A DNA stretch of 64,000 nucleotides from Pseudomonas sp. SCA2728.1_7. GTDB taxonomy: Bacteria > Pseudomonadota > Gammaproteobacteria > Pseudomonadales > Pseudomonadaceae. The notes under the pieces were generated by a model. That model was not told the DNA's origin and ran no database searches. It saw only the letters and a list, made by a program, of their open reading frames with translations. This document shows, piece by piece, positions 1 through 64,000 of this stretch. The stretch lies in contig NZ_CP073104.1 of the NCBI RefSeq assembly GCF_018138145.1, positions 5,795,001 through 5,859,000 of the forward strand, in the 5' to 3' direction. How positions within the stretch are numbered: the stretch's first letter is position 1; every line of letters begins with the position of its first letter. The position numbers and the translations under genes were made by a program.

Positions 1-491
<491 letters not shown>

Positions 492-656
492 ATAACACCC
501 AAGCAATTTGCGTCGAAAGGCCAAGTTGCGGTGTGTGAAGACGAAACGAACCGAAAGTTCGACTGCACTTAAAAAAGCAGCACAAAACACCGAAAACTAC
601 CACATACCCAATTTGCTGAAGCGAGGCCAACTGGCCACGACTCAGTACCCGAATTT

Positions 657-772
657 CTTGACGACCATAGAGCGTTGGAACCACCTGATCCCATCCCGAA
701 CTCAGCAGTGAAACGATGCATCGCCGATGGTAGTGTGGGGTTTCCCCATGTGAGAGTAGGTCATCGTCAAGA
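657..772 (+). rRNA. 5S ribosomal RNA
   Basis: About 116 bases beginning TTGACGACCATAGAGCG and ending TAGGTCATCGTCAAG, with paired 5' and 3' ends (CTTGACGA/TCGTCAAG) and the typical internal CCGAACTCAG loop. It follows 23S in the standard order. Exact ends are inferred from the terminal helix. Confidence 0.96.
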
Positions 773-782
773 TTAAATTCCG

Positions 783-818
783 AAACCCCAATTGCGAAAG
801 CAGTTGGGGTTTTGTTTT
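783..818 (+). terminator. rRNA operon intrinsic terminator
   Basis: Stem AACCCCAATTG with CAGTTGGGGTT around a GCGAAAG-type loop, followed by TTGTTTT, eleven bases after the 5S gene. It ends the rRNA operon. Confidence 0.9.
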
Positions 819-844
819 GCCCGCAGGAAAGTTTTGGCTCGCGA

Positions 845-874
845 CAGGTAATACGTTCACCAACGTATTACCTG
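845..874. repeat. Perfect 13-bp inverted repeat between the rRNA operon and the LprI-like gene
   Basis: CAGGTAATACGTT at 845-857 and its exact reverse complement at 862-874, separated by CACC. It lies 27 bases past the rRNA terminator and 38 bases beyond the stop codon of the leftward gene. There is no T-run on either side, so it is a poor intrinsic terminator; a protein-binding palindrome or an mRNA 3' hairpin is possible. Confidence 0.7.
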
Positions 875-911
875 CCCCAACCGTCGCTAACCTTGAGCGC
901 GAGAAGTCATG

Positions 912-2267
912 CTACGCGCCGTCGTCCGTTTCAACTTTACCTAGTGCTGCGCTCACGGCGCTGACATGGCGTTTGCCATTCACGTCATAACTACGCCCAG
1001 TGGCTTCGGCATCCGGTTTGCGCAATACCAGTTGTGCCGACAATCCTTCCTTTTCGTAGTAGCTGCCGAACCAGTTGATCAACGCGCCGATATAACAATC
1101 ATTGCCAATGACAACCCCCAGATTCGTGACAACTTCGAGGGTGTAGGGCGCCATGCCATAGCTGTAATAGTTGTTTTCTCCTGCGCCACTGGCCGGGACA
1201 GGGCAGAGCGGCGTGTTCGCTGAACTGACTTCTCCAGCCTGCGTCGCTTTGCTTATCGCCCGGTCAAGTGTCTGTTGCAGAGCGGGCTCCAACTCGTAAG
1301 TGGTGGTGCCGTCTTCCTTATGTTGAAGGGTGGGCACCTTCAGGTCGTAACGGTAATGAACCGCTATCGTCGGTACCCGATTGTTGATTCTGAGCGGGTT
1401 TAGCAAGTAAAGCTGATCAACTCCGTAGGCACCGCTGCGATACGCCGCATACACTTTTCCACGGATGTTTATCCAATTCGCTGACTGGTTGGCGCCGCGA
1501 TCATTGATGTGAAACAGCGAGCTTTCAGCGGCGGGGCTTCTCTTGATGAAACGCTCGCCGGTTCGCCGCCAGGTCTCCGTGTAGGTAAACAGACCTGTGC
1601 CGCCGGTGTAGGTATCGACGATAAGGTCGCGCTGACCATCGTCGTCCATGTCCAGCAGGGTGTACGTGGAGTGACCGAAATCGGCAGCGCCGGAAATGTC
1701 CGACGTCCTCAGCGCCTGCCACTCGTCTGGCGTGAGACCGGCGGGCGTCGATGTCGGAAAGTGCGTGTCGCTTGGATCATCCTTGTCGACCTCTCCAGAG
1801 AACGAGGTCTTGCCCGCGCGGATGCCAAAGGCTTCAAGCGTACGCTCCAGGGCAAACTCCGGATTGTCCTTGCTCGCTGCTTGAATGCTGTTGCTCAGTT
1901 CATGCATCACTTGCGTATCGAGGTCATCCGGTGGGTAGGCAAGCGCCTCCGTCAACAGTGCCTGAAGGACTTTCAGGCGCTCGTCATAACGCTGATTCAG
2001 GCACGAGACATCGTCGGCGCATTCATTGCGAGCCTTTAACCACAGTCGTTGAGTACGTTTCAGTTCCGGTTGTACCTGGGCGGACGCCTTTATTAACGCT
2101 CGATAAACAGAGCCCATCTGTACATCTTGTTCATAAAGTCCTTTGCCCGCGCAAACAGTGTTTTCGGCAGCATTCGCCGCTTTTGTGCAGTCCATTCCAG
2201 CCGCCATTGCCTGCTGAACAAGCAGCAGAGCGCAGGCGGAAACGATGCAGCGTCCTTTGATGTACAC
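912..2267 (-). CDS. Secreted protein with an LprI-like (DUF1311) N-terminal domain
   Basis: A 451-residue protein with a signal peptide (hydrophobic CALLLVQQAMAAG, cleavage near residue 23). Residues about 25-105 match the LprI/DUF1311 pattern: paired cysteines (MDCTKA, NTVCAG, NECAD, VSCLNQRY), an internal LWLKARNEC motif and the terminal RYDERLKVLQ. LprI-type proteins are periplasmic and some inhibit lysozyme; whether this one does is unknown. The remaining 340 residues contain an LLDMDDDGQRDLIVDTYTGGTG stretch that resembles a calcium-binding FG-GAP/VCBS-like blade, but I recognise no full domain. It is a monocistronic gene running towards the rRNA operon. The start is the first Met before the signal peptide. 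Confidence 0.75.
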   Translation of the reverse strand: MYIKGRCIVSACALLLVQQAMAAGMDCTKAANAAENTVCAGKGLYEQDVQMGSVYRALIKASAQVQPELKRTQRLWLKARNECADDVSCLNQRYDERLKVLQALLTEALAYPPDDLDTQVMHELSNSIQAASKDNPEFALERTLEAFGIRAGKTSFSGEVDKDDPSDTHFPTSTPAGLTPDEWQALRTSDISGAADFGHSTYTLLDMDDDGQRDLIVDTYTGGTGLFTYTETWRRTGERFIKRSPAAESSLFHINDRGANQSANWINIRGKVYAAYRSGAYGVDQLYLLNPLRINNRVPTIAVHYRYDLKVPTLQHKEDGTTTYELEPALQQTLDRAISKATQAGEVSSANTPLCPVPASGAGENNYYSYGMAPYTLEVVTNLGVVIGNDCYIGALINWFGSYYEKEGLSAQLVLRKPDAEATGRSYDVNGKRHVSAVSAALGKVETDDGA

Positions 2268-2477
2268 GATGTAAACCTTGTAGTGGAAAGTTGTCCTGGC
2301 GCGCAGGGTAAATGCTCGCAGAGGAATCTTGAAGTGCCGACTTCAGGGAACAGCACTTCTGGCCGATAACCCATTCGGTGACTTAAAAGTCGCGCGAAAT
2401 CGCTTGATAGCATTTGGCCGCCAGCTATCATCTGCGCGCCTGAAATTGCCCTCACTTCAATTGCCTGGAAATCTTCG

Positions 2478-4082
2478 ATGCTGTCGTATCACCAAAAGAG
2501 TTTTCTGATCGTCGATGATTTCTCGGATTTCCGCAGTTCCGTGCGTTCGATGCTGCGTGAGCTTGGGGTCAAGGACGTCGATACGGCCGACACCGGTGAG
2601 CAGGCGCTGAAGATGTGCGCACAGAAGTCCTACGATTTCATCCTGCAGGATTTCCATCTCGGCGACGGCAAGAAGAACGGTCAACAGGTTCTCGAAGACC
2701 TGATGCTGGAAAAGCTCATCAGCCATGAAGCCGTGTTTGTCATGGTCACCGCCGAGACCAGTCAGGCGATGGTGCTCAGTGCCCTCGAGCATGAGCCGGA
2801 TGCGTACCTGACCAAGCCGTTCAACCGTTCCGGTCTGGCCCAGCGCCTGGAGCGTCTGGAGCAGCGCAAGACGTTGCTCAAACCGATTCTGCAAGCCCTC
2901 GACCGTGGCAAACCGGTCGAGGTGCTCAACGCTTGCATCGCCCTGTGCAAGCAGGACATCCGCTATTCGCCGCTGTGCCTGCGCTACCGCGCTGATGCGC
3001 TACGCGACATGAACCAGAACGAAGCGCTGGAGCGCCTCTACGACAGCATCATTGCTGACCGCCCATTGCCGTGGGCATTTGCCGGGCTGGGCAAGTTGTT
3101 GTTCAAGCGCGGTCAGGTTGCACAGGCTAAAGGCGTTTATGAGAAAGCGCTGAAGGTGTTCCCGATGATGCCGTCGCTGTACGACGGCATGGCCGACGTG
3201 CTGGTGTCCGAGGGGGATACCAAAGGCGCGCAACAGGTGCTCGAAGAGGCCATTCGTCTTTCGCCACTGGCGGTGCGCCGACAGGCTTTGCTCGGCAAAC
3301 TGGCGATGGCCAACGAAGATTTCGACACCGCCTCGCGTGCTTACCGCCAAGCGGTGTCGCAAGGTGCACAGTCGCGCTTCAAGGACCCGGAAAGCAACCT
3401 CGGGTTGGCCCACGCGCTGATCAGCAAGGGCAGCGAACGTGGTCTCGATACGCGCACGCGTCTTGAGATCAACACCACCCTCAGCGCCGTGGCCAAAGAA
3501 AACCCGACCGACCCGGGCCTGCAGATTCGAGCGCGTCTGATGAAGGCCACCAGTCTGCTCCTCAACGATGCGGAAACCGCTGACAAGCTCACCGAACAAG
3601 CGCTGATGCGCCTCGACGGCATGGAGCAATTCATGAGCCCGGAGGCGGCGTTGCTGGTCGCCAAGCAATTGCAGATGCTCGGGCAGGCCGAGGCGGGCAC
3701 CTCGATGCTCAAGAGCTGTGCGGAGATCTACGGGGATGACCCTGCGGTGATGAAAGACATCGCCAAGCTCACCGATGACCCGACTATTCTCAGCTCCAGC
3801 AACGCTGCTGCCGACCTCAACCGTCAGGGCGTGCGGGTGTACAAGACCGGCAACCTGGTGGAGGCTCGCGAGGTTTTCCGCAAGGCGCTGAAGATGCAAC
3901 CGAAGAACATCAGTATCGCGCTGAACATGGCCCAGTCGCTGCTCCACGGCACCGACACCAGTGTGCCGTCGGCGGAGCTGGAAGAATGTCGGGCCTGCCT
4001 GAAGATGGTTGGCCTGATGCCCGACACCGACGCGCGTTTTGCGCGTTATCAGAAGCTGAAAAGCAAGGCGTTTGGCGAATGA
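2478..4082 (+). CDS. Response regulator with N-terminal REC and C-terminal TPR repeats
   Basis: A 534-residue cytoplasmic protein. Residues 8-125 form a receiver: acidic pair D13-D14, phospho-acceptor D58 in ILQDFHLG, T91 and K113 in LTKPF. After a linker, about residues 150-510 are tetratricopeptide-type helices (for example ALERLYDSIIADRPLPWAFAGLGKLLFKRGQVAQAKGVYEKAL written across two repeats, and GVRVYKTGNLVEAREVFRKALKMQP). No DNA-binding or enzymatic output domain is present, so output is probably by protein contact. Its stop overlaps the start of the following kinase (ATGA), which implies translational coupling and a cognate pair. The ribosome-binding site before ATG 2478 is weak. Confidence 0.85.
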   Translation: MLSYHQKSFLIVDDFSDFRSSVRSMLRELGVKDVDTADTGEQALKMCAQKSYDFILQDFHLGDGKKNGQQVLEDLMLEKLISHEAVFVMVTAETSQAMVLSALEHEPDAYLTKPFNRSGLAQRLERLEQRKTLLKPILQALDRGKPVEVLNACIALCKQDIRYSPLCLRYRADALRDMNQNEALERLYDSIIADRPLPWAFAGLGKLLFKRGQVAQAKGVYEKALKVFPMMPSLYDGMADVLVSEGDTKGAQQVLEEAIRLSPLAVRRQALLGKLAMANEDFDTASRAYRQAVSQGAQSRFKDPESNLGLAHALISKGSERGLDTRTRLEINTTLSAVAKENPTDPGLQIRARLMKATSLLLNDAETADKLTEQALMRLDGMEQFMSPEAALLVAKQLQMLGQAEAGTSMLKSCAEIYGDDPAVMKDIAKLTDDPTILSSSNAAADLNRQGVRVYKTGNLVEAREVFRKALKMQPKNISIALNMAQSLLHGTDTSVPSAELEECRACLKMVGLMPDTDARFARYQKLKSKAFGE

Positions 4083-4771
4083 GCAACGACAAGCAGGCGC
4101 TGGATTTTTCCACGGTGATCGCCTCCACCGTCCACGACATGAAGAACTCGCTGGCCTTGCTGATGCAGGCCCACAGCCAATGGCTCGCGCGCTTGCCGCA
4201 AGCGCAGCGCGAAGGTTCGGAGCAGGGCGTCATCGACTTCGAGTTCGCCCACCTCAATGGCATGCTGGTGCAGTTGCTCGGGCTGTACAAGCTCGGCGTC
4301 AACCAGATGCCGCTACAACCGGCGTATCACGAACTCGATGACTTTATCGAGGCGCAACTGGCGGCGCATCAAGAGGTGTTTGCCAGTCGCGGGATCATCG
4401 CCACCTATGAAGTCGATCCGTTGAGTCCGTTGGGTTTCTTCGACCGCGAACTGATTGCCTCAGTGCTCGGAAACTGCATCAACAATGCGATTCGTTATGC
4501 CCGCGAATCGTTGCTGATCACCGTCAGTGACGAAGCCGGGCAACTGGTGCTAAGCATCAATGACGACGGCGACGGTTATCCGGCCGAGATGCTCGAGCGT
4601 CAGGCCGATTACGTGCAGGGCATCAATCACAGCAGCGGCAGCACCGGGCTCGGTTTGTATTTCGCCAATCGTATCGCCGCGCTGCATCAGCGCAACGGTG
4701 TCGAAGGGCGCACCGAAATCCGCAATGGCGGACCGCTTGGCGGCGGGGTGTTCAGCCTTTATCTGCCGTGA
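4079..4771 (+). CDS. Soluble sensor histidine kinase, partner of the REC-TPR regulator
   Basis: A 230-residue protein with no membrane segment and no separate sensor domain. The dimerisation/phospho-acceptor helix is right at the N-terminus (TVHDMKNSLALL, H19), followed by a HATPase_c domain with N-box NCINNAIRYA, G1 box NDDGDGYP and G2 box GSTGLGLYFA. I chose ATG 4079, which overlaps the upstream stop, over the upstream in-frame start at 3986 that would sit inside the regulator gene. A kinase this minimal must receive its signal through another protein, possibly the TPR region of its neighbour. Confidence 0.85.
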   Translation: MSNDKQALDFSTVIASTVHDMKNSLALLMQAHSQWLARLPQAQREGSEQGVIDFEFAHLNGMLVQLLGLYKLGVNQMPLQPAYHELDDFIEAQLAAHQEVFASRGIIATYEVDPLSPLGFFDRELIASVLGNCINNAIRYARESLLITVSDEAGQLVLSINDDGDGYPAEMLERQADYVQGINHSSGSTGLGLYFANRIAALHQRNGVEGRTEIRNGGPLGGGVFSLYLP

Positions 4772-4869
4772 CACAGGTTTTTGTTTGACGCTGCTTGATA
4801 TTCCGAACAGCCGAAGCCTATTTTGTACGGGTCGCCGTTCGCGGCTCGCACAATAACAAGGATTGCGTC

Positions 4870-6213
4870 ATGACAACCGATGGCCAGCGTTCACTCGCGC
4901 AGCGATTGACGGGCATTGATGAGATTGAATGTGTCACGCCGGATTTGAATGGCGTACCCCGGGGCAAAGTGATGACCGCCGAGGGGTTCCTCGAAGGACG
5001 GCGTTTGCAGTTAGCGCGGGGTGTGCTGCTGCAATGCATCATGGGCGGTTATCCGGCAGCGCGGTTTTACGGCAGCGATGACGGAGACCTGGCACTGGTC
5101 GCCGAGCCGACCCAGATCCATCGCTTGCCGTGGAGTGACGACCCGCGCGCCCTGGCCATTTGCGATGCCGATGAACTGACCGGCGAAAGCTCCAATCTGT
5201 CGACCCGTGGCCAGTTGAAAAAAGTCATTGCCCGTTACGCCGCGCGCGGCCTGGCGCCGGTGGTGGCGACCGAGCTGGAATTCTTTGTTTTCGCGCCGAA
5301 CACCGATCCGACCCAACCATTCCGGCCTCCCGTCGGTCTCGACGGTCGCCGCGAGGATGGCCAATCCGCGTTCAGCATCAGCTCCAATAACGGTCTGCGG
5401 CCATTCTTCAACGAAGTCTATAAATGCATGGCGGCACTCGGACTGCCGCGCGATACCTTCATGCACGAAATGGGTGTCAGCCAGTTCGAGATCAATCTGC
5501 TGCACGGCGATCCGCTGTTGCTCGCCGACCAGACCTTTCTGTTCAAACACCTGCTCAAGGAAGTCGCGCTCAAGCATGGCCTGACCGTGGTGTGCATGGC
5601 TAAACCGCTGGCACACACGCCGGGCAGTTCGATGCACATTCACCAGAGCATCGTCGAGGTCGGCAGCGGCAAGAATCTCTTCAGTGACGCGAACGGTGAG
5701 CCGACGGCGATGTTCCGCCACTTCGTTGGTGGCCAGCAAGCGGGCATGGCCGATTTCACTGCACTGTTCGCACCGAATGTGAATTCCTATCAGCGGCTGT
5801 GCCATCCCTATGCATCGCCGAACAATGCGTGCTGGTCCCACGACAACCGTGCGGCCGGGCTGCGAATTCCTGCGAGTGCGCCGGTCGCTCGTCGCGTGGA
5901 AAACCGTCTGCCGGGCGCCGATGCCAATCCGTATCTGGCGATTGCGGCCAGTCTGGCTGCCGGTTTGCATGGCATCGAGCATGAGCTGGAACCGAGCGAG
6001 GAGATTCAGGGCGAGTTCGAATCGCCGGACAACCTCTCGCTGCCGTGTACTTTGCATGCCGCGCTCGAACGTCTGAAACGTAGCCAATTGGCGAGGGAAC
6101 TGTTCGGACAGGAGTTCATCGAAGGCTACATCGCTTCGAAGACCATGGAGTTGACCAGCTTCTTTGATGAAATCACTCCCTGGGAACGACGTGTTCTAGC
6201 AGCCCAGGCCTGA
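4870..6213 (+). CDS. Glutamine-synthetase-family protein, probable gamma-glutamylpolyamine synthetase
   Basis: A 447-residue member of the glutamine synthetase fold. The beta-grasp N-terminal domain (ECVTPDLNGVPRGKVM) is followed by the catalytic barrel with ELEFFVF, MHEMGVSQFEINL, the nucleotide-loop TPGSSMHIHQS and RVENRLPGADANPYLA. Within the family the sequence looks like PuuA/PauA enzymes, which ligate glutamate to putrescine or other polyamines, rather than ammonia-assimilating GlnA: the adenylylation-loop tyrosine region is absent. ATG 4870 is preceded by AACAAGGA; an upstream in-frame ATG at 4795 lacks such a site. In P. aeruginosa a pauA paralogue sits next to the flgM/cheV cluster, as here. 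Substrate is not assignable from sequence. Confidence 0.8.
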   Translation: MTTDGQRSLAQRLTGIDEIECVTPDLNGVPRGKVMTAEGFLEGRRLQLARGVLLQCIMGGYPAARFYGSDDGDLALVAEPTQIHRLPWSDDPRALAICDADELTGESSNLSTRGQLKKVIARYAARGLAPVVATELEFFVFAPNTDPTQPFRPPVGLDGRREDGQSAFSISSNNGLRPFFNEVYKCMAALGLPRDTFMHEMGVSQFEINLLHGDPLLLADQTFLFKHLLKEVALKHGLTVVCMAKPLAHTPGSSMHIHQSIVEVGSGKNLFSDANGEPTAMFRHFVGGQQAGMADFTALFAPNVNSYQRLCHPYASPNNACWSHDNRAAGLRIPASAPVARRVENRLPGADANPYLAIAASLAAGLHGIEHELEPSEEIQGEFESPDNLSLPCTLHAALERLKRSQLARELFGQEFIEGYIASKTMELTSFFDEITPWERRVLAAQA

Positions 6214-6225
6214 CGTACCGCCGCC

Positions 6226-6252
6226 ATCGGGCTATCGTTCTGGTAGCCCGAT
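6226..6252 (+). terminator. Hairpin after the glutamine-synthetase-like gene
   Basis: Perfect 9-bp stem ATCGGGCTA/TAGCCCGAT with a 9-base loop, 12 bases past the stop, followed by the weak tract ATTTACTG. It could be a weak terminator or an RNA-end stabiliser. Confidence 0.5.
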
Positions 6253-6282
6253 ATTTACTGCAAGGAGCCGCTCGGAACGCCG

Positions 6283-7674
6283 ATGCGCCAAATCTGGAAA
6301 TCCTTTCGAGCGCTGTATTTCGCCTCGCTGATGATGTTGATCGGCTCGGGCCTTCTATCCACTTATCTGGCCTTGCGTCTGGCCGCTGACAATGTCGACG
6401 GCCTCTGGGTCGGTGCGCTGATGGCGGCCAACTATTTCGGCTTGGTGCTGGGCGGCAAGATCGGTCACCGGCTGATCGCCCGTGTCGGGCATATTCGTGC
6501 TTATTCCGCCTGTGCCGGGATCGTCGGGGCGGCGGTGCTGGGCCACGGGCTGGTCGATTGGCTGCCGGCGTGGCTGGTGCTGCGGACCATTGTCGGTCTG
6601 GGCATGATGTGCCAATACATGGTGATCGAGAGCTGGCTCAACGAGCAGGCTGACGCCAATCAGCGAGGTCTGGTGTTCAGCGGTTACATGATCGCGTCTT
6701 ACCTTGGCCTGGTGCTGGGTCAATTGATTCTGGTCATGCACCCCGGGCTGGGTCTGGAACTGCTGATGCTGGTCGCGCTGTGCTTTGCGCTGTGTCTGGT
6801 GCCTGTGACGTTGACTCGACGGATTCACCCGGCGCCCCTGCATCCGGCGCCGATGGAGCCGCGCTTCTTTATCAAACGGGTCCCGCAGTCGCTGAGTACG
6901 GTGCTTGGTGCCGGTTTGATCATCGGTTCGTTCTACGGTCTGGCACCGTTGTATGCCTCGCAACAAGGGCTGTCGACCGAGCAGGTCGGTCTGTTCATGG
7001 GTAGCTGCATCTTTGCCGGTTTGCTGGTGCAGTGGCCGCTGGGCTGGTTGTCCGACCGTTACGATCGGGCGCTGCTGATTCGCTGCTTTGCCGGCTTCCT
7101 CGCGGTGGCGGCGTTGCCGTTGGCGGTGCTGCCGCAAGTGCCGCTTGAGGTGTTGTTCGGGGTTGGCTTTCTCTGTTCGCTGGTGCAGTTCTGTCTGTAT
7201 CCGTTGGCGGTTGCGTTTTCCAATGACCACGTGGAAGGGGATCGCCGGGTGTCGCTGACAGCAATGTTGTTGGTGACCTACGGGGTCGGCGCGAGCATCG
7301 GGCCGTTGCTCGCGGGTGTGCTGATGAAGCTGTTTGGCAGTCAGAGCCTGTATGCGTTTTTCAGCTTTTTCGCGCTGGTGCTGGTATGGCGGATCCGGCC
7401 GAAAGCCGTGACCAATCTGCATCAGGTCGACGATGCGCCGCTGCATCACGTGGCCATGCCCGACAGCATGTCCAGCTCGCCACTGGTGGCGGCCCTCGAC
7501 CCTCGGGTAGACGAACAGGTGGTGCAGGAGCAGATGGTGCAGGACCCTGTGCAAGCGCCGCCGACTCCCGAGCCGGAGCCTGACGCCGATGCTCAGCCAG
7601 AGCCTGCAGCAGAAGCGGAACCGGAAAGTGGCAGCGACAAGCCTGCACCGGATCTCAGTGGCGGCAGACCCTGA
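6283..7674 (+). CDS. MFS transporter, YcaD type, with an acidic proline-rich tail
   Basis: A 463-residue inner-membrane protein with twelve predicted hydrophobic segments up to about residue 385. The loop signature between helices (VESWLNEQADANQRGLVFSG then YLGLVLGQ) is like the E. coli YcaD branch of the major facilitator superfamily, substrate unknown. The last 75 residues are hydrophilic and rich in Pro, Glu and Ala (PTPEPEPDADAQPEPAAEAE) and would be a cytoplasmic tail absent from E. coli YcaD. Convergent with ycgR across a shared terminator. Confidence 0.83.
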   Translation: MRQIWKSFRALYFASLMMLIGSGLLSTYLALRLAADNVDGLWVGALMAANYFGLVLGGKIGHRLIARVGHIRAYSACAGIVGAAVLGHGLVDWLPAWLVLRTIVGLGMMCQYMVIESWLNEQADANQRGLVFSGYMIASYLGLVLGQLILVMHPGLGLELLMLVALCFALCLVPVTLTRRIHPAPLHPAPMEPRFFIKRVPQSLSTVLGAGLIIGSFYGLAPLYASQQGLSTEQVGLFMGSCIFAGLLVQWPLGWLSDRYDRALLIRCFAGFLAVAALPLAVLPQVPLEVLFGVGFLCSLVQFCLYPLAVAFSNDHVEGDRRVSLTAMLLVTYGVGASIGPLLAGVLMKLFGSQSLYAFFSFFALVLVWRIRPKAVTNLHQVDDAPLHHVAMPDSMSSSPLVAALDPRVDEQVVQEQMVQDPVQAPPTPEPEPDADAQPEPAAEAEPESGSDKPAPDLSGGRP

Positions 7675-7697
7675 ACTGAGCAAAAAGCACTGCGCAT

Positions 7698-7733
7698 AAA
7701 AAAGGGCAGTCCCACCAGGGGCTGCCCTTTTTA
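7698..7733. terminator. Bidirectional terminator between the MFS gene and ycgR
   Basis: Stem AAAAGGGCAG with CTGCCCTTTT around a CCACCAGGGG-type loop, with A-runs on one side and T-runs on the other, so it can serve both converging genes. Confidence 0.85.
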
Positions 7734-7746
7734 TTGTCGCTGCGAA

Positions 7747-8493
7747 TCACATATCGTCTTTGTCGAAACGGCGTGCTTCACGTTGCAACTGATACACGAA
7801 ACGCTCAACGTTGCGCGCTGCCTGACCACTGATGTTGTGGAAGCGCAGGCCGGCAAAGGTGATGTTGAGTTTTTCTTCGAAGTGCAGATAGCGCAATTCG
7901 ACGGAGGTCGGCTGGTTGCCGAACAGTGGCGGCGCGATCAGGCGGTCATAGACTTGGCCCAATTGCAGACGATCGGTGATATCACCTTCGAAACGCAGCT
8001 TGCAGCCGGTCGCGGAGATATCCAGCAGTTTGCCGTTGATCGGTGCCTTGAGCTTTTCGCCGCCCAGTTCAACGCTGACCAGATCGGTCAGTTTCAGCGC
8101 GGCGCGGAAGGCATTGCGGCGCTGGTGGTAAACCACTTCAGTCGGCAGCTCGCCGGTGTAGAAACGATCACCTTCGGACTCTTCGATATTCAGCGTGCCG
8201 GTGCATTCCCAGGCAATGCGCACACCTTCATGAAAACCTTCGACCTTGAATGGTTCGCCGGCCAGCAGAAAGCGTTCGCCGTCACGCGGGATCATCTCGT
8301 CCAGCGCGATCGAAGCGCTGTCGCGGTCGACTTTGATCAGGTAGCTCTGGAAGCGCTGGCTGCGCTCATGAAAGGTGATGATCAGCGGATCGTGGCTTTC
8401 TTGCAGCTGGCGCAGGTTGCTGGAGATTTCCAGTGGCGTGGTAAGCACCTTAGGGGGCTGCGGAGCATCATCCGCGCTGAGGGCGTTGGACAC
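7747..8493 (-). CDS. ycgR: Flagellar brake protein YcgR/FlgZ, c-di-GMP receptor
   Basis: A 248-residue protein with an N-terminal YcgR domain (about 20-115) and a C-terminal PilZ domain. The c-di-GMP binding motifs are visible: RxxxR as RNAFR and DxSxxG as DISATG. YcgR proteins bind c-di-GMP and slow the flagellar motor through contact with stator or switch. In pseudomonads the gene (flgZ) sits next to flgN and flgM, as here. An 88-base gap separates it from flgN, so it may be co-transcribed from the flgM FliA promoter or have its own. Confidence 0.92.
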
Positions 8494-8581
8494 GGTTTAT
8501 CAATCTCCAGACAAAATATGACGACTAGCCAGCATTTTGCCAGCATGTTTCGCGGGTTGATAGAGCTGGCGCATCAACGGC

Positions 8582-9049
8582 TCATGCCTGGCTGAGCGGA
8601 CGCGGCGTGGCGGGTTTGGCAAATGTACCGCTGGCGTTATAAAGCGCTGGCGCTTCACCACCGGTGAGGATCTTCAGCTGATTGGCCGTGGCGGCCTGCT
8701 GGATCTGGATCGACTGACCATTCTTGAGGTTGGCGGCCTGGCATTGCGCGATCAGATCGGTCAATGCGTCGCCTTGCGTCAACAACTGCTCGCCAATGCT
8801 CGACTGGCCAGCCAGTTGCTCCAGACCGCTGCGGTCTGTCGGCAAGTTGAGGCTGGCGAGGATTTCGCTGCGTTTGCGGCCATGCTGTTCAAGCAGAATG
8901 ATCAATGCCTGTTTGTGCGCCAGAATTTCTTCCAGCAGGGGCATGTCGCGACCGTGCAACGCGAGAGATTCGGTTTGCAGCAACTCCAGCAATTGTTGAG
9001 CTGGAGCAAAGTCGTCGTTGATCAGTTGCAATAAATTAGTGTCGTGCAT
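8582..9049 (-). CDS. flgN: Flagellar export chaperone FlgN
   Basis: A 155-residue all-helical protein (LLQLINDDFAPAQQLLELLQTES, then HKQALIILLEQHGRKRSEIL) typical of FlgN, the cytoplasmic chaperone for the hook-filament junction proteins FlgK and FlgL. It follows flgM in the same direction with a 48-base gap, matching the usual flgMN pairing. The C-terminal 30 residues are low-complexity. Confidence 0.92.
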   Translation of the reverse strand: MHDTNLLQLINDDFAPAQQLLELLQTESLALHGRDMPLLEEILAHKQALIILLEQHGRKRSEILASLNLPTDRSGLEQLAGQSSIGEQLLTQGDALTDLIAQCQAANLKNGQSIQIQQAATANQLKILTGGEAPALYNASGTFAKPATPRPLSQA

Positions 9050-9097
9050 GGCTGGCCTTGGGTGTTAAGCGTCCAAAAGCCTCGCGCCGGCAAAGGC

Positions 9098-9424
9098 CTA
9101 GCGCTGGGCTTCGAAGTTGAGCAGTTTGCTGGCTACACGGTTGCTGTCGACTTTATAGCTGCCATCGGCAATCGCGGCTTTCAACTCGGCCACACGGGCT
9201 TTGTCGACAGCAGGTTGATCGCGCAGCTTGTCAGTGACCTTCTGCAACTGTTGAGCCTCATTGCTGAGGTGTACCGATTCCCCGCTTTTTGCGGTACTGG
9301 CCGGTTCGGCCTGGGTATTCAGCGGCGCGGAGGTGCCGGTTTCGGCGGTTTCCTTGGCGTTGCTGGTACGTGTACTGCCCGTAAGTGACGAGGAGCTGTT
9401 CAAACGGCTGAAATCGATGACCAT
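9098..9424 (-). CDS. flgM: Anti-sigma-28 factor FlgM
   Basis: A 108-residue protein. The N-terminal half is unstructured-looking, rich in Ser/Thr ([12 protein letters not shown]); the C-terminal half carries the FliA-binding helices ([34 protein letters not shown] written in two parts). FlgM holds FliA inactive until it is exported through the completed hook. ATG 9424 gives the canonical MVIDFSRLN start; the upstream in-frame ATG at 9493 would run through the FliA promoter described at 9460-9486. Confidence 0.95.
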
Positions 9425-9459
9425 GATAAAAACCTCTGGGAATTTGGACGCTTGCCATG

Positions 9460-9486
9460 TTTTCGGCCATCCCCTGGAAAACTTTA
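9460..9486 (-). promoter_or_regulatory. FliA (sigma-28) promoter of flgM
   Basis: On the minus strand TAAA is followed by exactly 15 bases and GCCGAAAA, against the consensus TAAA-N15-GCCGATAA. The -10 element ends 36 bases before the flgM start. FliA control of flgM(N) is the known arrangement in Pseudomonas. Confidence 0.88.
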
Positions 9487-9572
9487 GGCACATTTACAAT
9501 GAGCCTTGCATGCGCCGGCGCGTGTCCTGCTGCGGCACAGTTTAGGGAACAGCCGGGGTCAGCGCCAGTTTT

Positions 9573-10334
9573 CTACATCGCGACTTCCACTTGGCCGGGC
9601 GCGGTGACTTGCGCCTTGATGACCCGTTGCGAGTTGAGGTTTTTCACCCGGATCTGTTCCTTCAAACCGCCATTGGCCAGCGCTTCACCGGGCATGCGCA
9701 CAGCGAGCGTGCCGCTGCGCGCAGTGATGACCACTTGATCGCCCTTGCGAATGACTTCCGCCTGTTCCAGATGAACCAAGGTAATGACCTGATCGGCTAC
9801 CGTTGGTCGGGTTAATTTCTGCCCGATCGCTTCGTCTACCGAGGTCAGAAAGCCTTGGTTGATCGTACTCACGTCGCGCTCACGCAGGGTCACGTCCTGC
9901 GGTTCGATAATCCCTGCACGTTTGAGCGGTCGGGTGGTGGTCACAATCTCGCGAAACAGGCGGACTTGAGCGGGCACGAACACGGTCCAGGGCGAGGCGC
10001 CTTCACAGCGGACCTTCACCGTGACCCGGCCCAACGGACGTGCCGGGCTCTCCAAAGTCGCTGTCAATTCCTTGTCGCACATAGGCATGCGCATACGGGG
10101 GTCGAGCTGGTTAACTTCGATTTCGTAGCGGCCTTCCGTTTGACTGGTTGCCAGATAGTCTTCTACGGTGAACTCAAGAAAGCCCTGAGTGACGCCGATA
10201 AGCATGTCAGGCAAGGTAACCGCATCAGCAATGGCAGGGCTGCCAGCAAAAAAGCAGCAAATAGCGCCCGCAGCACAGAGCCCTCTGCGGAGGGGAGATG
10301 TCAGGCGTCGAAAAAATGTCGTTTGAGCGTTCAT
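9573..10334 (-). CDS. flgA: P-ring assembly chaperone FlgA
   Basis: A 253-residue periplasmic protein with a signal peptide (LCAAGAICCFFAGSPAIADA) and the SAF-domain C-terminal half (VVTTTRPLKRAGIIEPQDV-like segment and VRMPGEALANGGLKEQIRV). FlgA assists assembly of the FlgI P-ring. ATG 10334 is chosen because longer in-frame starts would read through the sigma-54 promoter at 10347-10361. It is divergent from cheV with about 80 bases between starts. Confidence 0.92.
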   Translation of the reverse strand: MNAQTTFFRRLTSPLRRGLCAAGAICCFFAGSPAIADAVTLPDMLIGVTQGFLEFTVEDYLATSQTEGRYEIEVNQLDPRMRMPMCDKELTATLESPARPLGRVTVKVRCEGASPWTVFVPAQVRLFREIVTTTRPLKRAGIIEPQDVTLRERDVSTINQGFLTSVDEAIGQKLTRPTVADQVITLVHLEQAEVIRKGDQVVITARSGTLAVRMPGEALANGGLKEQIRVKNLNSQRVIKAQVTAPGQVEVAM

Positions 10335-10346
10335 ACGAGTTAAAAA

Positions 10347-10361
10347 GCAAGCGCCGTGCCG
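10347..10361 (-). promoter_or_regulatory. Sigma-54 promoter of flgA
   Basis: Minus strand reads CGGCACGGCGCTTGC: the invariant GG and GC are 10 bases apart. It differs from consensus TGGCACG-N4-TTGC only at the first base. The core GGCACGGCGCTTGC is identical to that of the flgB promoter at 12538. The predicted transcription start is about 12 bases past the GC, just before flgA's ATG, so the leader is nearly absent. Confidence 0.82.
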
Positions 10362-10416
10362 TTTAGCAATGAATGTGCGTCGCAACAACACTTGGCGTTG
10401 ATGTAGGAGTCTGGGC

Positions 10417-11349
10417 ATGGCTGGTGTAATGGATTCGGTGAACCAGCGCACGCAACTGGTAGGGCAGAATCGCCTGGAGCTGTTGTTGTTCCGTCTTGAC
10501 GGTCAGCAGCTCTATGGAATCAACGTGTTCAAGGTGCGGGAAGTGTTGCAGTGCCCGTCGCTGACGTTGATGCCCAAGTCCAGTCCTGTCGTGTGTGGGG
10601 TGGCAAATATCCGGGGGGCGACCATTCCGATCCTTGATCTGGCAATGGCGACCGGTTCCGGAGCGTTGAAAGACAAGAACAACCCGTTCGTGATCATCAC
10701 GGAGTACAACACCAAGACCCAGGGTTTCCTGGTCCGCTCGGTGGAGCGCATCGTCAACATGAACTGGGAAGAGATTCATCCACCGCCCAAGGGCACGGGT
10801 CGCGATCATTACCTGACCGCTGTGACTCGGGTGGACAATCAGTTAGTCGAAATCATCGACGTCGAGAAAGTGCTGGCGGAAGTTGCGCCGACACCGGAAG
10901 CGATTTCGGTGGGCGTGGTCGATGTCGAGACCCAGACCAAGGCACTGTCGTTGCGTGTCTTGACGGTCGATGACTCGTCGGTGGCGCGCAAGCAGGTCAC
11001 GCGTTGTCTACAGACGATCGGTGTCGAAGTGGTGGCGCTGAACGACGGCAAGCAGGCGCTGGATTACCTGCGCAAGCTGGTCGACGAGGGCAAGAAGCCG
11101 GAAGAAGAGTTCCTGATGATGATTTCCGACATCGAGATGCCGGAGATGGACGGGTACACCCTGACGGCGGAAATCCGCGGCGACGCACGCATGCAAAAGC
11201 TTCATATCATCCTGCATACTTCGTTGTCCGGGGTATTCAATCAGGCGATGGTCAAGAAAGTCGGTGCTGATGACTTCCTGGCCAAGTTCCGCCCTGATGA
11301 CCTGGCATCCCGGGTAGTCGACCGGATCAAAGCAGCAGATATCAGCTAG
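10417..11349 (+). CDS. cheV: Chemotaxis coupling protein CheV
   Basis: A 310-residue fusion of a CheW-like domain (about 15-160; GVANIRGATIPILDLA, VRSVERIVNM) and a receiver (about 178-305; D185-D186, phospho-acceptor D238 in MISDIEMPEMDG). CheV couples chemoreceptors to CheA and adapts through phosphorylation. It is followed by cheR after 46 bases, the same pair as in P. aeruginosa next to flgA/flgM. Confidence 0.94.
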   Translation: MAGVMDSVNQRTQLVGQNRLELLLFRLDGQQLYGINVFKVREVLQCPSLTLMPKSSPVVCGVANIRGATIPILDLAMATGSGALKDKNNPFVIITEYNTKTQGFLVRSVERIVNMNWEEIHPPPKGTGRDHYLTAVTRVDNQLVEIIDVEKVLAEVAPTPEAISVGVVDVETQTKALSLRVLTVDDSSVARKQVTRCLQTIGVEVVALNDGKQALDYLRKLVDEGKKPEEEFLMMISDIEMPEMDGYTLTAEIRGDARMQKLHIILHTSLSGVFNQAMVKKVGADDFLAKFRPDDLASRVVDRIKAADIS

Positions 11350-11395
11350 GAGCGTTTTGCTCCTGGCGGTCAACACGATTTAAGAGGCGGCATCA

Positions 11396-12223
11396 TTGTC
11401 TACGGGTAATTTGGATTTCGAACAGTTCCGGGTCTTCCTGGAAAAAGCCTGTGGCATTTTGCTCGGTGAAAACAAGCAATACCTGGTCTCGAGCCGTCTC
11501 AACAAACTGATGGAGCAGCAAGGCATCAAATCCCTGGGTGAGCTGGTTCAGCGCATCCAGACCCAGCCGCGCAGCGGTTTGCGCGAGCAAGTGGTCGATG
11601 CCATGACGACCAACGAAACCCTGTGGTTTCGTGACACCTATCCGTTTGAAGTCTTGAAGAACAAGGTACTGCCTGAAGCGATCAAGGCCAGCCCCAACCA
11701 GCGCCTGCGGATCTGGTCGGCGGCGTGCTCGTCGGGCCAGGAACCGTACTCGCTGTCGATGTCGATCGACGAGTTCGAGCGCAGCAACCTAGGCCAGTTG
11801 AAGATGGGTGTGCAAATCGTTGCCACTGATTTGTCCGGCCTTATGCTGACCAACTGCAAGACGGGCGAGTACGACAGCCTGGCGATCGGTCGTGGTTTGT
11901 CGCCGGAACGTCTGCAGCGTTACTTCGACCCGAAAGGGCCGGGGCGCTGGGTGATCAAGGCACCGATCAAGAACCGCGTGGAGTTCCGTTCGTTCAACCT
12001 GCTCGACAGCTATGCCGCGCTGGGCAAGTTCGACATCGTGTTCTGCCGCAACGTGTTGATCTACTTCTCTGCCGAAGTGAAGAAAGACATCCTGTTGCGC
12101 ATTCACAGCACGTTGAAGCCGGGCGGTTATCTGTTCCTTGGCGCTTCCGAAGCGTTGAACGGTTTGCCGGACCATTACCAGATGGTGCAGTGCAGCCCGG
12201 GGATCATTTACCAGGCGAAATGA
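11396..12223 (+). CDS. cheR: Chemotaxis protein methyltransferase CheR
   Basis: A 275-residue SAM-dependent methyltransferase of chemoreceptor glutamates. The N-terminal helical domain holds TTNETLWFRD, and the SAM domain holds WSAACSSGQEPYSLSM and FDIVFCRNVLIYFS, all diagnostic. The start is TTG 11396 with a purine-rich AAGAGG about 9 bases upstream; no good ATG exists before the conserved region. It is probably in one transcript with cheV. Confidence 0.94.
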   Translation: MSTGNLDFEQFRVFLEKACGILLGENKQYLVSSRLNKLMEQQGIKSLGELVQRIQTQPRSGLREQVVDAMTTNETLWFRDTYPFEVLKNKVLPEAIKASPNQRLRIWSAACSSGQEPYSLSMSIDEFERSNLGQLKMGVQIVATDLSGLMLTNCKTGEYDSLAIGRGLSPERLQRYFDPKGPGRWVIKAPIKNRVEFRSFNLLDSYAALGKFDIVFCRNVLIYFSAEVKKDILLRIHSTLKPGGYLFLGASEALNGLPDHYQMVQCSPGIIYQAK

Positions 12224-12238
12224 TTGCATCGGCAATAC

Positions 12239-12276
12239 AAAAAACGGCAGGCCCGCAAAGGCCTGCCGTTTTTTTG
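12239..12276 (+). terminator. Terminator after cheR
   Basis: Stem AACGGCAGGCC/GGCCTGCCGTT with loop CGCAAA and a T7 tract, 17 bases past cheR. It separates the cheVR unit from the flgB operon. Confidence 0.92.
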
Positions 12277-12313
12277 TGCCCGAAGAAATTCTCCCTGACA
12301 CCACAAAACCCCT

Positions 12314-12402
12314 GTAGGAGTGAGCCTGCTCGCGATAGCGGTAGCACATCCAACATCATCGGTGCCTGACACACCGCTATCGCGAGCAGGCTCACTCCTA
12401 CA
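12314..12402. repeat. REP doublet (REPIN), class A
   Basis: GTAGGAGTGAGCCTGCTCGC at 12314 and its inverted partner ending at 12402, separated by about 32 bases. Same family as nine other loci in this window. Confidence 0.9.
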
Positions 12403-12439
12403 AGGAGGCTGTGGTGTGGATGAGGGAGAAGGCAAGCGG

Positions 12440-12481
12440 CAGAAAAGCGGCATCCGGCGGAAACCGGTTGCCGCTTTTCTG
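12440..12481. promoter_or_regulatory. Perfect 13-bp inverted repeat upstream of the flgB promoter
   Basis: CAGAAAAGCGGCA at 12440-12452 and its exact complement at 12469-12481, loop of 16 bases that itself contains CCGG...CCGG. It lies about 83-124 bases upstream of the predicted flgB start of transcription, the range where sigma-54 activators such as FleR or FleQ bind. A binding role is inference; an RNA hairpin is the alternative. Confidence 0.5.
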
Positions 12482-12537
12482 GCATTGCCGCTTTGCCGAC
12501 GTCCGGCAAGGCCCCGGTTTACGGGGGTTTTATGGTT

Positions 12538-12553
12538 TGGCACGGCGCTTGCT
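12538..12553 (+). promoter_or_regulatory. Sigma-54 promoter of the flgBCDE operon
   Basis: TGGCACGGCGCTTGCT is a perfect match to TGGCACG-N4-TTGCW, ending 42 bases before the flgB ATG. The rod/hook operon of pseudomonads is known to need RpoN with FleQ/FleR. Confidence 0.93.
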
Positions 12554-12595
12554 AAAGCTCAGTTACGAAAAACCGGTCACCTGAAGGTTCCCGAC

Positions 12596-13003
12596 ATGAG
12601 CATCAGCTTCGATAAAGCGCTCGGCATTCACGAAAAGGCATTGGGCTTCCGCGCCCAGCGTGCCGAAGTGCTGGCCAACAACATCGCCAACGCCGACACC
12701 CCGAACTACAAGGCTCGGGATCTGGACTTCTCCAAAGTGCTTGAAGCACAGACCCAGAAGAACGCCAACGGCACCATCGCTTTGAACATGACCAACAGCC
12801 GTCACATCGAAGCTGAAGGCCTGGGCAACGGCGACGAATCGCTGATGTATCGCACGCCGATGCAACCTTCGATCGACCAGAACACTGTGGACGCCCAACT
12901 GGAACAGTCGAACTACGCGGAAAACGCCGTCGGCTTCCAGGCCAGCTTCACCCTGCTCAACAGCAAATTCAAAGGGCTGGTGTCAGCCCTGCGCGGAGAG
13001 TAA
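12596..13003 (+). CDS. flgB: Flagellar basal-body rod protein FlgB
   Basis: A 135-residue proximal rod protein. N-terminal helix plus the rod/hook signature ANNIANADTPNYKARD, and the typical C-terminal ESNYAENAVGFQASFTLLN-like helix (here EQSNYAENAVGFQ). ATG 12596 follows the sigma-54 promoter; the longer frame from 12320 would read through REP sequence and the promoter. First gene of flgBCDE; flgC starts 4 bases after its stop. Confidence 0.95.
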   Translation: MSISFDKALGIHEKALGFRAQRAEVLANNIANADTPNYKARDLDFSKVLEAQTQKNANGTIALNMTNSRHIEAEGLGNGDESLMYRTPMQPSIDQNTVDAQLEQSNYAENAVGFQASFTLLNSKFKGLVSALRGE

Positions 13004-13006
13004 TCC

Positions 13007-13450
13007 ATGTCCCTGTCCAGCGTTTTCAACATTGCCGGCAGCGGCATGAGCGCACAGACCACGCGTCTGAACACCGTGGCGTCGAACATCGCCAACGCCG
13101 AAACCGTCTCGTCGAGCATCGACCAGACCTATCGCGCCCGTCACCCGGTATTCGCCACCATGTTCCAGGGCGGCCAGAACAGTGGCAGCAACTCGTTGTT
13201 CCAGAGCCAGGACGCGGCCGGTCAGGGCGTACAGGTGCTCGGTGTGGTCGAAGACCAGAGCAACCTCGAAGCGCGCTACGAGCCGAACCATCCGGCGGCT
13301 GACGCCAAAGGCTACGTCTACTACCCGAACGTCAACGTAGTGGAAGAAATGGCCGACATGATTTCCGCGAGCCGTTCGTTCCAGACCAACGCCGAAATGA
13401 TGAACACCGCCAAAACCATGATGCAGAAGGTACTGACCCTCGGTCAGTAA
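13007..13450 (+). CDS. flgC: Flagellar basal-body rod protein FlgC
   Basis: A 147-residue proximal rod protein with the paired motif TVASNIANAETV near the N-terminus and the C-terminal EMADMISASRSFQTNAEMMN helix. Both termini form the coiled-coil that packs in the axial structure. Tightly spaced after flgB. Confidence 0.95.
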   Translation: MSLSSVFNIAGSGMSAQTTRLNTVASNIANAETVSSSIDQTYRARHPVFATMFQGGQNSGSNSLFQSQDAAGQGVQVLGVVEDQSNLEARYEPNHPAADAKGYVYYPNVNVVEEMADMISASRSFQTNAEMMNTAKTMMQKVLTLGQ

Positions 13451-13465
13451 TAAGGGGCGACTGCC

Positions 13466-14191
13466 ATGAGTGTTACCGATACCACCGCTACGCCGAGCCT
13501 GAAGGACATCCTCGCCAACTCGGCGAAGACCAGCAGCACCACGACGGGCGGCATCGCCTCGGCGACCAACAGTGCCACCGGCGGTCAAGCGTTGGGCAAG
13601 GATGCGTTCCTGCAATTGCTGGTCACCCAGCTGAAAAACCAGAACCCGCTCGACCCGCAGGACAACAGCGCATTCGTTGCGCAGTTGGCGCAGTTCAGCA
13701 GCCTCGAAGGCATCACCACGCTGAACTCCACCGTGAGTGGCCTGGCCGGCAACTACAACTCGTCGCAGGCGCTGCAAGCTTCGTCGCTGGTCGGTCGCAA
13801 TGTGATCGTGCAGACCAACACCGCGCAGCTCGACGATCCGAGCAAAGGCCTGACCGGTTCGGTGAACCTGTCGACGTCCATTGCTGAGGGTACCGTGACC
13901 ATCACCGACAGCAGCGGCAAGACGGTTCGCACCATCGATCTGGGCAGTCGCGCCGCTGGCAGTGCCAGCTTCACCTGGGACGGCAAGGACACGTCCGGCA
14001 CCCTCGTGCCGACCGGTACCTACACCTTCAAGGCGAGCGCACCGATCAACGGCACCGCGACCGATCTGGCCACTTACCTGCCGGCAACGGTCAACAGCGT
14101 GACGATCAGCCAGACCGGTGGCGAGCTGATGCTCAACCTGGCTGGCAAGGGCTCCGTTGCCCTGTCCAAAGTACAAACCATTGGTATATAG
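13466..14191 (+). CDS. flgD: Hook-capping (scaffold) protein FlgD
   Basis: A 241-residue protein. The N-terminal export and capping region carries GKDAFLQLLVTQLKNQNP and LDPQDNSAFVAQLAQFSSLE (read as two segments), and the C-terminal half has the FlgD Ig-like/tudor domains with FTWDGKDTSGTLVPTGTYTF. FlgD caps the growing hook and is discarded when it is complete. Same operon as flgBC. Confidence 0.95.
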   Translation: MSVTDTTATPSLKDILANSAKTSSTTTGGIASATNSATGGQALGKDAFLQLLVTQLKNQNPLDPQDNSAFVAQLAQFSSLEGITTLNSTVSGLAGNYNSSQALQASSLVGRNVIVQTNTAQLDDPSKGLTGSVNLSTSIAEGTVTITDSSGKTVRTIDLGSRAAGSASFTWDGKDTSGTLVPTGTYTFKASAPINGTATDLATYLPATVNSVTISQTGGELMLNLAGKGSVALSKVQTIGI

Positions 14192-14222
14192 AGCCGACTA
14201 ACCGGCAACAAAGGAGTGGAAT

Positions 14223-15569
14223 ATGTCTTTCAATATCGGCCTTAGCGGTCTCTATGCAGCCAACAAACAACTGGACGTGACCGGCAACAACATCGCCAAC
14301 GTCGCGACCGCCGGTTTCAAATCGTCCCGTGCAGAATTCGAAGACGTTTACTCGGCGACCCGTCTGGGCACCGGCAGCAAAGTCATCGGCAACGGTGTGC
14401 GCCTGGCCAACGTTTCCCAGCAGTTCACCCAGGGTGACATCAACAACACCGGCAACGTGTTGGACATGGGTATCAACGGTTCCGGCTTCTTCACCATGAG
14501 CAACAACGGTTCGATTTCCTACACCCGTGCCGGTACTTTCAAAGTCGACGACGCCGGTTTCATCACCAACACCGACTACACCTCGCGCCTGCAAGGTTAC
14601 GCTGTGGATTCCAGCGGCAAAATCATCAAGGGCGTGTTGACCGACCTGAAGATCGACACCTCGAACCTGGCCCCGAAGTCGACTTCGGCCGTGGGGTCGA
14701 GCATCAACCTGAACTCGTCGGCTCCCGTGATCGTTGATACCGGCGCCACCGCTGTCAAGTTCGATCCGTCCAAGGTCGAGACTTACACCGAGTCGTTCAG
14801 CACCCCGATCTATGACACGCAGGGCAACAAGCACAACATGGATCAGTACGTCGTGAAGACGGGCGAAAACACCTGGAAGGTGTACACGCTGGTGGACGGG
14901 CGCAACCCGGACGCGACCGGCAGTGATCCAAGCAAAGCTGCCACTCCGCCGATTGCATCGACTCTGACGTTCGACAGTTCCGGCAAGCTGCTTCAGGTCA
15001 GCACACCGAGCACTCTGCCGCCGCCGGCTCCGAACCCGATCATCAGCAGCGATCTCACACTGAAAAACTGGGTGCCGGGCACCGTGACCAATGGCAACTT
15101 CACGCCTAACGGCGCGGCTGCCAACCCGAATGGCGTGACCGTTTCCCTGGCCAAGACCACTCAGTACAACGCGGATACCTCGCGTACCATCCCGACTCAG
15201 GATGGTTACGCCACTGGCCAGATCACCAACCTGACCATCGACGGCACCGGAACGCTGTTCGCCAACTTCAGCAACAACCAGAACAAGGCGATCGGCCAGG
15301 TTGCACTGGCCAGCTTCACTAACGAGCAAGGTCTGCAAGCAGTGGGCGGCACCAGTTGGAAGGAAACCTTCGCTTCGGGTATTCCGGGTTATGACGCTCC
15401 GGAAACCGGCACCTTGGGTTCGATTCAGTCCAACTCGCTGGAAGAGTCAAACGTTAACCTGACCAATGAGCTGGTGGACCTGATCAAGGGCCAGAGCAAC
15501 TATCAGGCGAACGCCAAGACCATTTCGACCCAGAGCACCATCATGCAGACCATCATTCAGATGACCTGA
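14223..15569 (+). CDS. flgE: Flagellar hook protein FlgE
   Basis: A 448-residue hook subunit. N-terminal MSFNIGLSGLYAANKQLDVT and NNIANVATAGFKSSRAEF, and C-terminal SLEESNVNLTNELVDLIKGQ and YQANAKTISTQSTIMQTIIQ are the conserved axial-protein ends; the middle domain is variable. RBS AAGGAG precedes ATG 14223. A strong terminator follows at once, so flgF, which normally comes next in the rod/hook cluster, is not here. Confidence 0.95.
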   Translation: MSFNIGLSGLYAANKQLDVTGNNIANVATAGFKSSRAEFEDVYSATRLGTGSKVIGNGVRLANVSQQFTQGDINNTGNVLDMGINGSGFFTMSNNGSISYTRAGTFKVDDAGFITNTDYTSRLQGYAVDSSGKIIKGVLTDLKIDTSNLAPKSTSAVGSSINLNSSAPVIVDTGATAVKFDPSKVETYTESFSTPIYDTQGNKHNMDQYVVKTGENTWKVYTLVDGRNPDATGSDPSKAATPPIASTLTFDSSGKLLQVSTPSTLPPPAPNPIISSDLTLKNWVPGTVTNGNFTPNGAAANPNGVTVSLAKTTQYNADTSRTIPTQDGYATGQITNLTIDGTGTLFANFSNNQNKAIGQVALASFTNEQGLQAVGGTSWKETFASGIPGYDAPETGTLGSIQSNSLEESNVNLTNELVDLIKGQSNYQANAKTISTQSTIMQTIIQMT

Positions 15570-15592
15570 TGTGTTCGAATAGCTGCACTGAA

Positions 15593-15622
15593 AACCGACG
15601 CCTTGGGCGTCGGTTTTTTTTT
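15593..15622 (+). terminator. Terminator after flgE
   Basis: Stem AACCGACGCC/GGCGTCGGTT, loop TTG, then T7. It closes the flgBCDE transcript 24 bases past the stop. Confidence 0.95.
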
Positions 15623-15859
15623 GCCTGCTATCAGGCTTTGCTTAGATACCTACCGTTCGTCGGAAGCTGTGGTGCAGTAATTGCAGATGCCCCGAGCAAA
15701 GGAGGGGGCGCGTCAAACTTCCGCAGGTCATGGAGACCTCTGGTTGCAGGGCGGTTAAACGTCTCATCAATGACCACGCGCAAAAGTACTCGGCCTTATC
15801 GAGGCGATTCTGAAGCATTGCGTTGACTATCGATTCATCAAAAAGGCAAGGAAGAAACA

Positions 15860-18800
15860 ATGGCAGTTATAAACGGAACGTCGGGTACGGACACACTGGT
15901 AGGCACGTCAAGTGCGGATGAGTTGTATGGGTTTGCAGGAAATGACTCGCTGAGTGGTGGCGAGGGCAATGACCTGCTGGATGGCGGGGCAGGTGCTGAT
16001 GTCTTGAATGGCGGGAACGGTATCGATACCGCGTCTTATGCCAACTCGACAGCCGGGGTAACCGTTAACCTGGTTTCAGGCACGGGTATTGGCGGGGATG
16101 CGCAGGGTGACACCTTGACCTCCATTGAGACGGTCGTCGGGTCTGCGTTCAACGACAACCTGACCGCAAGTCTGGCGGGCAACAGTTTGATCGGCGGCGC
16201 GGGCAATGACGTGTATTTCGTCAACGGCTCGGCAGTGAACGTGATCGAAACCGCCGGCGGTGGCGATGACGAAGTACGCACCGTGGTTACCAACCTGCGT
16301 CTGGCCGACAACGTTGAGCGCCTGACTTACGTCGGCAACAGCAGCTTTGTCGGGTTCGGCAACGGTCTGGACAACGTCATTACTGGCGGCGCCAACAATG
16401 ACACCTTGTCGGGTGGTGCAGGCGCTGACCAGTTCATCGGCGGTGCGGGCACCGATACCGTGAGCTACATCGACAGTCCCGGCTCGATCACCATCAACAC
16501 CAAAACCGGCGTCCACACCGGCATTGCCGAGGGTGATACGTATGTTGGCATTGAGGTGATTCAAGGTTCGAACTCCGACGACATTTTCATCAGTGGCGCA
16601 GCCGCCGATACGTTCGATGGCTCGATGGGCAATAACGACACCGTTGATTACTCGGGTTCGGCAAGCGGTGTGACGGCGAGCCTGCTCAGTGGTGCGGTCG
16701 GTGTCGGCGGTGATGCGCAGGGCGACCGACTGTGGAACATCGAAACCGTGATCGGCTCGTCATTTGACGACTCGCTGACTGCGAGCCTTGCAGGCAACAA
16801 ACTGATCGGCGGCGCGGGCAATGACGTGTATTTCGTCAACGGCTCGGCAGTGAACGTGATCGAAACCGCCGGCGGCGGCGATGACGAAGTACGCACTGTG
16901 GTCACCAACCTGCGTCTGGCCGATAACGTCGAGCGTCTGACTTACGTCGGCAACAGCAGCTTTGTCGGGTGCGGCAACGGTCTGGACAACGTCATCACTG
17001 GCGGCGCCAACAATGACACCCTGTCGGGCGGCGCCGGCGCTGACCAGTTCATCGGCGGTGCGGGCACCGATACCGTGAGCTACATCGACAGTCCCGGCTC
17101 GATCACGATCAACACCAAAACCGGCGTCCACACCGGGATTGCCGAGGGTGATACGTTCGTTGGCATTGAGGTGATTCAAGGCTCGAACTCCGACGACATT
17201 TTCATCAGTGGCGCAGCCGCCGATACGTTCGATGGCTCGATGGGCAACAACGACACCGTTGATTACTCGGGTTCGGCAAGCGGTGTGACGGCGAGCCTGC
17301 TCAGTGGCGCGGTCGGTGTCGGCGGTGATGCGCAGGGCGACCGACTGTGGAACATCGAAACCGTGATCGGCTCGTCATTTGGCGACTCGCTGACTGCGAG
17401 CCTTGCAGGCAACAAACTGATCGGCGGCGCGGGCAACGACGTGTATTTCGTCAATGGCTCGGCAGTCAACGTGATCGAAACCGCCGGCGGCGGCGATGAC
17501 GAAGTACGCACCGTGGTCACCAACCTGCGTCTGGCCGACAACGTCGAGCGCCTGACTTACGTAGGCAACAGCAGTTTTGTCGGGTTCGGCAACGGTCTGG
17601 ACAACGTCATCACTGGCGGCGCCAACAACGACACCCTGTCGGGCGGCGCCGGCGCTGACCAGTTCATCGGCGGTGCGGGCACTGATACCGTGAGCTACAT
17701 CGACAGTCCCGGCTCGATCACGATCAACACCAAAACCGGCGTACACACCGGCATTGCCGAGGGTGATACGTATGTTGGCATTGAGGTGATTCAAGGCTCG
17801 AACTCCGACGATATTTTCATCAGTGGCGCAGCCGCCGATACGTTCGATGGCTCGATGGGCAATAACGACACCGTTGATTACTCGGGTTCGGCAAGCGGTG
17901 TGACGGCGAGCCTGCTCAGTGGTGCGGTCGGTGTCGGCGGTGATGCGCAGGGCGACCGACTGTGGAACATCGAAACCGTGATCGGCTCGTCATTTGACGA
18001 CTCGCTGACCGCGAGCCTTGCAGGCAACAAACTGATCGGCGGCGCGGGCAACGACGTGTATTTCGTCAACGGCTCGGCAGTGAACGTGATCGAAACCGCC
18101 GGCGGTGGCGATGACGAAGTACGCACCGTGGTCACCAACCTGCGTCTGGCCGACAACGTCGAGCGCCTGACTTACGTCGGCAACAGCAGTTTTGTCGGGT
18201 TCGGCAACGGTCTGGACAACGTCATTACTGGCGGCGCCAACAACGACACCCTGTCGGGTGGTGCAGGCGCTGACCAGTTCATCGGCGGTGCGGGCACTGA
18301 TACCGTGAGCTACATCGACAGTCCCGGCTCGATCACCATCAACACCAAAACCGGCGTCCACACCGGCATTGCCGAGGGTGATACGTTCGTTGGCATTGAG
18401 GTGATTCAAGGTTCGAACTCCGACGACATTTTCATCAGTGGCGCAGCCGCCGATACGTTCGATGGCTCGATGGGCAACAACGACACCGTTGATTACTCGG
18501 GTTCGGCAAGCGGTGTGACGGCGAGCCTGCTCAGTGGCGCGGTCGGTGTCGGCGGTGATGCGCAGGGCGACCGACTGTGGAACATCGAAACCGTGATCGG
18601 CTCGTCATTTGACGACTCGCTGACCGCGAGCCTTGCAGGCAACAAACTGATCGGCGGCGCGGGCAACGACGTGTATTTCGTCAACGGCTCGGCAGTGAAC
18701 GTGATCGAAACCGCCGGCGGTGGCGATGACGAAGTACGCACCGTGGTCACCAACCTGCGTCTGGCCGACAACGTCGAGCGCCTGACTTACGTCGGCAACA

Positions 18801-20740
18801 GCAGTTTTGTCGGGTTCGGCAACGGTCTGGACAACGTCATTACTGGCGGCGCCAACAACGACACCCTGTCGGGTGGTGCAGGCGCTGACCAGTTCATCGG
18901 CGGTGCGGGCACTGATACCGTGAGCTACATCGACAGTCCCGGCTCGATCACCATCAACACCAAAACCGGCGTCCACACCGGCATTGCCGAGGGTGATACG
19001 TTCGTTGGCATTGAGGTGATTCAAGGTTCGAACTCCGACGACATTTTCATCAGTGGCGCAGCCGCCGATACGTTCGATGGCTCGATGGGCAACAACGACA
19101 CCGTTGATTACTCGGGTTCGGCAAGCGGTGTGACGGCGAGCCTGCTCAGTGGCGCGGTCGGTGTCGGCGGTGATGCGCAGGGCGACCGACTGTGGAACAT
19201 CGAAACCGTGATCGGCTCGTCATTTGACGACTCGCTGACCGCGAGCCTTGCAGGCAACAAACTGATCGGCGGCGCGGGCAACGACGTGTATTTCGTCAAC
19301 GGCTCGGCAGTGAACGTGATCGAAACCGCCGGCGGTGGCGATGACGAAGTACGCACCGTGGTCACCAACCTGCGTCTGGCCGACAACGTTGAGCGTCTGA
19401 CTTACGTCGGCAACAGCAGTTTTGTCGGGTTCGGCAACGGTCTGGACAACGTCATTACTGGCGGCGCAAACAACGACGTATTGTCGGGTGGTGCGGGGGC
19501 GGACCAATTTATCGGTGGCAATGGTTTTGACGTCGCCAGCTATATCGACAGCCCGACCGGTGTGACGATCAACACCAAGACCGGCGTGAACTCCGGCATC
19601 GCCTTGGGTGATACGTATGTCGGTATCGAGCAAATTCGTGGATCAAATAGCGGCGATATCTTCGTCGGTGGGCTGGGTGCGGATAATTTCGACGGGAGCG
19701 GCGGCACCGACATCCTCAGCTTTGCGAGTGAGACTTCCGGCGTCACGCTGGATTTGAGTCCAACAGTGCTTACCGGTATTGCTGCGGGCGACGCCTACAC
19801 CTCGATCGAGGCGTTCCAGGGCACAAGTTATGCCGACACTTTTACCGGCAGTGCCAGAGCCGCCGAGAGTTTCATTGGAGGTGGCGGTGCGGATACCTTG
19901 ACTGGTGTGGGTCGAGGTGATGGCGCCTGGTACGTCAACAGTTCCGATGCAGTGCAGATCAATCTTCTGACAGGTTCCATCTCCGGCGGCGATGCCCAAG
20001 GTGATGTGCTCATCAATATCGATAATCTGATCGGTTCGGCGTTCAATGACACCTTGACCGGTAACACCTACGCCAACGTGTTGGAGGGTGGAGACGGTAA
20101 CGACGTCTTGTATGGCGGTGATGGCAACGACACTCTGTACGGACATAGCTTCACGGATATCAGCGCTCTGGCCGTAGCTGTCTCGACGCAAAACCAGTCC
20201 GACACCATTTATGGCGGTAATGGCGATGATTACATCATGGGTTACGCGCGCGATGTGGGGTCGGTCTTTTATGGTGAAGCCGGTAATGACAACATCACGG
20301 TCTTTTCAGGCATTGCCAACGGAGGCGACGGTAACGATACGTTGACGGGCTCGGGTCATGGCTACGAACTGCATGGCGGGGCGGGCGCGGACAAGCTGTA
20401 CCTGAATGCTTCGGGTGACGCGTATGGTGGCGAGGGCAGCGATGCATATTTCGTCTCTTCCAAAACCATGGTTGCGATTTCCGATGACGGCACCGCGGGC
20501 ATCGATATCGTCACCCTGAAAAACATCCAGAGCTTCAATGATGTCCGCATCATGACCAACGACCAAGGCGTCTACATCTTCAATGCTGCGGACGTGCAGA
20601 GCGGCAACCTGGACTCCGGTCTTTTCCTGAAGGACTGGAACAAGGGGGCCAACACCATTGAAACCTTCTACACCAACAACGGCGATTCTTTCACCATCCC
20701 GGTGGTAGGGCAGGCAATGGCCGAGTCCTTGATGAGCTGA
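15860..20740 (+). CDS. RTX-type calcium-binding repeat protein, probably type I secreted
   Basis: A 1626-residue acidic, Gly/Asp/Asn-rich protein with no signal peptide. RTX nonapeptides occur at both ends (GNDSLSGGEGNDLLDGG near residue 30; GGDGNDVLYGGDGNDTLYG near 1415). Residues 111-1135 are five 205-residue modules that are almost identical, with a sixth partial copy. Each module has two RTX-like clusters (GGAGNDVYFV, GGANNDTLSGGAGADQFIGG). The last 60 residues (FLKDWNKGANTIETFYTN and a hydrophobic FTIPVVGQAMAESLMS end) resemble the uncleaved C-terminal signal of type I substrates. No exporter gene is adjacent. There is no toxin, protease or lipase motif; an adhesin or surface-layer-like role is possible but unproven. 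The 290 bases upstream of it (15570-15859) hold only the flgE terminator and no recognisable promoter. Confidence 0.8.
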   Translation: MAVINGTSGTDTLVGTSSADELYGFAGNDSLSGGEGNDLLDGGAGADVLNGGNGIDTASYANSTAGVTVNLVSGTGIGGDAQGDTLTSIETVVGSAFNDNLTASLAGNSLIGGAGNDVYFVNGSAVNVIETAGGGDDEVRTVVTNLRLADNVERLTYVGNSSFVGFGNGLDNVITGGANNDTLSGGAGADQFIGGAGTDTVSYIDSPGSITINTKTGVHTGIAEGDTYVGIEVIQGSNSDDIFISGAAADTFDGSMGNNDTVDYSGSASGVTASLLSGAVGVGGDAQGDRLWNIETVIGSSFDDSLTASLAGNKLIGGAGNDVYFVNGSAVNVIETAGGGDDEVRTVVTNLRLADNVERLTYVGNSSFVGCGNGLDNVITGGANNDTLSGGAGADQFIGGAGTDTVSYIDSPGSITINTKTGVHTGIAEGDTFVGIEVIQGSNSDDIFISGAAADTFDGSMGNNDTVDYSGSASGVTASLLSGAVGVGGDAQGDRLWNIETVIGSSFGDSLTASLAGNKLIGGAGNDVYFVNGSAVNVIETAGGGDDEVRTVVTNLRLADNVERLTYVGNSSFVGFGNGLDNVITGGANNDTLSGGAGADQFIGGAGTDTVSYIDSPGSITINTKTGVHTGIAEGDTYVGIEVIQGSNSDDIFISGAAADTFDGSMGNNDTVDYSGSASGVTASLLSGAVGVGGDAQGDRLWNIETVIGSSFDDSLTASLAGNKLIGGAGNDVYFVNGSAVNVIETAGGGDDEVRTVVTNLRLADNVERLTYVGNSSFVGFGNGLDNVITGGANNDTLSGGAGADQFIGGAGTDTVSYIDSPGSITINTKTGVHTGIAEGDTFVGIEVIQGSNSDDIFISGAAADTFDGSMGNNDTVDYSGSASGVTASLLSGAVGVGGDAQGDRLWNIETVIGSSFDDSLTASLAGNKLIGGAGNDVYFVNGSAVNVIETAGGGDDEVRTVVTNLRLADNVERLTYVGNSSFVGFGNGLDNVITGGANNDTLSGGAGADQFIGGAGTDTVSYIDSPGSITINTKTGVHTGIAEGDTFVGIEVIQGSNSDDIFISGAAADTFDGSMGNNDTVDYSGSASGVTASLLSGAVGVGGDAQGDRLWNIETVIGSSFDDSLTASLAGNKLIGGAGNDVYFVNGSAVNVIETAGGGDDEVRTVVTNLRLADNVERLTYVGNSSFVGFGNGLDNVITGGANNDVLSGGAGADQFIGGNGFDVASYIDSPTGVTINTKTGVNSGIALGDTYVGIEQIRGSNSGDIFVGGLGADNFDGSGGTDILSFASETSGVTLDLSPTVLTGIAAGDAYTSIEAFQGTSYADTFTGSARAAESFIGGGGADTLTGVGRGDGAWYVNSSDAVQINLLTGSISGGDAQGDVLINIDNLIGSAFNDTLTGNTYANVLEGGDGNDVLYGGDGNDTLYGHSFTDISALAVAVSTQNQSDTIYGGNGDDYIMGYARDVGSVFYGEAGNDNITVFSGIANGGDGNDTLTGSGHGYELHGGAGADKLYLNASGDAYGGEGSDAYFVSSKTMVAISDDGTAGIDIVTLKNIQSFNDVRIMTNDQGVYIFNAADVQSGNLDSGLFLKDWNKGANTIETFYTNNGDSFTIPVVGQAMAESLMS
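16190..19497 (+). repeat. 615-bp tandem repeat array inside the RTX gene
   Basis: Five complete units start at 16190, 16805, 17420, 18035 and 18650, and a partial one at 19265. The spacing is exactly 615 bp (205 codons). Units differ by scattered, mostly synonymous changes, e.g. TATGTT/TTCGTT in the GDTYVG/GDTFVG position, which indicates recent duplication or gene conversion. The first unit differs from the rest at its start (NSL versus NKL) and the last diverges after GGANND. Confidence 0.95.
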
Positions 20741-20756
20741 CGGAGGCTGCAACATA

Positions 20757-20797
20757 AAAACGGCGAGGCCCGCAATCAGGGCTTCGCCGTTTTTTAT
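20757..20797 (+). terminator. Terminator after the RTX gene
   Basis: AAAACGGCGAGGCCC paired with GGGCTTCGCCGTTTTTT, 16 bases past the stop; one bulge/mismatch. Confidence 0.88.
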
Positions 20798-20817
20798 GCC
20801 TGTGGTTTTTTCCAGAC

Positions 20818-20865
20818 AAAAGAAAACCCCCGACACACCAGAAGTCTGTCGGGGGTTTTCTTTTG
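20818..20865 (-). terminator. Terminator after nrdA
   Basis: AAAAGAAAACCCCCGACA and its exact complement around a CACCAGAAGTC-type loop. Long 18-bp stem, symmetrical, so it can act in both directions; placed 44 bases past the nrdA stop. Confidence 0.9.
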
Positions 20866-20909
20866 CCTGAAGAGTATCAGGCGTCTCGCAACGCCTGACT
20901 CAGCTCAGC

Positions 20910-23804
20910 TTATTGGCAAGCTTCGCAATCCGGCTCGTCAATGGCGCAAGCCTTTGGCACTGGAGCAGGACCGGCAGGAGCAGCCAGAACCGAATCGTCG
21001 CCGTGGTTGCCGCCGCTGGAAACAGCGTTCAGCTTGCTGGTGCTGATGGTCGACTTCTCGGTGCTGGTCGCGGCCAGGGCACGGAGGTAGTAAGTGGTTT
21101 TCAGACCACGGTACCAGGCCATGCGGTAGGTCACGTCGAGCTTCTTGCCCGATGCGCCAGCGATGTACAGGTTCAGCGACTGGGCCTGGTCGATCCACTT
21201 CTGACGACGGCTGGCCGCGTCAACGATCCACTTGGTGTCCACTTCGAACGCGGTCGCGTAGAGCTCTTTGAGTTCCTGCGGGATGCGCTCGATCTGCTGA
21301 ACCGAACCGTCGTAGTACTTCAGGTCGTTGATCATGACCGAGTCCCACAGACCGCGAGCCTTGAGGTCGCGAACCAGGTACGGGTTGATCACGGTGAATT
21401 CGCCCGACAGGTTCGATTTCACATAGAGGTTCTGGTAGGTCGGTTCGATCGACTGCGATACGCCAGTGATGTTGGCGATGGTCGCGGTCGGTGCGATGGC
21501 CATGATGTTCGAGTTACGAATGCCTTTCTGTACACGGGCGCGAACCGGTGCCCAGTCCAGGGTTTCGTTCAGGTCGACATCGATGTACTTCTGGCCGCGT
21601 TGCTCGATCAGGATCTGTTGCGAATCCAGCGGCAGGATGCCTTTGGACCACAGCGAACCCTGGAACGTCTCGTACGCGCCACGCTCGTCAGCCAGGTCGC
21701 AGGAAGCCTGGATCGCGTAGTAGCTGACCGCTTCCATCGACTTGTCGGCGAACTCGACGGCAGCGTCGGAACCGTAAGGGATGTGCTGCAGGTACAAAGC
21801 GTCCTGGAAGCCCATGATGCCCAGACCGACCGGACGGTGCTTGAAGTTGGAGTTCTTCGCTTGTGGCACCGAGTAGTAGTTGATGTCGATAACGTTATCG
21901 AGCATGCGAACAGCGGTGTTCACGGTGCGTTCCAGCTTGGCGGTGTCCAGCTTGCCGTTGACGATGTGGTTCGGCAGGTTGATCGAGCCCAGGTTGCAAA
22001 CGGCGATCTCGTCCTTGTTGGTGTTCAAGGTGATCTCGGTGCACAGGTTCGAGCTGTGAACCACGCCGACGTGCTGCTGCGGGCTGCGCAGGTTGCACGG
22101 GTCTTTGAAAGTCAGCCATGGGTGGCCGGTTTCAAACAGCATGGAGAGCATTTTGCGCCACAGGTCTTTGGCCTGGATGGTCTTGAACAGTTTGACCTTG
22201 CCTGGGTATTCGGTCAGGGCTTCGTAGTACTCGTAGCGCTCTTCGAAGGCTTTACCGGTCAGGTCGTGCAGGTCCGGCACTTCGGATGGCGAGAACAGGG
22301 TCCACTTGCCGTCATCGAAGACACGCTTCATGAACAGGTCAGGGATCCAGTTGGCGGTGTTCATGTCGTGGGTACGACGACGATCATCACCGGTGTTCTT
22401 GCGGAGTTCGATGAACTCTTCGATGTCCATGTGCCAGGTTTCCAGGTAAGCGCAGACAGCGCCTTTGCGCTTGCCACCCTGGTTAACGGCTACCGCGGTG
22501 TCGTTCACTACCTTGAGGAACGGAACCACGCCTTGCGACTTGCCGTTGGTGCCCTTGATGTACGAACCCAGTGCACGCACCGGCGTCCAGTCGTTGCCCA
22601 GGCCGCCAGCAAATTTCGACAACATGGCGTTATCGTGGATCGCGTGATAGATGCCCGACAGGTCATCCGGCACGGTGGTCAGGTAGCAGCTCGACAGCTG
22701 TGGACGCAGGGTACCGGCGTTGAACAGGGTCGGGGTCGACGACATGTAGTCGAAGGACGACAGCAGGTTGTAGAACTCGATCGCACGGTCTTCTTTGTGC
22801 TTCTCTTCGATCGCCAGGCCCATGGCCACGCGCATGAAGAAGATCTGCGGCAGTTCGAAACGAATACCATCCTTGTGGATGAAGTAACGGTCGTACAGGG
22901 TTTGCAGGCCCAGGTAGGTGAATTGCTGATCACGCTCGTGGTTGATCGCCTTGCCCAGTTTTTCCAGGTCGAAGGAGGCCAGCACAGGGTTCAGCAGTTC
23001 GAACTCGATACCTTTGGCGATGTAGGCCGGCAGAGCCTTGGCGTACAGGTCGACCATTTCGTGGTGAGTGGCGCTTTCGGCCACACCGAGGAAACCCAGA
23101 CCTTCGGCACGCAGGGTGTCCATCAGCAGGCGGGCGGTCACGAACGAGTAGTTCGGCTCACGCTCAACCAGGGTACGAGCGGTCATCACCAGGGCGGTGT
23201 TGACGTCGGTCAGGGCCACGCCGTCGTAGAGGTTTTTCAGGGTTTCGCGCTGGATCAGGTCGCCGTCGACTTCTTCCAGACCTTCGCAGGCTTCGGTGAC
23301 GATGGTGTTCAGACGACCCATGTCCAGCGGCGCCAGGCTGCCGTCAGCACGGGTGATGCGGATCGACGGGTGAGCGTTGACCGCTTCTTCGGCCGGCGCG
23401 TGGGCAGCGCGTTCTTTCGAACGACCGTCACGGTAGATCACGTAGTCGCGCGCAACTTTCTGCTCGCCGGCACGCATCAGGGCCAGTTCGACCTGGTCCT
23501 GGATTTCTTCGATGTGGATGGTGCCACCCGACGGCATACGACGCTTGAAGGTGGCGGTGACCTGTTCGGTCAGGCGCGCAACAGTGTCGTGGATTCGCGA
23601 CGAAGCGGCAGCGGTGCCGCCTTCAACTGCGAGGAACGCTTTGGTGATAGCGACGGTGATCTTGTCATCGGTGTAAGGAACGACAGTGCCATTACGCTTG
23701 ATCACGCGCAGTTGGCCAGGCGCGGTGGCTGCCAGATCCGAATTCGAATCAGCGGCCTGCGGCAAGGTGCCCTGCGGGTTCTCGCGAGTTGTGTCGGTTT
23801 GCAT
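20910..23804 (-). CDS. nrdA: Class Ia ribonucleoside-diphosphate reductase, alpha subunit
   Basis: A 964-residue large subunit that reduces NDPs to dNDPs with the NrdB radical subunit. The N-terminal region has two ATP-cone-like segments (RVIKRNGTVVPYTDDKITVA near 40; IRITRADGSLAPLDMGRL near 150), an extended form typical of Pseudomonas. Catalytic-core motifs include SSCYLTTVPDD, KRKGAVCAYLETWHMDIEEF (in two pieces), NLCTEITLNT and AVCNLGSINLPNH, and the C-terminus ends in the redox pair CEAC. ATG 23804 is chosen by resemblance to the P. aeruginosa N-terminus; an in-frame ATG at 23822 is possible. nrdB is not downstream: a terminator and the convergent RTX gene follow. Confidence 0.95.
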   Translation of the reverse strand: MQTDTTRENPQGTLPQAADSNSDLAATAPGQLRVIKRNGTVVPYTDDKITVAITKAFLAVEGGTAAASSRIHDTVARLTEQVTATFKRRMPSGGTIHIEEIQDQVELALMRAGEQKVARDYVIYRDGRSKERAAHAPAEEAVNAHPSIRITRADGSLAPLDMGRLNTIVTEACEGLEEVDGDLIQRETLKNLYDGVALTDVNTALVMTARTLVEREPNYSFVTARLLMDTLRAEGLGFLGVAESATHHEMVDLYAKALPAYIAKGIEFELLNPVLASFDLEKLGKAINHERDQQFTYLGLQTLYDRYFIHKDGIRFELPQIFFMRVAMGLAIEEKHKEDRAIEFYNLLSSFDYMSSTPTLFNAGTLRPQLSSCYLTTVPDDLSGIYHAIHDNAMLSKFAGGLGNDWTPVRALGSYIKGTNGKSQGVVPFLKVVNDTAVAVNQGGKRKGAVCAYLETWHMDIEEFIELRKNTGDDRRRTHDMNTANWIPDLFMKRVFDDGKWTLFSPSEVPDLHDLTGKAFEERYEYYEALTEYPGKVKLFKTIQAKDLWRKMLSMLFETGHPWLTFKDPCNLRSPQQHVGVVHSSNLCTEITLNTNKDEIAVCNLGSINLPNHIVNGKLDTAKLERTVNTAVRMLDNVIDINYYSVPQAKNSNFKHRPVGLGIMGFQDALYLQHIPYGSDAAVEFADKSMEAVSYYAIQASCDLADERGAYETFQGSLWSKGILPLDSQQILIEQRGQKYIDVDLNETLDWAPVRARVQKGIRNSNIMAIAPTATIANITGVSQSIEPTYQNLYVKSNLSGEFTVINPYLVRDLKARGLWDSVMINDLKYYDGSVQQIERIPQELKELYATAFEVDTKWIVDAASRRQKWIDQAQSLNLYIAGASGKKLDVTYRMAWYRGLKTTYYLRALAATSTEKSTISTSKLNAVSSGGNHGDDSVLAAPAGPAPVPKACAIDEPDCEACQ

Positions 23805-24131
23805 GGGGGGTGGTCTCCACATTCTCTATGTTTGTTTGGCACCGTCATGGTGCTCACCGTTCTGTACCGAAGCACTGCAACCGACAAGCGTCGGCGTAAC
23901 AACTTCGGAACAGTAGGAAAAAGGCTTGTAACGCCGCATCCTTGCCGAAGTCTTTGGCGCCGAACCAAGGCTCGAGCCAAACTCCTTCCAGGGTGACAGT
24001 AATGACTGCAACACCCGTACCGTTCCGGTCGTTTCCGGCCTAAAAAACGGTGCCATCCGCAAGTGCGGTTTGGGCTTTGAAAAACTTGCTTGGTTCAACC
24101 GGAAACTGGCAATAAAGCACTTGAGTTTCAG

Positions 24132-24179
24132 GCCCTAAATGTGGTTGGGCGTTTGAGCGTAAAACCCTATATGTAGGGT
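24132..24179 (-). promoter_or_regulatory. Candidate tandem NrdR boxes upstream of nrdA
   Basis: ACCCTATATGTAGGGT at 24164-24179 is a near-perfect palindrome of the NrdR-box type (core CTATATNTAG). A second, degenerate copy GCCCTAAATGTGGTTG lies at 24132-24147, exactly 32 bp away, matching the roughly three-turn spacing at which NrdR, the ribonucleotide reductase repressor, binds paired boxes. Confidence 0.75.
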
Positions 24180-24237
24180 CTCTCCTTGCGCCGTGCTACA
24201 AGATAATGCGTTTCAAGGGTGCTTGCAACGTACTAGC

Positions 24238-24246
24238 TGTGGATAA
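24238..24246 (-). promoter_or_regulatory. DnaA box upstream of nrdA
   Basis: TGTGGATAA, the exact complement of the consensus TTATCCACA, 59 bases beyond the NrdR boxes. DnaA sites at nrd promoters are known in E. coli; here the function is inferred. Confidence 0.6.
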
Positions 24247-24505
24247 ACCTGTGCGTAAATTGTGTAAGAAATCCGGAATTCGCGTGTAGGCCGCGAACCT
24301 GCTGAGCTAGACCGTCTGTCACTGTTTTTTCACCGAGAAAAACGCTTCAGCGGATTTTTAAGGGCGCGAACCCTATCACAAAAAACCGCCTTGTCCGAAC
24401 GCATTTACCGACTTGTGTTCTGGCGGTACGCCGTTTATACATCGGCCCATGCGCAGGCATTGTTATCCTCCAGAAACATGACAAAAGGACGGGAGGATCC
24501 AAAAC

Positions 24506-24596
24506 TGTGGGAGCGAGCCTGCTCGCGAATGCGCTATGTCAGATGACTCAGATGTTGGCTGACAGGATGCCTTCGCGAGCAGGCTCGCTCCCACAG
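24506..24596. repeat. REP doublet (REPIN), class B
   Basis: TGTGGGAGCGAGCCTGCTCG at 24506 and the inverted copy ending at 24596, just before the regulator gene. Confidence 0.9.
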
Positions 24597-24657
24597 GGAA
24601 TTGTGTTGGGTCAGATGTTCTTCCTTTATTAATAACAATAGAAAGCAGAGGTCATCG

Positions 24658-25380
24658 GTGGAGCAACAAGCCTTTCAGGTATTGATCGTCGAGGATGACC
24701 AGCGACTGGCCGAACTGACGCGCGACTACCTGCAAGCCAATGGACTGCGCGTGGACATCGAAGGCAACGGTGCGCTGGCGGCGGCACGGATCATCAAGGA
24801 GCAGCCGGATCTGGTGATCCTTGACCTGATGCTGCCCGGCGAAGATGGCCTGAGCATTTGCCGTAAGGTGCGCAATCATTTCGATGGGCCGATTCTGATG
24901 CTCACCGCGCGCACCGACGATGCCGATCAGATCCAGGGGCTCGACCTCGGTGCCGACGATTACGTGTGCAAACCGGTGCGCCCGCGTCTGTTGCTGGCGC
25001 GCATCCAGGCGTTGCTGCGACGTAGCGACACACCTGAACCGGTCGCCGAAAAATCCCGTCGTCTGCAATTTGGTCCGTTGGTGGTCGACGACGCCTTGCG
25101 CGAGGCGTGGCTGAGTGACAATGGCATCGAACTGACCAGCGCCGAGTTCGATCTGTTATGGCTGCTGGTGTCCAACGCCGGGCGCATTCTGTCCCGCGAA
25201 GAAATCTTCACCGCCCTGCGCGGCATCGGCTATGACGGCCAGGACCGCTCGATCGATGTGCGCATTTCGCGCATTCGCCCGAAAATCGGTGACGACCCCG
25301 ACCATCCACGCCTGATCAAGACCATTCGCAGCAAAGGCTACCTGTTCGTCCCCGAAGCCTGCGTAGATCTGCCGCTGTGA
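24658..25380 (+). CDS. OmpR-family response regulator, RstA-like
   Basis: A 240-residue regulator: receiver with E12-D13-D14 (IVEDDQ), D56 in LILDLMLPGEDG-like context and K in VCKPV; winged-helix C-terminal domain with LTSAEFDLLWLLVSNAGRI and DRSIDVRISRIRPKIGDD. The start is GTG 24658 with GAGGT upstream; the longer ATG-like frame from 24601 reads through the end of the REP. It overlaps its kinase by 4 bases. Position next to nrdA and similarity fit the PA1157/PA1158 pair of P. aeruginosa, related to RstAB. The signal is unknown. Confidence 0.88.
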   Translation: MEQQAFQVLIVEDDQRLAELTRDYLQANGLRVDIEGNGALAAARIIKEQPDLVILDLMLPGEDGLSICRKVRNHFDGPILMLTARTDDADQIQGLDLGADDYVCKPVRPRLLLARIQALLRRSDTPEPVAEKSRRLQFGPLVVDDALREAWLSDNGIELTSAEFDLLWLLVSNAGRILSREEIFTALRGIGYDGQDRSIDVRISRIRPKIGDDPDHPRLIKTIRSKGYLFVPEACVDLPL

Positions 25381-26987
25381 ATTCGATCTTCCTGCGCATC
25401 TACGGCGGCATGTGCGCAGCGATCATTCTGGTGGCGGTGCTCGGGGTGCTGGCGCTGAACCTGCTCAACCAGGTGCGCAGCGAGCAGTACCGCGAACGTC
25501 TGGCCCACGGCACGTTCTCGCTGATGGCCGGCAACCTGCAGCCGATGAACGAAACCGAGCGTCATCGCGCGTTGCTGGTGTGGGAGCGTTTACTGGGGAT
25601 TCCGCTGGCGCTGAAGAAATTTGCCGAAACCGACCTTGATCTGACCCAGCGCACCCGCGTGCAGCGTGGTCAGGCGTTGGTCGAGCAGACCGGACCGCAC
25701 GCGGCGAAGGTCTATCGAATGGTCAGCGACAAAGAGCAACTGGTGCTGGTGGGGGAAGTGCAGCAGATCAGCGAACAACTGGCTCGCGCGACTATTTACC
25801 TGTTGGCCGATGAGCTGGTGCGCGTACCGGTCGGCGAGCAACCCAAGCGCCTCGCGCAGATAAAGGAAGAGAAAGGCTTCGGCTTTGATCTGCGCCTGGT
25901 CACGGTGAATGACGCCGACATGGACGAAGACCAGAGCCGCCGCGTGGCCGAAGGCGATACGGTAATGGCGCTGGGCAAGGGCGGCGATTCGATTCGCGTG
26001 TTTGCCGGCATGGTCGGCACGCCGTGGGTGCTGGAGATCGGCCCGCTGTATCAGATGAACCCGTACCCGCCGGAATGGCTGGTGCTGATTGCGGCACTTG
26101 GTCTGAGCCTGATCGGCCTTATCGTTTATCTGTTGGTGCGTCAGCTCGAACGCCGTTTGCGCGGCCTCGAAGCAGCGGCCACGCGGATTGCCAAGGGCAG
26201 CCTGGAAACCCGTGTGCCGGCGCGCGGTGCCGACTCGGTGGGGCGTCTGGCGTCGGCGTTCAACGGCATGGCCGAGCACTTGCAACAGTTGCTGGCGATC
26301 CAGCGCGAACTGGTGCGCGCGGTGTCCCATGAATTACGCACGCCGGTGGCACGCCTGCGTTTCGGTCTGGAAATGATCGGCTCGGCGACCACGCCGCAAG
26401 CGCTGGAGAAGTACCGCGAAGGCATGGATCACGACATCGAAGACCTCGATAAGCTGGTCGATGAAATGCTCACCTATGCGCGACTGGAGCAAGGTTCGCC
26501 GGCGCTGACCTTCCAGCGCATCGATCTGGATGCGCTGGTCAATCAGGTAATTGAAGAGCTGGCGCCGTTGCGCGCCGAGGTCACCGTGCAGCGGGGTTTG
26601 TGCCTGTCTGCTGCGGACAACGATGATGCCTGGGTCGAAGCCGAGCCACGCTATCTGCATCGAGCGCTGCAGAATCTGGTGAGCAACGCGATGCGCCATG
26701 CACGTTCGAACGTGACGGTGAGTTATCAGGTCGGGCAATTGCGCTGCCGCGTGGATGTCGAAGATGACGGGCCGGGCGTGCCGGAAGTGGCGTGGGAGCG
26801 GATTTTTACACCGTTTCTACGTCTGGACGACAGCCGCACACGGGCGTCGGGCGGGCATGGTCTGGGGTTGTCGATTGTGCGACGGATCATTCACTGGCAT
26901 GACGGCCGGGCGATCATTGGCAAGAGCAAGAGTCTGGGCGGGGCTTGTTTTAGCCTGAGTTGGCCGAGGAATCAGGAACGCCGTTGA
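25377..26987 (+). CDS. Sensor histidine kinase, RstB-like
   Basis: A 536-residue inner-membrane kinase: TM1 about 9-31, periplasmic domain to about 233, TM2 about 235-255, HAMP, HisKA with H318 in AVSHELRTPVARL, and HATPase_c with NLVSNAMRHA, DDGPGV and GGHGLGLSIV. The start is GTG 25377, which overlaps the TGA of the regulator (GTGA), so translation is coupled. The periplasmic region of about 200 residues resembles RstB-type sensors only weakly; I cannot name the ligand. Confidence 0.88.
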   Translation: MNSIFLRIYGGMCAAIILVAVLGVLALNLLNQVRSEQYRERLAHGTFSLMAGNLQPMNETERHRALLVWERLLGIPLALKKFAETDLDLTQRTRVQRGQALVEQTGPHAAKVYRMVSDKEQLVLVGEVQQISEQLARATIYLLADELVRVPVGEQPKRLAQIKEEKGFGFDLRLVTVNDADMDEDQSRRVAEGDTVMALGKGGDSIRVFAGMVGTPWVLEIGPLYQMNPYPPEWLVLIAALGLSLIGLIVYLLVRQLERRLRGLEAAATRIAKGSLETRVPARGADSVGRLASAFNGMAEHLQQLLAIQRELVRAVSHELRTPVARLRFGLEMIGSATTPQALEKYREGMDHDIEDLDKLVDEMLTYARLEQGSPALTFQRIDLDALVNQVIEELAPLRAEVTVQRGLCLSAADNDDAWVEAEPRYLHRALQNLVSNAMRHARSNVTVSYQVGQLRCRVDVEDDGPGVPEVAWERIFTPFLRLDDSRTRASGGHGLGLSIVRRIIHWHDGRAIIGKSKSLGGACFSLSWPRNQERR

Positions 26988-27011
26988 GATGTGTGGTGGC
27001 GGGTCTGGCCT

Positions 27012-27080
27012 CATCGCGAGCAGGCTCACTCCTACAGGGGAACGCATTTCAAATGTAGGCCTTCGCCTGCTCGCGATAGG
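27012..27080. repeat. REP doublet (REPIN), class A, degenerate right arm
   Basis: CATCGCGAGCAGGCTCACTC at 27012 and a diverged right arm GTAGGCCTTCGCCTGCTCGC ending at 27080. The spacer GGGGAACGCATTTCAAATG is shared with 27878 and almost with 36136. Confidence 0.85.
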
Positions 27081-27103
27081 GTCAGTGCCCGCAACACAAA
27101 TCT

Positions 27104-27838
27104 TCAGGCCTGAATGCTGACCAGGCTCAACAACTGTCCATCCTGCACCCCGAACTGCGCGTCCAGTTCAGTGCCGTTGCGCCATTCGGCAGACAAGTCC
27201 GTCAACAACCGCAACCGCACCTCACCCGCCTCAGTCCACTCCAGCACTTCAGCATGCTCGAAATAAAAGCGCTGCTGCACAATCGGATACAGCGCCTTGA
27301 ACAGACTCTCCTTCACCGAAAAGGTCAGCGTCACCCACAACGCCAACTGATCCCGCGAAGCGGCCGTCATGCGTTGCATTTCAGGCGGCGTCAGAATCTC
27401 CGCAGCCAGGCGCTCGGCGCGTTTGGTGTTGAGCAGGTTTTCCAGATCCATGCCCAAACCGCGCCAGTGTTGCTTGTTGGCGACAATCGCTGCCGCACGG
27501 CCGGTGCTGTGGGTGATCGAGCCGCAGATATGCCCGGGCCAGATCGGCGCGCGGTCTTCACCAATCGCCGGCACCACGCTGCTGCCTTCCAATTGCTGCA
27601 ACGCCGCCCGGGCGCAAATTCGCCCGGCTAGAAACTCAGCCTGACGCTTGGCCACCGAACGCTGAATGCTTGGCGGTGCAACGACGGCACTGCGCTGAAA
27701 GTCATCGCCGAGCAGTCGGGTCGGGTCGAAATGGGTGCTGAGCAGCACGGTGTCGGGCAACACCGTCGGCAACGGCCAGTGGCTGTCGAGTGCGGTGCAG
27801 CAGGAGGGCAGGGTGGGGGTGAGATTCATGGCGGGCAT
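27104..27838 (-). CDS. pcpS: 4'-phosphopantetheinyl transferase PcpS
   Basis: A 244-residue EntD/Sfp-type enzyme that transfers the phosphopantetheine arm from CoA to carrier proteins. Motifs: GSITHS (about 107), the Mg-binding GMDLENL (about 128) and FSVKESLFKALYP (about 172). PcpS of pseudomonads serves both fatty-acid ACP and secondary-metabolite carriers such as pyoverdine synthetases. The MPAMN start is kept because it parallels the MRAMN start I recall for P. aeruginosa PcpS; Met at 27829 is the alternative. Monocistronic between two REP doublets. Confidence 0.9.
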   Translation of the reverse strand: MPAMNLTPTLPSCCTALDSHWPLPTVLPDTVLLSTHFDPTRLLGDDFQRSAVVAPPSIQRSVAKRQAEFLAGRICARAALQQLEGSSVVPAIGEDRAPIWPGHICGSITHSTGRAAAIVANKQHWRGLGMDLENLLNTKRAERLAAEILTPPEMQRMTAASRDQLALWVTLTFSVKESLFKALYPIVQQRFYFEHAEVLEWTEAGEVRLRLLTDLSAEWRNGTELDAQFGVQDGQLLSLVSIQA

Positions 27839-27877
27839 TTTGCCGGTTAGTCGGGCCGAGGTCGAGATAGCGGTGAA

Positions 27878-27948
27878 GCTATCGCGAGCAGGCTCACTCC
27901 TACAGGGGAACGCATTTCAATTGTAGGAGCGAGCCTGCTCGCGAAGGC
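27878..27948. repeat. REP doublet, hybrid of classes A and B
   Basis: Left arm GAGCAGGCTCACTCCTACA is class A; right arm GTAGGAGCGAGCCTGCTCGC carries the class B GAGCGAGCC. Spacer is the same as at 27012. Confidence 0.88.
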
Positions 27949-27967
27949 CGCGCCGCGGTGTCGCTGA

Positions 27968-28759
27968 TCAGCCAAAGATTTTCTGCAAGAACGCTTTCAT
28001 GTCCGCCCAGGATTTTTCATCCGCTGCTTTGTTGTACCCGATGTCCGGGCCACCGTGCTCGCCATGGCTCAGGCGATCGGCATCCGGATTGGTAAATCCA
28101 TGCTTGGCGCCATCAAGGCTGACAAATTTATAGTCAGCCCCGGCCTTGTCCATTTCCGCCTTGAACGCCGTGACGTTATCCGCCGTAACCATGCTGTCCA
28201 GCGCGCCGTGCTCGACCAGAATCTTCGCTTTCACACTGCCAGGCGTTGCTGGGGTCTTGGTCGCCAGCGCACCGTGGAAACTCACCACGCCCGCCAATGG
28301 CTCACCTTGCCGCGCCGCGTTCAGCACCACTGCACCGCCGAAGCAGTAACCGATGGCGGCAATTTTATTCACGTCGGTCTGCGGCTGTTTCTTCAACAAG
28401 TTCAGCCCTGCCTCGAAGCGCTTGCTGGAAGCCGCCGCATCCTGGGTCGCCGCCTGCATGAACGCCATCGCGTCTTTCGGGTGCTCGGTGTTCTTGCCTT
28501 CGCCGTACATATCAATGGCCAGGGCGCTGTAGCCGAGCCCGGCGAGATCGCGCGCGCGGCGCTTGGCGTAATCGTTCAGCCCCCACCATTCGTGCACAAC
28601 GACGACGCCCGGACGCTTGCCTTTGATGGCGTCGTCATAGGCGTAGTAGCCGATCAGTTTCGTGCCGTCGGCGCTCTGATAGGGGATTTCTTCAGTCTTG
28701 ATCGCAGCCTGAGCAAGGCTGCTGACAGCCAGCAAGGTGAGGGCGAGGAACAGGCGCAT
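27968..28759 (-). CDS. Periplasmic dienelactone-hydrolase-family protein
   Basis: A 263-residue alpha/beta-hydrolase with a signal peptide (MRLFLALTLLAVSSLAQA). Catalytic triad of the family: Cys in IGYCFGGAV, Asp in HGALDSMV and His in DGAKHGFTNP. GVVVVHEWWGLNDY is the oxyanion region. True dienelactone hydrolases are cytoplasmic enzymes of chlorocatechol breakdown; this exported branch has no known substrate. ATG 28759 is chosen because it begins the signal peptide; an upstream ATG at 28777 adds only MSGDPT. Confidence 0.85.
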   Translation of the reverse strand: MRLFLALTLLAVSSLAQAAIKTEEIPYQSADGTKLIGYYAYDDAIKGKRPGVVVVHEWWGLNDYAKRRARDLAGLGYSALAIDMYGEGKNTEHPKDAMAFMQAATQDAAASSKRFEAGLNLLKKQPQTDVNKIAAIGYCFGGAVVLNAARQGEPLAGVVSFHGALATKTPATPGSVKAKILVEHGALDSMVTADNVTAFKAEMDKAGADYKFVSLDGAKHGFTNPDADRLSHGEHGGPDIGYNKAADEKSWADMKAFLQKIFG

Positions 28760-28805
28760 GGTCGGGTCTCCTGACAATAAAAGGTCAAAACAGCCTAGTT
28801 CATTT

Positions 28806-28856
28806 GGTTCAGGTCAGGTTCAGAGACGGTTCAGGGGCGGTACAGGGGAGGGTCAG
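28806..28856 (+). promoter_or_regulatory. Five 11-bp iterons upstream of oprH, candidate PhoP sites
   Basis: GGTTCAG occurs at 28806, 28817 and 28828, GGTACAG at 28839 and GGGTCAG at 28850, all exactly 11 bp apart. PhoP of enterobacteria and pseudomonads binds two direct hexamers at 11-bp spacing. The array ends 47 bases before the oprH ATG. Confidence 0.8.
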
Positions 28857-28903
28857 TAACCTTGCGCCATACCCAAACAGCAACTGTGAAAGAGGAAATA
28901 CCC

Positions 28904-29506
28904 ATGACTTTTAACAAACTGTTGCTGGCATTGACCGTAATGAGCGCCAGTATCGCGGCCCAGGCCGATACCACTTCCAACTTCGCCGGCCTGTCCTTCG
29001 GCCAGACCAGCGACAAGATCGACAAGTCCCACGCACTCAACAACAACCTCGACCACCCGAACGCCACCGGCGCCATCGACGGTAACAACACCTACGGCGT
29101 GCGCCTCGGTCAGCAAAACAGCCAGGGCCGCTACTACGCCACCTACGACAACGTGTCGGGCTCGCACAATGGCATTAAACTGCGTCAGGAAAATCTGCTG
29201 GGCAGCTACGATCTGTTTTACCCGGTGGGCGGCAGCACCAAGCTGTTCGGCGGTGCCACGGCGGGTCTGACCAAGCTGACTCAGGATTCGCCAGGCTACA
29301 GCCGCGACAGTGACATCGGTTACGCCGTCGGCGGTCAGTTCGGTGTATTGCAGCAAGTCTCGCAGAACACCTCGGTCGAACTCGGTTACCGTTACCTGAT
29401 GAGCAACGCCAGCACCGAGATGAAAGAGAGCGGTGGCAGCAAGCAAGGTTCGCTGGACTTGAACAGCAGCGCGCAGACTTACCTGTCGGCTAACTACAAT
29501 TTCTAA
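28904..29506 (+). CDS. oprH: PhoP/Q-regulated outer membrane protein OprH
   Basis: A 200-residue eight-stranded beta-barrel with a signal peptide (MTFNKLLLALTVMSASIAAQA) and a C-terminal Phe. FAGLSFGQTSDKI, RYYATYDNVSG, KLRQENLLGSYD, KLFGGATAGLTKL and NASTEM align with P. aeruginosa OprH, also 200 residues. OprH binds LPS and stabilises the outer membrane under low magnesium. RBS AGAGGAAA precedes ATG 28904. First gene of oprH-phoP-phoQ, with a REP doublet between it and phoP. Confidence 0.93.
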   Translation: MTFNKLLLALTVMSASIAAQADTTSNFAGLSFGQTSDKIDKSHALNNNLDHPNATGAIDGNNTYGVRLGQQNSQGRYYATYDNVSGSHNGIKLRQENLLGSYDLFYPVGGSTKLFGGATAGLTKLTQDSPGYSRDSDIGYAVGGQFGVLQQVSQNTSVELGYRYLMSNASTEMKESGGSKQGSLDLNSSAQTYLSANYNF

Positions 29507-29526
29507 GGAGTTGCCAGCAGGTTCAA

Positions 29527-29617
29527 TGTGGGAGCGAGCCTGCTCGCGAAAGCGGTGAATCAGTCGATCAATTTATCGACTGACACACAGCCTTCGCGAG
29601 CAGGCTCGCTCCCACAG
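29527..29617. repeat. REP doublet (REPIN), class B, between oprH and phoP
   Basis: TGTGGGAGCGAGCCTGCTCG at 29527 and the inverted copy ending 29617. It fills most of the 151-base gap inside what is otherwise an operon. Confidence 0.9.
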
Positions 29618-29657
29618 GTGTGTTTTTGGAGATTCTGGATTTACCCGGGAGAGCGTT

Positions 29658-30335
29658 ATGAAACTGTTGGTCGTCGAAGATGAAGCGCTGTTGCGCCATC
29701 ACCTGCAAACCCGCCTGACTGAAAGCGGTCATGTGGTCGAGTCCGTGGCCAATGCCGAAGAGGCGCTGTACCAGACCGGACAGTTCAACTTCGACCTGGC
29801 GGTGATTGATCTCGGCCTGCCGGGCATGGGCGGTCTCGACTTGATCCGCCAGTTGCGCGCGGGCGGCAAGACCTTCCCGATCCTGATCCTCACCGCGCGC
29901 GGCAACTGGCAGGACAAGGTCGAAGGCCTCGCCGCCGGCGCCGACGATTACGTGGTCAAGCCGTTCCAGTTCGAAGAACTCGATGCGCGCCTGAATGCCT
30001 TGCTGCGCCGCTCCAGCGGTTTCACCCAGTCGACCATCGTCGCCGGTCCGCTGCTGCTCGACCTCAATCGCAAACAGGCGACCCTTGACGAGCAACCGCT
30101 GGCGCTGACCGCCTACGAGTACCGCATCCTTGAATATCTCATGCGCCACCATCAACAAGTGGTGCCCAAGGATCGCTTGATGGAGCAGCTCTACCCGGAC
30201 GACGACGAGCGCGACCCGAATGTCATCGAAGTGCTGGTCGGCCGTCTGCGCCGTAAACTCGAAGGCCCGGCCGGGTTCAAGCCGATTGATACCGTGCGCG
30301 GCCTCGGCTACCTGTTCAATGAGCGCTGCACTTGA
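29658..30335 (+). CDS. phoP: Response regulator PhoP
   Basis: A 225-residue OmpR-family regulator: MKLLVVEDEALLRHHL, D51 in VIDLGLPGMGG, LTARGNWQDKVEGLAAGADD and the winged helix LTAYEYRILEYLMRHHQQVV. The match to P. aeruginosa PhoP as I recall it is close along the whole length. With PhoQ it controls oprH and LPS modification genes in response to Mg. ATG 29658 has GGGAGAG upstream. It overlaps phoQ by 4 bases. Confidence 0.95.
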   Translation: MKLLVVEDEALLRHHLQTRLTESGHVVESVANAEEALYQTGQFNFDLAVIDLGLPGMGGLDLIRQLRAGGKTFPILILTARGNWQDKVEGLAAGADDYVVKPFQFEELDARLNALLRRSSGFTQSTIVAGPLLLDLNRKQATLDEQPLALTAYEYRILEYLMRHHQQVVPKDRLMEQLYPDDDERDPNVIEVLVGRLRRKLEGPAGFKPIDTVRGLGYLFNERCT

Positions 30336-31678
30336 TTCGTTCCCTTCGCGTTCGCTTGATGCTCGCCGCCACCACGTTGGCGGTGTTGTTCATGCTCGCC
30401 TTGCTGCCGGCGATGCAAGGCGCGTTCAGCCTCGCGTTGCAGGACTCGATCGAGCAGCGCCTGGCTTCGGACGTCACTACGCTGATCTCGGCCGCACGCA
30501 TCGAAAACGGTCGGCTGGTGATGCCCAATCAGTTGCCGGATGAGCGCTTCAATCTCACCGACTTCCGTTTGCTCGGCTACATCTACGACCGCGAAGGGCA
30601 TCTGGTCTGGCGCTCGAAAGCCACCCAGGAAGAGCAGATCAACTACAAGCCGCGCTACGACGGACTCGGTAACGAGTTCGCGCGGATCCGTGAAACCAAC
30701 GGGCAGGAATTCTTCGTCTACGACGTGGAAGTGAAATTGCTCGGTGGCAAAAGCGCGGCGTTCAGCATCGTCGCCCTGCAACCGGTGCGCGAGTACGAAA
30801 CCACCCTTGAGGGGCTGCGCGAGAATCTCTATCTGGGCTTCGGCGCTGCGCTACTCGTACTGCTGGCGCTGTTGTGGATCGGCCTGACCTGGGGCCTCAA
30901 AGCCTTGCGCCGGCTCAGTCAGGAACTCGACGAAATCGAAGGCGGCACCCGTGAAAGCCTCACCGAGCAGCATCCGCGTGAGTTGCTGCGCCTGACCGGC
31001 TCGCTCAACCGTTTGCTGCACAGTGAACGCCAGCAACGTAGTCGTTATCGCGATTCTCTCGATGATCTGGCGCACAGCTTGAAAACGCCGTTGGCGGTAC
31101 TGCAAGGGGTTAGCGAGGACATGGCCCAGCGTCCCGAAGAACGCGATCAAGCGTGGGTGCTGCAGAGTCAGATCGAACGCATGAGCCAGCAGATCAGCTA
31201 CCAACTGCAACGGGCCAGCTTGCGCAAAAGCGGACTGGTGCGCCACCAGGTGCGCCTGCAACCAGTGCTGAAAAGCCTCTGCGACACCCTCGACAAGGTG
31301 TACCGCGACAAGCATGTGCGCGTGGCATTCGATCTGCCTGAACACTGTTATGTGCCGATCGAGCAGGGCGCGTTGCTGGAGATGCTGGGTAACTTGCTGG
31401 AAAACGCCTATCGACTGTGTCTGGGTGAAGTGCGCATCAGCGTGCGCGAGACCCTCGCCGGGATTGAATTGTGCGTTGAAGATGACGGCCCGGGCGTGCC
31501 GCCGGATCAGCGTGCGCGGATTCTCGAGCGCGGTGAAAGGCTGGATGCCCAGCATCCGGGGCAGGGCATCGGGTTGGCGGTGGTCAAGGACATTATTGAA
31601 AGCTACAACGCCAAACTGGCGTTGGGCGACTCGCCGATGGGCGGGGCGGCGTTCAGGATTCATTTTCCTGCGGTGTGA
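30332..31678 (+). CDS. phoQ: Sensor kinase PhoQ
   Basis: A 448-residue inner-membrane kinase: TM1 about 10-32, periplasmic sensor about 35-160, TM2 about 167-187, HAMP, phospho-acceptor H248 in DDLAHSLKTPLAVL, and HATPase_c with NLLENAYRLC and GQGIGLAVVKD. The start is TTG 30332 inside CTTGATT, overlapping the phoP stop; it restores the MIRSLR N-terminus known for Pseudomonas PhoQ. Mg and cationic peptides are the signals known for the family. Confidence 0.94.
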   Translation: MIRSLRVRLMLAATTLAVLFMLALLPAMQGAFSLALQDSIEQRLASDVTTLISAARIENGRLVMPNQLPDERFNLTDFRLLGYIYDREGHLVWRSKATQEEQINYKPRYDGLGNEFARIRETNGQEFFVYDVEVKLLGGKSAAFSIVALQPVREYETTLEGLRENLYLGFGAALLVLLALLWIGLTWGLKALRRLSQELDEIEGGTRESLTEQHPRELLRLTGSLNRLLHSERQQRSRYRDSLDDLAHSLKTPLAVLQGVSEDMAQRPEERDQAWVLQSQIERMSQQISYQLQRASLRKSGLVRHQVRLQPVLKSLCDTLDKVYRDKHVRVAFDLPEHCYVPIEQGALLEMLGNLLENAYRLCLGEVRISVRETLAGIELCVEDDGPGVPPDQRARILERGERLDAQHPGQGIGLAVVKDIIESYNAKLALGDSPMGGAAFRIHFPAV

Positions 31679-31688
31679 TTGGGAGTTG

Positions 31689-31866
31689 CCCTCACCCTAA
31701 CCCTCTCCCAGAGGTAGAGGGGACTGACCGAAGTGTCTTGCGAAAATGATCGACCTGAGCGATTTGCAGCGAATATGGATTCAATAGAGAGCTTGCAGGT
31801 CGGCGTATATCTTGAGCATCCCCCAATCAGTCCCCTCTCCCTCCGGGAGAGGGTTAGGGTGAGGGG
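31689..31866. mobile_element. MITE-like element with 21-bp perfect terminal inverted repeats
   Basis: The left end begins CCCTCACCCTAACCCTCTCC and the right end is its exact complement over 21 bp (31689-31709 and 31845-31865). The inversion continues imperfectly (AGAGGGGACTGA inside the left end, TCAGTCCCCTCT inside the right), and ATCGACCTGA/CAGGTCGGCG pair further in, so the whole 178 bp can fold. It has no ORF. Related copies at 31955, 41444 and 41655. No clear target duplication. Confidence 0.75.
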
Positions 31867-31882
31867 CTTTTGATTTATCGCC

Positions 31883-31954
31883 TCATTGCTCCTGCGCCCG
31901 ATAAGCCCCCGGCGTCAGCCCCGTCCACTTCCTGAACGCCCGATGAAACGCCGA
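31883..31954 (-). pseudogene. Duplicated 3' fragment of the adjacent AraC-type gene
   Basis: Reading leftwards it encodes SAFHRAFRKWTGLTPGAYRA-QEQ and a stop, nearly identical to the end of the gene at 32112-33110 (AFHRAFKKWTGLTPGAYRAQ-EQ). Similarity ends abruptly at about 31955. It is part of a tandem duplication of period 229 bp that also includes the element's right half. Confidence 0.85.
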
Positions 31955-32096
31955 TCCTGAGGGTGTCTGGCGTTCTACATCGACCTGAAATAGCCAGTCG
32001 ATTTTGGATTCAGTAGAGAGCGTTCAGGTCGGCGTACATCTTGAGCAACCCCCAATCAGTCCCCTCTCCCTCCGGGAGAGGGTTAGGGTGAGGGGC
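31955..32096. mobile_element. Partial second copy of the MITE-like element (right half)
   Basis: Lacks the left terminal repeat but carries GTGTCTGGCG, ATCGACCTGAAA, TTCAGGTCGGCGTA and the complete right end GGGAGAGGGTTAGGGTGAGG. Equivalent bases recur at exactly 229 bp in the upstream copy (31821 versus 32050). Together with 31679-31954 it fills the 433-base gap between phoQ and the AraC gene. Confidence 0.75.
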
Positions 32097-32111
32097 TTTT
32101 GATTTAGCGCC

Positions 32112-33110
32112 TCACTGTTCCTGCGCCCGATAAGCCCCCGGCGTCAGCCCGGTCCACTTCTTGAACGCCCGATGAAACGCCGACGGTTCGGAAAATCCCA
32201 ACTGCTCGGCAATCTGCTGCAACGACAGATCCGCCCGGCCTAAATGATAAATGGCGATATCCCGCCGCAACTGATCCTTCAACTCCTGAAAACTCGTGCC
32301 TTCCTCACGCAAATGCCGGCGCAGGGTTTGCGGGCTGATGTGCATATGCGCCGCCACCGCTTCCAGATCCGGCCAGTTCGCACTGTCACGACTGAGCAAA
32401 CGACGCAGGCGGCTGCTCAGGCTGTCGCCGTCGTCCGGGCGTGAGAGCAGGTCGGCGGGCGAGCGTTCGAGGAAATGTTTGAGCGTGCGTTCGTCCTGCA
32501 ACAGCGGCATAGACAGATAGCGACTGTGAAACAACAGGCTGCTCTGCTCAGTGCCGAAGGTCATGGGGCAGGGGAACAGCAGGTCGTATTCGGCACCATG
32601 TTCGGGGCGCGGATAGCTGAAAGTCGCCTGTTCAAGGCGAATCCGCTGGCCAATCAGCCAACTACCGAGGCGATGCCAGATCACCAGCAGGCTTTCAGTG
32701 AGAAAGTGATCCGGGTCCCATATCTGCGAATCATCGACGCTCAAACGCACCCATTCGTCTTCGCGCGTCAGGCTCAGGCGCGGGGCTTCGGGGAATAGGC
32801 TATAAAACAATAAACCGCGTTGCAGTGCCTTCTCCAGATTGCGGCAGTGAATCGAGGCATGGCACATCATCGCGAAACTGCCGGGCTTGCTCGGGGCGTT
32901 GCCGAAACCCAGGTATTCGTCGTCCAGCGCCAGCCACAGGCCCTGAATCAACCGGGTGAATTGTTCCGGAGCAATGCGCGCACGCGGTTCATCGAGCAAT
33001 TCCGGGCTGATGCCCAGTTGCAGCAGCAGGCCCGAGTAATCGAAACCCACGCGGCGTGCGCCGCCGAGGGCGGCACGGGCAAAATGACTGGCGATGGTGC
33101 GTTCGCGCAT
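32112..33110 (-). CDS. AraC-family transcriptional regulator
   Basis: A 332-residue regulator with an N-terminal Arabinose_bd-type domain (HFARAALGGARRVGFDYSGL) of the OruR/ArgR-like subgroup and a C-terminal double helix-turn-helix (DLEAVAAHMHISPQTLRRHL; SLQQIAEQLGFSEPSAFHRA). I take Met at 33110 as start, since the longer frame to 33257 reads through the 33169-33223 inverted repeat. Divergent from dctA, where P. aeruginosa also has a regulator gene (PA1182). Whether it controls dctA is unknown. Confidence 0.85.
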   Translation of the reverse strand: MRERTIASHFARAALGGARRVGFDYSGLLLQLGISPELLDEPRARIAPEQFTRLIQGLWLALDDEYLGFGNAPSKPGSFAMMCHASIHCRNLEKALQRGLLFYSLFPEAPRLSLTREDEWVRLSVDDSQIWDPDHFLTESLLVIWHRLGSWLIGQRIRLEQATFSYPRPEHGAEYDLLFPCPMTFGTEQSSLLFHSRYLSMPLLQDERTLKHFLERSPADLLSRPDDGDSLSSRLRRLLSRDSANWPDLEAVAAHMHISPQTLRRHLREEGTSFQELKDQLRRDIAIYHLGRADLSLQQIAEQLGFSEPSAFHRAFKKWTGLTPGAYRAQEQ

Positions 33111-33168
33111 AAGCGGCAGATCCTTCCTCAGGCGCCGGATGGTAGCCGGCGGCTGGACATGCCTACAA

Positions 33169-33223
33169 GGCGGATTTCCGCCAAATTGTAGGACGAGAAG
33201 CGGCGAGTTGGCGGAAATCCGCC
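33169..33223. promoter_or_regulatory. 16-bp inverted repeat between the AraC gene and dctA
   Basis: GGCGGATTTCCGCCAA at 33169-33184 and its exact complement at 33208-33223, 23 bases apart. Each arm is itself an almost perfect dyad (GGCGGA/TCCGCC), giving two operator-like sites with centres 39 bp apart. Relative to the predicted dctA start (about 33329) they lie near -106 to -160, the usual distance for activators of sigma-54 promoters such as DctD. Confidence 0.7.
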
Positions 33224-33302
33224 ACACTTGAGTCACCGGATGGTGACATCCATGCACCTGTGATCCCTGATATCAAAAGGCTTGCAGGCAATCGCACCAA
33301 AG

Positions 33303-33317
33303 TGGCACGACGTTTGC
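33303..33317 (+). promoter_or_regulatory. Sigma-54 promoter of dctA
   Basis: TGGCACGACGTTTGC is a perfect match to TGGCACG-N4-TTGC, 145 bases before the dctA ATG. RpoN with the DctB/DctD pair is the known control of dctA. Confidence 0.92.
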
Positions 33318-33461
33318 GATACAAGCCACAGAAGCGTGCGTTTGGCCCAGATGGAAAACGCTGCTCCAACAACAAATCCCTCCAGTGCAGGAGGGTTCGC
33401 AATTCAGGTTTCGCGGTCAACAGATGGATGTTGCCACGCGAGGCTCTTGAGGAAATCTGCA

Positions 33462-34796
33462 ATGACGACTCGTCAGCCACTGTACAAATCCCTGTATTTC
33501 CAGGTGATCATCGCAATCATCATCGGTATTGCGCTTGGTCATTACTACCCGCAGTTCGGTGTCGCGGTTAAGCCACTGGGTGACGGGTTCATCAAGCTGA
33601 TCAAAATGATCATCGCCCCGATCATCTTCTGCACCGTGGTCAGCGGTATCGCCGGCATGCAGAACATGAAGTCGGTCGGCAAGACCGGCGGTTACGCACT
33701 CCTGTACTTCGAAATCGTTTCGACCATCGCGCTGCTGGTCGGTCTGGTCGTGGTCAACGTTGTGCAACCGGGCAACGGCATGCACATCGACGTCGCCACC
33801 CTCGACGCTTCGAAAGTCGCTTCTTATGTAGCGGCTGGCGCTGACCAAAGCGTTGTCGGTTTCCTGCTCAACGTGATCCCGACCACCATCGTCGGCGCGT
33901 TCGCCACCGGTGACATCCTGCAAGTGCTGATGTTCTCGGTGATCTTCGGTTTCGCCCTGCATCGCCTGGGCGCCTACGGCAAGCCGATCCTCGACTTCAT
34001 CGATCGCTTTGCCCACGTCATGTTCAACATCATCAACATGATCATGAAGCTCGCGCCAATCGGTGCCTTCGGTGCAATGGCGTTCACCATCGGTGCCTAC
34101 GGTGTTGGTTCGCTGGTGCAGCTGGGTCAACTGATGATCTGCTTCTACATCACTTGCCTGGCGTTCATCCTCATCGTCCTTGGCGGTATCGCCCGCATGC
34201 ACGGCTTCAGCGTGCTGAAGATGATCCGTTACATCCGTGAAGAGCTGCTGATCGTCCTCGGCACGTCCTCGTCGGAATCGGTACTGCCACGCATGCTGAT
34301 CAAGATGGAGCGTCTGGGCGCGAAGAAATCGGTAGTGGGTCTGGTGATCCCGACCGGTTACTCGTTCAACCTCGACGGTACCGCGATCTACCTGACCATG
34401 GCCGCCGTGTTCATTGCTCAGGCCACCGACACGCACATGGACATCACTCACCAGATCACTCTGCTGGTAGTGTTGCTGCTGTCCTCCAAAGGCGCGGCCG
34501 GTGTAACCGGTTCGGGCTTCATTGTGCTAGCAGCGACCCTGTCGGCGGTAGGTCACCTGCCAGTGGCCGGTCTGGCGCTGATCCTCGGTATCGACCGCTT
34601 CATGTCCGAAGCACGCGCCCTGACCAACCTCGTTGGTAATGCTGTAGCGACCATCGTGGTTGCCAAGTGGGTGAAAGAGCTGGACACCGACACGCTGCAA
34701 ACCGAGCTGGCCTCGGGCGGTCGTGGTATCGCTGATACCCGTCCGGAAGATGACCTGGGTGTGGCTGAAGGCCCGACGCCTAGCAGCGTCAAGTAA
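33462..34796 (+). CDS. dctA: C4-dicarboxylate transporter DctA
   Basis: A 444-residue inner-membrane symporter for succinate, fumarate and malate with about eight TM helices and two hairpins. Family motifs: [13 protein letters not shown] (first hairpin), [16 protein letters not shown] and GADQ-type loops, [19 protein letters not shown] (second hairpin) and [20 protein letters not shown] (last helix). ATG 33462 is used, with TTGAGGAAAT upstream; the longer frame from 33282 would include the promoter. It is followed by a terminator. Confidence 0.94.
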
Positions 34797-34809
34797 CCCT
34801 CGCTTCATG

Positions 34810-34835
34810 AAAAACCCGCTTCGGCGGGTTTTTTC
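34810..34835 (+). terminator. Terminator after dctA
   Basis: AAAACCCGC, loop TTC, GGCGGGTTTTTTC; 13 bases past the stop. Confidence 0.93.
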
Positions 34836-34939
34836 TTGCCTGCTGTTTGAGCGTAACGGTCACACCCGCTGACATTTGCGGTGATTGCCGTGCGCGGTAT
34901 CGCTGCCTAGGCTGAGTGCATCGCCCAAGGAGTTCGCCC

Positions 34940-36121
34940 ATGTCCGCACCGCTGGCCTCACTGAAAATCCTCGATTTCTCGACGCTGCTGCCGGGGCCGT
35001 TTGCCTCGTTGTTGCTGGCGGACATGGGCGCCGAGGTGTTGCGCATCGAGTCACCGACGCGCCTGGACCTGCTGCGCGTTTTGCCGCCGCATGATGGCGG
35101 AGTCTCGGCCAGTCACGCCTACCTCAATCGCAACAAGCGCAGCCTGGCGCTGGATCTGAAACAGCCTGAAGCCGTGGAAGTGGTCAAGCAGTTGCTGGCC
35201 GATTACGACATCGTCCTCGAGCAGTTTCGCCCCGGTGTGATGGAGCGACTGGGCCTGGGCTATGAAGCGCTGAAGGCGATCAATCCACGGCTGATCTACG
35301 TGTCGATCACCGGTTACGGCCAGACCGGGCCGTACAAGGATCGCGCCGGGCATGACATCAATTATCTGGCGCTGGCCGGGCTTTCCAGTTACACCGGCCG
35401 TGCCGACAGCGGGCCGCTGCCGCTGGGCATGCAAGTGGCGGATGTCGCCGGTGGTTCGTTGCACGGGGTGATCGGCTTGTTGGCAGCGGTGATTGCGCGG
35501 CAGCAGAGCGGGCAGGGCACGCATCTGGATGTGAGCATGACCGACTGCGCGTTCAGCCTGAATGCCATGGCGGGGGCGGGGTATCTGGCGTGCGGCGAAC
35601 AGCCGGAGTGGGAAGACCAGATGCTCAACGGCGGCAGCTTCTACGATTATTACCGCTCTCGCGATGGCCGCTGGATGTCGGTAGGCAGTCTGGAACCGGG
35701 GTTCATGCAGCAACTGTGTACGGCGCTGGGGCGGCCGGAGTTGGCGGCGCAGGGCTTGTCGCCCAAGCCTGAACAGCAGCGGGCGTTGAAATACGCGCTG
35801 ACGGTCGAGTTTGAAAAGCATGACTTTGCTGAGTTGTGCGAGATGTTTGCCGGGATCGATGCGTGTGTCGAGCCGGTGTTGAGCCTGGGTGAGGCGGTGC
35901 GCCATCCGCAATTGCAGGCGCGGGAGTTGGTGACGCAGGTGCCGCGTGGGGATGGCACGACGCAGGCGCAGATGGCCTGTCCGTTGAAGTTTTCCGAAGC
36001 GTTGCCGGCGCCGCGGCATGTTGGCGCGGTGTTGGGACAGCATACGGATCAGGTGTTGGGGGAGTTGGGGATTAGTGCTGAGCGGATTGCTGAATTGCGG
36101 CGGGCCAAGGCAATTCTCTAG
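34940..36121 (+). CDS. CaiB/BaiF family III CoA-transferase, alpha-methylacyl-CoA racemase-like
   Basis: A 393-residue protein. LKILDFSTLLPGPFASLLLA and ADMGAEVLRIE at the N-terminus, NRNKRSLALDLK, and ITGYGQTGPYKDRAGHDINY. The GHDINYLAL segment is the signature of alpha-methylacyl-CoA racemases, where the Asp is catalytic. These enzymes epimerise 2-methyl-branched acyl-CoAs; a CoA-transferase role cannot be excluded. Start ATG 34940 has AAGGAG 7 bases upstream. Monocistronic. Confidence 0.85.
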   Translation: MSAPLASLKILDFSTLLPGPFASLLLADMGAEVLRIESPTRLDLLRVLPPHDGGVSASHAYLNRNKRSLALDLKQPEAVEVVKQLLADYDIVLEQFRPGVMERLGLGYEALKAINPRLIYVSITGYGQTGPYKDRAGHDINYLALAGLSSYTGRADSGPLPLGMQVADVAGGSLHGVIGLLAAVIARQQSGQGTHLDVSMTDCAFSLNAMAGAGYLACGEQPEWEDQMLNGGSFYDYYRSRDGRWMSVGSLEPGFMQQLCTALGRPELAAQGLSPKPEQQRALKYALTVEFEKHDFAELCEMFAGIDACVEPVLSLGEAVRHPQLQARELVTQVPRGDGTTQAQMACPLKFSEALPAPRHVGAVLGQHTDQVLGELGISAERIAELRRAKAIL

Positions 36122-36135
36122 TGCTTGTACAGGCC

Positions 36136-36204
36136 CCATCGCGAGCAGGCTCACTCCTACAGGGGAATGCATTCCAAATGTAGGAGTGAGCCTGCTCGCG
36201 ATGG
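36136..36204. repeat. REP doublet (REPIN), class A
   Basis: Arms CCATCGCGAGCAGGCTCACT and TGTAGGAGTGAGCCTGCTCG with spacer GGGGAATGCATTCCAAA, close to the spacer at 27012 and 27878. Confidence 0.9.
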
Positions 36205-36230
36205 CGCCAGTCAGGGCAACACAACACTGA

Positions 36231-36726
36231 CTATTCCACCCGCATCTCACCACTGAACACCAAGGTACTCCGGCAGCTACGACACAAATACCGCCGCCCC
36301 TGCCGCACCAGACTATGGCGCTGCGCCGAAAACGGAAAATCACTGTCCGCGCACGGGCATTTGTAGATATAGCGGGTCACGCTGCGGCGCTTGATTGCAT
36401 AGGTGTGGCAGCGATTCCGGCGGCAGTTCGTAAACCCCGCGCATGATCAGTTGCCACTCTTCGCCATGCGGCTGGATACGGTCGCCAAACAACTGATGGG
36501 CGATCAGGTGCGCAACTTCGTGGGCCACGGTCTGCTTGAGGAAGTGTTCGGCGTTTTCCCGATACAGCTGCGGGTTGAAGCGCAGCAGGTTCTCGTGCAA
36601 ATGCGCGACACCGGCTTTTTGCCCGCGCAGCTTGAGACTGACGACTGGGCGTGGGAAAGAACGTTTGAAAAAGGATTCAGCGAGTTGGTAACAATCTTCG
36701 ACGCGGGTATTGAGTTGCTCGGGCAT
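36231..36726 (-). pseudogene. sprT: SprT-family zinc metalloprotein gene with a frameshift
   Basis: The first 105 codons give a normal SprT start with the zinc motif HEVAH (H69, E70, H73). The reading frame then runs off at PPESLPHLCNQ and stops at 36340. Dropping one T of the pair at 36415-36416 (plus strand) restores CHTYAIKRRSVTRYIYKCPC, then ADSDFPFSAQRH and the terminal zinc ribbon YLCRSCRSTLVFSGEMRVE, ending at a TAG at 36231. The full-length 164-residue protein would match the family. So the gene is either truncated in this strain, losing its C-terminal ribbon, or the base is a sequencing error. Confidence 0.85.
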
Positions 36727-36814
36727 GCTTGATGGATCTCCAGAGGCGTCGAGTATGCCGCAACGCCGCAGACTTGCGAATCATCGAGCTGCCGAATGGT
36801 CATCCTCGAAACGA

Positions 36815-36838
36815 CAAGGCCGCCTTGCGGCGGCCTGT
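36815..36838 (-). terminator. Hairpin after the Yip1-like gene
   Basis: AGGCCGCC, loop TTG/CAA, GGCGGCCT-type stem, 16 bases past the stop and followed on the minus strand by TGTCGTTT. Moderate terminator. Confidence 0.55.
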
Positions 36839-36853
36839 ATTCAGCCTGTCGAG

Positions 36854-37456
36854 TCAGTTGGTATAAACGGGCCCTACGCCCAGCCCCCAGACAATCACGG
36901 TAAACGCCATGATGGCGACCAGCACCACCAGACCCACCGCAAGCACCGAGCTCGAGAACAGAAAACCCTCGTCCGACGGAATATTCATGAACGTCGGCAG
37001 ACCCACATACAGCAGATAAACCGTGTAACAGATGGCCGCCGTGCCGACGATCATGCCCAGCCACATATGCGGATACAGCGCCGCCAGCCCACCGACGAAT
37101 AACGGTGTCGCGGTGTAGGTTGCAAACGCGACGCAACGGGCCAGACTCGGATTGGCGTCATAGGTGCGCGCCATCCAGTGCACGAACGCTCCCATCACCG
37201 CGACCCCGCCCAGCATGGCCAGATACGACATGACGGTCATCCAGATTGCGCTTTCGACAGTGAGCATCACCGGTGCGCGGTTGCCGATCACCCAGCCGAC
37301 CTGAGTCGTGCCGATAAACGCCGAGACAGCGGGGATTGCCGCCAGAATCAGCGTGTGGGTGAGGTACATGTGGCTGATGCTTTCCTCTTGGTCGCCACGG
37401 ATTTCCTTCCATTCCTGATCGGGGTGGGTAAAAAGTCCCACTACGTGATGGATCAT
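36854..37456 (-). CDS. Yip1-domain inner-membrane protein
   Basis: A 200-residue protein with an N-terminal amphipathic part (VVGLFTHPDQEWKEIRGDQE) and five hydrophobic segments, including LTHTLILAAIPAVSAFIGTT and VLAVGLVVLVAIMAFTVIVW. The WxxI and five-helix layout fit the Yip1/DUF1282 family of unknown role. ATG 37456 is chosen because GAGGAG lies 9 bases upstream; the in-frame ATG at 37483 has none. The 289 bases upstream to ttcA carry both promoters but I see no clear motif. Confidence 0.8.
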   Translation of the reverse strand: MIHHVVGLFTHPDQEWKEIRGDQEESISHMYLTHTLILAAIPAVSAFIGTTQVGWVIGNRAPVMLTVESAIWMTVMSYLAMLGGVAVMGAFVHWMARTYDANPSLARCVAFATYTATPLFVGGLAALYPHMWLGMIVGTAAICYTVYLLYVGLPTFMNIPSDEGFLFSSSVLAVGLVVLVAIMAFTVIVWGLGVGPVYTN

Positions 37457-37745
37457 GCCAGTCACTCCTCTTGTTATTGCCATCGCCCCCCAACGGAGCG
37501 CCTACGGGCCAAGGTGGCCGAGCAAATACAGGTCTTCAGATTGTGTGCGACCTTATGTCGCAGTATAGAAAGGACTTACCCGCACAGGTATTAGGGGCTT
37601 AGAGCAAATCGCGCTGTAAACAGGGCGGGTAATCGCCTCGGGGTCTGTTAACCCGTTGTCGGCTGACCGCGACAACCTGTGCCCACAACGCCGGGGTTTT
37701 TGCGTAAAATGCCGGCCTTTCGTCACACCTCACGGATTTCGCGTC

Positions 37746-38570
37746 ATGGGCACTCTTACGGTCAACCAGAACAAACTGCAAAAGCGCCTGCGCCGCCTGG
37801 CCGGCGAGGCGGTCGCCGATTTCAACATGATTGAAGATGGCGACAAGGTCATGGTCTGCCTGTCCGGGGGCAAGGACAGCTACACCATGCTCGACGTGCT
37901 GCTGCACCTGCAGAAGGTTGCCCCGATCAAGTTCGAGATCGTCGCGGTGAACATGGACCAGAAGCAACCGGGCTTCCCCGAACACGTGCTGCCGGCCTAT
38001 CTGAAAGAGCTGGGCGTCGAGTACCACATCGTCGAGAAAGACACCTACTCGGTGGTCAAGGAGCTGATCCCGGAAGGCAAGACCACCTGCTCGCTGTGCT
38101 CGCGCCTGCGTCGCGGCACGCTGTACACCTTTGCCGACGAAATCGGCGCGACCAAAATGGCCCTCGGTCACCACCGCGACGACATCGTCGAGACGTTCTT
38201 CCTCAACATGTTCTTCAATGGCAGCCTCAAGGCGATGCCGCCGAAGCTGCGTGCCGATGACGGTCGCAACGTGGTGATCCGTCCACTGGCGTACTGCAAC
38301 GAGAAAGACATTCAGGCGTATTCGGACCTCAAGGAATTCCCGATCATCCCGTGCAACCTCTGCGGTTCGCAGGAAAACCTGCAGCGTCAGGTGGTCAAGG
38401 AAATGCTGCTGGACTGGGAGCGCAAAACCCCGGGCCGCACCGAAAGCATCTTCCGCAGTCTGCAGAACGTGATCCCGTCGCAACTGGCCGACCGCAACCT
38501 GTTCGACTTCACCAGCCTGAAAATCGACGAGACCGCGGCTTCGCGCTTCGTTAACGTCGTCAATTTGTAA
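37746..38570 (+). CDS. ttcA: tRNA 2-thiocytidine(32) synthetase TtcA
   Basis: A 274-residue cytoplasmic enzyme that thiolates C32 of some tRNAs. PP-loop SGGKDS at 40-45, iron-sulfur cysteines C115 and C118 (TTCSLCSR) and a further CNLC pair near 207, [17 protein letters not shown] 37746 is preceded by CGGATTTCGCGTC, with no strong RBS; a longer frame from 37656 exists but lacks family support. Confidence 0.95.
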
Positions 38571-38581
38571 ACACCTTCAAA

Positions 38582-38671
38582 TGTGGGAGCGAGCCTGCTC
38601 GCGAAAGCGGTGTTTCATTCAACTGATTTGTTGACTGAGACTCCCACTTCGCGAGCAGGCTCGCTCCCACA
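38582..38671. repeat. REP doublet (REPIN), class B
   Basis: TGTGGGAGCGAGCCTGCTCG at 38582 and inverted copy ending 38671, between ttcA and the Tag-like gene. Confidence 0.9.
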
Positions 38672-38704
38672 TTGGTTTCTTCGCTTCATTCAATAGGAGA
38701 GGGC

Positions 38705-39379
38705 ATGCGCGATTACAAGTGGCTGCACGAATACTGTCTGAACCGCTTCGGTTCGGCGGCTGAACTGGAAGCCCATCTGCCCGTTCCCAAGACCCCGGCG
38801 CAACTGCGCAAGATCAGCGACGACCGCTACCTCTCGACCATGGCCCTGCGCGTATTTCGTGCCGGCCTCAAGCACAGTCTGGTCGACGCCAAGTGGCCGG
38901 CCTTTGAGGAAGTGTTCTTCAAGTTCGACCCGGAAAAAGTTGTGTTGATGAGCGCCGAACATCTCGAGCGCCTGATGCAGGATGCGCGGATCATTCGCCA
39001 TTTGGGCAAACTGAAAAGCGTGCCGCGCAATGCGCAGTTCATTCTCGATGTGGAGAAGGAGAAGGGCAGTTTCGGTGCGCTGATTGCCGACTGGCCGGTG
39101 ACCGATATCGTCGGGCTGTGGACGTACTTGAAAAAGCACGGTCATCAACTGGGCGGGCTGTCGGCGCCACGGTTTTTGCGCATGGTCGGCAAGGATACGT
39201 TTGTGCCGAGCTATGACGTGGTCGCGGCGCTGAATGCACAGAAGATCGTCGAAAAGGCGCCGACCAGTCTGCGCGATCTGGCGATTGTGCAGGATGCGTT
39301 CAATCAATGGCATGAGCAGAGCGGCGGCCGGCCGATGAGTCAGATTTCGATGATGCTCGCGTACACCGTCAACCATTGA
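38705..39379 (+). CDS. DNA-3-methyladenine glycosylase I (Tag)-family protein
   Basis: A 224-residue protein. Residues about 55-135 follow the Tag pattern: WPAFEEVFFKFDPEKVVLMS, ERLMQDARIIRHLGKLKSVP, RNAQFI, and later LSAPRFLRMVGKDTFVPSYDV. Tag removes 3-methyladenine from alkylated DNA. The canonical zinc-binding N-terminus (MxRCxW) of E. coli Tag is absent: it starts MRDYKWLHEYCLNRFGS. It is therefore a divergent branch and activity is not certain. ATG 38705 has TAGGAGAGG upstream. Confidence 0.8.
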   Translation: MRDYKWLHEYCLNRFGSAAELEAHLPVPKTPAQLRKISDDRYLSTMALRVFRAGLKHSLVDAKWPAFEEVFFKFDPEKVVLMSAEHLERLMQDARIIRHLGKLKSVPRNAQFILDVEKEKGSFGALIADWPVTDIVGLWTYLKKHGHQLGGLSAPRFLRMVGKDTFVPSYDVVAALNAQKIVEKAPTSLRDLAIVQDAFNQWHEQSGGRPMSQISMMLAYTVNH

Positions 39380-39392
39380 GACCGAGTCGCGC

Positions 39393-39472
39393 CTATCGCG
39401 AGCAGGCTCACTCCTACAGGGGATTTGTAAACGCCACAGATCCCCTGTAGGAGTGAGCCTGCTCGCGATAGC
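39393..39472. repeat. REP doublet (REPIN), class A
   Basis: Arms CTATCGCGAGCAGGCTCACT and TGTAGGAGTGAGCCTGCTCG; the spacer adds GGGGATTTGT...ACAGATCCCC, extending the palindrome. It lies between two convergent genes and may end both transcripts. Confidence 0.9.
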
Positions 39473-39478
39473 TATTCG

Positions 39479-39904
39479 TCAGGCGACGGAGATTTCGCCT
39501 TCGCCAGCCAGTTTGCGATTCAACTGATACCGCCACCGCACATACAGCAGCGCCGAGCAGAACACCGCCAGGCTCGCAACCATCTCCAGCACCCCAAACC
39601 ACTGTCGGTTCGGGTCATACGCCGCCAGTGCGCCTTTGATGAAATACAGATTCACCACAAAACACATCCATGAATGCCCACGGGCGCTGCCCATGATCAT
39701 CGCCGGGGCAAGGACGATCCACGGGATCAGCTCGACCAGCAGAATCACCCACGGCCGTGCACCGTGCAGGTCGGCGAAGACCAGATAGTACGCAGCGAGC
39801 AATCCGGCCAAAGCGAAAAAGCTCAGCAGGCTGACAACCCGCATCGCTTTCACGCGCGGCTCAAGCCACTCGATACTCGGCAGAATCTTCGGCTTCTTCG
39901 CCAT
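39479..39904 (-). CDS. DUF2069 inner-membrane protein
   Basis: A 141-residue protein with four hydrophobic segments (VVSLLSFFALAGLLAAYYLV; VILLVELIPWIVLAPAMIM; MCFVVNLYFIKGALAAY; VLEMVASLAVFCSALLYVRW). The length and order match DUF2069, function unknown, which in pseudomonads follows wrbA. ATG 39904 starts 2 bases past the wrbA stop, so it is the third gene of an arsC-like/wrbA/DUF2069 operon. Confidence 0.85.
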   Translation of the reverse strand: MAKKPKILPSIEWLEPRVKAMRVVSLLSFFALAGLLAAYYLVFADLHGARPWVILLVELIPWIVLAPAMIMGSARGHSWMCFVVNLYFIKGALAAYDPNRQWFGVLEMVASLAVFCSALLYVRWRYQLNRKLAGEGEISVA

Positions 39905-39905
39905 C

Positions 39906-40852
<947 letters not shown>

Positions 40853-40965
40853 GGCGGGTCGCTTCTGGCGTAAAGTGGCGGCTATTCTAACTGTGCAGCG
40901 CGCAATCCAGAACCTTCGGAGGCAATGGGTCGCAGGCGCCTTCAAATTTTCACAAGGAACACGAC

Positions 40966-41433
40966 ATGACACGGCGATTGGCAGCGGCATTGACGGTAAT
41001 CGGGGCGTTGATGCTGGGGGGCTGCGGCAACGACTACGGCATTGACCAGAACGGTCAGAAGGTCGCGTCCGAGCGCTTGGACAAACAATGGGTAGTGCTG
41101 AACTACTGGGCGGAATGGTGTGGCCCGTGCCGGACTGAAATTCCGGAACTCAATCATCTGGCTGATGAATTGAAGAGCAAGAACGTTGGCGTGTTCGGGG
41201 TCAACTTCGACAATGTGCAGGGCGTGGAACTGAAAGACGCCAGCGAGAAGCTCGGCATCAAGTTCACCGTGCTAGCGCAGGATCCGGCGGAGTTGTTCGA
41301 GTTGCCACGCAGTGAGGCACTGCCGGTGACGTACATCATCGACAACAAGGGCAAGGTGCGTGAGCAGTTGATGGGGGAGCAGACGGCGGCGGGGGTGATG
41401 GCCAAGCTTGAGGCGTTGCAGGCGACCAAGTAA
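40966..41433 (+). CDS. TlpA-like thioredoxin-fold lipoprotein
   Basis: A 155-residue protein with a lipobox LGGC (lipidated C20) and a thioredoxin domain with active site W51-C-G-P-C55 (NYWAEWCGPCRTEIPEL) and cis-proline in EALPVTYIID. Probably a membrane-anchored disulfide reductase in the periplasm. RBS ACAAGGA precedes ATG 40966. Divergent from the ArsC-like gene. Confidence 0.9.
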   Translation: MTRRLAAALTVIGALMLGGCGNDYGIDQNGQKVASERLDKQWVVLNYWAEWCGPCRTEIPELNHLADELKSKNVGVFGVNFDNVQGVELKDASEKLGIKFTVLAQDPAELFELPRSEALPVTYIIDNKGKVREQLMGEQTAAGVMAKLEALQATK

Positions 41434-41443
41434 CGTCAAAAGC

Positions 41444-41650
41444 CCCTCACCCCAGCCCTCTCCCAAGGGGAGAGGGGGCTGACCGAGGTGTCTGGCGAGT
41501 TACATCGACCTGAGAGGTCGAGTCGATTGTAGATTCGCCAAAGCAAAATCCGGTCGATTATGGATTCGGCATAGGCCTTTCAGGTCGGCGTAGCTTCCCA
41601 ATATCCCCCCATCAGTTCCCTCTCCCCCTGGGAGAGGGCTAGGGTGAGGG
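41444..41650. mobile_element. MITE-like element, second locus
   Basis: Terminal repeats CCCTCACCCCAGCCCTCTCC and the complement of CCCTCACCCTAGCCCTCTCC. The interior has ATCGACCTGAGAGGTCG, two GTCGATT-TGGATTC-type boxes and TTTCAGGTCGGCGTAG. Same family as 31689, slightly longer through an internal duplication of about 30 bases. Confidence 0.72.
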
Positions 41651-41654
41651 CATT

Positions 41655-41779
41655 GGCCGACTCACCGACCTAAAAGACCCAGTCGATTATGGATTCGATG
41701 AAGACCTTTCAGGTCGGCGTAGCTCCCCAATATCCCCCAATCAGTCCCCTCTCCCTCTGGGAGGGGGCTAGGGTGAGGG
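41655..41779. mobile_element. Partial tandem copy of the MITE-like element (right half)
   Basis: Repeats CCAGTCGATTATGGATTCG, TTTCAGGTCGGCGTAGCT and the right end CTAGGGTGAGGG without a left end, as at 31955. With the complete copy it fills the 364-base gap between the TlpA-like and META-domain genes. Confidence 0.7.
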
Positions 41780-41797
41780 CATCGGCGGACCTGAGGC

Positions 41798-42202
41798 TTA
41801 ACCCTCTTCGAGCCACCAACGCAACGGCTTGCCTTCAGCCGGCCAAAAGCGCATCTGCTCGATCGGCGAGATGTCCCAGCGCTCGACATGCTCCAGCGCC
41901 TGCAGAAAGCGTTGTTCCTGCTCCATCAGCGCTGGTGCACAGAGCTTGCGGGTCTTGCCGATTTTGCCGAAGGTCAGCTTGTCACCGTTCAACGTGTACG
42001 GCGCGAACCAATGGTTGCAGCCACCGTTGCCGTAGGCGCGGCCATCATCGCCCAGGGTCACGGTCAGATGGCTGTAATCCATCAACGGCCGCTCGCCGAT
42101 CCACTCCAGAATGTAGCTGCGGTTCTGTTGCAGTTGCACAGGCTCTGCCGCGCAACCCACCAGACCCACACCGACCATAGCGGTCAGGGCAAAGCGTTTC
42201 AT
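41798..42202 (-). CDS. META-domain (HslJ-like) lipoprotein
   Basis: A 134-residue protein with lipobox LVGC (C17). The META/HslJ core is visible: LEWIGERPLMDYSHLTVTLG, GRAYGNGGCNHWFAPYTLNG, KLTFGKIGKTRKLCAPALME and EQRFLQALEHVERW. HslJ-type proteins are linked to heat shock and novobiocin resistance in E. coli, with no known mechanism. Start ATG 42202 overlaps the stop of the gene upstream by one base, so the two are co-translated. Confidence 0.85.
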   Translation of the reverse strand: MKRFALTAMVGVGLVGCAAEPVQLQQNRSYILEWIGERPLMDYSHLTVTLGDDGRAYGNGGCNHWFAPYTLNGDKLTFGKIGKTRKLCAPALMEQEQRFLQALEHVERWDISPIEQMRFWPAEGKPLRWWLEEG

Positions 42203-42636
42203 CACGCAGGCTCCTGGCATTTCGGGCACAGGTGCTTGTCGCCAACGGCTTTCCAGCCCAGCTCGGCGATGCGCGCGGTGGCAGCCGGTTTCTCGGCGGC
42301 TTTGCCGAGTTTGGCGTCCACGGCGAATTCGAAACTCAGCTCTTTGGCGCAGCTGTCGCAGTTGACCTGCCAGGTGTGAATCGCCAGTTCGCCGAATACC
42401 GGGCCCGTGGTCATCGCGGTCCATTGGCCCGGCGGATTGATCAGGTGGCGGACGGTTTCAACGGTCAGGCGCATGGACAAGTCCTTGCTGCCTTTGAGGG
42501 TGACCAACAAGGCGTCACCGATGCGAATCGAGCCACCATTGCCGGTGACCTGATAGCGGCCCGGAACAAGGGCGCGGCATTCGGTGAGGGTGTGTTGCGG
42601 GTTCATCAGGGTGTAGCGGAAATCGTGTTCGACCAT
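42202..42636 (-). CDS. Conserved protein with two CxxC pairs, function unknown
   Basis: A 144-residue cytoplasmic protein. Residues 1-90 form a beta-rich region (YQVTGNGGSIRIGDALLVTL) and the rest has VNCDSCAKE and a terminal LCPKCQEP, a likely zinc-ribbon or rubredoxin-like metal site. I do not recognise the family. ATG 42636 has TGGAGGACC upstream. Coupled to the META-domain lipoprotein. Confidence 0.7.
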   Translation of the reverse strand: MVEHDFRYTLMNPQHTLTECRALVPGRYQVTGNGGSIRIGDALLVTLKGSKDLSMRLTVETVRHLINPPGQWTAMTTGPVFGELAIHTWQVNCDSCAKELSFEFAVDAKLGKAAEKPAATARIAELGWKAVGDKHLCPKCQEPA

Positions 42637-42769
42637 GGGTCCTCCAAATATGCGCGACATGCTAGCACGGGCTTGATTGCAGAATGATGCGCGCGTGTGA
42701 CCTTCGATCAGGTTCAATTGAGGCGACGCTCATGGCAAACTGCCGGCCTCGACTCTGAAGGAACGGAAC

Positions 42770-43222
42770 ATGGCGCTGATCGAATGTTATGAATGCAAGA
42801 AGAGCATCAGCTCCGAAGCCAACGCGTGCATTCATTGTGGGGCTCCAATGGCGGAGCAAGCAGTGCACGCGCAGACCGCAGCCGCGCCAGTACAGGCTGC
42901 AACAATCTCGTTTGGCAGCCTGCCGCGTAACAAGGCTGTGCCCGAAGTCAATGCTCCAGCGCCTGAACCGCAACCTTTACCGAAAGTCATGCCGGCCGCC
43001 GCGCGGCGTCGGCGCCAGCAGCCAACCGAGCAACCGGCCACTGAGCAGGCCAATGCCGACGGCAGTCGTCCGGTGGAAGGCTGGCTGAAGATCATGATCT
43101 TCCTGCTGCCGATGTTTTTCGTCTGGTTCCTGCTGCGCAACGGCCACTCGATGAAACAGCGCTTTTTTGGCTTCGGCTGGCTGGCGTTGCTGATTCTGGC
43201 GTCCTCGCTTTCACCTAAGTAA
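42770..43222 (+). CDS. Zinc-ribbon membrane protein
   Basis: A 150-residue protein: an N-terminal zinc ribbon with CYECKKSI and CIHCGAPM (four cysteines, residues 6-26), a Pro/Ala/Gln-rich linker with a basic AAARRRRQQ patch, and one or two C-terminal TM helices (IMIFLLPMFFVWFLL; WLALLILASSL). Function unknown. ATG 42770 follows AAGGAACGGAAC. Confidence 0.78.
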   Translation: MALIECYECKKSISSEANACIHCGAPMAEQAVHAQTAAAPVQAATISFGSLPRNKAVPEVNAPAPEPQPLPKVMPAAARRRRQQPTEQPATEQANADGSRPVEGWLKIMIFLLPMFFVWFLLRNGHSMKQRFFGFGWLALLILASSLSPK

Positions 43223-43234
43223 GCTGAAAAGCGC

Positions 43235-44224
43235 TCAGCCCTCGACCTGGTTCTGTGGCGTTCCCGCCGCCCAGGTCGCGATGTTGTGCAGGGTGGTTGC
43301 GGCAATCGCCCCCAGTGCTTCACGGGTCAAAAAGGCCTGATGCGCAGTAATGATCACGTTGGGAAAGGTCAGCAAGCGCGCCAGCACATCGTCCTGCAAG
43401 GGCAGGTCGGAACGATCCTCGAAAAACAGTTGCGCCTCTTCTTCATAGACATCCAGCCCCAGATAGCCGAGCTGGCCATCCTTCAATGCATCGATCAGTG
43501 CCGGGGTGTCCACCAGTCCACCGCGACCGGTATTGATCAGCATGGCGCCGGCCTGCATGTGCGCCAGTGAATCGCGGTTGATCAGGTGTTTGCTCTGCTC
43601 GTTGAGCGGGCAGTGCAGGCTGATGATCCGCGACTGCGCAAGCAGTTCGGGCAGGCTCAGATAGCGCGCACCCAAGGCGAGAACATCCGGGTTCGGAAAG
43701 GGATCGTAGGCCAGCAGTTCACAGCCGAAACCGTGCATGATTTTCGCGAAGGTCGCGCCGATCTGCCCGGTGCCGACGATCCCCACCGTTTTGCCGACCA
43801 GATCGAAACCGGTTAATCCATGCAGGCTGAAATCGCCTTCACGGGTGCGGTTGTAGGCGCGGTGCAGACGCCGGTTGAGGGCGAGGATCAGCGCCACGGC
43901 GTGTTCGGCCACCGCATGCGGCGAGTAGGCCGGCACGCGCACCACGGCCAGTCCGAGACGTTTCGCTGCGGCCAGATCGACATGGTTGTAACCCGCCGAG
44001 CGCAGGGCGATCAGGCGCGTGCCACCCGCGGCCAGCCGTTCGAGCACTGCAGCGCTGAGGTCGTCATTGATGAAGGCGCAGACCACTTCATGTTTATCGG
44101 CCAGGGCCGCCGTATCGAGGCTGAGCCTTGCCGGTTGAAAGTGCAGCTCGATAGCCGCTGGGCAATCGGCGGTGAGGAAGCTGTCGCGGTCATAGGTCTG
44201 GCTACTGAAAACGAGCGTGCGCAT
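43235..44224 (-). CDS. ldhA: D-lactate dehydrogenase (NAD-dependent 2-hydroxyacid dehydrogenase)
   Basis: A 329-residue fermentative LdhA. NAD-binding GIVGTGQIG with D in LLAYDPFPN, substrate/catalytic residues in LRSAGYNHVD, INTGRGGLVD, GLDVYEEE (Glu) and ITAHQAFLT (His). It reduces pyruvate to D-lactate. ATG 44224 has AAGGAGG 7 bases upstream; the long in-frame extension to 44479 would overlap gacS. The ldhA-gacS order matches P. aeruginosa. Confidence 0.93.
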   Translation of the reverse strand: MRTLVFSSQTYDRDSFLTADCPAAIELHFQPARLSLDTAALADKHEVVCAFINDDLSAAVLERLAAGGTRLIALRSAGYNHVDLAAAKRLGLAVVRVPAYSPHAVAEHAVALILALNRRLHRAYNRTREGDFSLHGLTGFDLVGKTVGIVGTGQIGATFAKIMHGFGCELLAYDPFPNPDVLALGARYLSLPELLAQSRIISLHCPLNEQSKHLINRDSLAHMQAGAMLINTGRGGLVDTPALIDALKDGQLGYLGLDVYEEEAQLFFEDRSDLPLQDDVLARLLTFPNVIITAHQAFLTREALGAIAATTLHNIATWAAGTPQNQVEG

Positions 44225-44306
44225 GAAATCCTCCTTGAGCATCGACACGGATTGAATCACCCGAACCCACTTTAGCGCTGCCGGTGTCGGCCGGCATTGC
44301 CGTGGA

Positions 44307-47060
44307 TCAGGCGCTGATCTTCGCTTGCGCCGCCAGCCGGTTGATCGCGCGCTCCAGTTCTTCCAGCGCTGCCACGGCCTTCGGGTCGTCCTGCTTGAGC
44401 AGGGTTTCGCTGCGCTGACAGGCCGCGCGCAATTGCGGTACGCCGCAATAACGGGTGGCACCGTGCAGGCGATGGACACGTTCGATCAAGGCGTTCTGGT
44501 CGCGGTTTTCGCACGCCGTACGAATGGCTTCGCGGTCGGCTTCCAGTGAGGCGAGCAGCATGGCCAGCATGTCCGCCGCCAGATCTGCCTTGCCAGCGGC
44601 CAGACGCAAACCTTCCTCGTGATCGAGCACTGGCAGTTCATGGTTGCCCGCCGTACTGTCGCTGATGCGCTCCGGTCCTTGATTGCGCAAGGCCAGGCCG
44701 GTCCATTTCAGCACCACTTGCGCCAGTTGCCGCTCGCTGATCGGTTTGGTCAGGTAGTCGTCCATGCCGCTTTGCAGCAGCGCGCGTTTTTCGTTGGCCA
44801 TGGCGTGGGCGGTGAGCGCGACAATCGGCAGCGGCGTGCAATGCCGCTCGCTTTCCCACTGGCGAATGGTTTCGGTGCTTTGGCGGCCGTCCATGCCCGG
44901 CATCTGCACGTCCATCAGCACCAGATCGAAGGACTCGCTCTGCACCGCTTTGACCGCCGCGTAGCCGCTTTCCACCGCCAGTACCTTGGCGCCCATGTCT
45001 TCGAGCAAGGTTTGCACCAGCAGCAGGTTGGCCGGGTTGTCGTCGACACAGAGCACTTTCGGTGCCCGGCTCGACAGCGGTTCGCCCGGCTCATTGCGCG
45101 GCTGGCGCGGGTTGACCAGATCGGCCAAGGCGCGGCGCAATTTGCGCGTGCAGGCCGGTTTCGCTTGCAGTTGACTATGTGGATTGGGCACCGACAAATG
45201 GAACAGCGTCTGTTCGGTGGTCGGGCACAGCACCAGCACTTTGCAGCCGAGGTGTTCGAGGTCCCAGATGTGCTGATTCAAACGCTCGGGCAGCATGTCG
45301 TTGCTGGTGATACCGATGACTGCCAGATCAATCGCCTGATCGGTCTGGTGGGCACCGGTGACACCATTGGTCAAGGTTTCGAGGGTGTTGAATGGCGTGA
45401 CATCGAGGCCACAGTCTTCCAGCTGATGCTGCAAGGCCTGCCGCGCCAGTTCGTGACTTTCCAGCACCGCGACGCGGCGCCCGAGCAACGGCGCGGCCGG
45501 CAAGTCTTCGGCGTCGTCGCGGGTTTTCGGCAGGCTCAGGCTGATCCAGAATTCCGAGCCTTCGCCCGGGGTACTGTCGACGCCGATTTCGCCGCCCATC
45601 TGTTCGATCAGGCGTTTGGAAATCACCAGCCCCAGACCGGTGCCACCCGGTTGCCGCGACAGCGAGTTGTCGGCCTGACTGAACGCCTGGAACAACGCGC
45701 GCACGTCCTGGTTCGACAAACCGATGCCGGTGTCCTGAATGCTGATGCGCAGTTGCACGCTGTCTTCTTGTTCATCTTCAAGCATCGCTCGGGCGACGAT
45801 GGTGCCTTCGCGGGTGAACTTGATCGCGTTACTCACCAGATTGGTGAGGATCTGTTTCAGACGCAGCGGGTCACCGACCAGCGACAGCGGCGTGTCGCGA
45901 TAGACCAGACTGACCAGCTCCAGCTGTTTGGCGTGCGCGGCCGGGGCGAGGATGGTCAGAGTGTCCTGCAACAGGTCACGCAGGTTGAACGGAATATGGT
46001 CGAGCACCAGTTTGCCGGCCTCGATTTTCGAGAAGTCGAGGATCTCGTTGATGATCCCCAGCAGGCTGTCGGCGGATTTTTCGATGGTGCCCAGATAGTC
46101 GAGCTGGCGCGGGGTCAGTTCGCTTTTTTGCAACAGATGGGTGAAGCCGAGAATGCCGTTGAGCGGCGTGCGGATCTCGTGACTCATGTTGGCGAGGAAT
46201 TCGGATTTGATCCGGCTGGCTTCCAGCGCTTCTTTGCGCGCCAGATCCAGTTCAATGTTCTGGATCTCGATGGTTTCCAGGTTCTGGCGCACGTCTTCGG
46301 TGGCCTGATCGACACTGTGCTGGAGTTCTTCGCGGGCGTTTTGCAGGGTGCCGGCCATGCGGTTGATGCCCGACGCCAGTTCATCCAATTCCTGACTGCC
46401 GAGCGGCGGTAAACGCGTTTCCAGATGGCCGTCCTTGAGCTGCGCGACGGCTTGTTTGATCTGACTCAGCGGGCGGTTGATGGTGCGGCCCATGCGCAAT
46501 GCCAAGAGCGCCGCGCCCGCCAGACCGGCGGCAATCAGCAGCAGGCTGGCAAACAGGCTGCGATAACCGCGCAGCAGCATGCCGTTGTGCGACAGTTCCA
46601 ATTCGACCCAGCCGAGCAAACGCTCGGACTCTTCCGGGATCAGTTCGCCAGCGAGATTGCGATGTTTGCCGAATACCGGCATCAGGTAACGCGTCGCGTC
46701 ATTGCCGCTGCGCCGTTGCAAATGCGCGCTGTCGCCGCTCGGCGCCTGATTGAGCATGGTCGGGCCGGCGTGGGCCAGCGGTGAGCGGTCCGGGGCGAGG
46801 AAGGTCACCGCGCGCACGTCCGGTTGTTCAAGGGACTGAGTGGCGATGCGTTCCAGCAGATCGCTGTTGCCGTGGCCCATGGCGGGGGCCACCAGCGGCG
46901 CCAGTTGCTCGGCGATCATCTCGCCACGCTGCATCAATTGGCTCTGCAAGTCGGACTGCTGCGTCCAGGTGAAATAACCACCCAGCACCAGCGCCATCAG
47001 GCTGGTCGGCAACAAGGTCAGCAACAACACGCGACCTTTGATTCCCAGTTTCTTGAGCAC
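44307..47060 (-). CDS. gacS: Hybrid sensor kinase GacS
   Basis: A 917-residue tripartite hybrid kinase that drives GacA and the Rsm small RNAs. TM1 about 10-30, periplasmic region to about 165, TM2 about 168-190, HAMP, HisKA with H294 (ANMSHEIRTPLNGI), HATPase_c (NLVSNAIKFTREGT; GGTGLGLVISKRL), a degenerate receiver region, a true receiver (CVDDNPANLLLVQTLLED; LVLMDVQMPGMDG) and a C-terminal HPt (VHRLHGATRYCG). The GTG at 47060 with GGAG 7-10 bases upstream gives MLKKLGIKGRVLL and puts the phospho-acceptor at H294, the number I know for P. protegens GacS; the ATG at 47111 would add 17 residues. Confidence 0.95.
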   Translation of the reverse strand: MLKKLGIKGRVLLLTLLPTSLMALVLGGYFTWTQQSDLQSQLMQRGEMIAEQLAPLVAPAMGHGNSDLLERIATQSLEQPDVRAVTFLAPDRSPLAHAGPTMLNQAPSGDSAHLQRRSGNDATRYLMPVFGKHRNLAGELIPEESERLLGWVELELSHNGMLLRGYRSLFASLLLIAAGLAGAALLALRMGRTINRPLSQIKQAVAQLKDGHLETRLPPLGSQELDELASGINRMAGTLQNAREELQHSVDQATEDVRQNLETIEIQNIELDLARKEALEASRIKSEFLANMSHEIRTPLNGILGFTHLLQKSELTPRQLDYLGTIEKSADSLLGIINEILDFSKIEAGKLVLDHIPFNLRDLLQDTLTILAPAAHAKQLELVSLVYRDTPLSLVGDPLRLKQILTNLVSNAIKFTREGTIVARAMLEDEQEDSVQLRISIQDTGIGLSNQDVRALFQAFSQADNSLSRQPGGTGLGLVISKRLIEQMGGEIGVDSTPGEGSEFWISLSLPKTRDDAEDLPAAPLLGRRVAVLESHELARQALQHQLEDCGLDVTPFNTLETLTNGVTGAHQTDQAIDLAVIGITSNDMLPERLNQHIWDLEHLGCKVLVLCPTTEQTLFHLSVPNPHSQLQAKPACTRKLRRALADLVNPRQPRNEPGEPLSSRAPKVLCVDDNPANLLLVQTLLEDMGAKVLAVESGYAAVKAVQSESFDLVLMDVQMPGMDGRQSTETIRQWESERHCTPLPIVALTAHAMANEKRALLQSGMDDYLTKPISERQLAQVVLKWTGLALRNQGPERISDSTAGNHELPVLDHEEGLRLAAGKADLAADMLAMLLASLEADREAIRTACENRDQNALIERVHRLHGATRYCGVPQLRAACQRSETLLKQDDPKAVAALEELERAINRLAAQAKISA

Positions 47061-47279
47061 GCCTATCTCCTGCATCCCGCTGATCTGTTGACTCATGCGT
47101 GCATCCGGCACGCGGCATGGGCGCAGTGTAGCGATTTGCTCGCAGGCAATCTCCGGAAAAATGCTGTCAGGGTGGGTCAGGGCGCCGGTGCTCGTTTGTC
47201 AGAAAGGGCAGCCTTGTGTTGCCCGTTGCCCGGCAATCTTGAATAATCGCGCTCAACTGAGAATTACTTGCAGATACTC

Positions 47280-48002
47280 ATGACTCCTGTTTCCGTCGGC
47301 CAGCCACGCATTCTTTCCATCGAAGACGATCCGGTTCTCGGCGCCTATGTTCACGAACATCTGGGCCGCAGCGGCTTTCAGGTGACCTGGTGCCAGAATG
47401 GCCAGGAGGGCCTGAGCATCGCCACACGCCAGCCGTTCGACGTGGTGCTGATGGATATCCTGTTGCCGGGCATGGACGGCTTGCAGGTGTTGACGCAATT
47501 GCGCCAGAGCCATTCGACGCCGGTGCTGCTGATGTCGGCCCTCGGTGCCGAGGCGGATCGCATCAGCGGTTTCCGTCTGGGCGCCGATGACTATTTGCCC
47601 AAACCCTTCAGCATGGCCGAGTTGCATGTGCGCATCGAAGCGATCCTGCGTCGGGTTGCGCTGGATCGGCGCCCGGCCGCGCCTGCGATGCCCGTAGCCG
47701 CCGGTACGCTGAGGTTCGATGACGAACAGTGCGATGTGTTTTTTCGCGAGCAACCCGCCGGTCTGACCCGCAGCGAATTCCGCTTGCTGGAAACCCTCAA
47801 CCGCAATGATGAGGAAGTGCTGAGCAAAGCCTTCCTTTATCAGCACGTTCTGCAGCGCGGCTACGCGGCGCACGACCGCAGTCTCGACATGCACATCAGC
47901 CAGATCCGCCGCAAACTCAAAGCCATCGGTTACACCGAGCGTGAAGTGCGCACAGTGTGGGGCAAGGGTTACGTCTTGAGCGCCGCCGATGAAACGCTCT
48001 GA
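47280..48002 (+). CDS. OmpR-family response regulator, PirR-like by context
   Basis: A 240-residue regulator: ILSIEDDPVLGAYV, D59 in VVLMDILLPGMDG, LGADDYLPKPF, and a winged helix with LTRSEFRLLETLNRN and DRSLDMHISQIRRKL. It occupies the place of pirR between gacS and cysM in P. aeruginosa, but the siderophore receptor gene pirA is absent here, so an iron-enterobactin role is not assured. ATG 47280 is preferred over TTG 47268. It overlaps the kinase by 14 bases. Confidence 0.87.
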   Translation: MTPVSVGQPRILSIEDDPVLGAYVHEHLGRSGFQVTWCQNGQEGLSIATRQPFDVVLMDILLPGMDGLQVLTQLRQSHSTPVLLMSALGAEADRISGFRLGADDYLPKPFSMAELHVRIEAILRRVALDRRPAAPAMPVAAGTLRFDDEQCDVFFREQPAGLTRSEFRLLETLNRNDEEVLSKAFLYQHVLQRGYAAHDRSLDMHISQIRRKLKAIGYTEREVRTVWGKGYVLSAADETL

Positions 48003-49413
48003 ACTGCCGGGGCGGCATTCGTTGTTCTGGAAACTGGCGTTTCTGCTGGTCGCATTTTGTCTGCTGATGATCTGGCTGAGCTGGTCGTGGGGTCGTTATA
48101 TGGAGGAGCGCAACCAGTTCCTCTCCGACGAGGCACGCGGCACGCTCAGCCGTTATGCCGCGCAAGCGGAACAGGCGTGGCAGCACGGCGGCCGCAGCGG
48201 GGTCGATGACTGGTTGCAGAGCATGGAGTTGCGTGAAGCCAGCTGGGTCGGCGTCATCGGCGGCAACTTGCAGTCGCTGAGCAGCGATCCGCTGAATGAA
48301 CAGGAAATCCAGCACCTGACGTTCTTGCGCGGTCTCGACTGGCCGATCCACAAACAGAACCGGCCGTGGCTGCGCATACCTTTTCCCAAAGAACCGTCCG
48401 CCGGCAGCCTGGTGATCGAGCTACCCGAGCGTTTCCTGCCGGGCAAATATCGGCTGTTCTGGCGCGTTATCACTAATGGCGTGATTCCCGGTCTGTTCAC
48501 CTTGTTGCTGTGCGTCGGACTCTATCGCCTGTTGGTTGTGCCACTGAACAACCTGCGCGAACAGGCCAATGCCTGGCGCGCCGATCAATTGAATGTGCGG
48601 TTGTCGAGCGGCATCACCCAGCGCCCGGATGAACTTGGAGAGCTGGCGCGAGCGTTCGACTCGATGTCCGAGCGCCTGCAATCGACCGTTGCTTTGCAAC
48701 AGCAGTTGCTGCGCGACCTGTCCCACGAATTGCGCACGCCGCTGAGCCGCTTGCGCGTGGCCAGCGAAAGTGAACAAGGCCTGGTGCAACTGCGCGAGCG
48801 CATCGGTCGCGAAGTCGACGGTATGCAAAGACTGGTCGAAGACACTCTGCAACTGGCCTGGCTCGATACCGACCGCACGCCGCTGCCCGAGGAAGCGATC
48901 CAGATTCAGGCCCTGTGGGAAATGCTCACGGACAACGCCTGTTATGAAAGCGGCTGGCCGAGCCTGCAATTGCAGTGTTCGGTCGAGGCGTCGTGCTGGG
49001 TGCGTGGCAACCTGAATACGCTGGCGCAGGCGCTGGAGAACATTCTGCGTAACGCGATTCGGCATTCGCCGGCGGGTGGGATCGTGCGGCTTGATGGGCG
49101 GCGCGATGGCGATTACTGGCATCTGTGGCTGGAAGATCAGGGCGGCGGGGTGGCGGAAGGGGATCTGGAGCGGATCTTCTCGCCGTTCACCCGGCTGGAT
49201 GGCTCGCGGCCTGGGGACGGTGGATTTGGCTTGGGGCTGAGCATCGCGCGCAATGCCGTGCAGCGTCAGGGCGGAAGTATTTGGGCGGAGAATGGTGGGG
49301 TGGGGTTGCGGCTGAATTTACGGTTGCTGGCGGATGATTGTGTTGCGCCGTCTGACGCTTTCGCGAGCAGGCTCGCTCCCACATTGGATCTCTGTTCGCC
49401 GCAGATTGTGTGA
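47989..49413 (+). CDS. Sensor histidine kinase, PirS-like by context, with REP-encoded C-terminus
   Basis: A 474-residue kinase: TM1 about 13-33, periplasmic sensor about 35-160, TM2 about 164-184, HAMP, HisKA with H246 (RDLSHELRTPLSRL), HATPase_c with NILRNAIRHSP, EDQGGGV and GGFGLGLSIAR. The catalytic domain is complete by about residue 448. The tail DAFASRLAPTL is translated from a REP arm (49359-49384), so the natural end of the gene has been replaced or extended by a repeat. ATG 47989 lies within the end of the regulator gene. Confidence 0.85.
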   Translation: MKRSELPGRHSLFWKLAFLLVAFCLLMIWLSWSWGRYMEERNQFLSDEARGTLSRYAAQAEQAWQHGGRSGVDDWLQSMELREASWVGVIGGNLQSLSSDPLNEQEIQHLTFLRGLDWPIHKQNRPWLRIPFPKEPSAGSLVIELPERFLPGKYRLFWRVITNGVIPGLFTLLLCVGLYRLLVVPLNNLREQANAWRADQLNVRLSSGITQRPDELGELARAFDSMSERLQSTVALQQQLLRDLSHELRTPLSRLRVASESEQGLVQLRERIGREVDGMQRLVEDTLQLAWLDTDRTPLPEEAIQIQALWEMLTDNACYESGWPSLQLQCSVEASCWVRGNLNTLAQALENILRNAIRHSPAGGIVRLDGRRDGDYWHLWLEDQGGGVAEGDLERIFSPFTRLDGSRPGDGGFGLGLSIARNAVQRQGGSIWAENGGVGLRLNLRLLADDCVAPSDAFASRLAPTLDLCSPQIV

Positions 49414-49494
49414 TCAACAGTTAATAGGGTCATCACTGCTGACACTATTCTGCGAATGACACTACTCCCTGTGGGAGCGAGCCTGCTCGCGAAG
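49359..49494. repeat. REP doublet (class B), left arm inside the kinase gene
   Basis: TTCGCGAGCAGGCTCGCTCC at 49360 lies inside the kinase coding sequence; the right arm TGTGGGAGCGAGCCTGCTCG is at 49470, in the intergenic region. Confidence 0.88.
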
Positions 49495-49790
49495 AGTCTC
49501 TGCGCATCACCACCAATGAAAATGGCTCAACACAAAAGTCGCACCACTGGTGCGACTTTTATCGCTTACTCCCATCCCATAGGGAGTGTGTTTTACCCGC
49601 AGATTGTTTGAGCAATACAAGACAGTGTCAGCACTGCTGACATTATTAATAGAGCAACTCGGGTCACTGTGGGAGCTGGCTTGCCAGCGATGAGGCCATT
49701 TGCATCACCGCAAAAAAAGATGACCCAGCGTAAAAGTCTCACCAGTGGTGAGACTATTGCTGCTTATTCCCATAAACCATAAGCACCGCA
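49395..49790 (+). repeat. Diverged 198-bp tandem duplication before cysM, each unit ending in a hairpin
   Basis: GCAGATTG recurs at 49401 and 49599, CACTGCTGACA near 49434 and 49632, TGTGGGAGC at 49470 and 49668, and the palindromes at 49534 and 49732; all are 198 bp apart. Unit 1 hairpin: AAAAGTCGCACCA, C, TGGTGCGACTTTT (49534-49560). Unit 2: AAAAGTCTCACCA, G, TGGTGAGACTATT (49732-49758). The stem base change G to T is matched by C to A in the other arm. The first hairpin with its T-run is also a good terminator for the kinase gene. Unit 2 also carries a perfect dyad TGTCAGCACTGCTGACA (49626-49642). No ORF. This is the whole 450-base gap to cysM. Confidence 0.8.
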
Positions 49791-49863
49791 CTTTGCGTGA
49801 TATGGCCTGCGCGGGTTTGCCGGTATGATAGGCGCCCCCGCACGTCTGGATTGCGAATACGCC

Positions 49864-50766
49864 ATGACCTTGCAGTACCCAACCATCGCCGATTGCGTCG
49901 GCAACACTCCGCTGGTGCGTTTGCAGCGCCTGCCCGGTGCCACCAGCAACACCCTTTTGCTCAAGCTCGAAGGGAATAACCCGGCGGGTTCGGTCAAGGA
50001 CCGTCCGGCGTTGTCGATGATCACTCGCGCCGAGTTGCGCGGGCAGATCCACGCCGGTGATACGCTGATCGAAGCAACCTCGGGTAACACCGGGATCGCG
50101 CTGGCCATGGCCGCTGCGATCAAGGGTTACAAGATGATCCTGATCATGCCGGACAACTCCAGCGCCGAGCGCAAAGCGGCGATGACCGCGTACGGTGCCG
50201 AGCTGATTCTGGTCAGCCAGGAAGAAGGCATGGAAGGCGCCCGCGATCTGGCGCAGCGTATGGAAGCCGAAGGCCGTGGCAAGGTGCTCGATCAGTTCGC
50301 CAACGGCGATAATCCTGAAGCGCACTACACCACCACCGGCCCGGAAATCTGGCGTCAGACCCAGGGCACCATCACCCATTTCGTCAGTTCGATGGGCACC
50401 ACCGGTACCATCATGGGCGTGTCGCGCTACTTGAAAGAGCAGAGCGACAGCGTGCAGATCGTCGGTCTGCAGCCGATGGAAGGCTCGGCCATTCCCGGCA
50501 TCCGCCGCTGGCCGCAGGAATACCTGCCGAAGATCTATCAGGCTGACCGCGTTGACCGCATCGTCGACATGGCGCAAAGCGAGGCCGAAGACGTCACCCG
50601 GCGTCTGGCCCGCGAGGAAGGCATTTTCTGCGGCGTGTCCTCAGGCGGTGCGGTGGCAGCGATGCTGCGCCTGTCCAAAGAAGTTGAAAACGCGGTGATC
50701 GTCGCGATCATCTGCGACCGTGGCGACCGTTATCTGTCGACCGGCATTTTCGACGCGCCCAACTGA
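49864..50766 (+). CDS. cysM: Cysteine synthase B
   Basis: A 300-residue PLP enzyme making cysteine from O-acetylserine and sulfide or thiosulfate. PLP lysine K45 in GSVKDRPAL, substrate loop [10 protein letters not shown], phosphate-binding [15 protein letters not shown] near the end. The CysM form is shown by [23 protein letters not shown] 49864 is used; the longer frame to 49825 has no RBS. Its stop overlaps the rlmD start (TGATGG context). Confidence 0.94.
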
Positions 50767-52142
50767 TGGCCAAGCACGAGAGAGGCCTGCGCTTCCAGCC
50801 CACGGGTGGCAGCAAGGCCGCGCAAATTCCGACCGGTAAAAAGCAGCGCTTGAGCATCGAGCGCCTGGCCAATGACGGTCGCGGTATCGCGTTTTTCGAA
50901 GGCAAAACCTGGTTCGTCCTCGGCGCGCTTGCCGGTGAAGAGGTCGAAGCGCGGGTGCTCGGCGCCCACGGCAAAGTGGTCGAGGCGCGCACCGAGCGCG
51001 TGTTCAAGGCCAGCGAATTGCGCCGCCCGGCACCGTGTCAGCACGCCGGCCGTTGCGGCGGTTGCAGCGTTCAACATTTGCCTCACAGCGAACAGCTTGC
51101 CCTGAAACAGCGCATGCTCGCCGAGCAATTGTCGCGCGTTGCCGGTATCGAACCTGAAGAATGGGCAGCACCGCTGACCGGTCCCGAATTCGGCTATCGC
51201 CGTCGCGCCCGGATCGCGGTGCGCTGGGACATGAAGGCGAAGAAACTCGAAGTCGGTTTCCGTGCCGCTGGCAGTCAGGACATTGTCGCGATCAGCGAAT
51301 GCCCGGTGCTGGTACAGCCCTTGCAACCGATCATGACCCGTTTGCCGGAGATGCTTCGTCGTTTGAGCAAACCGCAAGCGCTGGGTCACGTCGAGTTGTT
51401 CAGTGGCTCGTCGCTGGCGGTATTGCTGCGGCACATGGCGCCGTTGTCCGAAGCGGATCTGACCATCCTCAAGGACTTCTGCCAGTTCCATCAAGCGCAA
51501 TTGTGGCTGCATGGCGAAGGCGAGCCGCAACCGGTCGATGCCAGCCAGTCGCTGGGCTATCGCCTGGAGCAGTGGGATCTGGATCTGGCGTACCGGCCGG
51601 GCGACTTTATCCAGGTCAATGCCGGCGTCAACGAAGCAATGGTGGCGCAGGCGCTGGACTGGTTGAAACCTGGCAGCGACGAGCGCGTGCTGGATCTGTT
51701 CTGCGGCCTGGGTAACTTTGCTTTGCCGCTGGCCAAAGCCGTGCGCGAAGTGGTGGCAGTTGAAGGCGTGCAGACCATGGTCAATCGCGCCGAAGCCAAC
51801 GCCGCTAGTAACAATTTGCATAACACAAAGTTTTTTCAAGCCGATTTATCCCAGCCTTTGACCGATGCCCAGTGGATCGGAAACGGCTTTTCTGCGGTAC
51901 TCTTGGACCCACCGCGTGACGGTGCTTTCGAGGTGGTTCGCAAGCTGGCGACCCTGGGTGCCAAACGGTTGGTGTATGTGTCGTGCAACCCTGCAACTCT
52001 GGCGCGCGACACGGTCGAATTGATCAAGCAGGGCTACCGGTTAAAACGTGCCGGGATTCTCGATATGTTTCCTCAGACGGCACATGTCGAGGCCATGGCG
52101 TTATTTGAAGCGAGCCAGGATGGCTCGTCTGAATCCGTCTGA
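50766..52142 (+). CDS. rlmD: 23S rRNA (uracil-1939-C5)-methyltransferase RlmD
   Basis: A 458-residue SAM enzyme: TRAM-like N-terminus ([20 protein letters not shown]), iron-sulfur cysteines C91, C97, C100 ([14 protein letters not shown]) plus one in [11 protein letters not shown] motif [16 protein letters not shown] and the catalytic [12 protein letters not shown]. Also called RumA. It shares one base with the cysM stop region, so it is probably in the same transcript. Confidence 0.95.
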
Positions 52143-52243
52143 TCTGTCCGCGCAGCGCTCGCTTTAGCCCCGCGAGCGCAAACGGACAATAAGGATCAGC
52201 GATTTGACGCATTGAATCTGCGTCGTAGGGAAGGTAAAGCAAG

Positions 52244-54487
52244 ATGGTACAGGTGAGAGCACACCAGCCGATCAACACTGACGGCAGTATCAATCTCGAG
52301 GCTTGGCTCGATCACGCGGTCAGTGTCGATCTGGCACTGGATCGCGAAGCCTTGAAGGAAGCCTGCGAGTTCGCTCGCGAGGCCGAACAACAGTCCAATG
52401 CCAGGAAGAATCTGTGGGCCGAAGGCTCCGGCAGTTTCAGTACGGGCCTGGAAATCGCCGAGATTCTCGCCGACCTCAAGCTCGATCAGGATTCGCTGGT
52501 CGCAGCGGTCCTGTATCGCGGCGTGCGCGAAGGCCAGATCGAACTCGCGGCCGTCGGCCAGCGCTTCGGCCCGGTGGTGGCCAAACTGATCGACGGCGTG
52601 CAGCGCATGGCGGCCATCAGCGCCAGTCTCAGTCCGCGTCAGTCGATGGTCATGGGTACGCAAGGGCAGGTGGAAAACCTGCGCAAAATGCTCGTCGCCA
52701 TGGTCGATGACGTTCGCGTTGCGCTGATCAAACTGGCCGAACGTACCTGCGCCATTCGCGCGGTGAAAACCGCCGACGACGAAAAGCGTAACCGTGTCGC
52801 CCGCGAAGTCTTCGACATCTATGCGCCGCTCGCGCACCGCCTCGGCATCGGTCATATCAAATGGGAACTGGAGGACTTGTCCTTCCGTTATCTCGAGCCG
52901 GATCAATACAAGCAGATCGCCAAGTTGCTCCATGAGCGACGGCTTGATCGCGAGCGTTTCATCGCCGACGTGATGACCCAGCTCAAGGACGAATTGCAGG
53001 CCACCGGCGTCGATGCCGACATCAGCGGCCGGGCCAAACACATCTATTCGATCTGGCGCAAAATGCAGCGCAAGGGTCTGGAATTCAGCCAGATCTACGA
53101 CGTGCGTGCGGTGCGTGTGCTGGTCCCGGAAATGCGCGACTGCTACACCGCGCTGGGTATTGTCCACACCTTGTGGCGGCACATCCCGAAAGAATTCGAC
53201 GACTACATCGCCAACCCGAAAGAGAACGGCTACCGCTCGTTGCACACGGCGGTAATCGGCCCTGAGGGTAAAGTACTCGAGGTGCAGATTCGTACGCACT
53301 CGATGCACGAAGAAGCCGAACTCGGCGTCTGCGCGCACTGGCGCTACAAGGGCACCGACGTCAAATCCGGCTCGAACCACTACGAAGAGAAAATTTCCTG
53401 GCTGCGTCAGGTGCTCGAGTGGCACGAAGAGCTGGGCGATATCGGTGGTCTGGCGGAACAGCTGCGCGTCGATATCGAGCCGGATCGGGTCTACATCTTC
53501 ACTCCGGACGGTCACGCCATCGACTTGCCGAAAGGCGCGACGCCGCTGGACTTTGCTTACCGCGTGCACACCGAAATCGGTCACAACTGCCGTGGCGCGA
53601 AGATCAACGGGCGCATCGTGCCGCTCAACTACAGCCTGCAGACCGGTGAGCAGGTCGAGATCATCACCAGCAAGCACGGTACGCCGAGCCGCGACTGGCT
53701 GAACTCCAACCTCGGTTACGTCACCACCTCGCGGGCGCGGGCGAAGATCGTTCACTGGTTTAAATTGCAGGCGCGCGACCAGAACGTTGCCGCCGGTAAA
53801 ACCCTGATCGAACGCGAACTGACACGCCTCGGTCTGCCCGCGGTGGACTTCGACAAGCTGGCCGACAAGGCCAACATGAAAACCGCCGAAGACATGTTCG
53901 CCGCCCTTGGTGCTGGCGACTTGCGTCTGGCGCAACTGGTCAACCTCGCGCAGCAACTGGTCGAGCCGGAACGCGGCAACGAACAGTTGGAGTTGATTCC
54001 GCGCAAAGCCACCGGCTACAAACCGGGCAAGCGTGGCGATATTCAGATCCAGGGCGTCGGCAACCTGATGACGCAGATGGCCGGCTGCTGCCAGCCGCTG
54101 CCGGGCGATGCGATCGTTGGCTATATCACTCAGGGCCGTGGCGTGAGCATTCACCGTCAGGACTGTGCCTCGGTGCTGCAACTGGGCGGGCGCGAGCCGG
54201 AGCGGATCATTCAGGTCAGCTGGGGGCCGGTGCCGGTGCTCACCTATCCGGTGGACATCGTCATCCGTGCCTACGACCGGTCCGGTCTGCTGCGTGATGT
54301 CTCGCAGGTATTGCTCAACGAGCGCATCAACGTGCTGGCGGTCAACACCCGCTCGAACAAAGAGGACAACACCGCGTTGATGTCGCTGACCATCGAGATC
54401 CCGGGTCTGGATGCGCTGGGTCGCTTGCTCGGGCGGATTTCGCAGTTGCCGAATATCATCGAAACGCGGCGTAACCGTACGCCCTGA
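52244..54487 (+). CDS. relA: (p)ppGpp synthetase RelA
   Basis: A 747-residue stringent-response enzyme bound to ribosomes. The N-terminal hydrolase-like domain is degenerate: the HD residues of SpoT are missing (VLYRGVREGQIEL in place of the HD region), as expected of RelA. Synthetase domain with GRAKHIYSIWRKM and YDVRAVRVLV, TGS domain (YIFTPDGHAIDLPKGATPLD), zinc-finger-like QMAGCCQPLPGD and a C-terminal ACT domain (YDRSGLLRDVSQVLLNERIN). ATG 52244 follows GAAGGTAAAGCAAG. Confidence 0.96.
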   Translation: MVQVRAHQPINTDGSINLEAWLDHAVSVDLALDREALKEACEFAREAEQQSNARKNLWAEGSGSFSTGLEIAEILADLKLDQDSLVAAVLYRGVREGQIELAAVGQRFGPVVAKLIDGVQRMAAISASLSPRQSMVMGTQGQVENLRKMLVAMVDDVRVALIKLAERTCAIRAVKTADDEKRNRVAREVFDIYAPLAHRLGIGHIKWELEDLSFRYLEPDQYKQIAKLLHERRLDRERFIADVMTQLKDELQATGVDADISGRAKHIYSIWRKMQRKGLEFSQIYDVRAVRVLVPEMRDCYTALGIVHTLWRHIPKEFDDYIANPKENGYRSLHTAVIGPEGKVLEVQIRTHSMHEEAELGVCAHWRYKGTDVKSGSNHYEEKISWLRQVLEWHEELGDIGGLAEQLRVDIEPDRVYIFTPDGHAIDLPKGATPLDFAYRVHTEIGHNCRGAKINGRIVPLNYSLQTGEQVEIITSKHGTPSRDWLNSNLGYVTTSRARAKIVHWFKLQARDQNVAAGKTLIERELTRLGLPAVDFDKLADKANMKTAEDMFAALGAGDLRLAQLVNLAQQLVEPERGNEQLELIPRKATGYKPGKRGDIQIQGVGNLMTQMAGCCQPLPGDAIVGYITQGRGVSIHRQDCASVLQLGGREPERIIQVSWGPVPVLTYPVDIVIRAYDRSGLLRDVSQVLLNERINVLAVNTRSNKEDNTALMSLTIEIPGLDALGRLLGRISQLPNIIETRRNRTP

Positions 54488-54497
54488 AGATGACCAA

Positions 54498-54588
54498 TGT
54501 AGGAGTGAGCCTGCTCGCGATGAGGGAGTGTCAGTCAACATTAATGGTGGCTGATACACCGCGATCGCGAGCAGGCTCACTCCTACAG
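54498..54588. repeat. REP doublet (REPIN), class A
   Basis: TGTAGGAGTGAGCCTGCTCG at 54498 and the inverted copy ending 54588, filling the relA-mazG gap. Confidence 0.9.
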
Positions 54589-54610
54589 GATTTTGTGGTG
54601 AGACAGCTAA

Positions 54611-55447
54611 ATGATGTACAGCCTTGAAGACCTGCTCCACCTCATGAGCCGTCTGCGCGATCCGCAGTACGGTTGCCCGTGGGACATCAAGCAAACCTAC
54701 GCGACCATCGTTCCGCACACCCTCGAAGAAGCCTACGAAGTCGCCGATGCCATCGAGCGCGGCGACTTTGATCACTTGCAGGGCGAGTTGGGCGATCTGC
54801 TGTTCCAGGTGGTGTATTACAGCCAGTTGGCCAAGGAAGAAGGACGTTTCGAATTTGCCGGGGTGATCGACAGCATTACCCGTAAGCTGATCCGTCGTCA
54901 TCCCCACGTGTTTCCGACTGGTGATCTGTACGCGCCGCTGGATGTTCCGCGCTTGAGCGAGGAACAGGTCAAGCAGCGCTGGGAAGAGATCAAGGCCGAC
55001 GAGCGCGCCGAGAAGTCTGCCGCGCCTGAGCAACTGTCACTGCTCGACGATGTGCCAGCCACGCTGCCGGCATTGTCGCGTTCGGCCAAGTTGCAGAAGC
55101 GCGCAGGGCAGGTCGGTTTCGACTGGCCAGACGCCTTGCCGGTGCTCGACAAGGTGCGCGAAGAGCTCGATGAAGTCCTCGAAGCCATGTCCGAAAACGA
55201 TCCCGTTGCCGTGGCTGACGAGATCGGTGACCTGCTGTTTTCCGTGGTCAATCTGGCCCGGCATTTGAAGGTCGACCCGGAAACGGCATTGCGTGGCGCC
55301 AACGGCAAGTTTGAAAGACGTTTCCGATTTATCGAACAGGCATTGCGCGACACCCACCGTCCCATAGAAGATTGCACCCTCGAAGAGTTGGACGCCCTGT
55401 GGGGTGAAGCCAAACGTCAGGAAAAGAATGTGCCCGGCTGCGGCTGA
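54611..55447 (+). CDS. mazG: Nucleoside triphosphate pyrophosphohydrolase MazG
   Basis: A 278-residue all-alpha NTP-PPase with two MazG domains: LMSRLRDPQYGCPWDIKQTY, EEAYEVADAIERGDFDHLQG and ELGDLLFQVVYYSQLA (metal-binding EExxE and ExxD), and again EELDEVLEAMSENDPVAVAD with EIGDLLFSVVNLARHL. It hydrolyses NTPs and in E. coli lowers (p)ppGpp, which fits its place after relA. Start is ATG 54611 or the next codon, also ATG. An in-domain insert AEKSAAPEQLSLLDDVPATL separates the halves. Confidence 0.94.
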   Translation: MMYSLEDLLHLMSRLRDPQYGCPWDIKQTYATIVPHTLEEAYEVADAIERGDFDHLQGELGDLLFQVVYYSQLAKEEGRFEFAGVIDSITRKLIRRHPHVFPTGDLYAPLDVPRLSEEQVKQRWEEIKADERAEKSAAPEQLSLLDDVPATLPALSRSAKLQKRAGQVGFDWPDALPVLDKVREELDEVLEAMSENDPVAVADEIGDLLFSVVNLARHLKVDPETALRGANGKFERRFRFIEQALRDTHRPIEDCTLEELDALWGEAKRQEKNVPGCG

Positions 55448-55472
55448 GCAACTGCCCAAGTGAGTAAGTCCC

Positions 55473-56015
55473 ATGAGTATTTCCCTTCGCGACCAGTTGC
55501 TCAAAGCAGGCCTGGTCAACCAAAAGCAGGCCAAACAGGTCAGCAAGGACAAGCAGAAGCAGCAGCGTCTGGCCCATAAAGGCCAGATCGAACTGGATGA
55601 CTCGCAGCAACGTGCAGCTCAGGAAGCCATGGCCGAAAAGGTCAAACGCGACCAGGAGCTGAACCGTCAGCAGAAAGAGAAAGCCGAGGCCAAGGCGCGT
55701 GCGGCGCAGGTCAAGCAATTGATCGAAGTCTCGCGTCTGCCGAAGCTGACCACCGAGGACTACTACAACTTCGTCGACGACAAGAAGGTCAAGCGTATCT
55801 CGGTCAACACGCTGATGCGCAACAAGCTCAGCAGCGGCTCGCTGGCGATCGTCCACCATGCCGGCGGCTACGAAGTGATCCCGCGTGAAGCGGCGCTGAA
55901 GATCCAGGAGCGCGACCCGCAGCGCATCGTCCAGCTCAACGTGCAGACCGAAGAGGTCAGCACCGAGGACGATCCGTACGCGGCGTATCAGATCCCTGAT
56001 GATCTGATGTGGTAA
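55473..56015 (+). CDS. DUF2058 protein (YaiL-like)
   Basis: A 180-residue highly charged protein: SLRDQLLKAGLVNQKQAKQV, a long Lys/Gln/Glu-rich helix (KDKQKQQRLAHKGQ, EKVKRDQELNRQQKEKAEAK) and a compact C-terminal part (YYNFVDDKKVKRISVNTLMR; LSSGSLAIVHHAGGYEVIPR). Typical of DUF2058/YaiL, proposed to bind nucleic acid; role unknown. It follows mazG after 25 bases, probably the same transcript. Confidence 0.86.
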   Translation: MSISLRDQLLKAGLVNQKQAKQVSKDKQKQQRLAHKGQIELDDSQQRAAQEAMAEKVKRDQELNRQQKEKAEAKARAAQVKQLIEVSRLPKLTTEDYYNFVDDKKVKRISVNTLMRNKLSSGSLAIVHHAGGYEVIPREAALKIQERDPQRIVQLNVQTEEVSTEDDPYAAYQIPDDLMW

Positions 56016-56032
56016 ATCGATAAAGCTGTAAC

Positions 56033-56070
56033 AACGACAAACCCCGCTCATGGCGGGGTTTGTCGTTTTC
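56033..56070 (+). terminator. Terminator after the DUF2058 gene
   Basis: AACGACAAACCCCGC, loop TCAT, GCGGGGTTTGTCGTTTTC; strong stem, usable by both converging genes. Confidence 0.93.
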
Positions 56071-56085
56071 AATGCTGTGGTTGAA

Positions 56086-56274
56086 TCAGGCGGATTTCAG
56101 ATCCCGCTGCTGTTCTTGCACTTCCAGTTCGGCCTTGTAGTTGTGGGCATCGATCTCGTTGTGGAACATGCCGACCAGCAAGTCTTGTTGATGCACATCC
56201 CAGATGCGGATACCGGCGGCTACGCCTTCGTGGGACATGTGTGAATCGTCGCGTTCAGTTACTTTTACAGTCAT
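56086..56274 (-). CDS. Small conserved hypothetical protein, 62 residues
   Basis: MTVKVTERDDSHMSHEGVAA, then GIRIWDVHQQDLLVGMFHNE and a helix AHNYKAELEVQEQQRDL. Coding appearance is good (balanced codons, its own RBS-like AGATTTGGAG upstream on the minus strand, shared terminator at 56033). Acidic, soluble, no recognised domain. The AT-rich 200 bases upstream (56275-56480) would hold its promoter. Confidence 0.7.
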   Translation of the reverse strand: MTVKVTERDDSHMSHEGVAAGIRIWDVHQQDLLVGMFHNEIDAHNYKAELEVQEQQRDLKSA

Positions 56275-56483
56275 CTGCTAGCTCCAAATCTCAAGTTATC
56301 TGCAGCAAGGCGTGTGCAGGACTCTGTTATAGAATTTGTTAGCCTGCTAAGTAAACGGCTGATTTGTGCAAGGTGTTGTTGCGTTTTTTGCAACAGTGCT
56401 GCAGCCCGCGTAATCCGCGACATTCGGTCGCAGGGGGCAAAGTTTCATGACAGAAGTTTCATTTTTAGAACACCGTAGCCCCC

Positions 56484-56573
56484 TGTAGGAGTGAGCCTGC
56501 TCGCGATGACGGAGTGTCAGTCACCGACGCTGTTGGCTGATCCACCGCTATCGCGAGCAGGCTCACTCCTACA
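56484..56573. repeat. REP doublet (REPIN), class A
   Basis: TGTAGGAGTGAGCCTGCTCG at 56484 and the inverted copy ending 56573. With the fabB terminator it makes up most of the right part of the 391-base gap between the small ORF and fabB. Confidence 0.9.
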
Positions 56574-56605
56574 GGGGATTTGTGTCGGCCATGAGTTTTC
56601 TACAG

Positions 56606-56642
56606 ACGAAAAAAAACGCCCCGAACCAGTCGGGGCGTTTTC
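56606..56642 (-). terminator. Terminator after fabB
   Basis: AAAACGCCCCG, loop AACCAGT, CGGGGCGTTTT; on the minus strand followed by a run of eight T. 24 bases past the stop. Confidence 0.94.
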
Positions 56643-56665
56643 ATGTGTGGCTCAAGCGGGGGGAA

Positions 56666-57886
56666 TTACTTGCCTTCCCAGCGCTTCAGTACCAGCGTGG
56701 CGTTGGTGCCGCCGAAGCCGAAGCTGTTGCTCATCACGGTGTTGATGGTGGCGTTCTCGCGGGTCTTGGTCAGCACCGGCAGATCGGCCACTTCCGGGTC
56801 CAGCTCGTCGATGTTGGCGGAACCGGCAATGAAGTTGCCTTCCATCATCAGCATGCAGTAGATCGCTTCGTGAACGCCGGCGGCGCCCAGGGAGTGACCG
56901 GACAGGCTCTTGGTCGAGCTGATTGCTGGTGCCTTGTCGCCGAACACTTCACGCACACCCTTCATTTCCGCGACGTCGCCGACCGGAGTCGAGGTGCCGT
57001 GGGTGTTCAGGTAGTCGATCGGGGTATCAACGGTGGACATCGCCATCTGCATGCAGCGGATCGCGCCTTCGCCACTCGGGGCAACCATGTCGTAGCCGTC
57101 GGACGTTGCGCCGTAGCCAACGATTTCCGCGTAGATCTTGGCGCCACGGGCCAGAGCGTGTTCCAGCTCTTCAACCACGACCATACCGCCACCGCCAGCG
57201 ATGACGAAACCGTCACGGTCGGCGTCGTAGGCACGGGAAGCTTGTTCCGGGGTGTCGTTACGCTTGCTGGACAGAGCGCCCATGGCGTCGAACAGGAACG
57301 ACTGGCTCCAGTGCTCTTCTTCACCGCCACCGGCGAAAACGATGTCCTGCTTGCCCATCTGGATCTGTTCCATGGCGGTACCGATGCAGTGAGCACTGGT
57401 GGCGCAGGCAGAAGCGATGGAGTAGTTCAGGCCCTTGATCTTGAATGGCGTGGCCAGGCAAGCGGAAACGGTGCTGCTCATGGTCCGCGTTACGCGGTAT
57501 GGGCCAACGCGCTTCACGCCTTTCTCGCGCAGGATGTCCAGCGCTTCCATCTGGTTCAGCGTGGAAGCACCGCCGGAGCCCGCCACCAGGCCGGTACGCG
57601 GGTTGGACACTTGCTCTTCGGTCAGGCCGGAGTCAGCAATGGCGTCTTTCATGGCCAGGTAGGCGTAAGCCGCTGCGTGGCCGACGAAGCGATAGATCTT
57701 GCGATCGATCAGCTCTTCAAGGTTGAGGTCAATGGAGCCGGAAACCTGGCTACGCAGACCCATTTCGGCATATTCCGGGTTGAACCGGATGCCAGGGCGG
57801 CTTGCACGCAGGTTAGCGGAGACGGTCTCTTTGTCATTGCCCAGGCACGAAACGATGCCCAGACCAGTGATAACGACGCGGCGCAT
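56666..57886 (-). CDS. fabB: 3-oxoacyl-[acyl-carrier-protein] synthase I, FabB
   Basis: A 406-residue condensing enzyme needed for unsaturated fatty acids. Catalytic C161 ([12 protein letters not shown]), H296 ([11 protein letters not shown]) and H331 ([12 protein letters not shown]). It lies 11 bases after fabA and forms the classical fabAB operon of gamma-proteobacteria with this pathway. Confidence 0.96.
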
Positions 57887-57897
57887 GCGAATAACCC

Positions 57898-58413
57898 TTA
57901 GAAGTTGTCAGTGGAGGTGAACACGCCGACGCGAAGGCCTTCGGCGGTGTAGATTTCGCGACCGTCGACAGTTACCGAACCATCGGCAATGGCCAGGTTC
58001 AGCTTGCCCTTGAGGACGCGTTTGATATGAATGTTGTAGGTGACTTTCTTGGCGGTCGGCAGCACCTGACCGAAGAACTTCACTTCGCCCGAACCCAGCG
58101 CACGGCCACGGCCCGGCAGGCCTTGCCAGCCCAGGAAGAAACCGACCAGTTGCCACATGGCATCCAGACCCAGGCAGCCCGGCATTACCGGATCGCCTTC
58201 GAAGTGGCACGCGAAGAACCACAGGTCAGGGTTGATATCCAGTTCGGCGACCAATTCACCTTTGCCGTACTTGCCACCTTCTTCGCTGATCAGGGTGATG
58301 CGATCGACCATCAGCATGTTCGGGGCGGGCAGTTGCGCGTTACCTGGGCCGAACAGCTCACCGCGACTGCAGCGCAGCAGATCTTCCCGAGTAAAGGCGT
58401 TTTGTTTGGTCAT
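57898..58413 (-). CDS. fabA: 3-hydroxydecanoyl-[acyl-carrier-protein] dehydratase/isomerase, FabA
   Basis: A 171-residue hot-dog-fold enzyme that dehydrates 3-hydroxydecanoyl-ACP and isomerises the product to the cis-3 double bond. Catalytic H70 in [15 protein letters not shown] and D84 in [13 protein letters not shown] 58413 has GGAGCTC upstream on the minus strand. First gene of fabA-fabB. Confidence 0.96.
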
Positions 58414-58546
58414 GCGAGCTCCTCAATAATCCCATGCGGCAGGTGGGGCAAATCTTCCCGACCGTTCGAAGCGTTCATGCCTCGAACCGGCAGCCTACTC
58501 ATAGACTATTGCGTTGTGGTGAAAGTCACAGCACCAAGGACATGAA

Positions 58547-58560
58547 TGTACACTTGTGCA
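58547..58560 (-). promoter_or_regulatory. Palindrome upstream of fabA, candidate FabR/DesT-type operator
   Basis: TGTACACTTGTGCA: half-sites TGTACA and TGTGCA (complement TGCACA) around CT. It is 134 bases upstream of the fabA ATG. TetR-family regulators of unsaturated fatty acid synthesis (FabR in E. coli, DesT in P. aeruginosa) bind palindromes with an ACACTTGT/ACACGTGT-like centre before fabA and fabB. Confidence 0.6.
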
Positions 58561-58660
58561 CTGAAATTTTTATTCAAGCCCCTTTTGAGGCTCGTTCGGG
58601 TGCCTAAGACTGCCGCACTTTCGCTTTTCACGCCAGTCGCAGATGGTCGAAAGGCCCACA

Positions 58661-60565
58661 CTACGACACCCAGCGCTGCAGAATCTGCTGCAGATCATTA
58701 CGTTTGAACGGCTTCGCCAGATAATCGTTCATGCCCGCCGACAGACAGGTCTCGCGGTCGCCCTGCAAGGCGTTGGCGGTCAGCGCAATGATCGGCACCT
58801 CACTGCGTCCGGGCAGCAGCCGGATCTGCCGGGTAGCCTCGTAGCCATCGATGATCGGCAACCGGCAATCCATCAGAATCACCTCAAAGTCGCTGCCCTC
58901 GGCACTGCGCACGGCTTGTGCGCCATCGGTGGCAACACTGACAGTAAAGCCCAGACTGCGCAGCATCGCTTCAATAACTGTCTGGTTCACCGGATTGTCT
59001 TCGACCAGCAAGACATTGCGCCCTTCACCATGCTCTTTGCCGTTCAGTGCACGCGGCGCAGCCAGTGGCGGCAGCGCCTGCTTATAGAGTGCCAGCGGAA
59101 TTTCCAGGGTGAACACCGAACCGCGACCTTCCTCGCTCTGCGCGCGCAAGGTGCCGCCCATGCGTTCGGCCAGCGTACGGGCAATCGGCAGACCGAGACC
59201 GGTGCCGCCGTAACGCCGTGAAATCGAACTGTCGGCCTGCTGGAAGGCGTTGAACATCAATTCCAGACTTTCAGAAGAAATACCGATGCCGCTGTCACGC
59301 ACCGAACAGGTGAACCACAGCAGTTCGTGATCCAGCGACTGCCACTGCGCCTCGATGCTGACCCGACCTTGCTCGGTGAACTTAAGCGCATTGCCGACCA
59401 GATTGACCAGAATCTGCCGGATCCGCGTCGGATCGCCCTGCACCTGCAAACCGCGCATGTCATCCGGGATGCGCAGATTCAGCGCCAGCCCTCGCTGTAC
59501 CGCGCTGTGCTGGAACGACTGCGCGCAGGCGCCGATCAGTTCGGCGAGGTTGAACGGGATGTGCTCCAGTTCCAGCTCCGAACGCTCGATGCGCGAGAAG
59601 TCGAGAATATCGTTGATGACTTTCAGCAGGTGTTCGGTGGACTCCGAGGCGAGGGCGGCGTATTCGACCTGCTCCTCGGTCATCTCGGTGGTCTCCAGCA
59701 ATTGCAACATGCCCAGCACACCGTTCATGGGCGTGCGCAGTTCGTGGCTCATCATCGCCAGAAAGTCGGATTTGGCGTTGTTGGCCTTCTCCGCCTCTTC
59801 ACGGGTCTGGATCAGTTGCGCCATGGCTTGATGCTGCTCGCGGCTGGCCTGTTCCAGCGCCTGGGCGAGGTTGTTGATGTGCTGCGACAGCGCGCCCAGT
59901 TCGGTGTCATCGACGATCGGCAGCGGGGTTTTATAGTCGCCGTCCTGAATGGCTTTGACCGCATCGCCGATATTGCGGATCGGCTGCGACAGGCTGCCGG
60001 CCAAGCGCCGCGCCAGAACGAAGGTAAAGAGCAGGGCGAACAGCGCGAGAATCCCGGCCTTGAGCAGGATCTCCTGCTGGCGCTGGCTGAAGGCATCATT
60101 GGACAGACCGACGATCACCCGCCCCAGATAGTCTTCACTGGCCCCACCATTACTGACTTTGCCGTCCTGAAAGAAATCATTGTGCAGGGCGATGCGTTGC
60201 AAGCGTACCGGTGCCTGAAACACTTCGACCTGATGCGGTCGACCGTGCGCCGCCGCGGGTTGTTCGACGTACACCAGAATCCGGTTGGCGCTGTCCTGGA
60301 CTTCGAGAAAACGTACGTTGGGCGTGGCCAGTGTGGCTTTGAGCAGGCTTTCCAGCACTTCGTTGTTGCCGGAAATCACCCCGTATTCGGTGGCGGGTGC
60401 CAGTTGGTTGGCGATCAGTTGGCCGGTGTGGTTCAGCTCCTGGCGCAAATCCTGAATGCGCACGAAGGTGAAGAAGCTGATCAACAGCAGGGTCAGCAAC
60501 AACGCCGGGCCGAGGCTGATCAGCTGGGTGCGGGTATTGATGTCCCAACGGCGACGGAAACTCAT
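58661..60565 (-). CDS. Hybrid sensor kinase, PA1611-like
   Basis: A 634-residue kinase: TM1 about 18-35, periplasmic region about 37-165, TM2 about 168-186, HAMP, HisKA with H274 ([14 protein letters not shown]), HATPase_c ([28 protein letters not shown]) and one C-terminal receiver with D566 in [13 protein letters not shown]. It has no HPt, so phosphate must leave through a separate HPt protein. The position next to fabA and the layout match PA1611 of P. aeruginosa, which binds RetS and so feeds the GacS network. Its ATG overlaps the stop of the gene before it. Confidence 0.9.
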
Positions 60566-61494
60566 GGGCGGTGTTCTCCTTCAGCCAGCGCGCTGGCGAC
60601 AGACGCTTCATTCAGCGGTTCGATACCGAGTGAACGAGCGACCTGCGCATTACTTGAGACTTTAAAACGTGCGGGGTAGAGCGTCCGCGGCCAACTGGCC
60701 GAGGGTTGGTCGAGCAATTGATCGAGCATCGCCAGCCAGTCGTTCTGATCGCTGTACGTGCTGGCCAGGCTGCCGGCGCGGACGAAAGCAATGTTGGGAC
60801 CGACCAGCGCGACTTGCCGTGAGTAGCTGCTGAGCAGCAGGTTCTTCGCGGTTTTCGGGTTGTACAGATCGGGATCGTCGAGCCCCAGCAGTACGTCGCT
60901 GTTCTTCAGCACGGTTTGCAGGGGACGGCTGTCGTGGGTGTTGTCCCAGCGCTCGCTGACGATTTGCAGGTTCAGCGGCGCGGCGGCGAGATTCAGTTCC
61001 TTGAGGAGGAATTCGCTGTGCTCATCGAACAACACGCCGATCCGCCGGGCCTGGGGCAGAATGCGCCGGATCAACTGCAACTGGCGGCTCAGCGGCGGAT
61101 CACTCCACAGCAAACTCAGGTGTGCCGGTTGCGTGCTGCCGAGACGCTGGCGAGCCTGCAAGCGACTGATGCGCAGCACCAGCGTCGCCGGGCCTTGGGT
61201 TTCTTGCAGACGCCAGTCGAGGCTCGGCAGATCGAGCAGAATCAGGCGCAGACTGGCGGGCAGTTTGCCCGGTGCCGGCAGACTGGCCAGCGGTTGGAAA
61301 CGCACATTGTCGGTCGGGCGCAATTCGCTGAGCGCCTGGACGAACGCTTGCACGCCGGGGCTTTCCTCGGCTCCGGTCAACAGAATATCCGCGGCCTGCA
61401 CCGCCACGCCGTGCAGCCAAGCGGTCAGAAACAGACACACCCCGGCCAGCCAGTGGCCAAAGGTTGGCATCTTCCGTGACGGCCCGTAGCGCAT
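60562..61494 (-). CDS. Periplasmic binding-like protein of the ABC_sub_bind type
   Basis: A 310-residue exported protein with a signal peptide ([20 protein letters not shown]). The core resembles type I periplasmic binding folds of the ABC_sub_bind family: [40 protein letters not shown], and [20 protein letters not shown] with [20 protein letters not shown]. No ABC permease or ATPase is nearby; instead it sits between a TonB-dependent receptor and a kinase and overlaps the kinase start by 4 bases. ATG 61494 has GGAG 7 bases upstream; 61470 is an alternative. Confidence 0.8.
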
Positions 61495-61495
61495 C

Positions 61496-63619
61496 CTAGA
61501 ACTCCAGCTCGGCGCTGAAATACATCACTCGACGTTCGTCGTAGTTATTGTCGACGAAGGTGGTCGGCTCATGGTCTAGACGCTGTTGCAGCACGCCAGC
61601 CAGTTGTAACTGCGCTTTGCCCAGCGCGATGCGTTTGGCGATGCGCGTGTCGACCCGCTCGAAGCGGTAACCGTTGAGTGCATTGTCGCCGTAATAGAAG
61701 AGGGCGCTGTTCCAGCCGTGGCCCCAGTCGCGCAGCCAACCGGCCGAACCGCTGTTACGCGAAGTGAACTGCTGATCCAGTGGGTTACTCGCCTCGGCAT
61801 CGACAAAGGCGTAGGTGAAGCGCAAGCGGTCGGCCAGGCTCACGCGCCAGTCGAGCTGGGTTTCCGTGCCGCGAAAACGCGAGCTGTTGGCGTTGCTGGC
61901 GATGTACTGGTTGTTACGCAGCGGCTCGCTGATCATCCCGGTGATCTCGTCGTAGAACAGCTTCACATCCACAGCCAGACCCAACTCGGCGAAATAGCCG
62001 TTGTAGCCCAGTTCCCGTGAACGCATGTGCTCCTGATCGAGATCGCCCGGCCCCCGCGTCTTGACGAAGTAGCGCGCCGAAGACTGGCCGTAGGCGGAAG
62101 GGTGCAGGTTGCTGACCTGATAGCTCCAGTTGACGTTGTTCTCGAACATGTCCGGCGAGCGGATTGCTTCCGAGTACACCGCACGCAGGCCATGGCGCGG
62201 GTTGATCAGGTAATTGACGGCAAATCGCGGGGTCAGCGAACTGCCGATCAGTTGCGTGTTTTCAAACATCGCACCGCCCTGCAACAACCAGTGTTCCGTG
62301 GCACGCCATTCCAGTTGGCCGAACGCGCGCCACGTGGTGTCGTCCAGCGTGCCATTGAAGTAGGTTTCGGAGTCGGCGCGGTCGTAACGATAGTTCATGC
62401 CGCTGACCAGGCGCAGGCTGTCGGACAGGCTGAGGGTGTCTTGCAATTCGAGGTCGTAGCGCGATTCCCGGGCGCTCTGGTCGATGTCGCCGCACAGGGT
62501 TCGGCTGGCGCCGTTACGCCATTGCTCGAGCACCTGATTGGCCAGGGCCATTTCCTGCGGTGTGCCGGGCGCCGCGCCGGGGCCGGTGAACCGGGTGATG
62601 TTGCGCGCCAGACGTTCGGTGTAATTCGGGTTGAGCTGCCACAGTTGCGTCAGCTCGGGGCTGAATGACACCTCGGCATCGCAGGCGCGCCAGGTTTGCT
62701 GGCGATCCCAGTGTTGCGCCGAGCCTTGTATATAAAGGCTGTGTTCCGGGTTGATGTCGAGGTTCCAGCGCACCGAACCGGCGTAATCCTTGGCCACCAC
62801 GTCGGAATTATTCCCGGCGGCGGTAATCCCGGAGAACACCGGGCGGTAGGTGTACGGTCGCTGGTTGGTCCCATCCTTGGCGTTGACCTGCCAGTCGAGG
62901 CTCTGGTTATCGCTGAGGGTGTGGGTGACCGCAAGACTGAAACGGTTCAAGCGGCGGCTGTCACGGTAATCGGCACCGCTGCGATCGCTGTCGAAGCCAT
63001 CGTCTTCCTGGCCAGACAACGACAGGCGCAAATCACCGCCATTCCAACCGGTGCCCTGGCTGGCATAAAAGTCATTGATGCCGCGCTGGCCACGGGTGTA
63101 CTTCAGGCGTGTGCCGTGGCTGTCCGCCGGGTGGCGGGTGATGATGTTGACCACTGCCATCAACGCGTTGGCACCGTAACTGACGGTGTTGGGGCCGCGA
63201 AACACTTCGATGCGCTCGATGTCTTCCATGGCCACCGGAATATCGCTCCAGTCCACCGTCGACAAACCGGCGCGGTACACCGAGCGGCCGTCGATCAGCA
63301 CTTGCATGCGCCGCGCTTCGCTGGCGTTGGTGCCGTGGTAATTGACCGCTGCCTGATTGCCATTGATGTTGCCGACCATCATCCCCGGCACCAGCCGCAG
63401 CAGTTCGCTGATGTCGCGGGCACCGCTGGCGTTGATCAGTTCGCTGTCGAGTACGGTCATGCTCCCCGGCACCTCCGCCGGCGTCTGTTTCAGGCGCGTG
63501 GCCGTCAGCACCTGCGGCAGCGCTTCGCTGTCGACAAACAGATCGTCCGCCTGCAAAACCGGGCTGAACAGCAGCGCCAGCAACAGAGACGAACGCGGAG
63601 GAAGAGAACCGACGGACAC
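61496..63619 (-). CDS. TonB-dependent outer membrane receptor
   Basis: A 707-residue receptor: signal peptide to about residue 24, a TonB-box-like QVLTATRL region, plug domain about 40-155 (VPGSMTVLDSELI, SELLRLVPGMMVG, MQVLIDGRSVYR, IERIEVFRGPNTVSYGANAL) and a 22-strand barrel ending in the aromatic FSAELEF. Plug and barrel are close to the vitamin-B12/catecholate group, but no ligand is evident. No N-terminal signalling domain, so it is not a FecA-type sigma-regulator transducer. First gene of a three-gene operon; no Fur box seen upstream. Confidence 0.88.
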   Translation of the reverse strand: MSVGSLPPRSSLLLALLFSPVLQADDLFVDSEALPQVLTATRLKQTPAEVPGSMTVLDSELINASGARDISELLRLVPGMMVGNINGNQAAVNYHGTNASEARRMQVLIDGRSVYRAGLSTVDWSDIPVAMEDIERIEVFRGPNTVSYGANALMAVVNIITRHPADSHGTRLKYTRGQRGINDFYASQGTGWNGGDLRLSLSGQEDDGFDSDRSGADYRDSRRLNRFSLAVTHTLSDNQSLDWQVNAKDGTNQRPYTYRPVFSGITAAGNNSDVVAKDYAGSVRWNLDINPEHSLYIQGSAQHWDRQQTWRACDAEVSFSPELTQLWQLNPNYTERLARNITRFTGPGAAPGTPQEMALANQVLEQWRNGASRTLCGDIDQSARESRYDLELQDTLSLSDSLRLVSGMNYRYDRADSETYFNGTLDDTTWRAFGQLEWRATEHWLLQGGAMFENTQLIGSSLTPRFAVNYLINPRHGLRAVYSEAIRSPDMFENNVNWSYQVSNLHPSAYGQSSARYFVKTRGPGDLDQEHMRSRELGYNGYFAELGLAVDVKLFYDEITGMISEPLRNNQYIASNANSSRFRGTETQLDWRVSLADRLRFTYAFVDAEASNPLDQQFTSRNSGSAGWLRDWGHGWNSALFYYGDNALNGYRFERVDTRIAKRIALGKAQLQLAGVLQQRLDHEPTTFVDNNYDERRVMYFSAELEF

Positions 63620-63815
63620 GACACAGCCTTGAAAGCAAAGAATTGGCGCGCATGTTAACCGAGGGCAGTGACTTTTCCAGTCACGTTGCAGGCATTTTCC
63701 TAGGTTTTATCGGTCTTCTTCCTACAAGTGTCGGTAATTGTTGCGGGGGCTGGCCGCGACCGGGTCGCCCCGTATAATGCCGGCATCGCCACTGGTATGG
63801 ATTAACGGATTGCAT

Positions 63816-64000
63816 ATGACTGAACAGCGCCCGATTGCGGTCCTGGGAGGCGGAAGTTTTGGTACCGCCGTGGCCAATCTACTGGCCGAGAACGGCCATC
63901 AAGTCCGGCAGTGGATGCGTGACCCCGAGCAGGCCGAGGCCATCCGGGTCAACCGCGAAAACCCGCGTTACCTCAAAGGCATCAAGATTCTGCCCGGCGT
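63816..64000 (+). CDS. gpsA: Glycerol-3-phosphate dehydrogenase GpsA (5' part)
   Basis: The first 61 codons of an NAD(P)-dependent enzyme that makes sn-glycerol-3-phosphate for phospholipids. [20 protein letters not shown] carries the GxGxxG dinucleotide-binding motif, followed by [15 protein letters not shown] and [13 protein letters not shown]. The window ends inside the gene. The 196-base gap to the divergent receptor gene shows no motif I can name. Confidence 0.93.

What the first reader, a model, noticed from the sequence alone, without database searches (positions are those of the whole stretch)
58661..63619. Receptor, periplasmic binding-like protein and hybrid kinase in one overlapping operon
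Three leftward genes are joined by a 1-base gap and a 4-base overlap: a TonB-dependent receptor, an ABC_sub_bind-like periplasmic protein without transporter, and a PA1611-like hybrid kinase with a small periplasmic domain. The set spans outer membrane, periplasm and inner membrane. An economical reading is a trans-envelope sensing relay in which a ligand imported by the receptor is bound by the periplasmic protein and signalled to the kinase, which in P. aeruginosa works with RetS and the Gac pathway.
Basis: inference. Interest (0 to 1): 0.7.

Follow-up and report, generated by a model that had tools for sequence, protein, structure and literature searches.

The report
Receptor-to-kinase relay across cell envelope
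Three tightly coupled genes in a Pseudomonas encode an outer-membrane receptor, a periplasmic binding protein and a membrane kinase that look like one dependent chain, which suggests how an outside chemical could feed a well-studied lifestyle switch of these bacteria.

Summary
In detail: a TonB-dependent receptor (TBDR), an ABC_sub_bind-like binding protein (SBP) and a PA1611-type hybrid kinase (HK) form a tight operon between gpsA and fabAB. Comparative evidence supports a relay. (1) Losses are nested: none of 74 genus genomes without the SBP shows this TBDR, while the HK stays in 58 of 60 such loci inspected. (2) Where SBP and TBDR are gone, only the HK's periplasmic domain evolves faster (p=0.0004; other domains p>=0.2). 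F131 in a loop of that domain is in 99% of HKs with an SBP and 10% without, the best of 634 columns, also in independent pairs. (3) Distant Gamma- and Betaproteobacteria carry the same order with kinase or diguanylate-cyclase outputs. Vibrio VpvABC, published with the same import-bind-signal model (PMC12456836), appears to be the cyclase version. Not shown: SBP-HK contact, the ligand, any effect on Gac/Rsm. Against: the loop motif is post hoc and genus-specific, and a few SBP-bearing loci without TBDR also show the faster domain. A new variant of a known kind.

The parts
61496..63619 (-). TonB-dependent receptor, 707 aa, GTG start; outer-membrane entry of the module
   Evidence: no STN domain among Pfam matches at E<=0.1; closest curated families TOL_0244 and BtuB-type, far below cut-off; the 16 other places in the genome that match it score at most 51.7 bits
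60562..61494 (-). periplasmic binding protein (ABC_sub_bind/TrpX-like, SBP), 310 aa
   Evidence: model pLDDT 90.3; top folds 3lkv, 3lft (L-Trp), 6hnj/6hni (CD0873), TM-scores 0.53-0.64; no other relative in the genome at E<=10
58661..60565 (-). hybrid histidine kinase, PA1611-type, sCache_4-HAMP-HisKA-HATPase-REC, no Hpt found
60071..60457 (-). kinase residues 37-165, periplasmic sensor domain (boundaries approximate)
   Evidence: only domain that evolves faster where SBP and TBDR are lost; model
60164..60193 (-). kinase residues 125-134, candidate SBP-docking loop (I125, L127, D130, F131, Q133)
   Evidence: columns 131, 125, 130 and 127 are the four best of 634 for association with SBP presence; poorly predicted loop between strands 113-121 and 146-155
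60562..60565 (-). 4-base overlap of SBP stop and kinase start (translational coupling inferred)
   Evidence: same overlap in 70 of 70 measurable loci
57898..58413 (-). fabA, downstream neighbour, possibly on the same transcript
   Evidence: no terminator-like site between HK and fabA; PAO1 RT-PCR in PMC3462791 (passages)
56666..57886 (-). fabB, followed by a terminator-like stem at 56642-56612

Best explanation
The operon is an input module for a membrane kinase. The TBDR brings a scarce molecule through the outer membrane (inferred from family). The SBP, a two-lobed TrpX-type protein with no transporter gene recognised beside it, binds it in the periplasm (fold modelled, ligand inferred). The SBP docks on the HK's small periplasmic sCache_4 domain through the loop around residues 125-133 and shifts the HAMP-kinase state (comparative evidence, not shown physically). 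The kinase passes the signal on through its receiver domain or by pairing with other kinases; for the P. aeruginosa namesake PA1611, pairing with RetS is published to relieve GacS and raise rsmY and rsmZ expression (not tested here). Related TBDR-SBP-sensor sets elsewhere drive unorthodox kinases or diguanylate cyclases.
For: Order and spacing kept in the genus and beyond. Nested losses: no TBDR match in 74 SBP-less genomes; loci with intact SBP but no TBDR in several lineages; HK kept in 58 of 60 SBP-less loci. Rate shift confined to residues 37-165 (median 0.57 vs 1.10 per unit of marker distance, p=3.6e-4; other domains p=0.20-0.99). Loop goes with the SBP (F131 0.99 vs 0.10; 9 independent pairs, 8.3 same way, 0.0 opposite, median p=0.0078; DF motif 7.1 and 0.0, p=0.016) and less with the TBDR (DF motif, 10 pairs, 4.9 same, 1.1 opposite, p=0.22). 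18 of 18 distant module TBDRs hit the operon TBDR best, 198-319 bits, against at most 97 for the 16 other TBDR-like stretches compared. Published parallel VpvABC (PMC12456836, section 14 and passages).
Against: No physical or genetic test. In the few loci with SBP but no TBDR (10 rows, 4 pairs) the periplasmic domain is as fast (1.06 per unit of marker distance) as in kinase-alone loci (1.07), so the speed-up is not tied to SBP loss alone. The loop motif was found by scanning, so its choice is post hoc. The exact D-F is not universal: SBP-bearing outgroup genera of the family show other residues where the loop could be read, and 4 of 80 SBP-bearing rows of the genus lack it. The faster evolution could reflect a changed ligand rather than a lost partner. 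Two distant loci carry TBDR-SBP with no adjacent sensor gene and one has its kinase upstream instead.
Confidence: 0.6

Rival explanations
1. The TBDR and SBP only deliver or concentrate a ligand in the periplasm, and the kinase senses the free ligand itself with its sCache_4 domain. No SBP-kinase contact exists.
For: The sensor is a GacS/BarA-type single cache domain and its fold search reaches ligand-binding CitA domains at E about 0.01. Faster sensor evolution after loss would follow if the ligand supply vanished, also in loci that keep the SBP but not the TBDR.
Against: The strongest covarying site lies in a poorly predicted loop between strands, and the loop motif follows the SBP better than the TBDR.
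Confidence: 0.18
2. The SBP is a ligand-free regulatory partner, like YfiR for YfiN (recalled analogy), and the TBDR or the envelope state is what it reads.
For: Loci without TBDR persist with open SBP frames in several lineages. The SBP evolves faster than the TBDR at equal marker distance.
Against: Best folds are small-molecule binding proteins, some solved with ligand. No TBDR without SBP was found in the 74 genomes searched.
Confidence: 0.13
3. It is a plain nutrient-uptake operon (TBDR plus SBP, permease elsewhere) that happens to share a transcript with a kinase.
For: The kinase survives without the two genes in 58 of 60 loci; in the passages seen PA1611 acts with no role for the other two (PMC4866733).
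Against: No transporter gene recognised beside it (by eye). The SBP is followed by a sensor gene in 29 of 29 of the best distant loci, and after its loss only the kinase's periplasmic domain speeds up.
Confidence: 0.09

Closest known systems
VpvABC of Vibrio cholerae (VpvA 'porin', VpvB periplasmic binding protein, VpvC diguanylate cyclase)
   Same: Same three compartments, gene order and proposed import-bind-signal logic. The published survey names Undibacterium among complete carriers, and the eight Undibacterium loci found here are TBDR-SBP-cyclase.
   Different: Here the output is a hybrid kinase.
PA1611 hybrid kinase of the RetS-GacS network
   Same: Same place beside fabA (PMC3462791 names PA1611, PP4173 and PSPTO2212 there) and a hybrid-kinase plan.
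   Different: The passages seen treat the kinase alone or as a PA1612-PA1611 operon; none names an input partner.
GacS/BarA unorthodox kinases
   Same: sCache_4 sensor, HAMP, HisKA, HATPase, REC; best curated match BarA, below cut-off.
   Different: No Hpt domain found here; no SBP-like gene was recognised beside gacS in the window (ORFs of 260 aa or more, by eye).
LuxPQ and TorT-TorS (binding protein plus kinase)
   Same: Two-lobed binding protein paired with a kinase; LuxP is among the fold hits (1jx6, rank 23).
   Different: No dedicated TBDR and another sensor domain type there (both recalled).
FecA-FecR-FecI type TBDR signalling
   Same: A TBDR at the head of a trans-envelope path.
   Different: No STN domain in this TBDR; no sigma or anti-sigma gene recognised beside it (by eye).

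Membership tests
VpvABC-type three-component module | outer-membrane protein, periplasmic binding protein and membrane sensor in one operon, in that order | tested here: met
VpvABC-type three-component module | diguanylate cyclase output | tested here: not met
   HisKA-HATPase-REC instead of GGDEF
VpvABC-type three-component module | sequence homology to VpvA and VpvB of V. cholerae | not tested
   record not in the collections
PA1611 orthologue | position directly upstream of fabAB | tested here: met
   PMC3462791 passages
PA1611 orthologue | hybrid kinase without Hpt | tested here: met
   for the window's protein; that PA1611 itself lacks Hpt is recalled
PA1611 orthologue | interaction with RetS and with HptB | not testable with these tools
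   two 7TMR-DISMED2 places (the RetS/LadS sensor type) exist in the genome, no more
GacS/BarA unorthodox kinase | C-terminal Hpt domain | tested here: not met
   15 of 20 members of A3 (window included) match Hpt, the window's does not
ABC importer binding protein | cognate permease and ATPase next to it | tested here: not met
   ORFs of 54-64 kb read by eye, none recognised
PF04392 ABC_sub_bind | profile match over gathering score | tested here: inconclusive
   18 vs 25.9 bits for this protein; 21 of 23 relatives match at E<=0.01; fold agrees
FecA-type signalling TBDR | N-terminal STN domain | tested here: not met
   only Plug and barrel at E<=0.1
binding protein-kinase pair (LuxPQ-like) | physical contact of binding protein and sensor | tested here: inconclusive
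   rate shift and covarying loop; no complex modelled

The most novel reading that the evidence does not exclude
A transferable input cartridge, a specific TBDR plus SBP plus sCache_4 domain with an SBP-docking loop, is shared by hybrid kinases and c-di-GMP enzymes across Gamma- and Betaproteobacteria. In Pseudomonas it supplies the missing chemical input of the PA1611/RetS/GacS lifestyle switch, and lineages that dropped it have rewired the orphan kinase's sensor.
Probability: 0.43. Interest if true: 0.78.

Novelty: new variant of a known kind. Interest (0 to 1): 0.61.

Why it matters
The ligands of the GacS sensor are described as unknown (PMC7695008, abstract passage). This gives a concrete route by which an external molecule could reach that network, two genes to delete, a loop to remove and an SBP with which to fish for the ligand. 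It also suggests that VpvABC and the PA1611-type kinase belong to one kind of envelope-spanning module.

Tried and rejected
A cobalamin riboswitch or other curated RNA element: none at gathering score in 56-64 kb. SBP homologues in viral contigs: 7 stretches matched a pattern, none encoded a relative. A V. cholerae record for direct comparison: not held. First idea that the orphan kinases' low identity was sensor-specific: the raw comparison showed general divergence; only the per-distance analysis isolated the periplasmic domain. First marker tree and kinase tree, with positives drawn only from high-scoring hits, needed 2 changes and 1 change; adding low-scoring positives raised this to 11, so the early picture was a sampling effect. 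Linking P. protegens PFL_1740 (a Tn-seq hit for weaker root attachment, PMC13390462, passages) to this TBDR: in an unnamed relative (G260) this TBDR is the only BLAST match in 155 kb, 117 called genes from fliE against 103 locus tags in Pf-5, but a CheA-like gene lies 24 called genes from fliE against 33 tags, so the scale agrees poorly. Left as a lead, not used as evidence. The kinase version in print: searches gave me no title, abstract start or passage that names the TBDR or SBP as input of PA1611. Several listings were capped (30 of 84 papers, 20 of 32, 15 of 23), and only open-licence PMC text is searched, so absence from print is not shown.
Full report
WHAT IS THERE. The window lies in a 6.78-Mb single-contig genome. 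On the minus strand, between divergent gpsA and fabA-fabB, stand a TBDR (61496-63619), an SBP (60562-61494) and a hybrid kinase (58661-60565). The TBDR stop and SBP start are one base apart; SBP and kinase overlap by four bases. The SBP is a weak match to PF04392 and has no other relative in the genome at E<=10. No permease, ATPase, sigma or anti-sigma gene was recognised by eye among the ORFs of 54-64 kb. A terminator-like stem follows fabB and none lies between kinase and fabA. [quoted passage not shown]

CONSERVATION IN THE GENUS. In 298 genomes drawn from the genus the SBP matched in 224. All 74 without it were searched for the TBDR: 0 of 74 at E<=1e-60; that search scored at most 15 candidates per genome. 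The same search over 77 of the lowest-scoring SBP genomes found it in 68, which serves as positive control; the other 147 SBP genomes were not all searched. Of 40 loci sampled from the SBP matches listed with places, 38 have a complete TBDR in order, one a remnant, one none; SBP and kinase adjoin in 40 of 40. Thirty-one further loci, chosen by their TBDR match, all show TBDR-SBP-kinase in order. The nine low-scoring SBP genomes without a TBDR match were inspected: six have an open SBP frame before the kinase, two have a cut-down SBP (frame about 140 aa), and one match (G195, E 9.9e-4, several stops) was spurious and left out of later counts. Two of these (L145, L148) lie at a contig start, so there TBDR absence rests on the genome search alone. 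In L146 an internal deletion leaves the N-terminal part and, by eye, the very end of the SBP, and the 137-aa frame still overlaps the kinase start by four bases. Of the 74 SBP-less genomes 72 gave a fabA anchor; 60 of these 72 loci were fetched. None of the 60 has SBP or TBDR; the kinase is present in 58, not found in one (L173) and a remnant in one (L176). So in what was inspected the losses are nested: TBDR only with SBP, SBP only with kinase.

NUMBER OF EVENTS. On a tree of gpsA, fabA and fabB DNA from 120 loci the SBP state needs 11 changes and the TBDR state 11. Complete operons lie on both sides of the midpoint root, which together with the identical position points to an old operon lost repeatedly; the tree itself cannot tell gain from loss.

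PARTNER-DEPENDENT CONSTRAINT. Using nearest-neighbour pairs without reuse, amino-acid difference per unit of marker distance was compared between loci with all three genes (33 pairs) and loci with the kinase alone (23 pairs). Periplasmic domain: median 0.57 vs 1.10, Mann-Whitney p=3.6e-4. TM1 p=0.61, TM2+HAMP p=0.62, HisKA p=0.20, HATPase p=0.75, HisKA+HATPase p=0.83, REC p=0.99. The first 40 kinase-alone loci give p=0.0016 (17 pairs); the 18 later ones alone give p=0.015 from only 4 pairs. The ratio of periplasmic domain to kinase core differs too (p=0.0052 for all, p=0.049 for the first set). A result that blurs the picture: loci with SBP (whole or cut down) but no TBDR, 10 rows and 4 pairs, have a periplasmic rate of 1.06, like kinase-alone loci (1.07) and above complete operons (0.71); so loss of the TBDR may be enough to loosen the domain. 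Entropy per column agrees with the main result: mean rise 0.63 bits in the periplasmic domain, 0.30 in TM1, 0.18 or less elsewhere.

A CANDIDATE DOCKING LOOP. Scanning all 634 columns for association with SBP presence, the top five (131, 125, 130, 127, 151) are periplasmic. F131 is found in 0.99 of 80 kinases with an SBP (whole or cut down) and 0.10 of 58 without. D130-F131 together: 67 of 70 with all three genes, 7 of 8 with SBP but no TBDR, 2 of 2 with the cut-down SBP, 1 of 58 without SBP, of which 17 have gaps there. In 9 independent pairs F131 goes with the SBP 8.3 times on average and never against it (median p=0.0078); the DF pair 7.1 and 0.0 (p=0.016); with TBDR presence as the trait (10 pairs) DF goes along 4.9 and against 1.1 times (p=0.22). 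The motif was picked from the scan, so these p-values are optimistic. Against generality: in other genera of the family that have TBDR and SBP the loop, where my pattern could read it, has other residues, so the exact residues belong to this genus. Of 50 sensors in A8 (window plus 49 named distant ones) 43 fit a loose acidic pattern; it is permissive and post hoc, and some of its hits fall outside the loop. The model of kinase residues 1-250 (50 sequences, pLDDT 85.8) places the segment in a poorly predicted loop between two strands.

THE BINDING PROTEIN. The model (63 sequences, pLDDT 90.3, pTM 0.82) is a two-lobed binding protein. Best folds: V. cholerae 3lkv, S. pneumoniae 3lft with L-Trp, C. 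difficile CD0873 6hnj/6hni, TM-scores 0.53-0.64; sequence profiles agree. LuxP is at rank 23. Ligand identity cannot be read from this; an aromatic amino acid or relative is only a first guess.

BEYOND THE GENUS. In the family, 59 of 119 genomes (13 of 19 genera) match the SBP profile, some very weakly; all 18 newly fetched loci, four of them of the same genus, have TBDR before and kinase after the SBP. In the class, 81 of 369 genomes (65 of 274 genera, the window's own included) match at E<=1e-5. In the 29 best distant loci, some of which share a genus, the next gene is a sensor protein in 29 of 29 (27 kinases, 2 with GGDEF) and a TBDR precedes in 23; three of the other six begin at a contig start. 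Longer stretches of 20 of these show TBDR-SBP-sensor in 18. Pfam on 20 sensor proteins (the window's and 19 of those 20; one split frame left out): sCache_4 18, HAMP 19, HisKA/HATPase/REC 18, Hpt 15, GGDEF and EAL 2. Twenty weaker class hits: sensor gene directly downstream in 16, TBDR directly upstream in 14, two TBDR-SBP pairs without an adjacent sensor, one with the kinase upstream, one with neither found. A named-genome scan kept 80 of 116 loci (Undibacterium, Methylotenera, Rhodoferax, Sulfuricella and others): TBDR upstream in 64 of 80; downstream 28 kinases, 26 cyclases, 20 with sensor similarity but neither motif, 6 other, by motif and BLAST only. Seventeen of those 20 were aligned and read as kinases of the SHDLRQP type by their consensus. 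For 18 distant module TBDRs the operon's TBDR is the best relative in the window's genome in 18 of 18, 198-319 bits against at most 97; the comparison covers the 16 other places that one search found by similarity to the operon TBDR, not always as whole genes. The receptor thus looks like a particular subfamily that travels with this SBP.

RELATION TO KNOWN SYSTEMS. V. cholerae VpvABC is described as porin, periplasmic binding protein and diguanylate cyclase, with the model that VpvA imports a signal sensed by VpvB and VpvC; the authors report vpvAB without vpvC in many species and suggest that vpvAB is a sensing unit later linked to vpvC (PMC12456836, section 14 and passages). Our cyclase-type loci in Undibacterium, a genus they list as a complete carrier, tie the two together. 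The kinase version in Pseudomonas is not in the passages I saw. PA1611 is published as an inducer of rsmY/rsmZ that counters RetS (PMC4866733, passages), with its receiver domain modelled on HptB (PMC7467158, listing and passages). That PA1613 is listed among TBDRs of P. aeruginosa is my recollection and comes from no call.

VERDICT. The claim on Gac output is borrowed from the P. aeruginosa namesake. Shown: gene order and coupling, nested co-loss, domain-specific constraint, module reuse. Inferred: import, binding, docking, kinase control, ligand.

Noticed in passing
window 44307-47111 (-): gacS itself lies about 11.5 kb from this operon. mazG is within about 7 kb of the SBP gene in 25 of 38 genomes checked, about 150-180 kb away in 7, and megabases away in 6 (MazG places against SBP places).
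   Followed up: partly
L145 364-678, L146 3590-4003: Cut-down SBP genes (137 aa in L146) that keep the start; in L146 the frame still overlaps the kinase start, as if kept for translational coupling.
   Followed up: partly
L173, L176: Two SBP-less genomes have also lost the kinase at this place (not found in one, remnant in the other).
   Followed up: partly
L354, L359: TBDR-SBP pairs without an adjacent sensor gene, an ORF with a GGDEF motif lying within about 2 kb; like the published vpvAB-only loci.
   Followed up: no
L236, L267, L283 and others (alignment A5): Modules whose output reads as a kinase of the SHDLRQP type: a further output class besides BarA-like kinases and cyclases.
   Followed up: partly
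G260 loci L309-L316: P. protegens PFL_1740, a Tn-seq hit for reduced root attachment in the same table as gacS/gacA (PMC13390462, passages), might be this TBDR; gene distances fit only roughly.
   Followed up: partly
window 47989-49413 (+): A gene that reads as an orthodox sensor kinase sits between gacS and a cysM-like gene (by eye).
   Followed up: no
loci with SBP but no TBDR (L083, L096, L140-L144, L148, with L145, L146): Their kinase periplasmic domain is as fast as in kinase-alone loci although the SBP or part of it remains (4 pairs).
   Followed up: no
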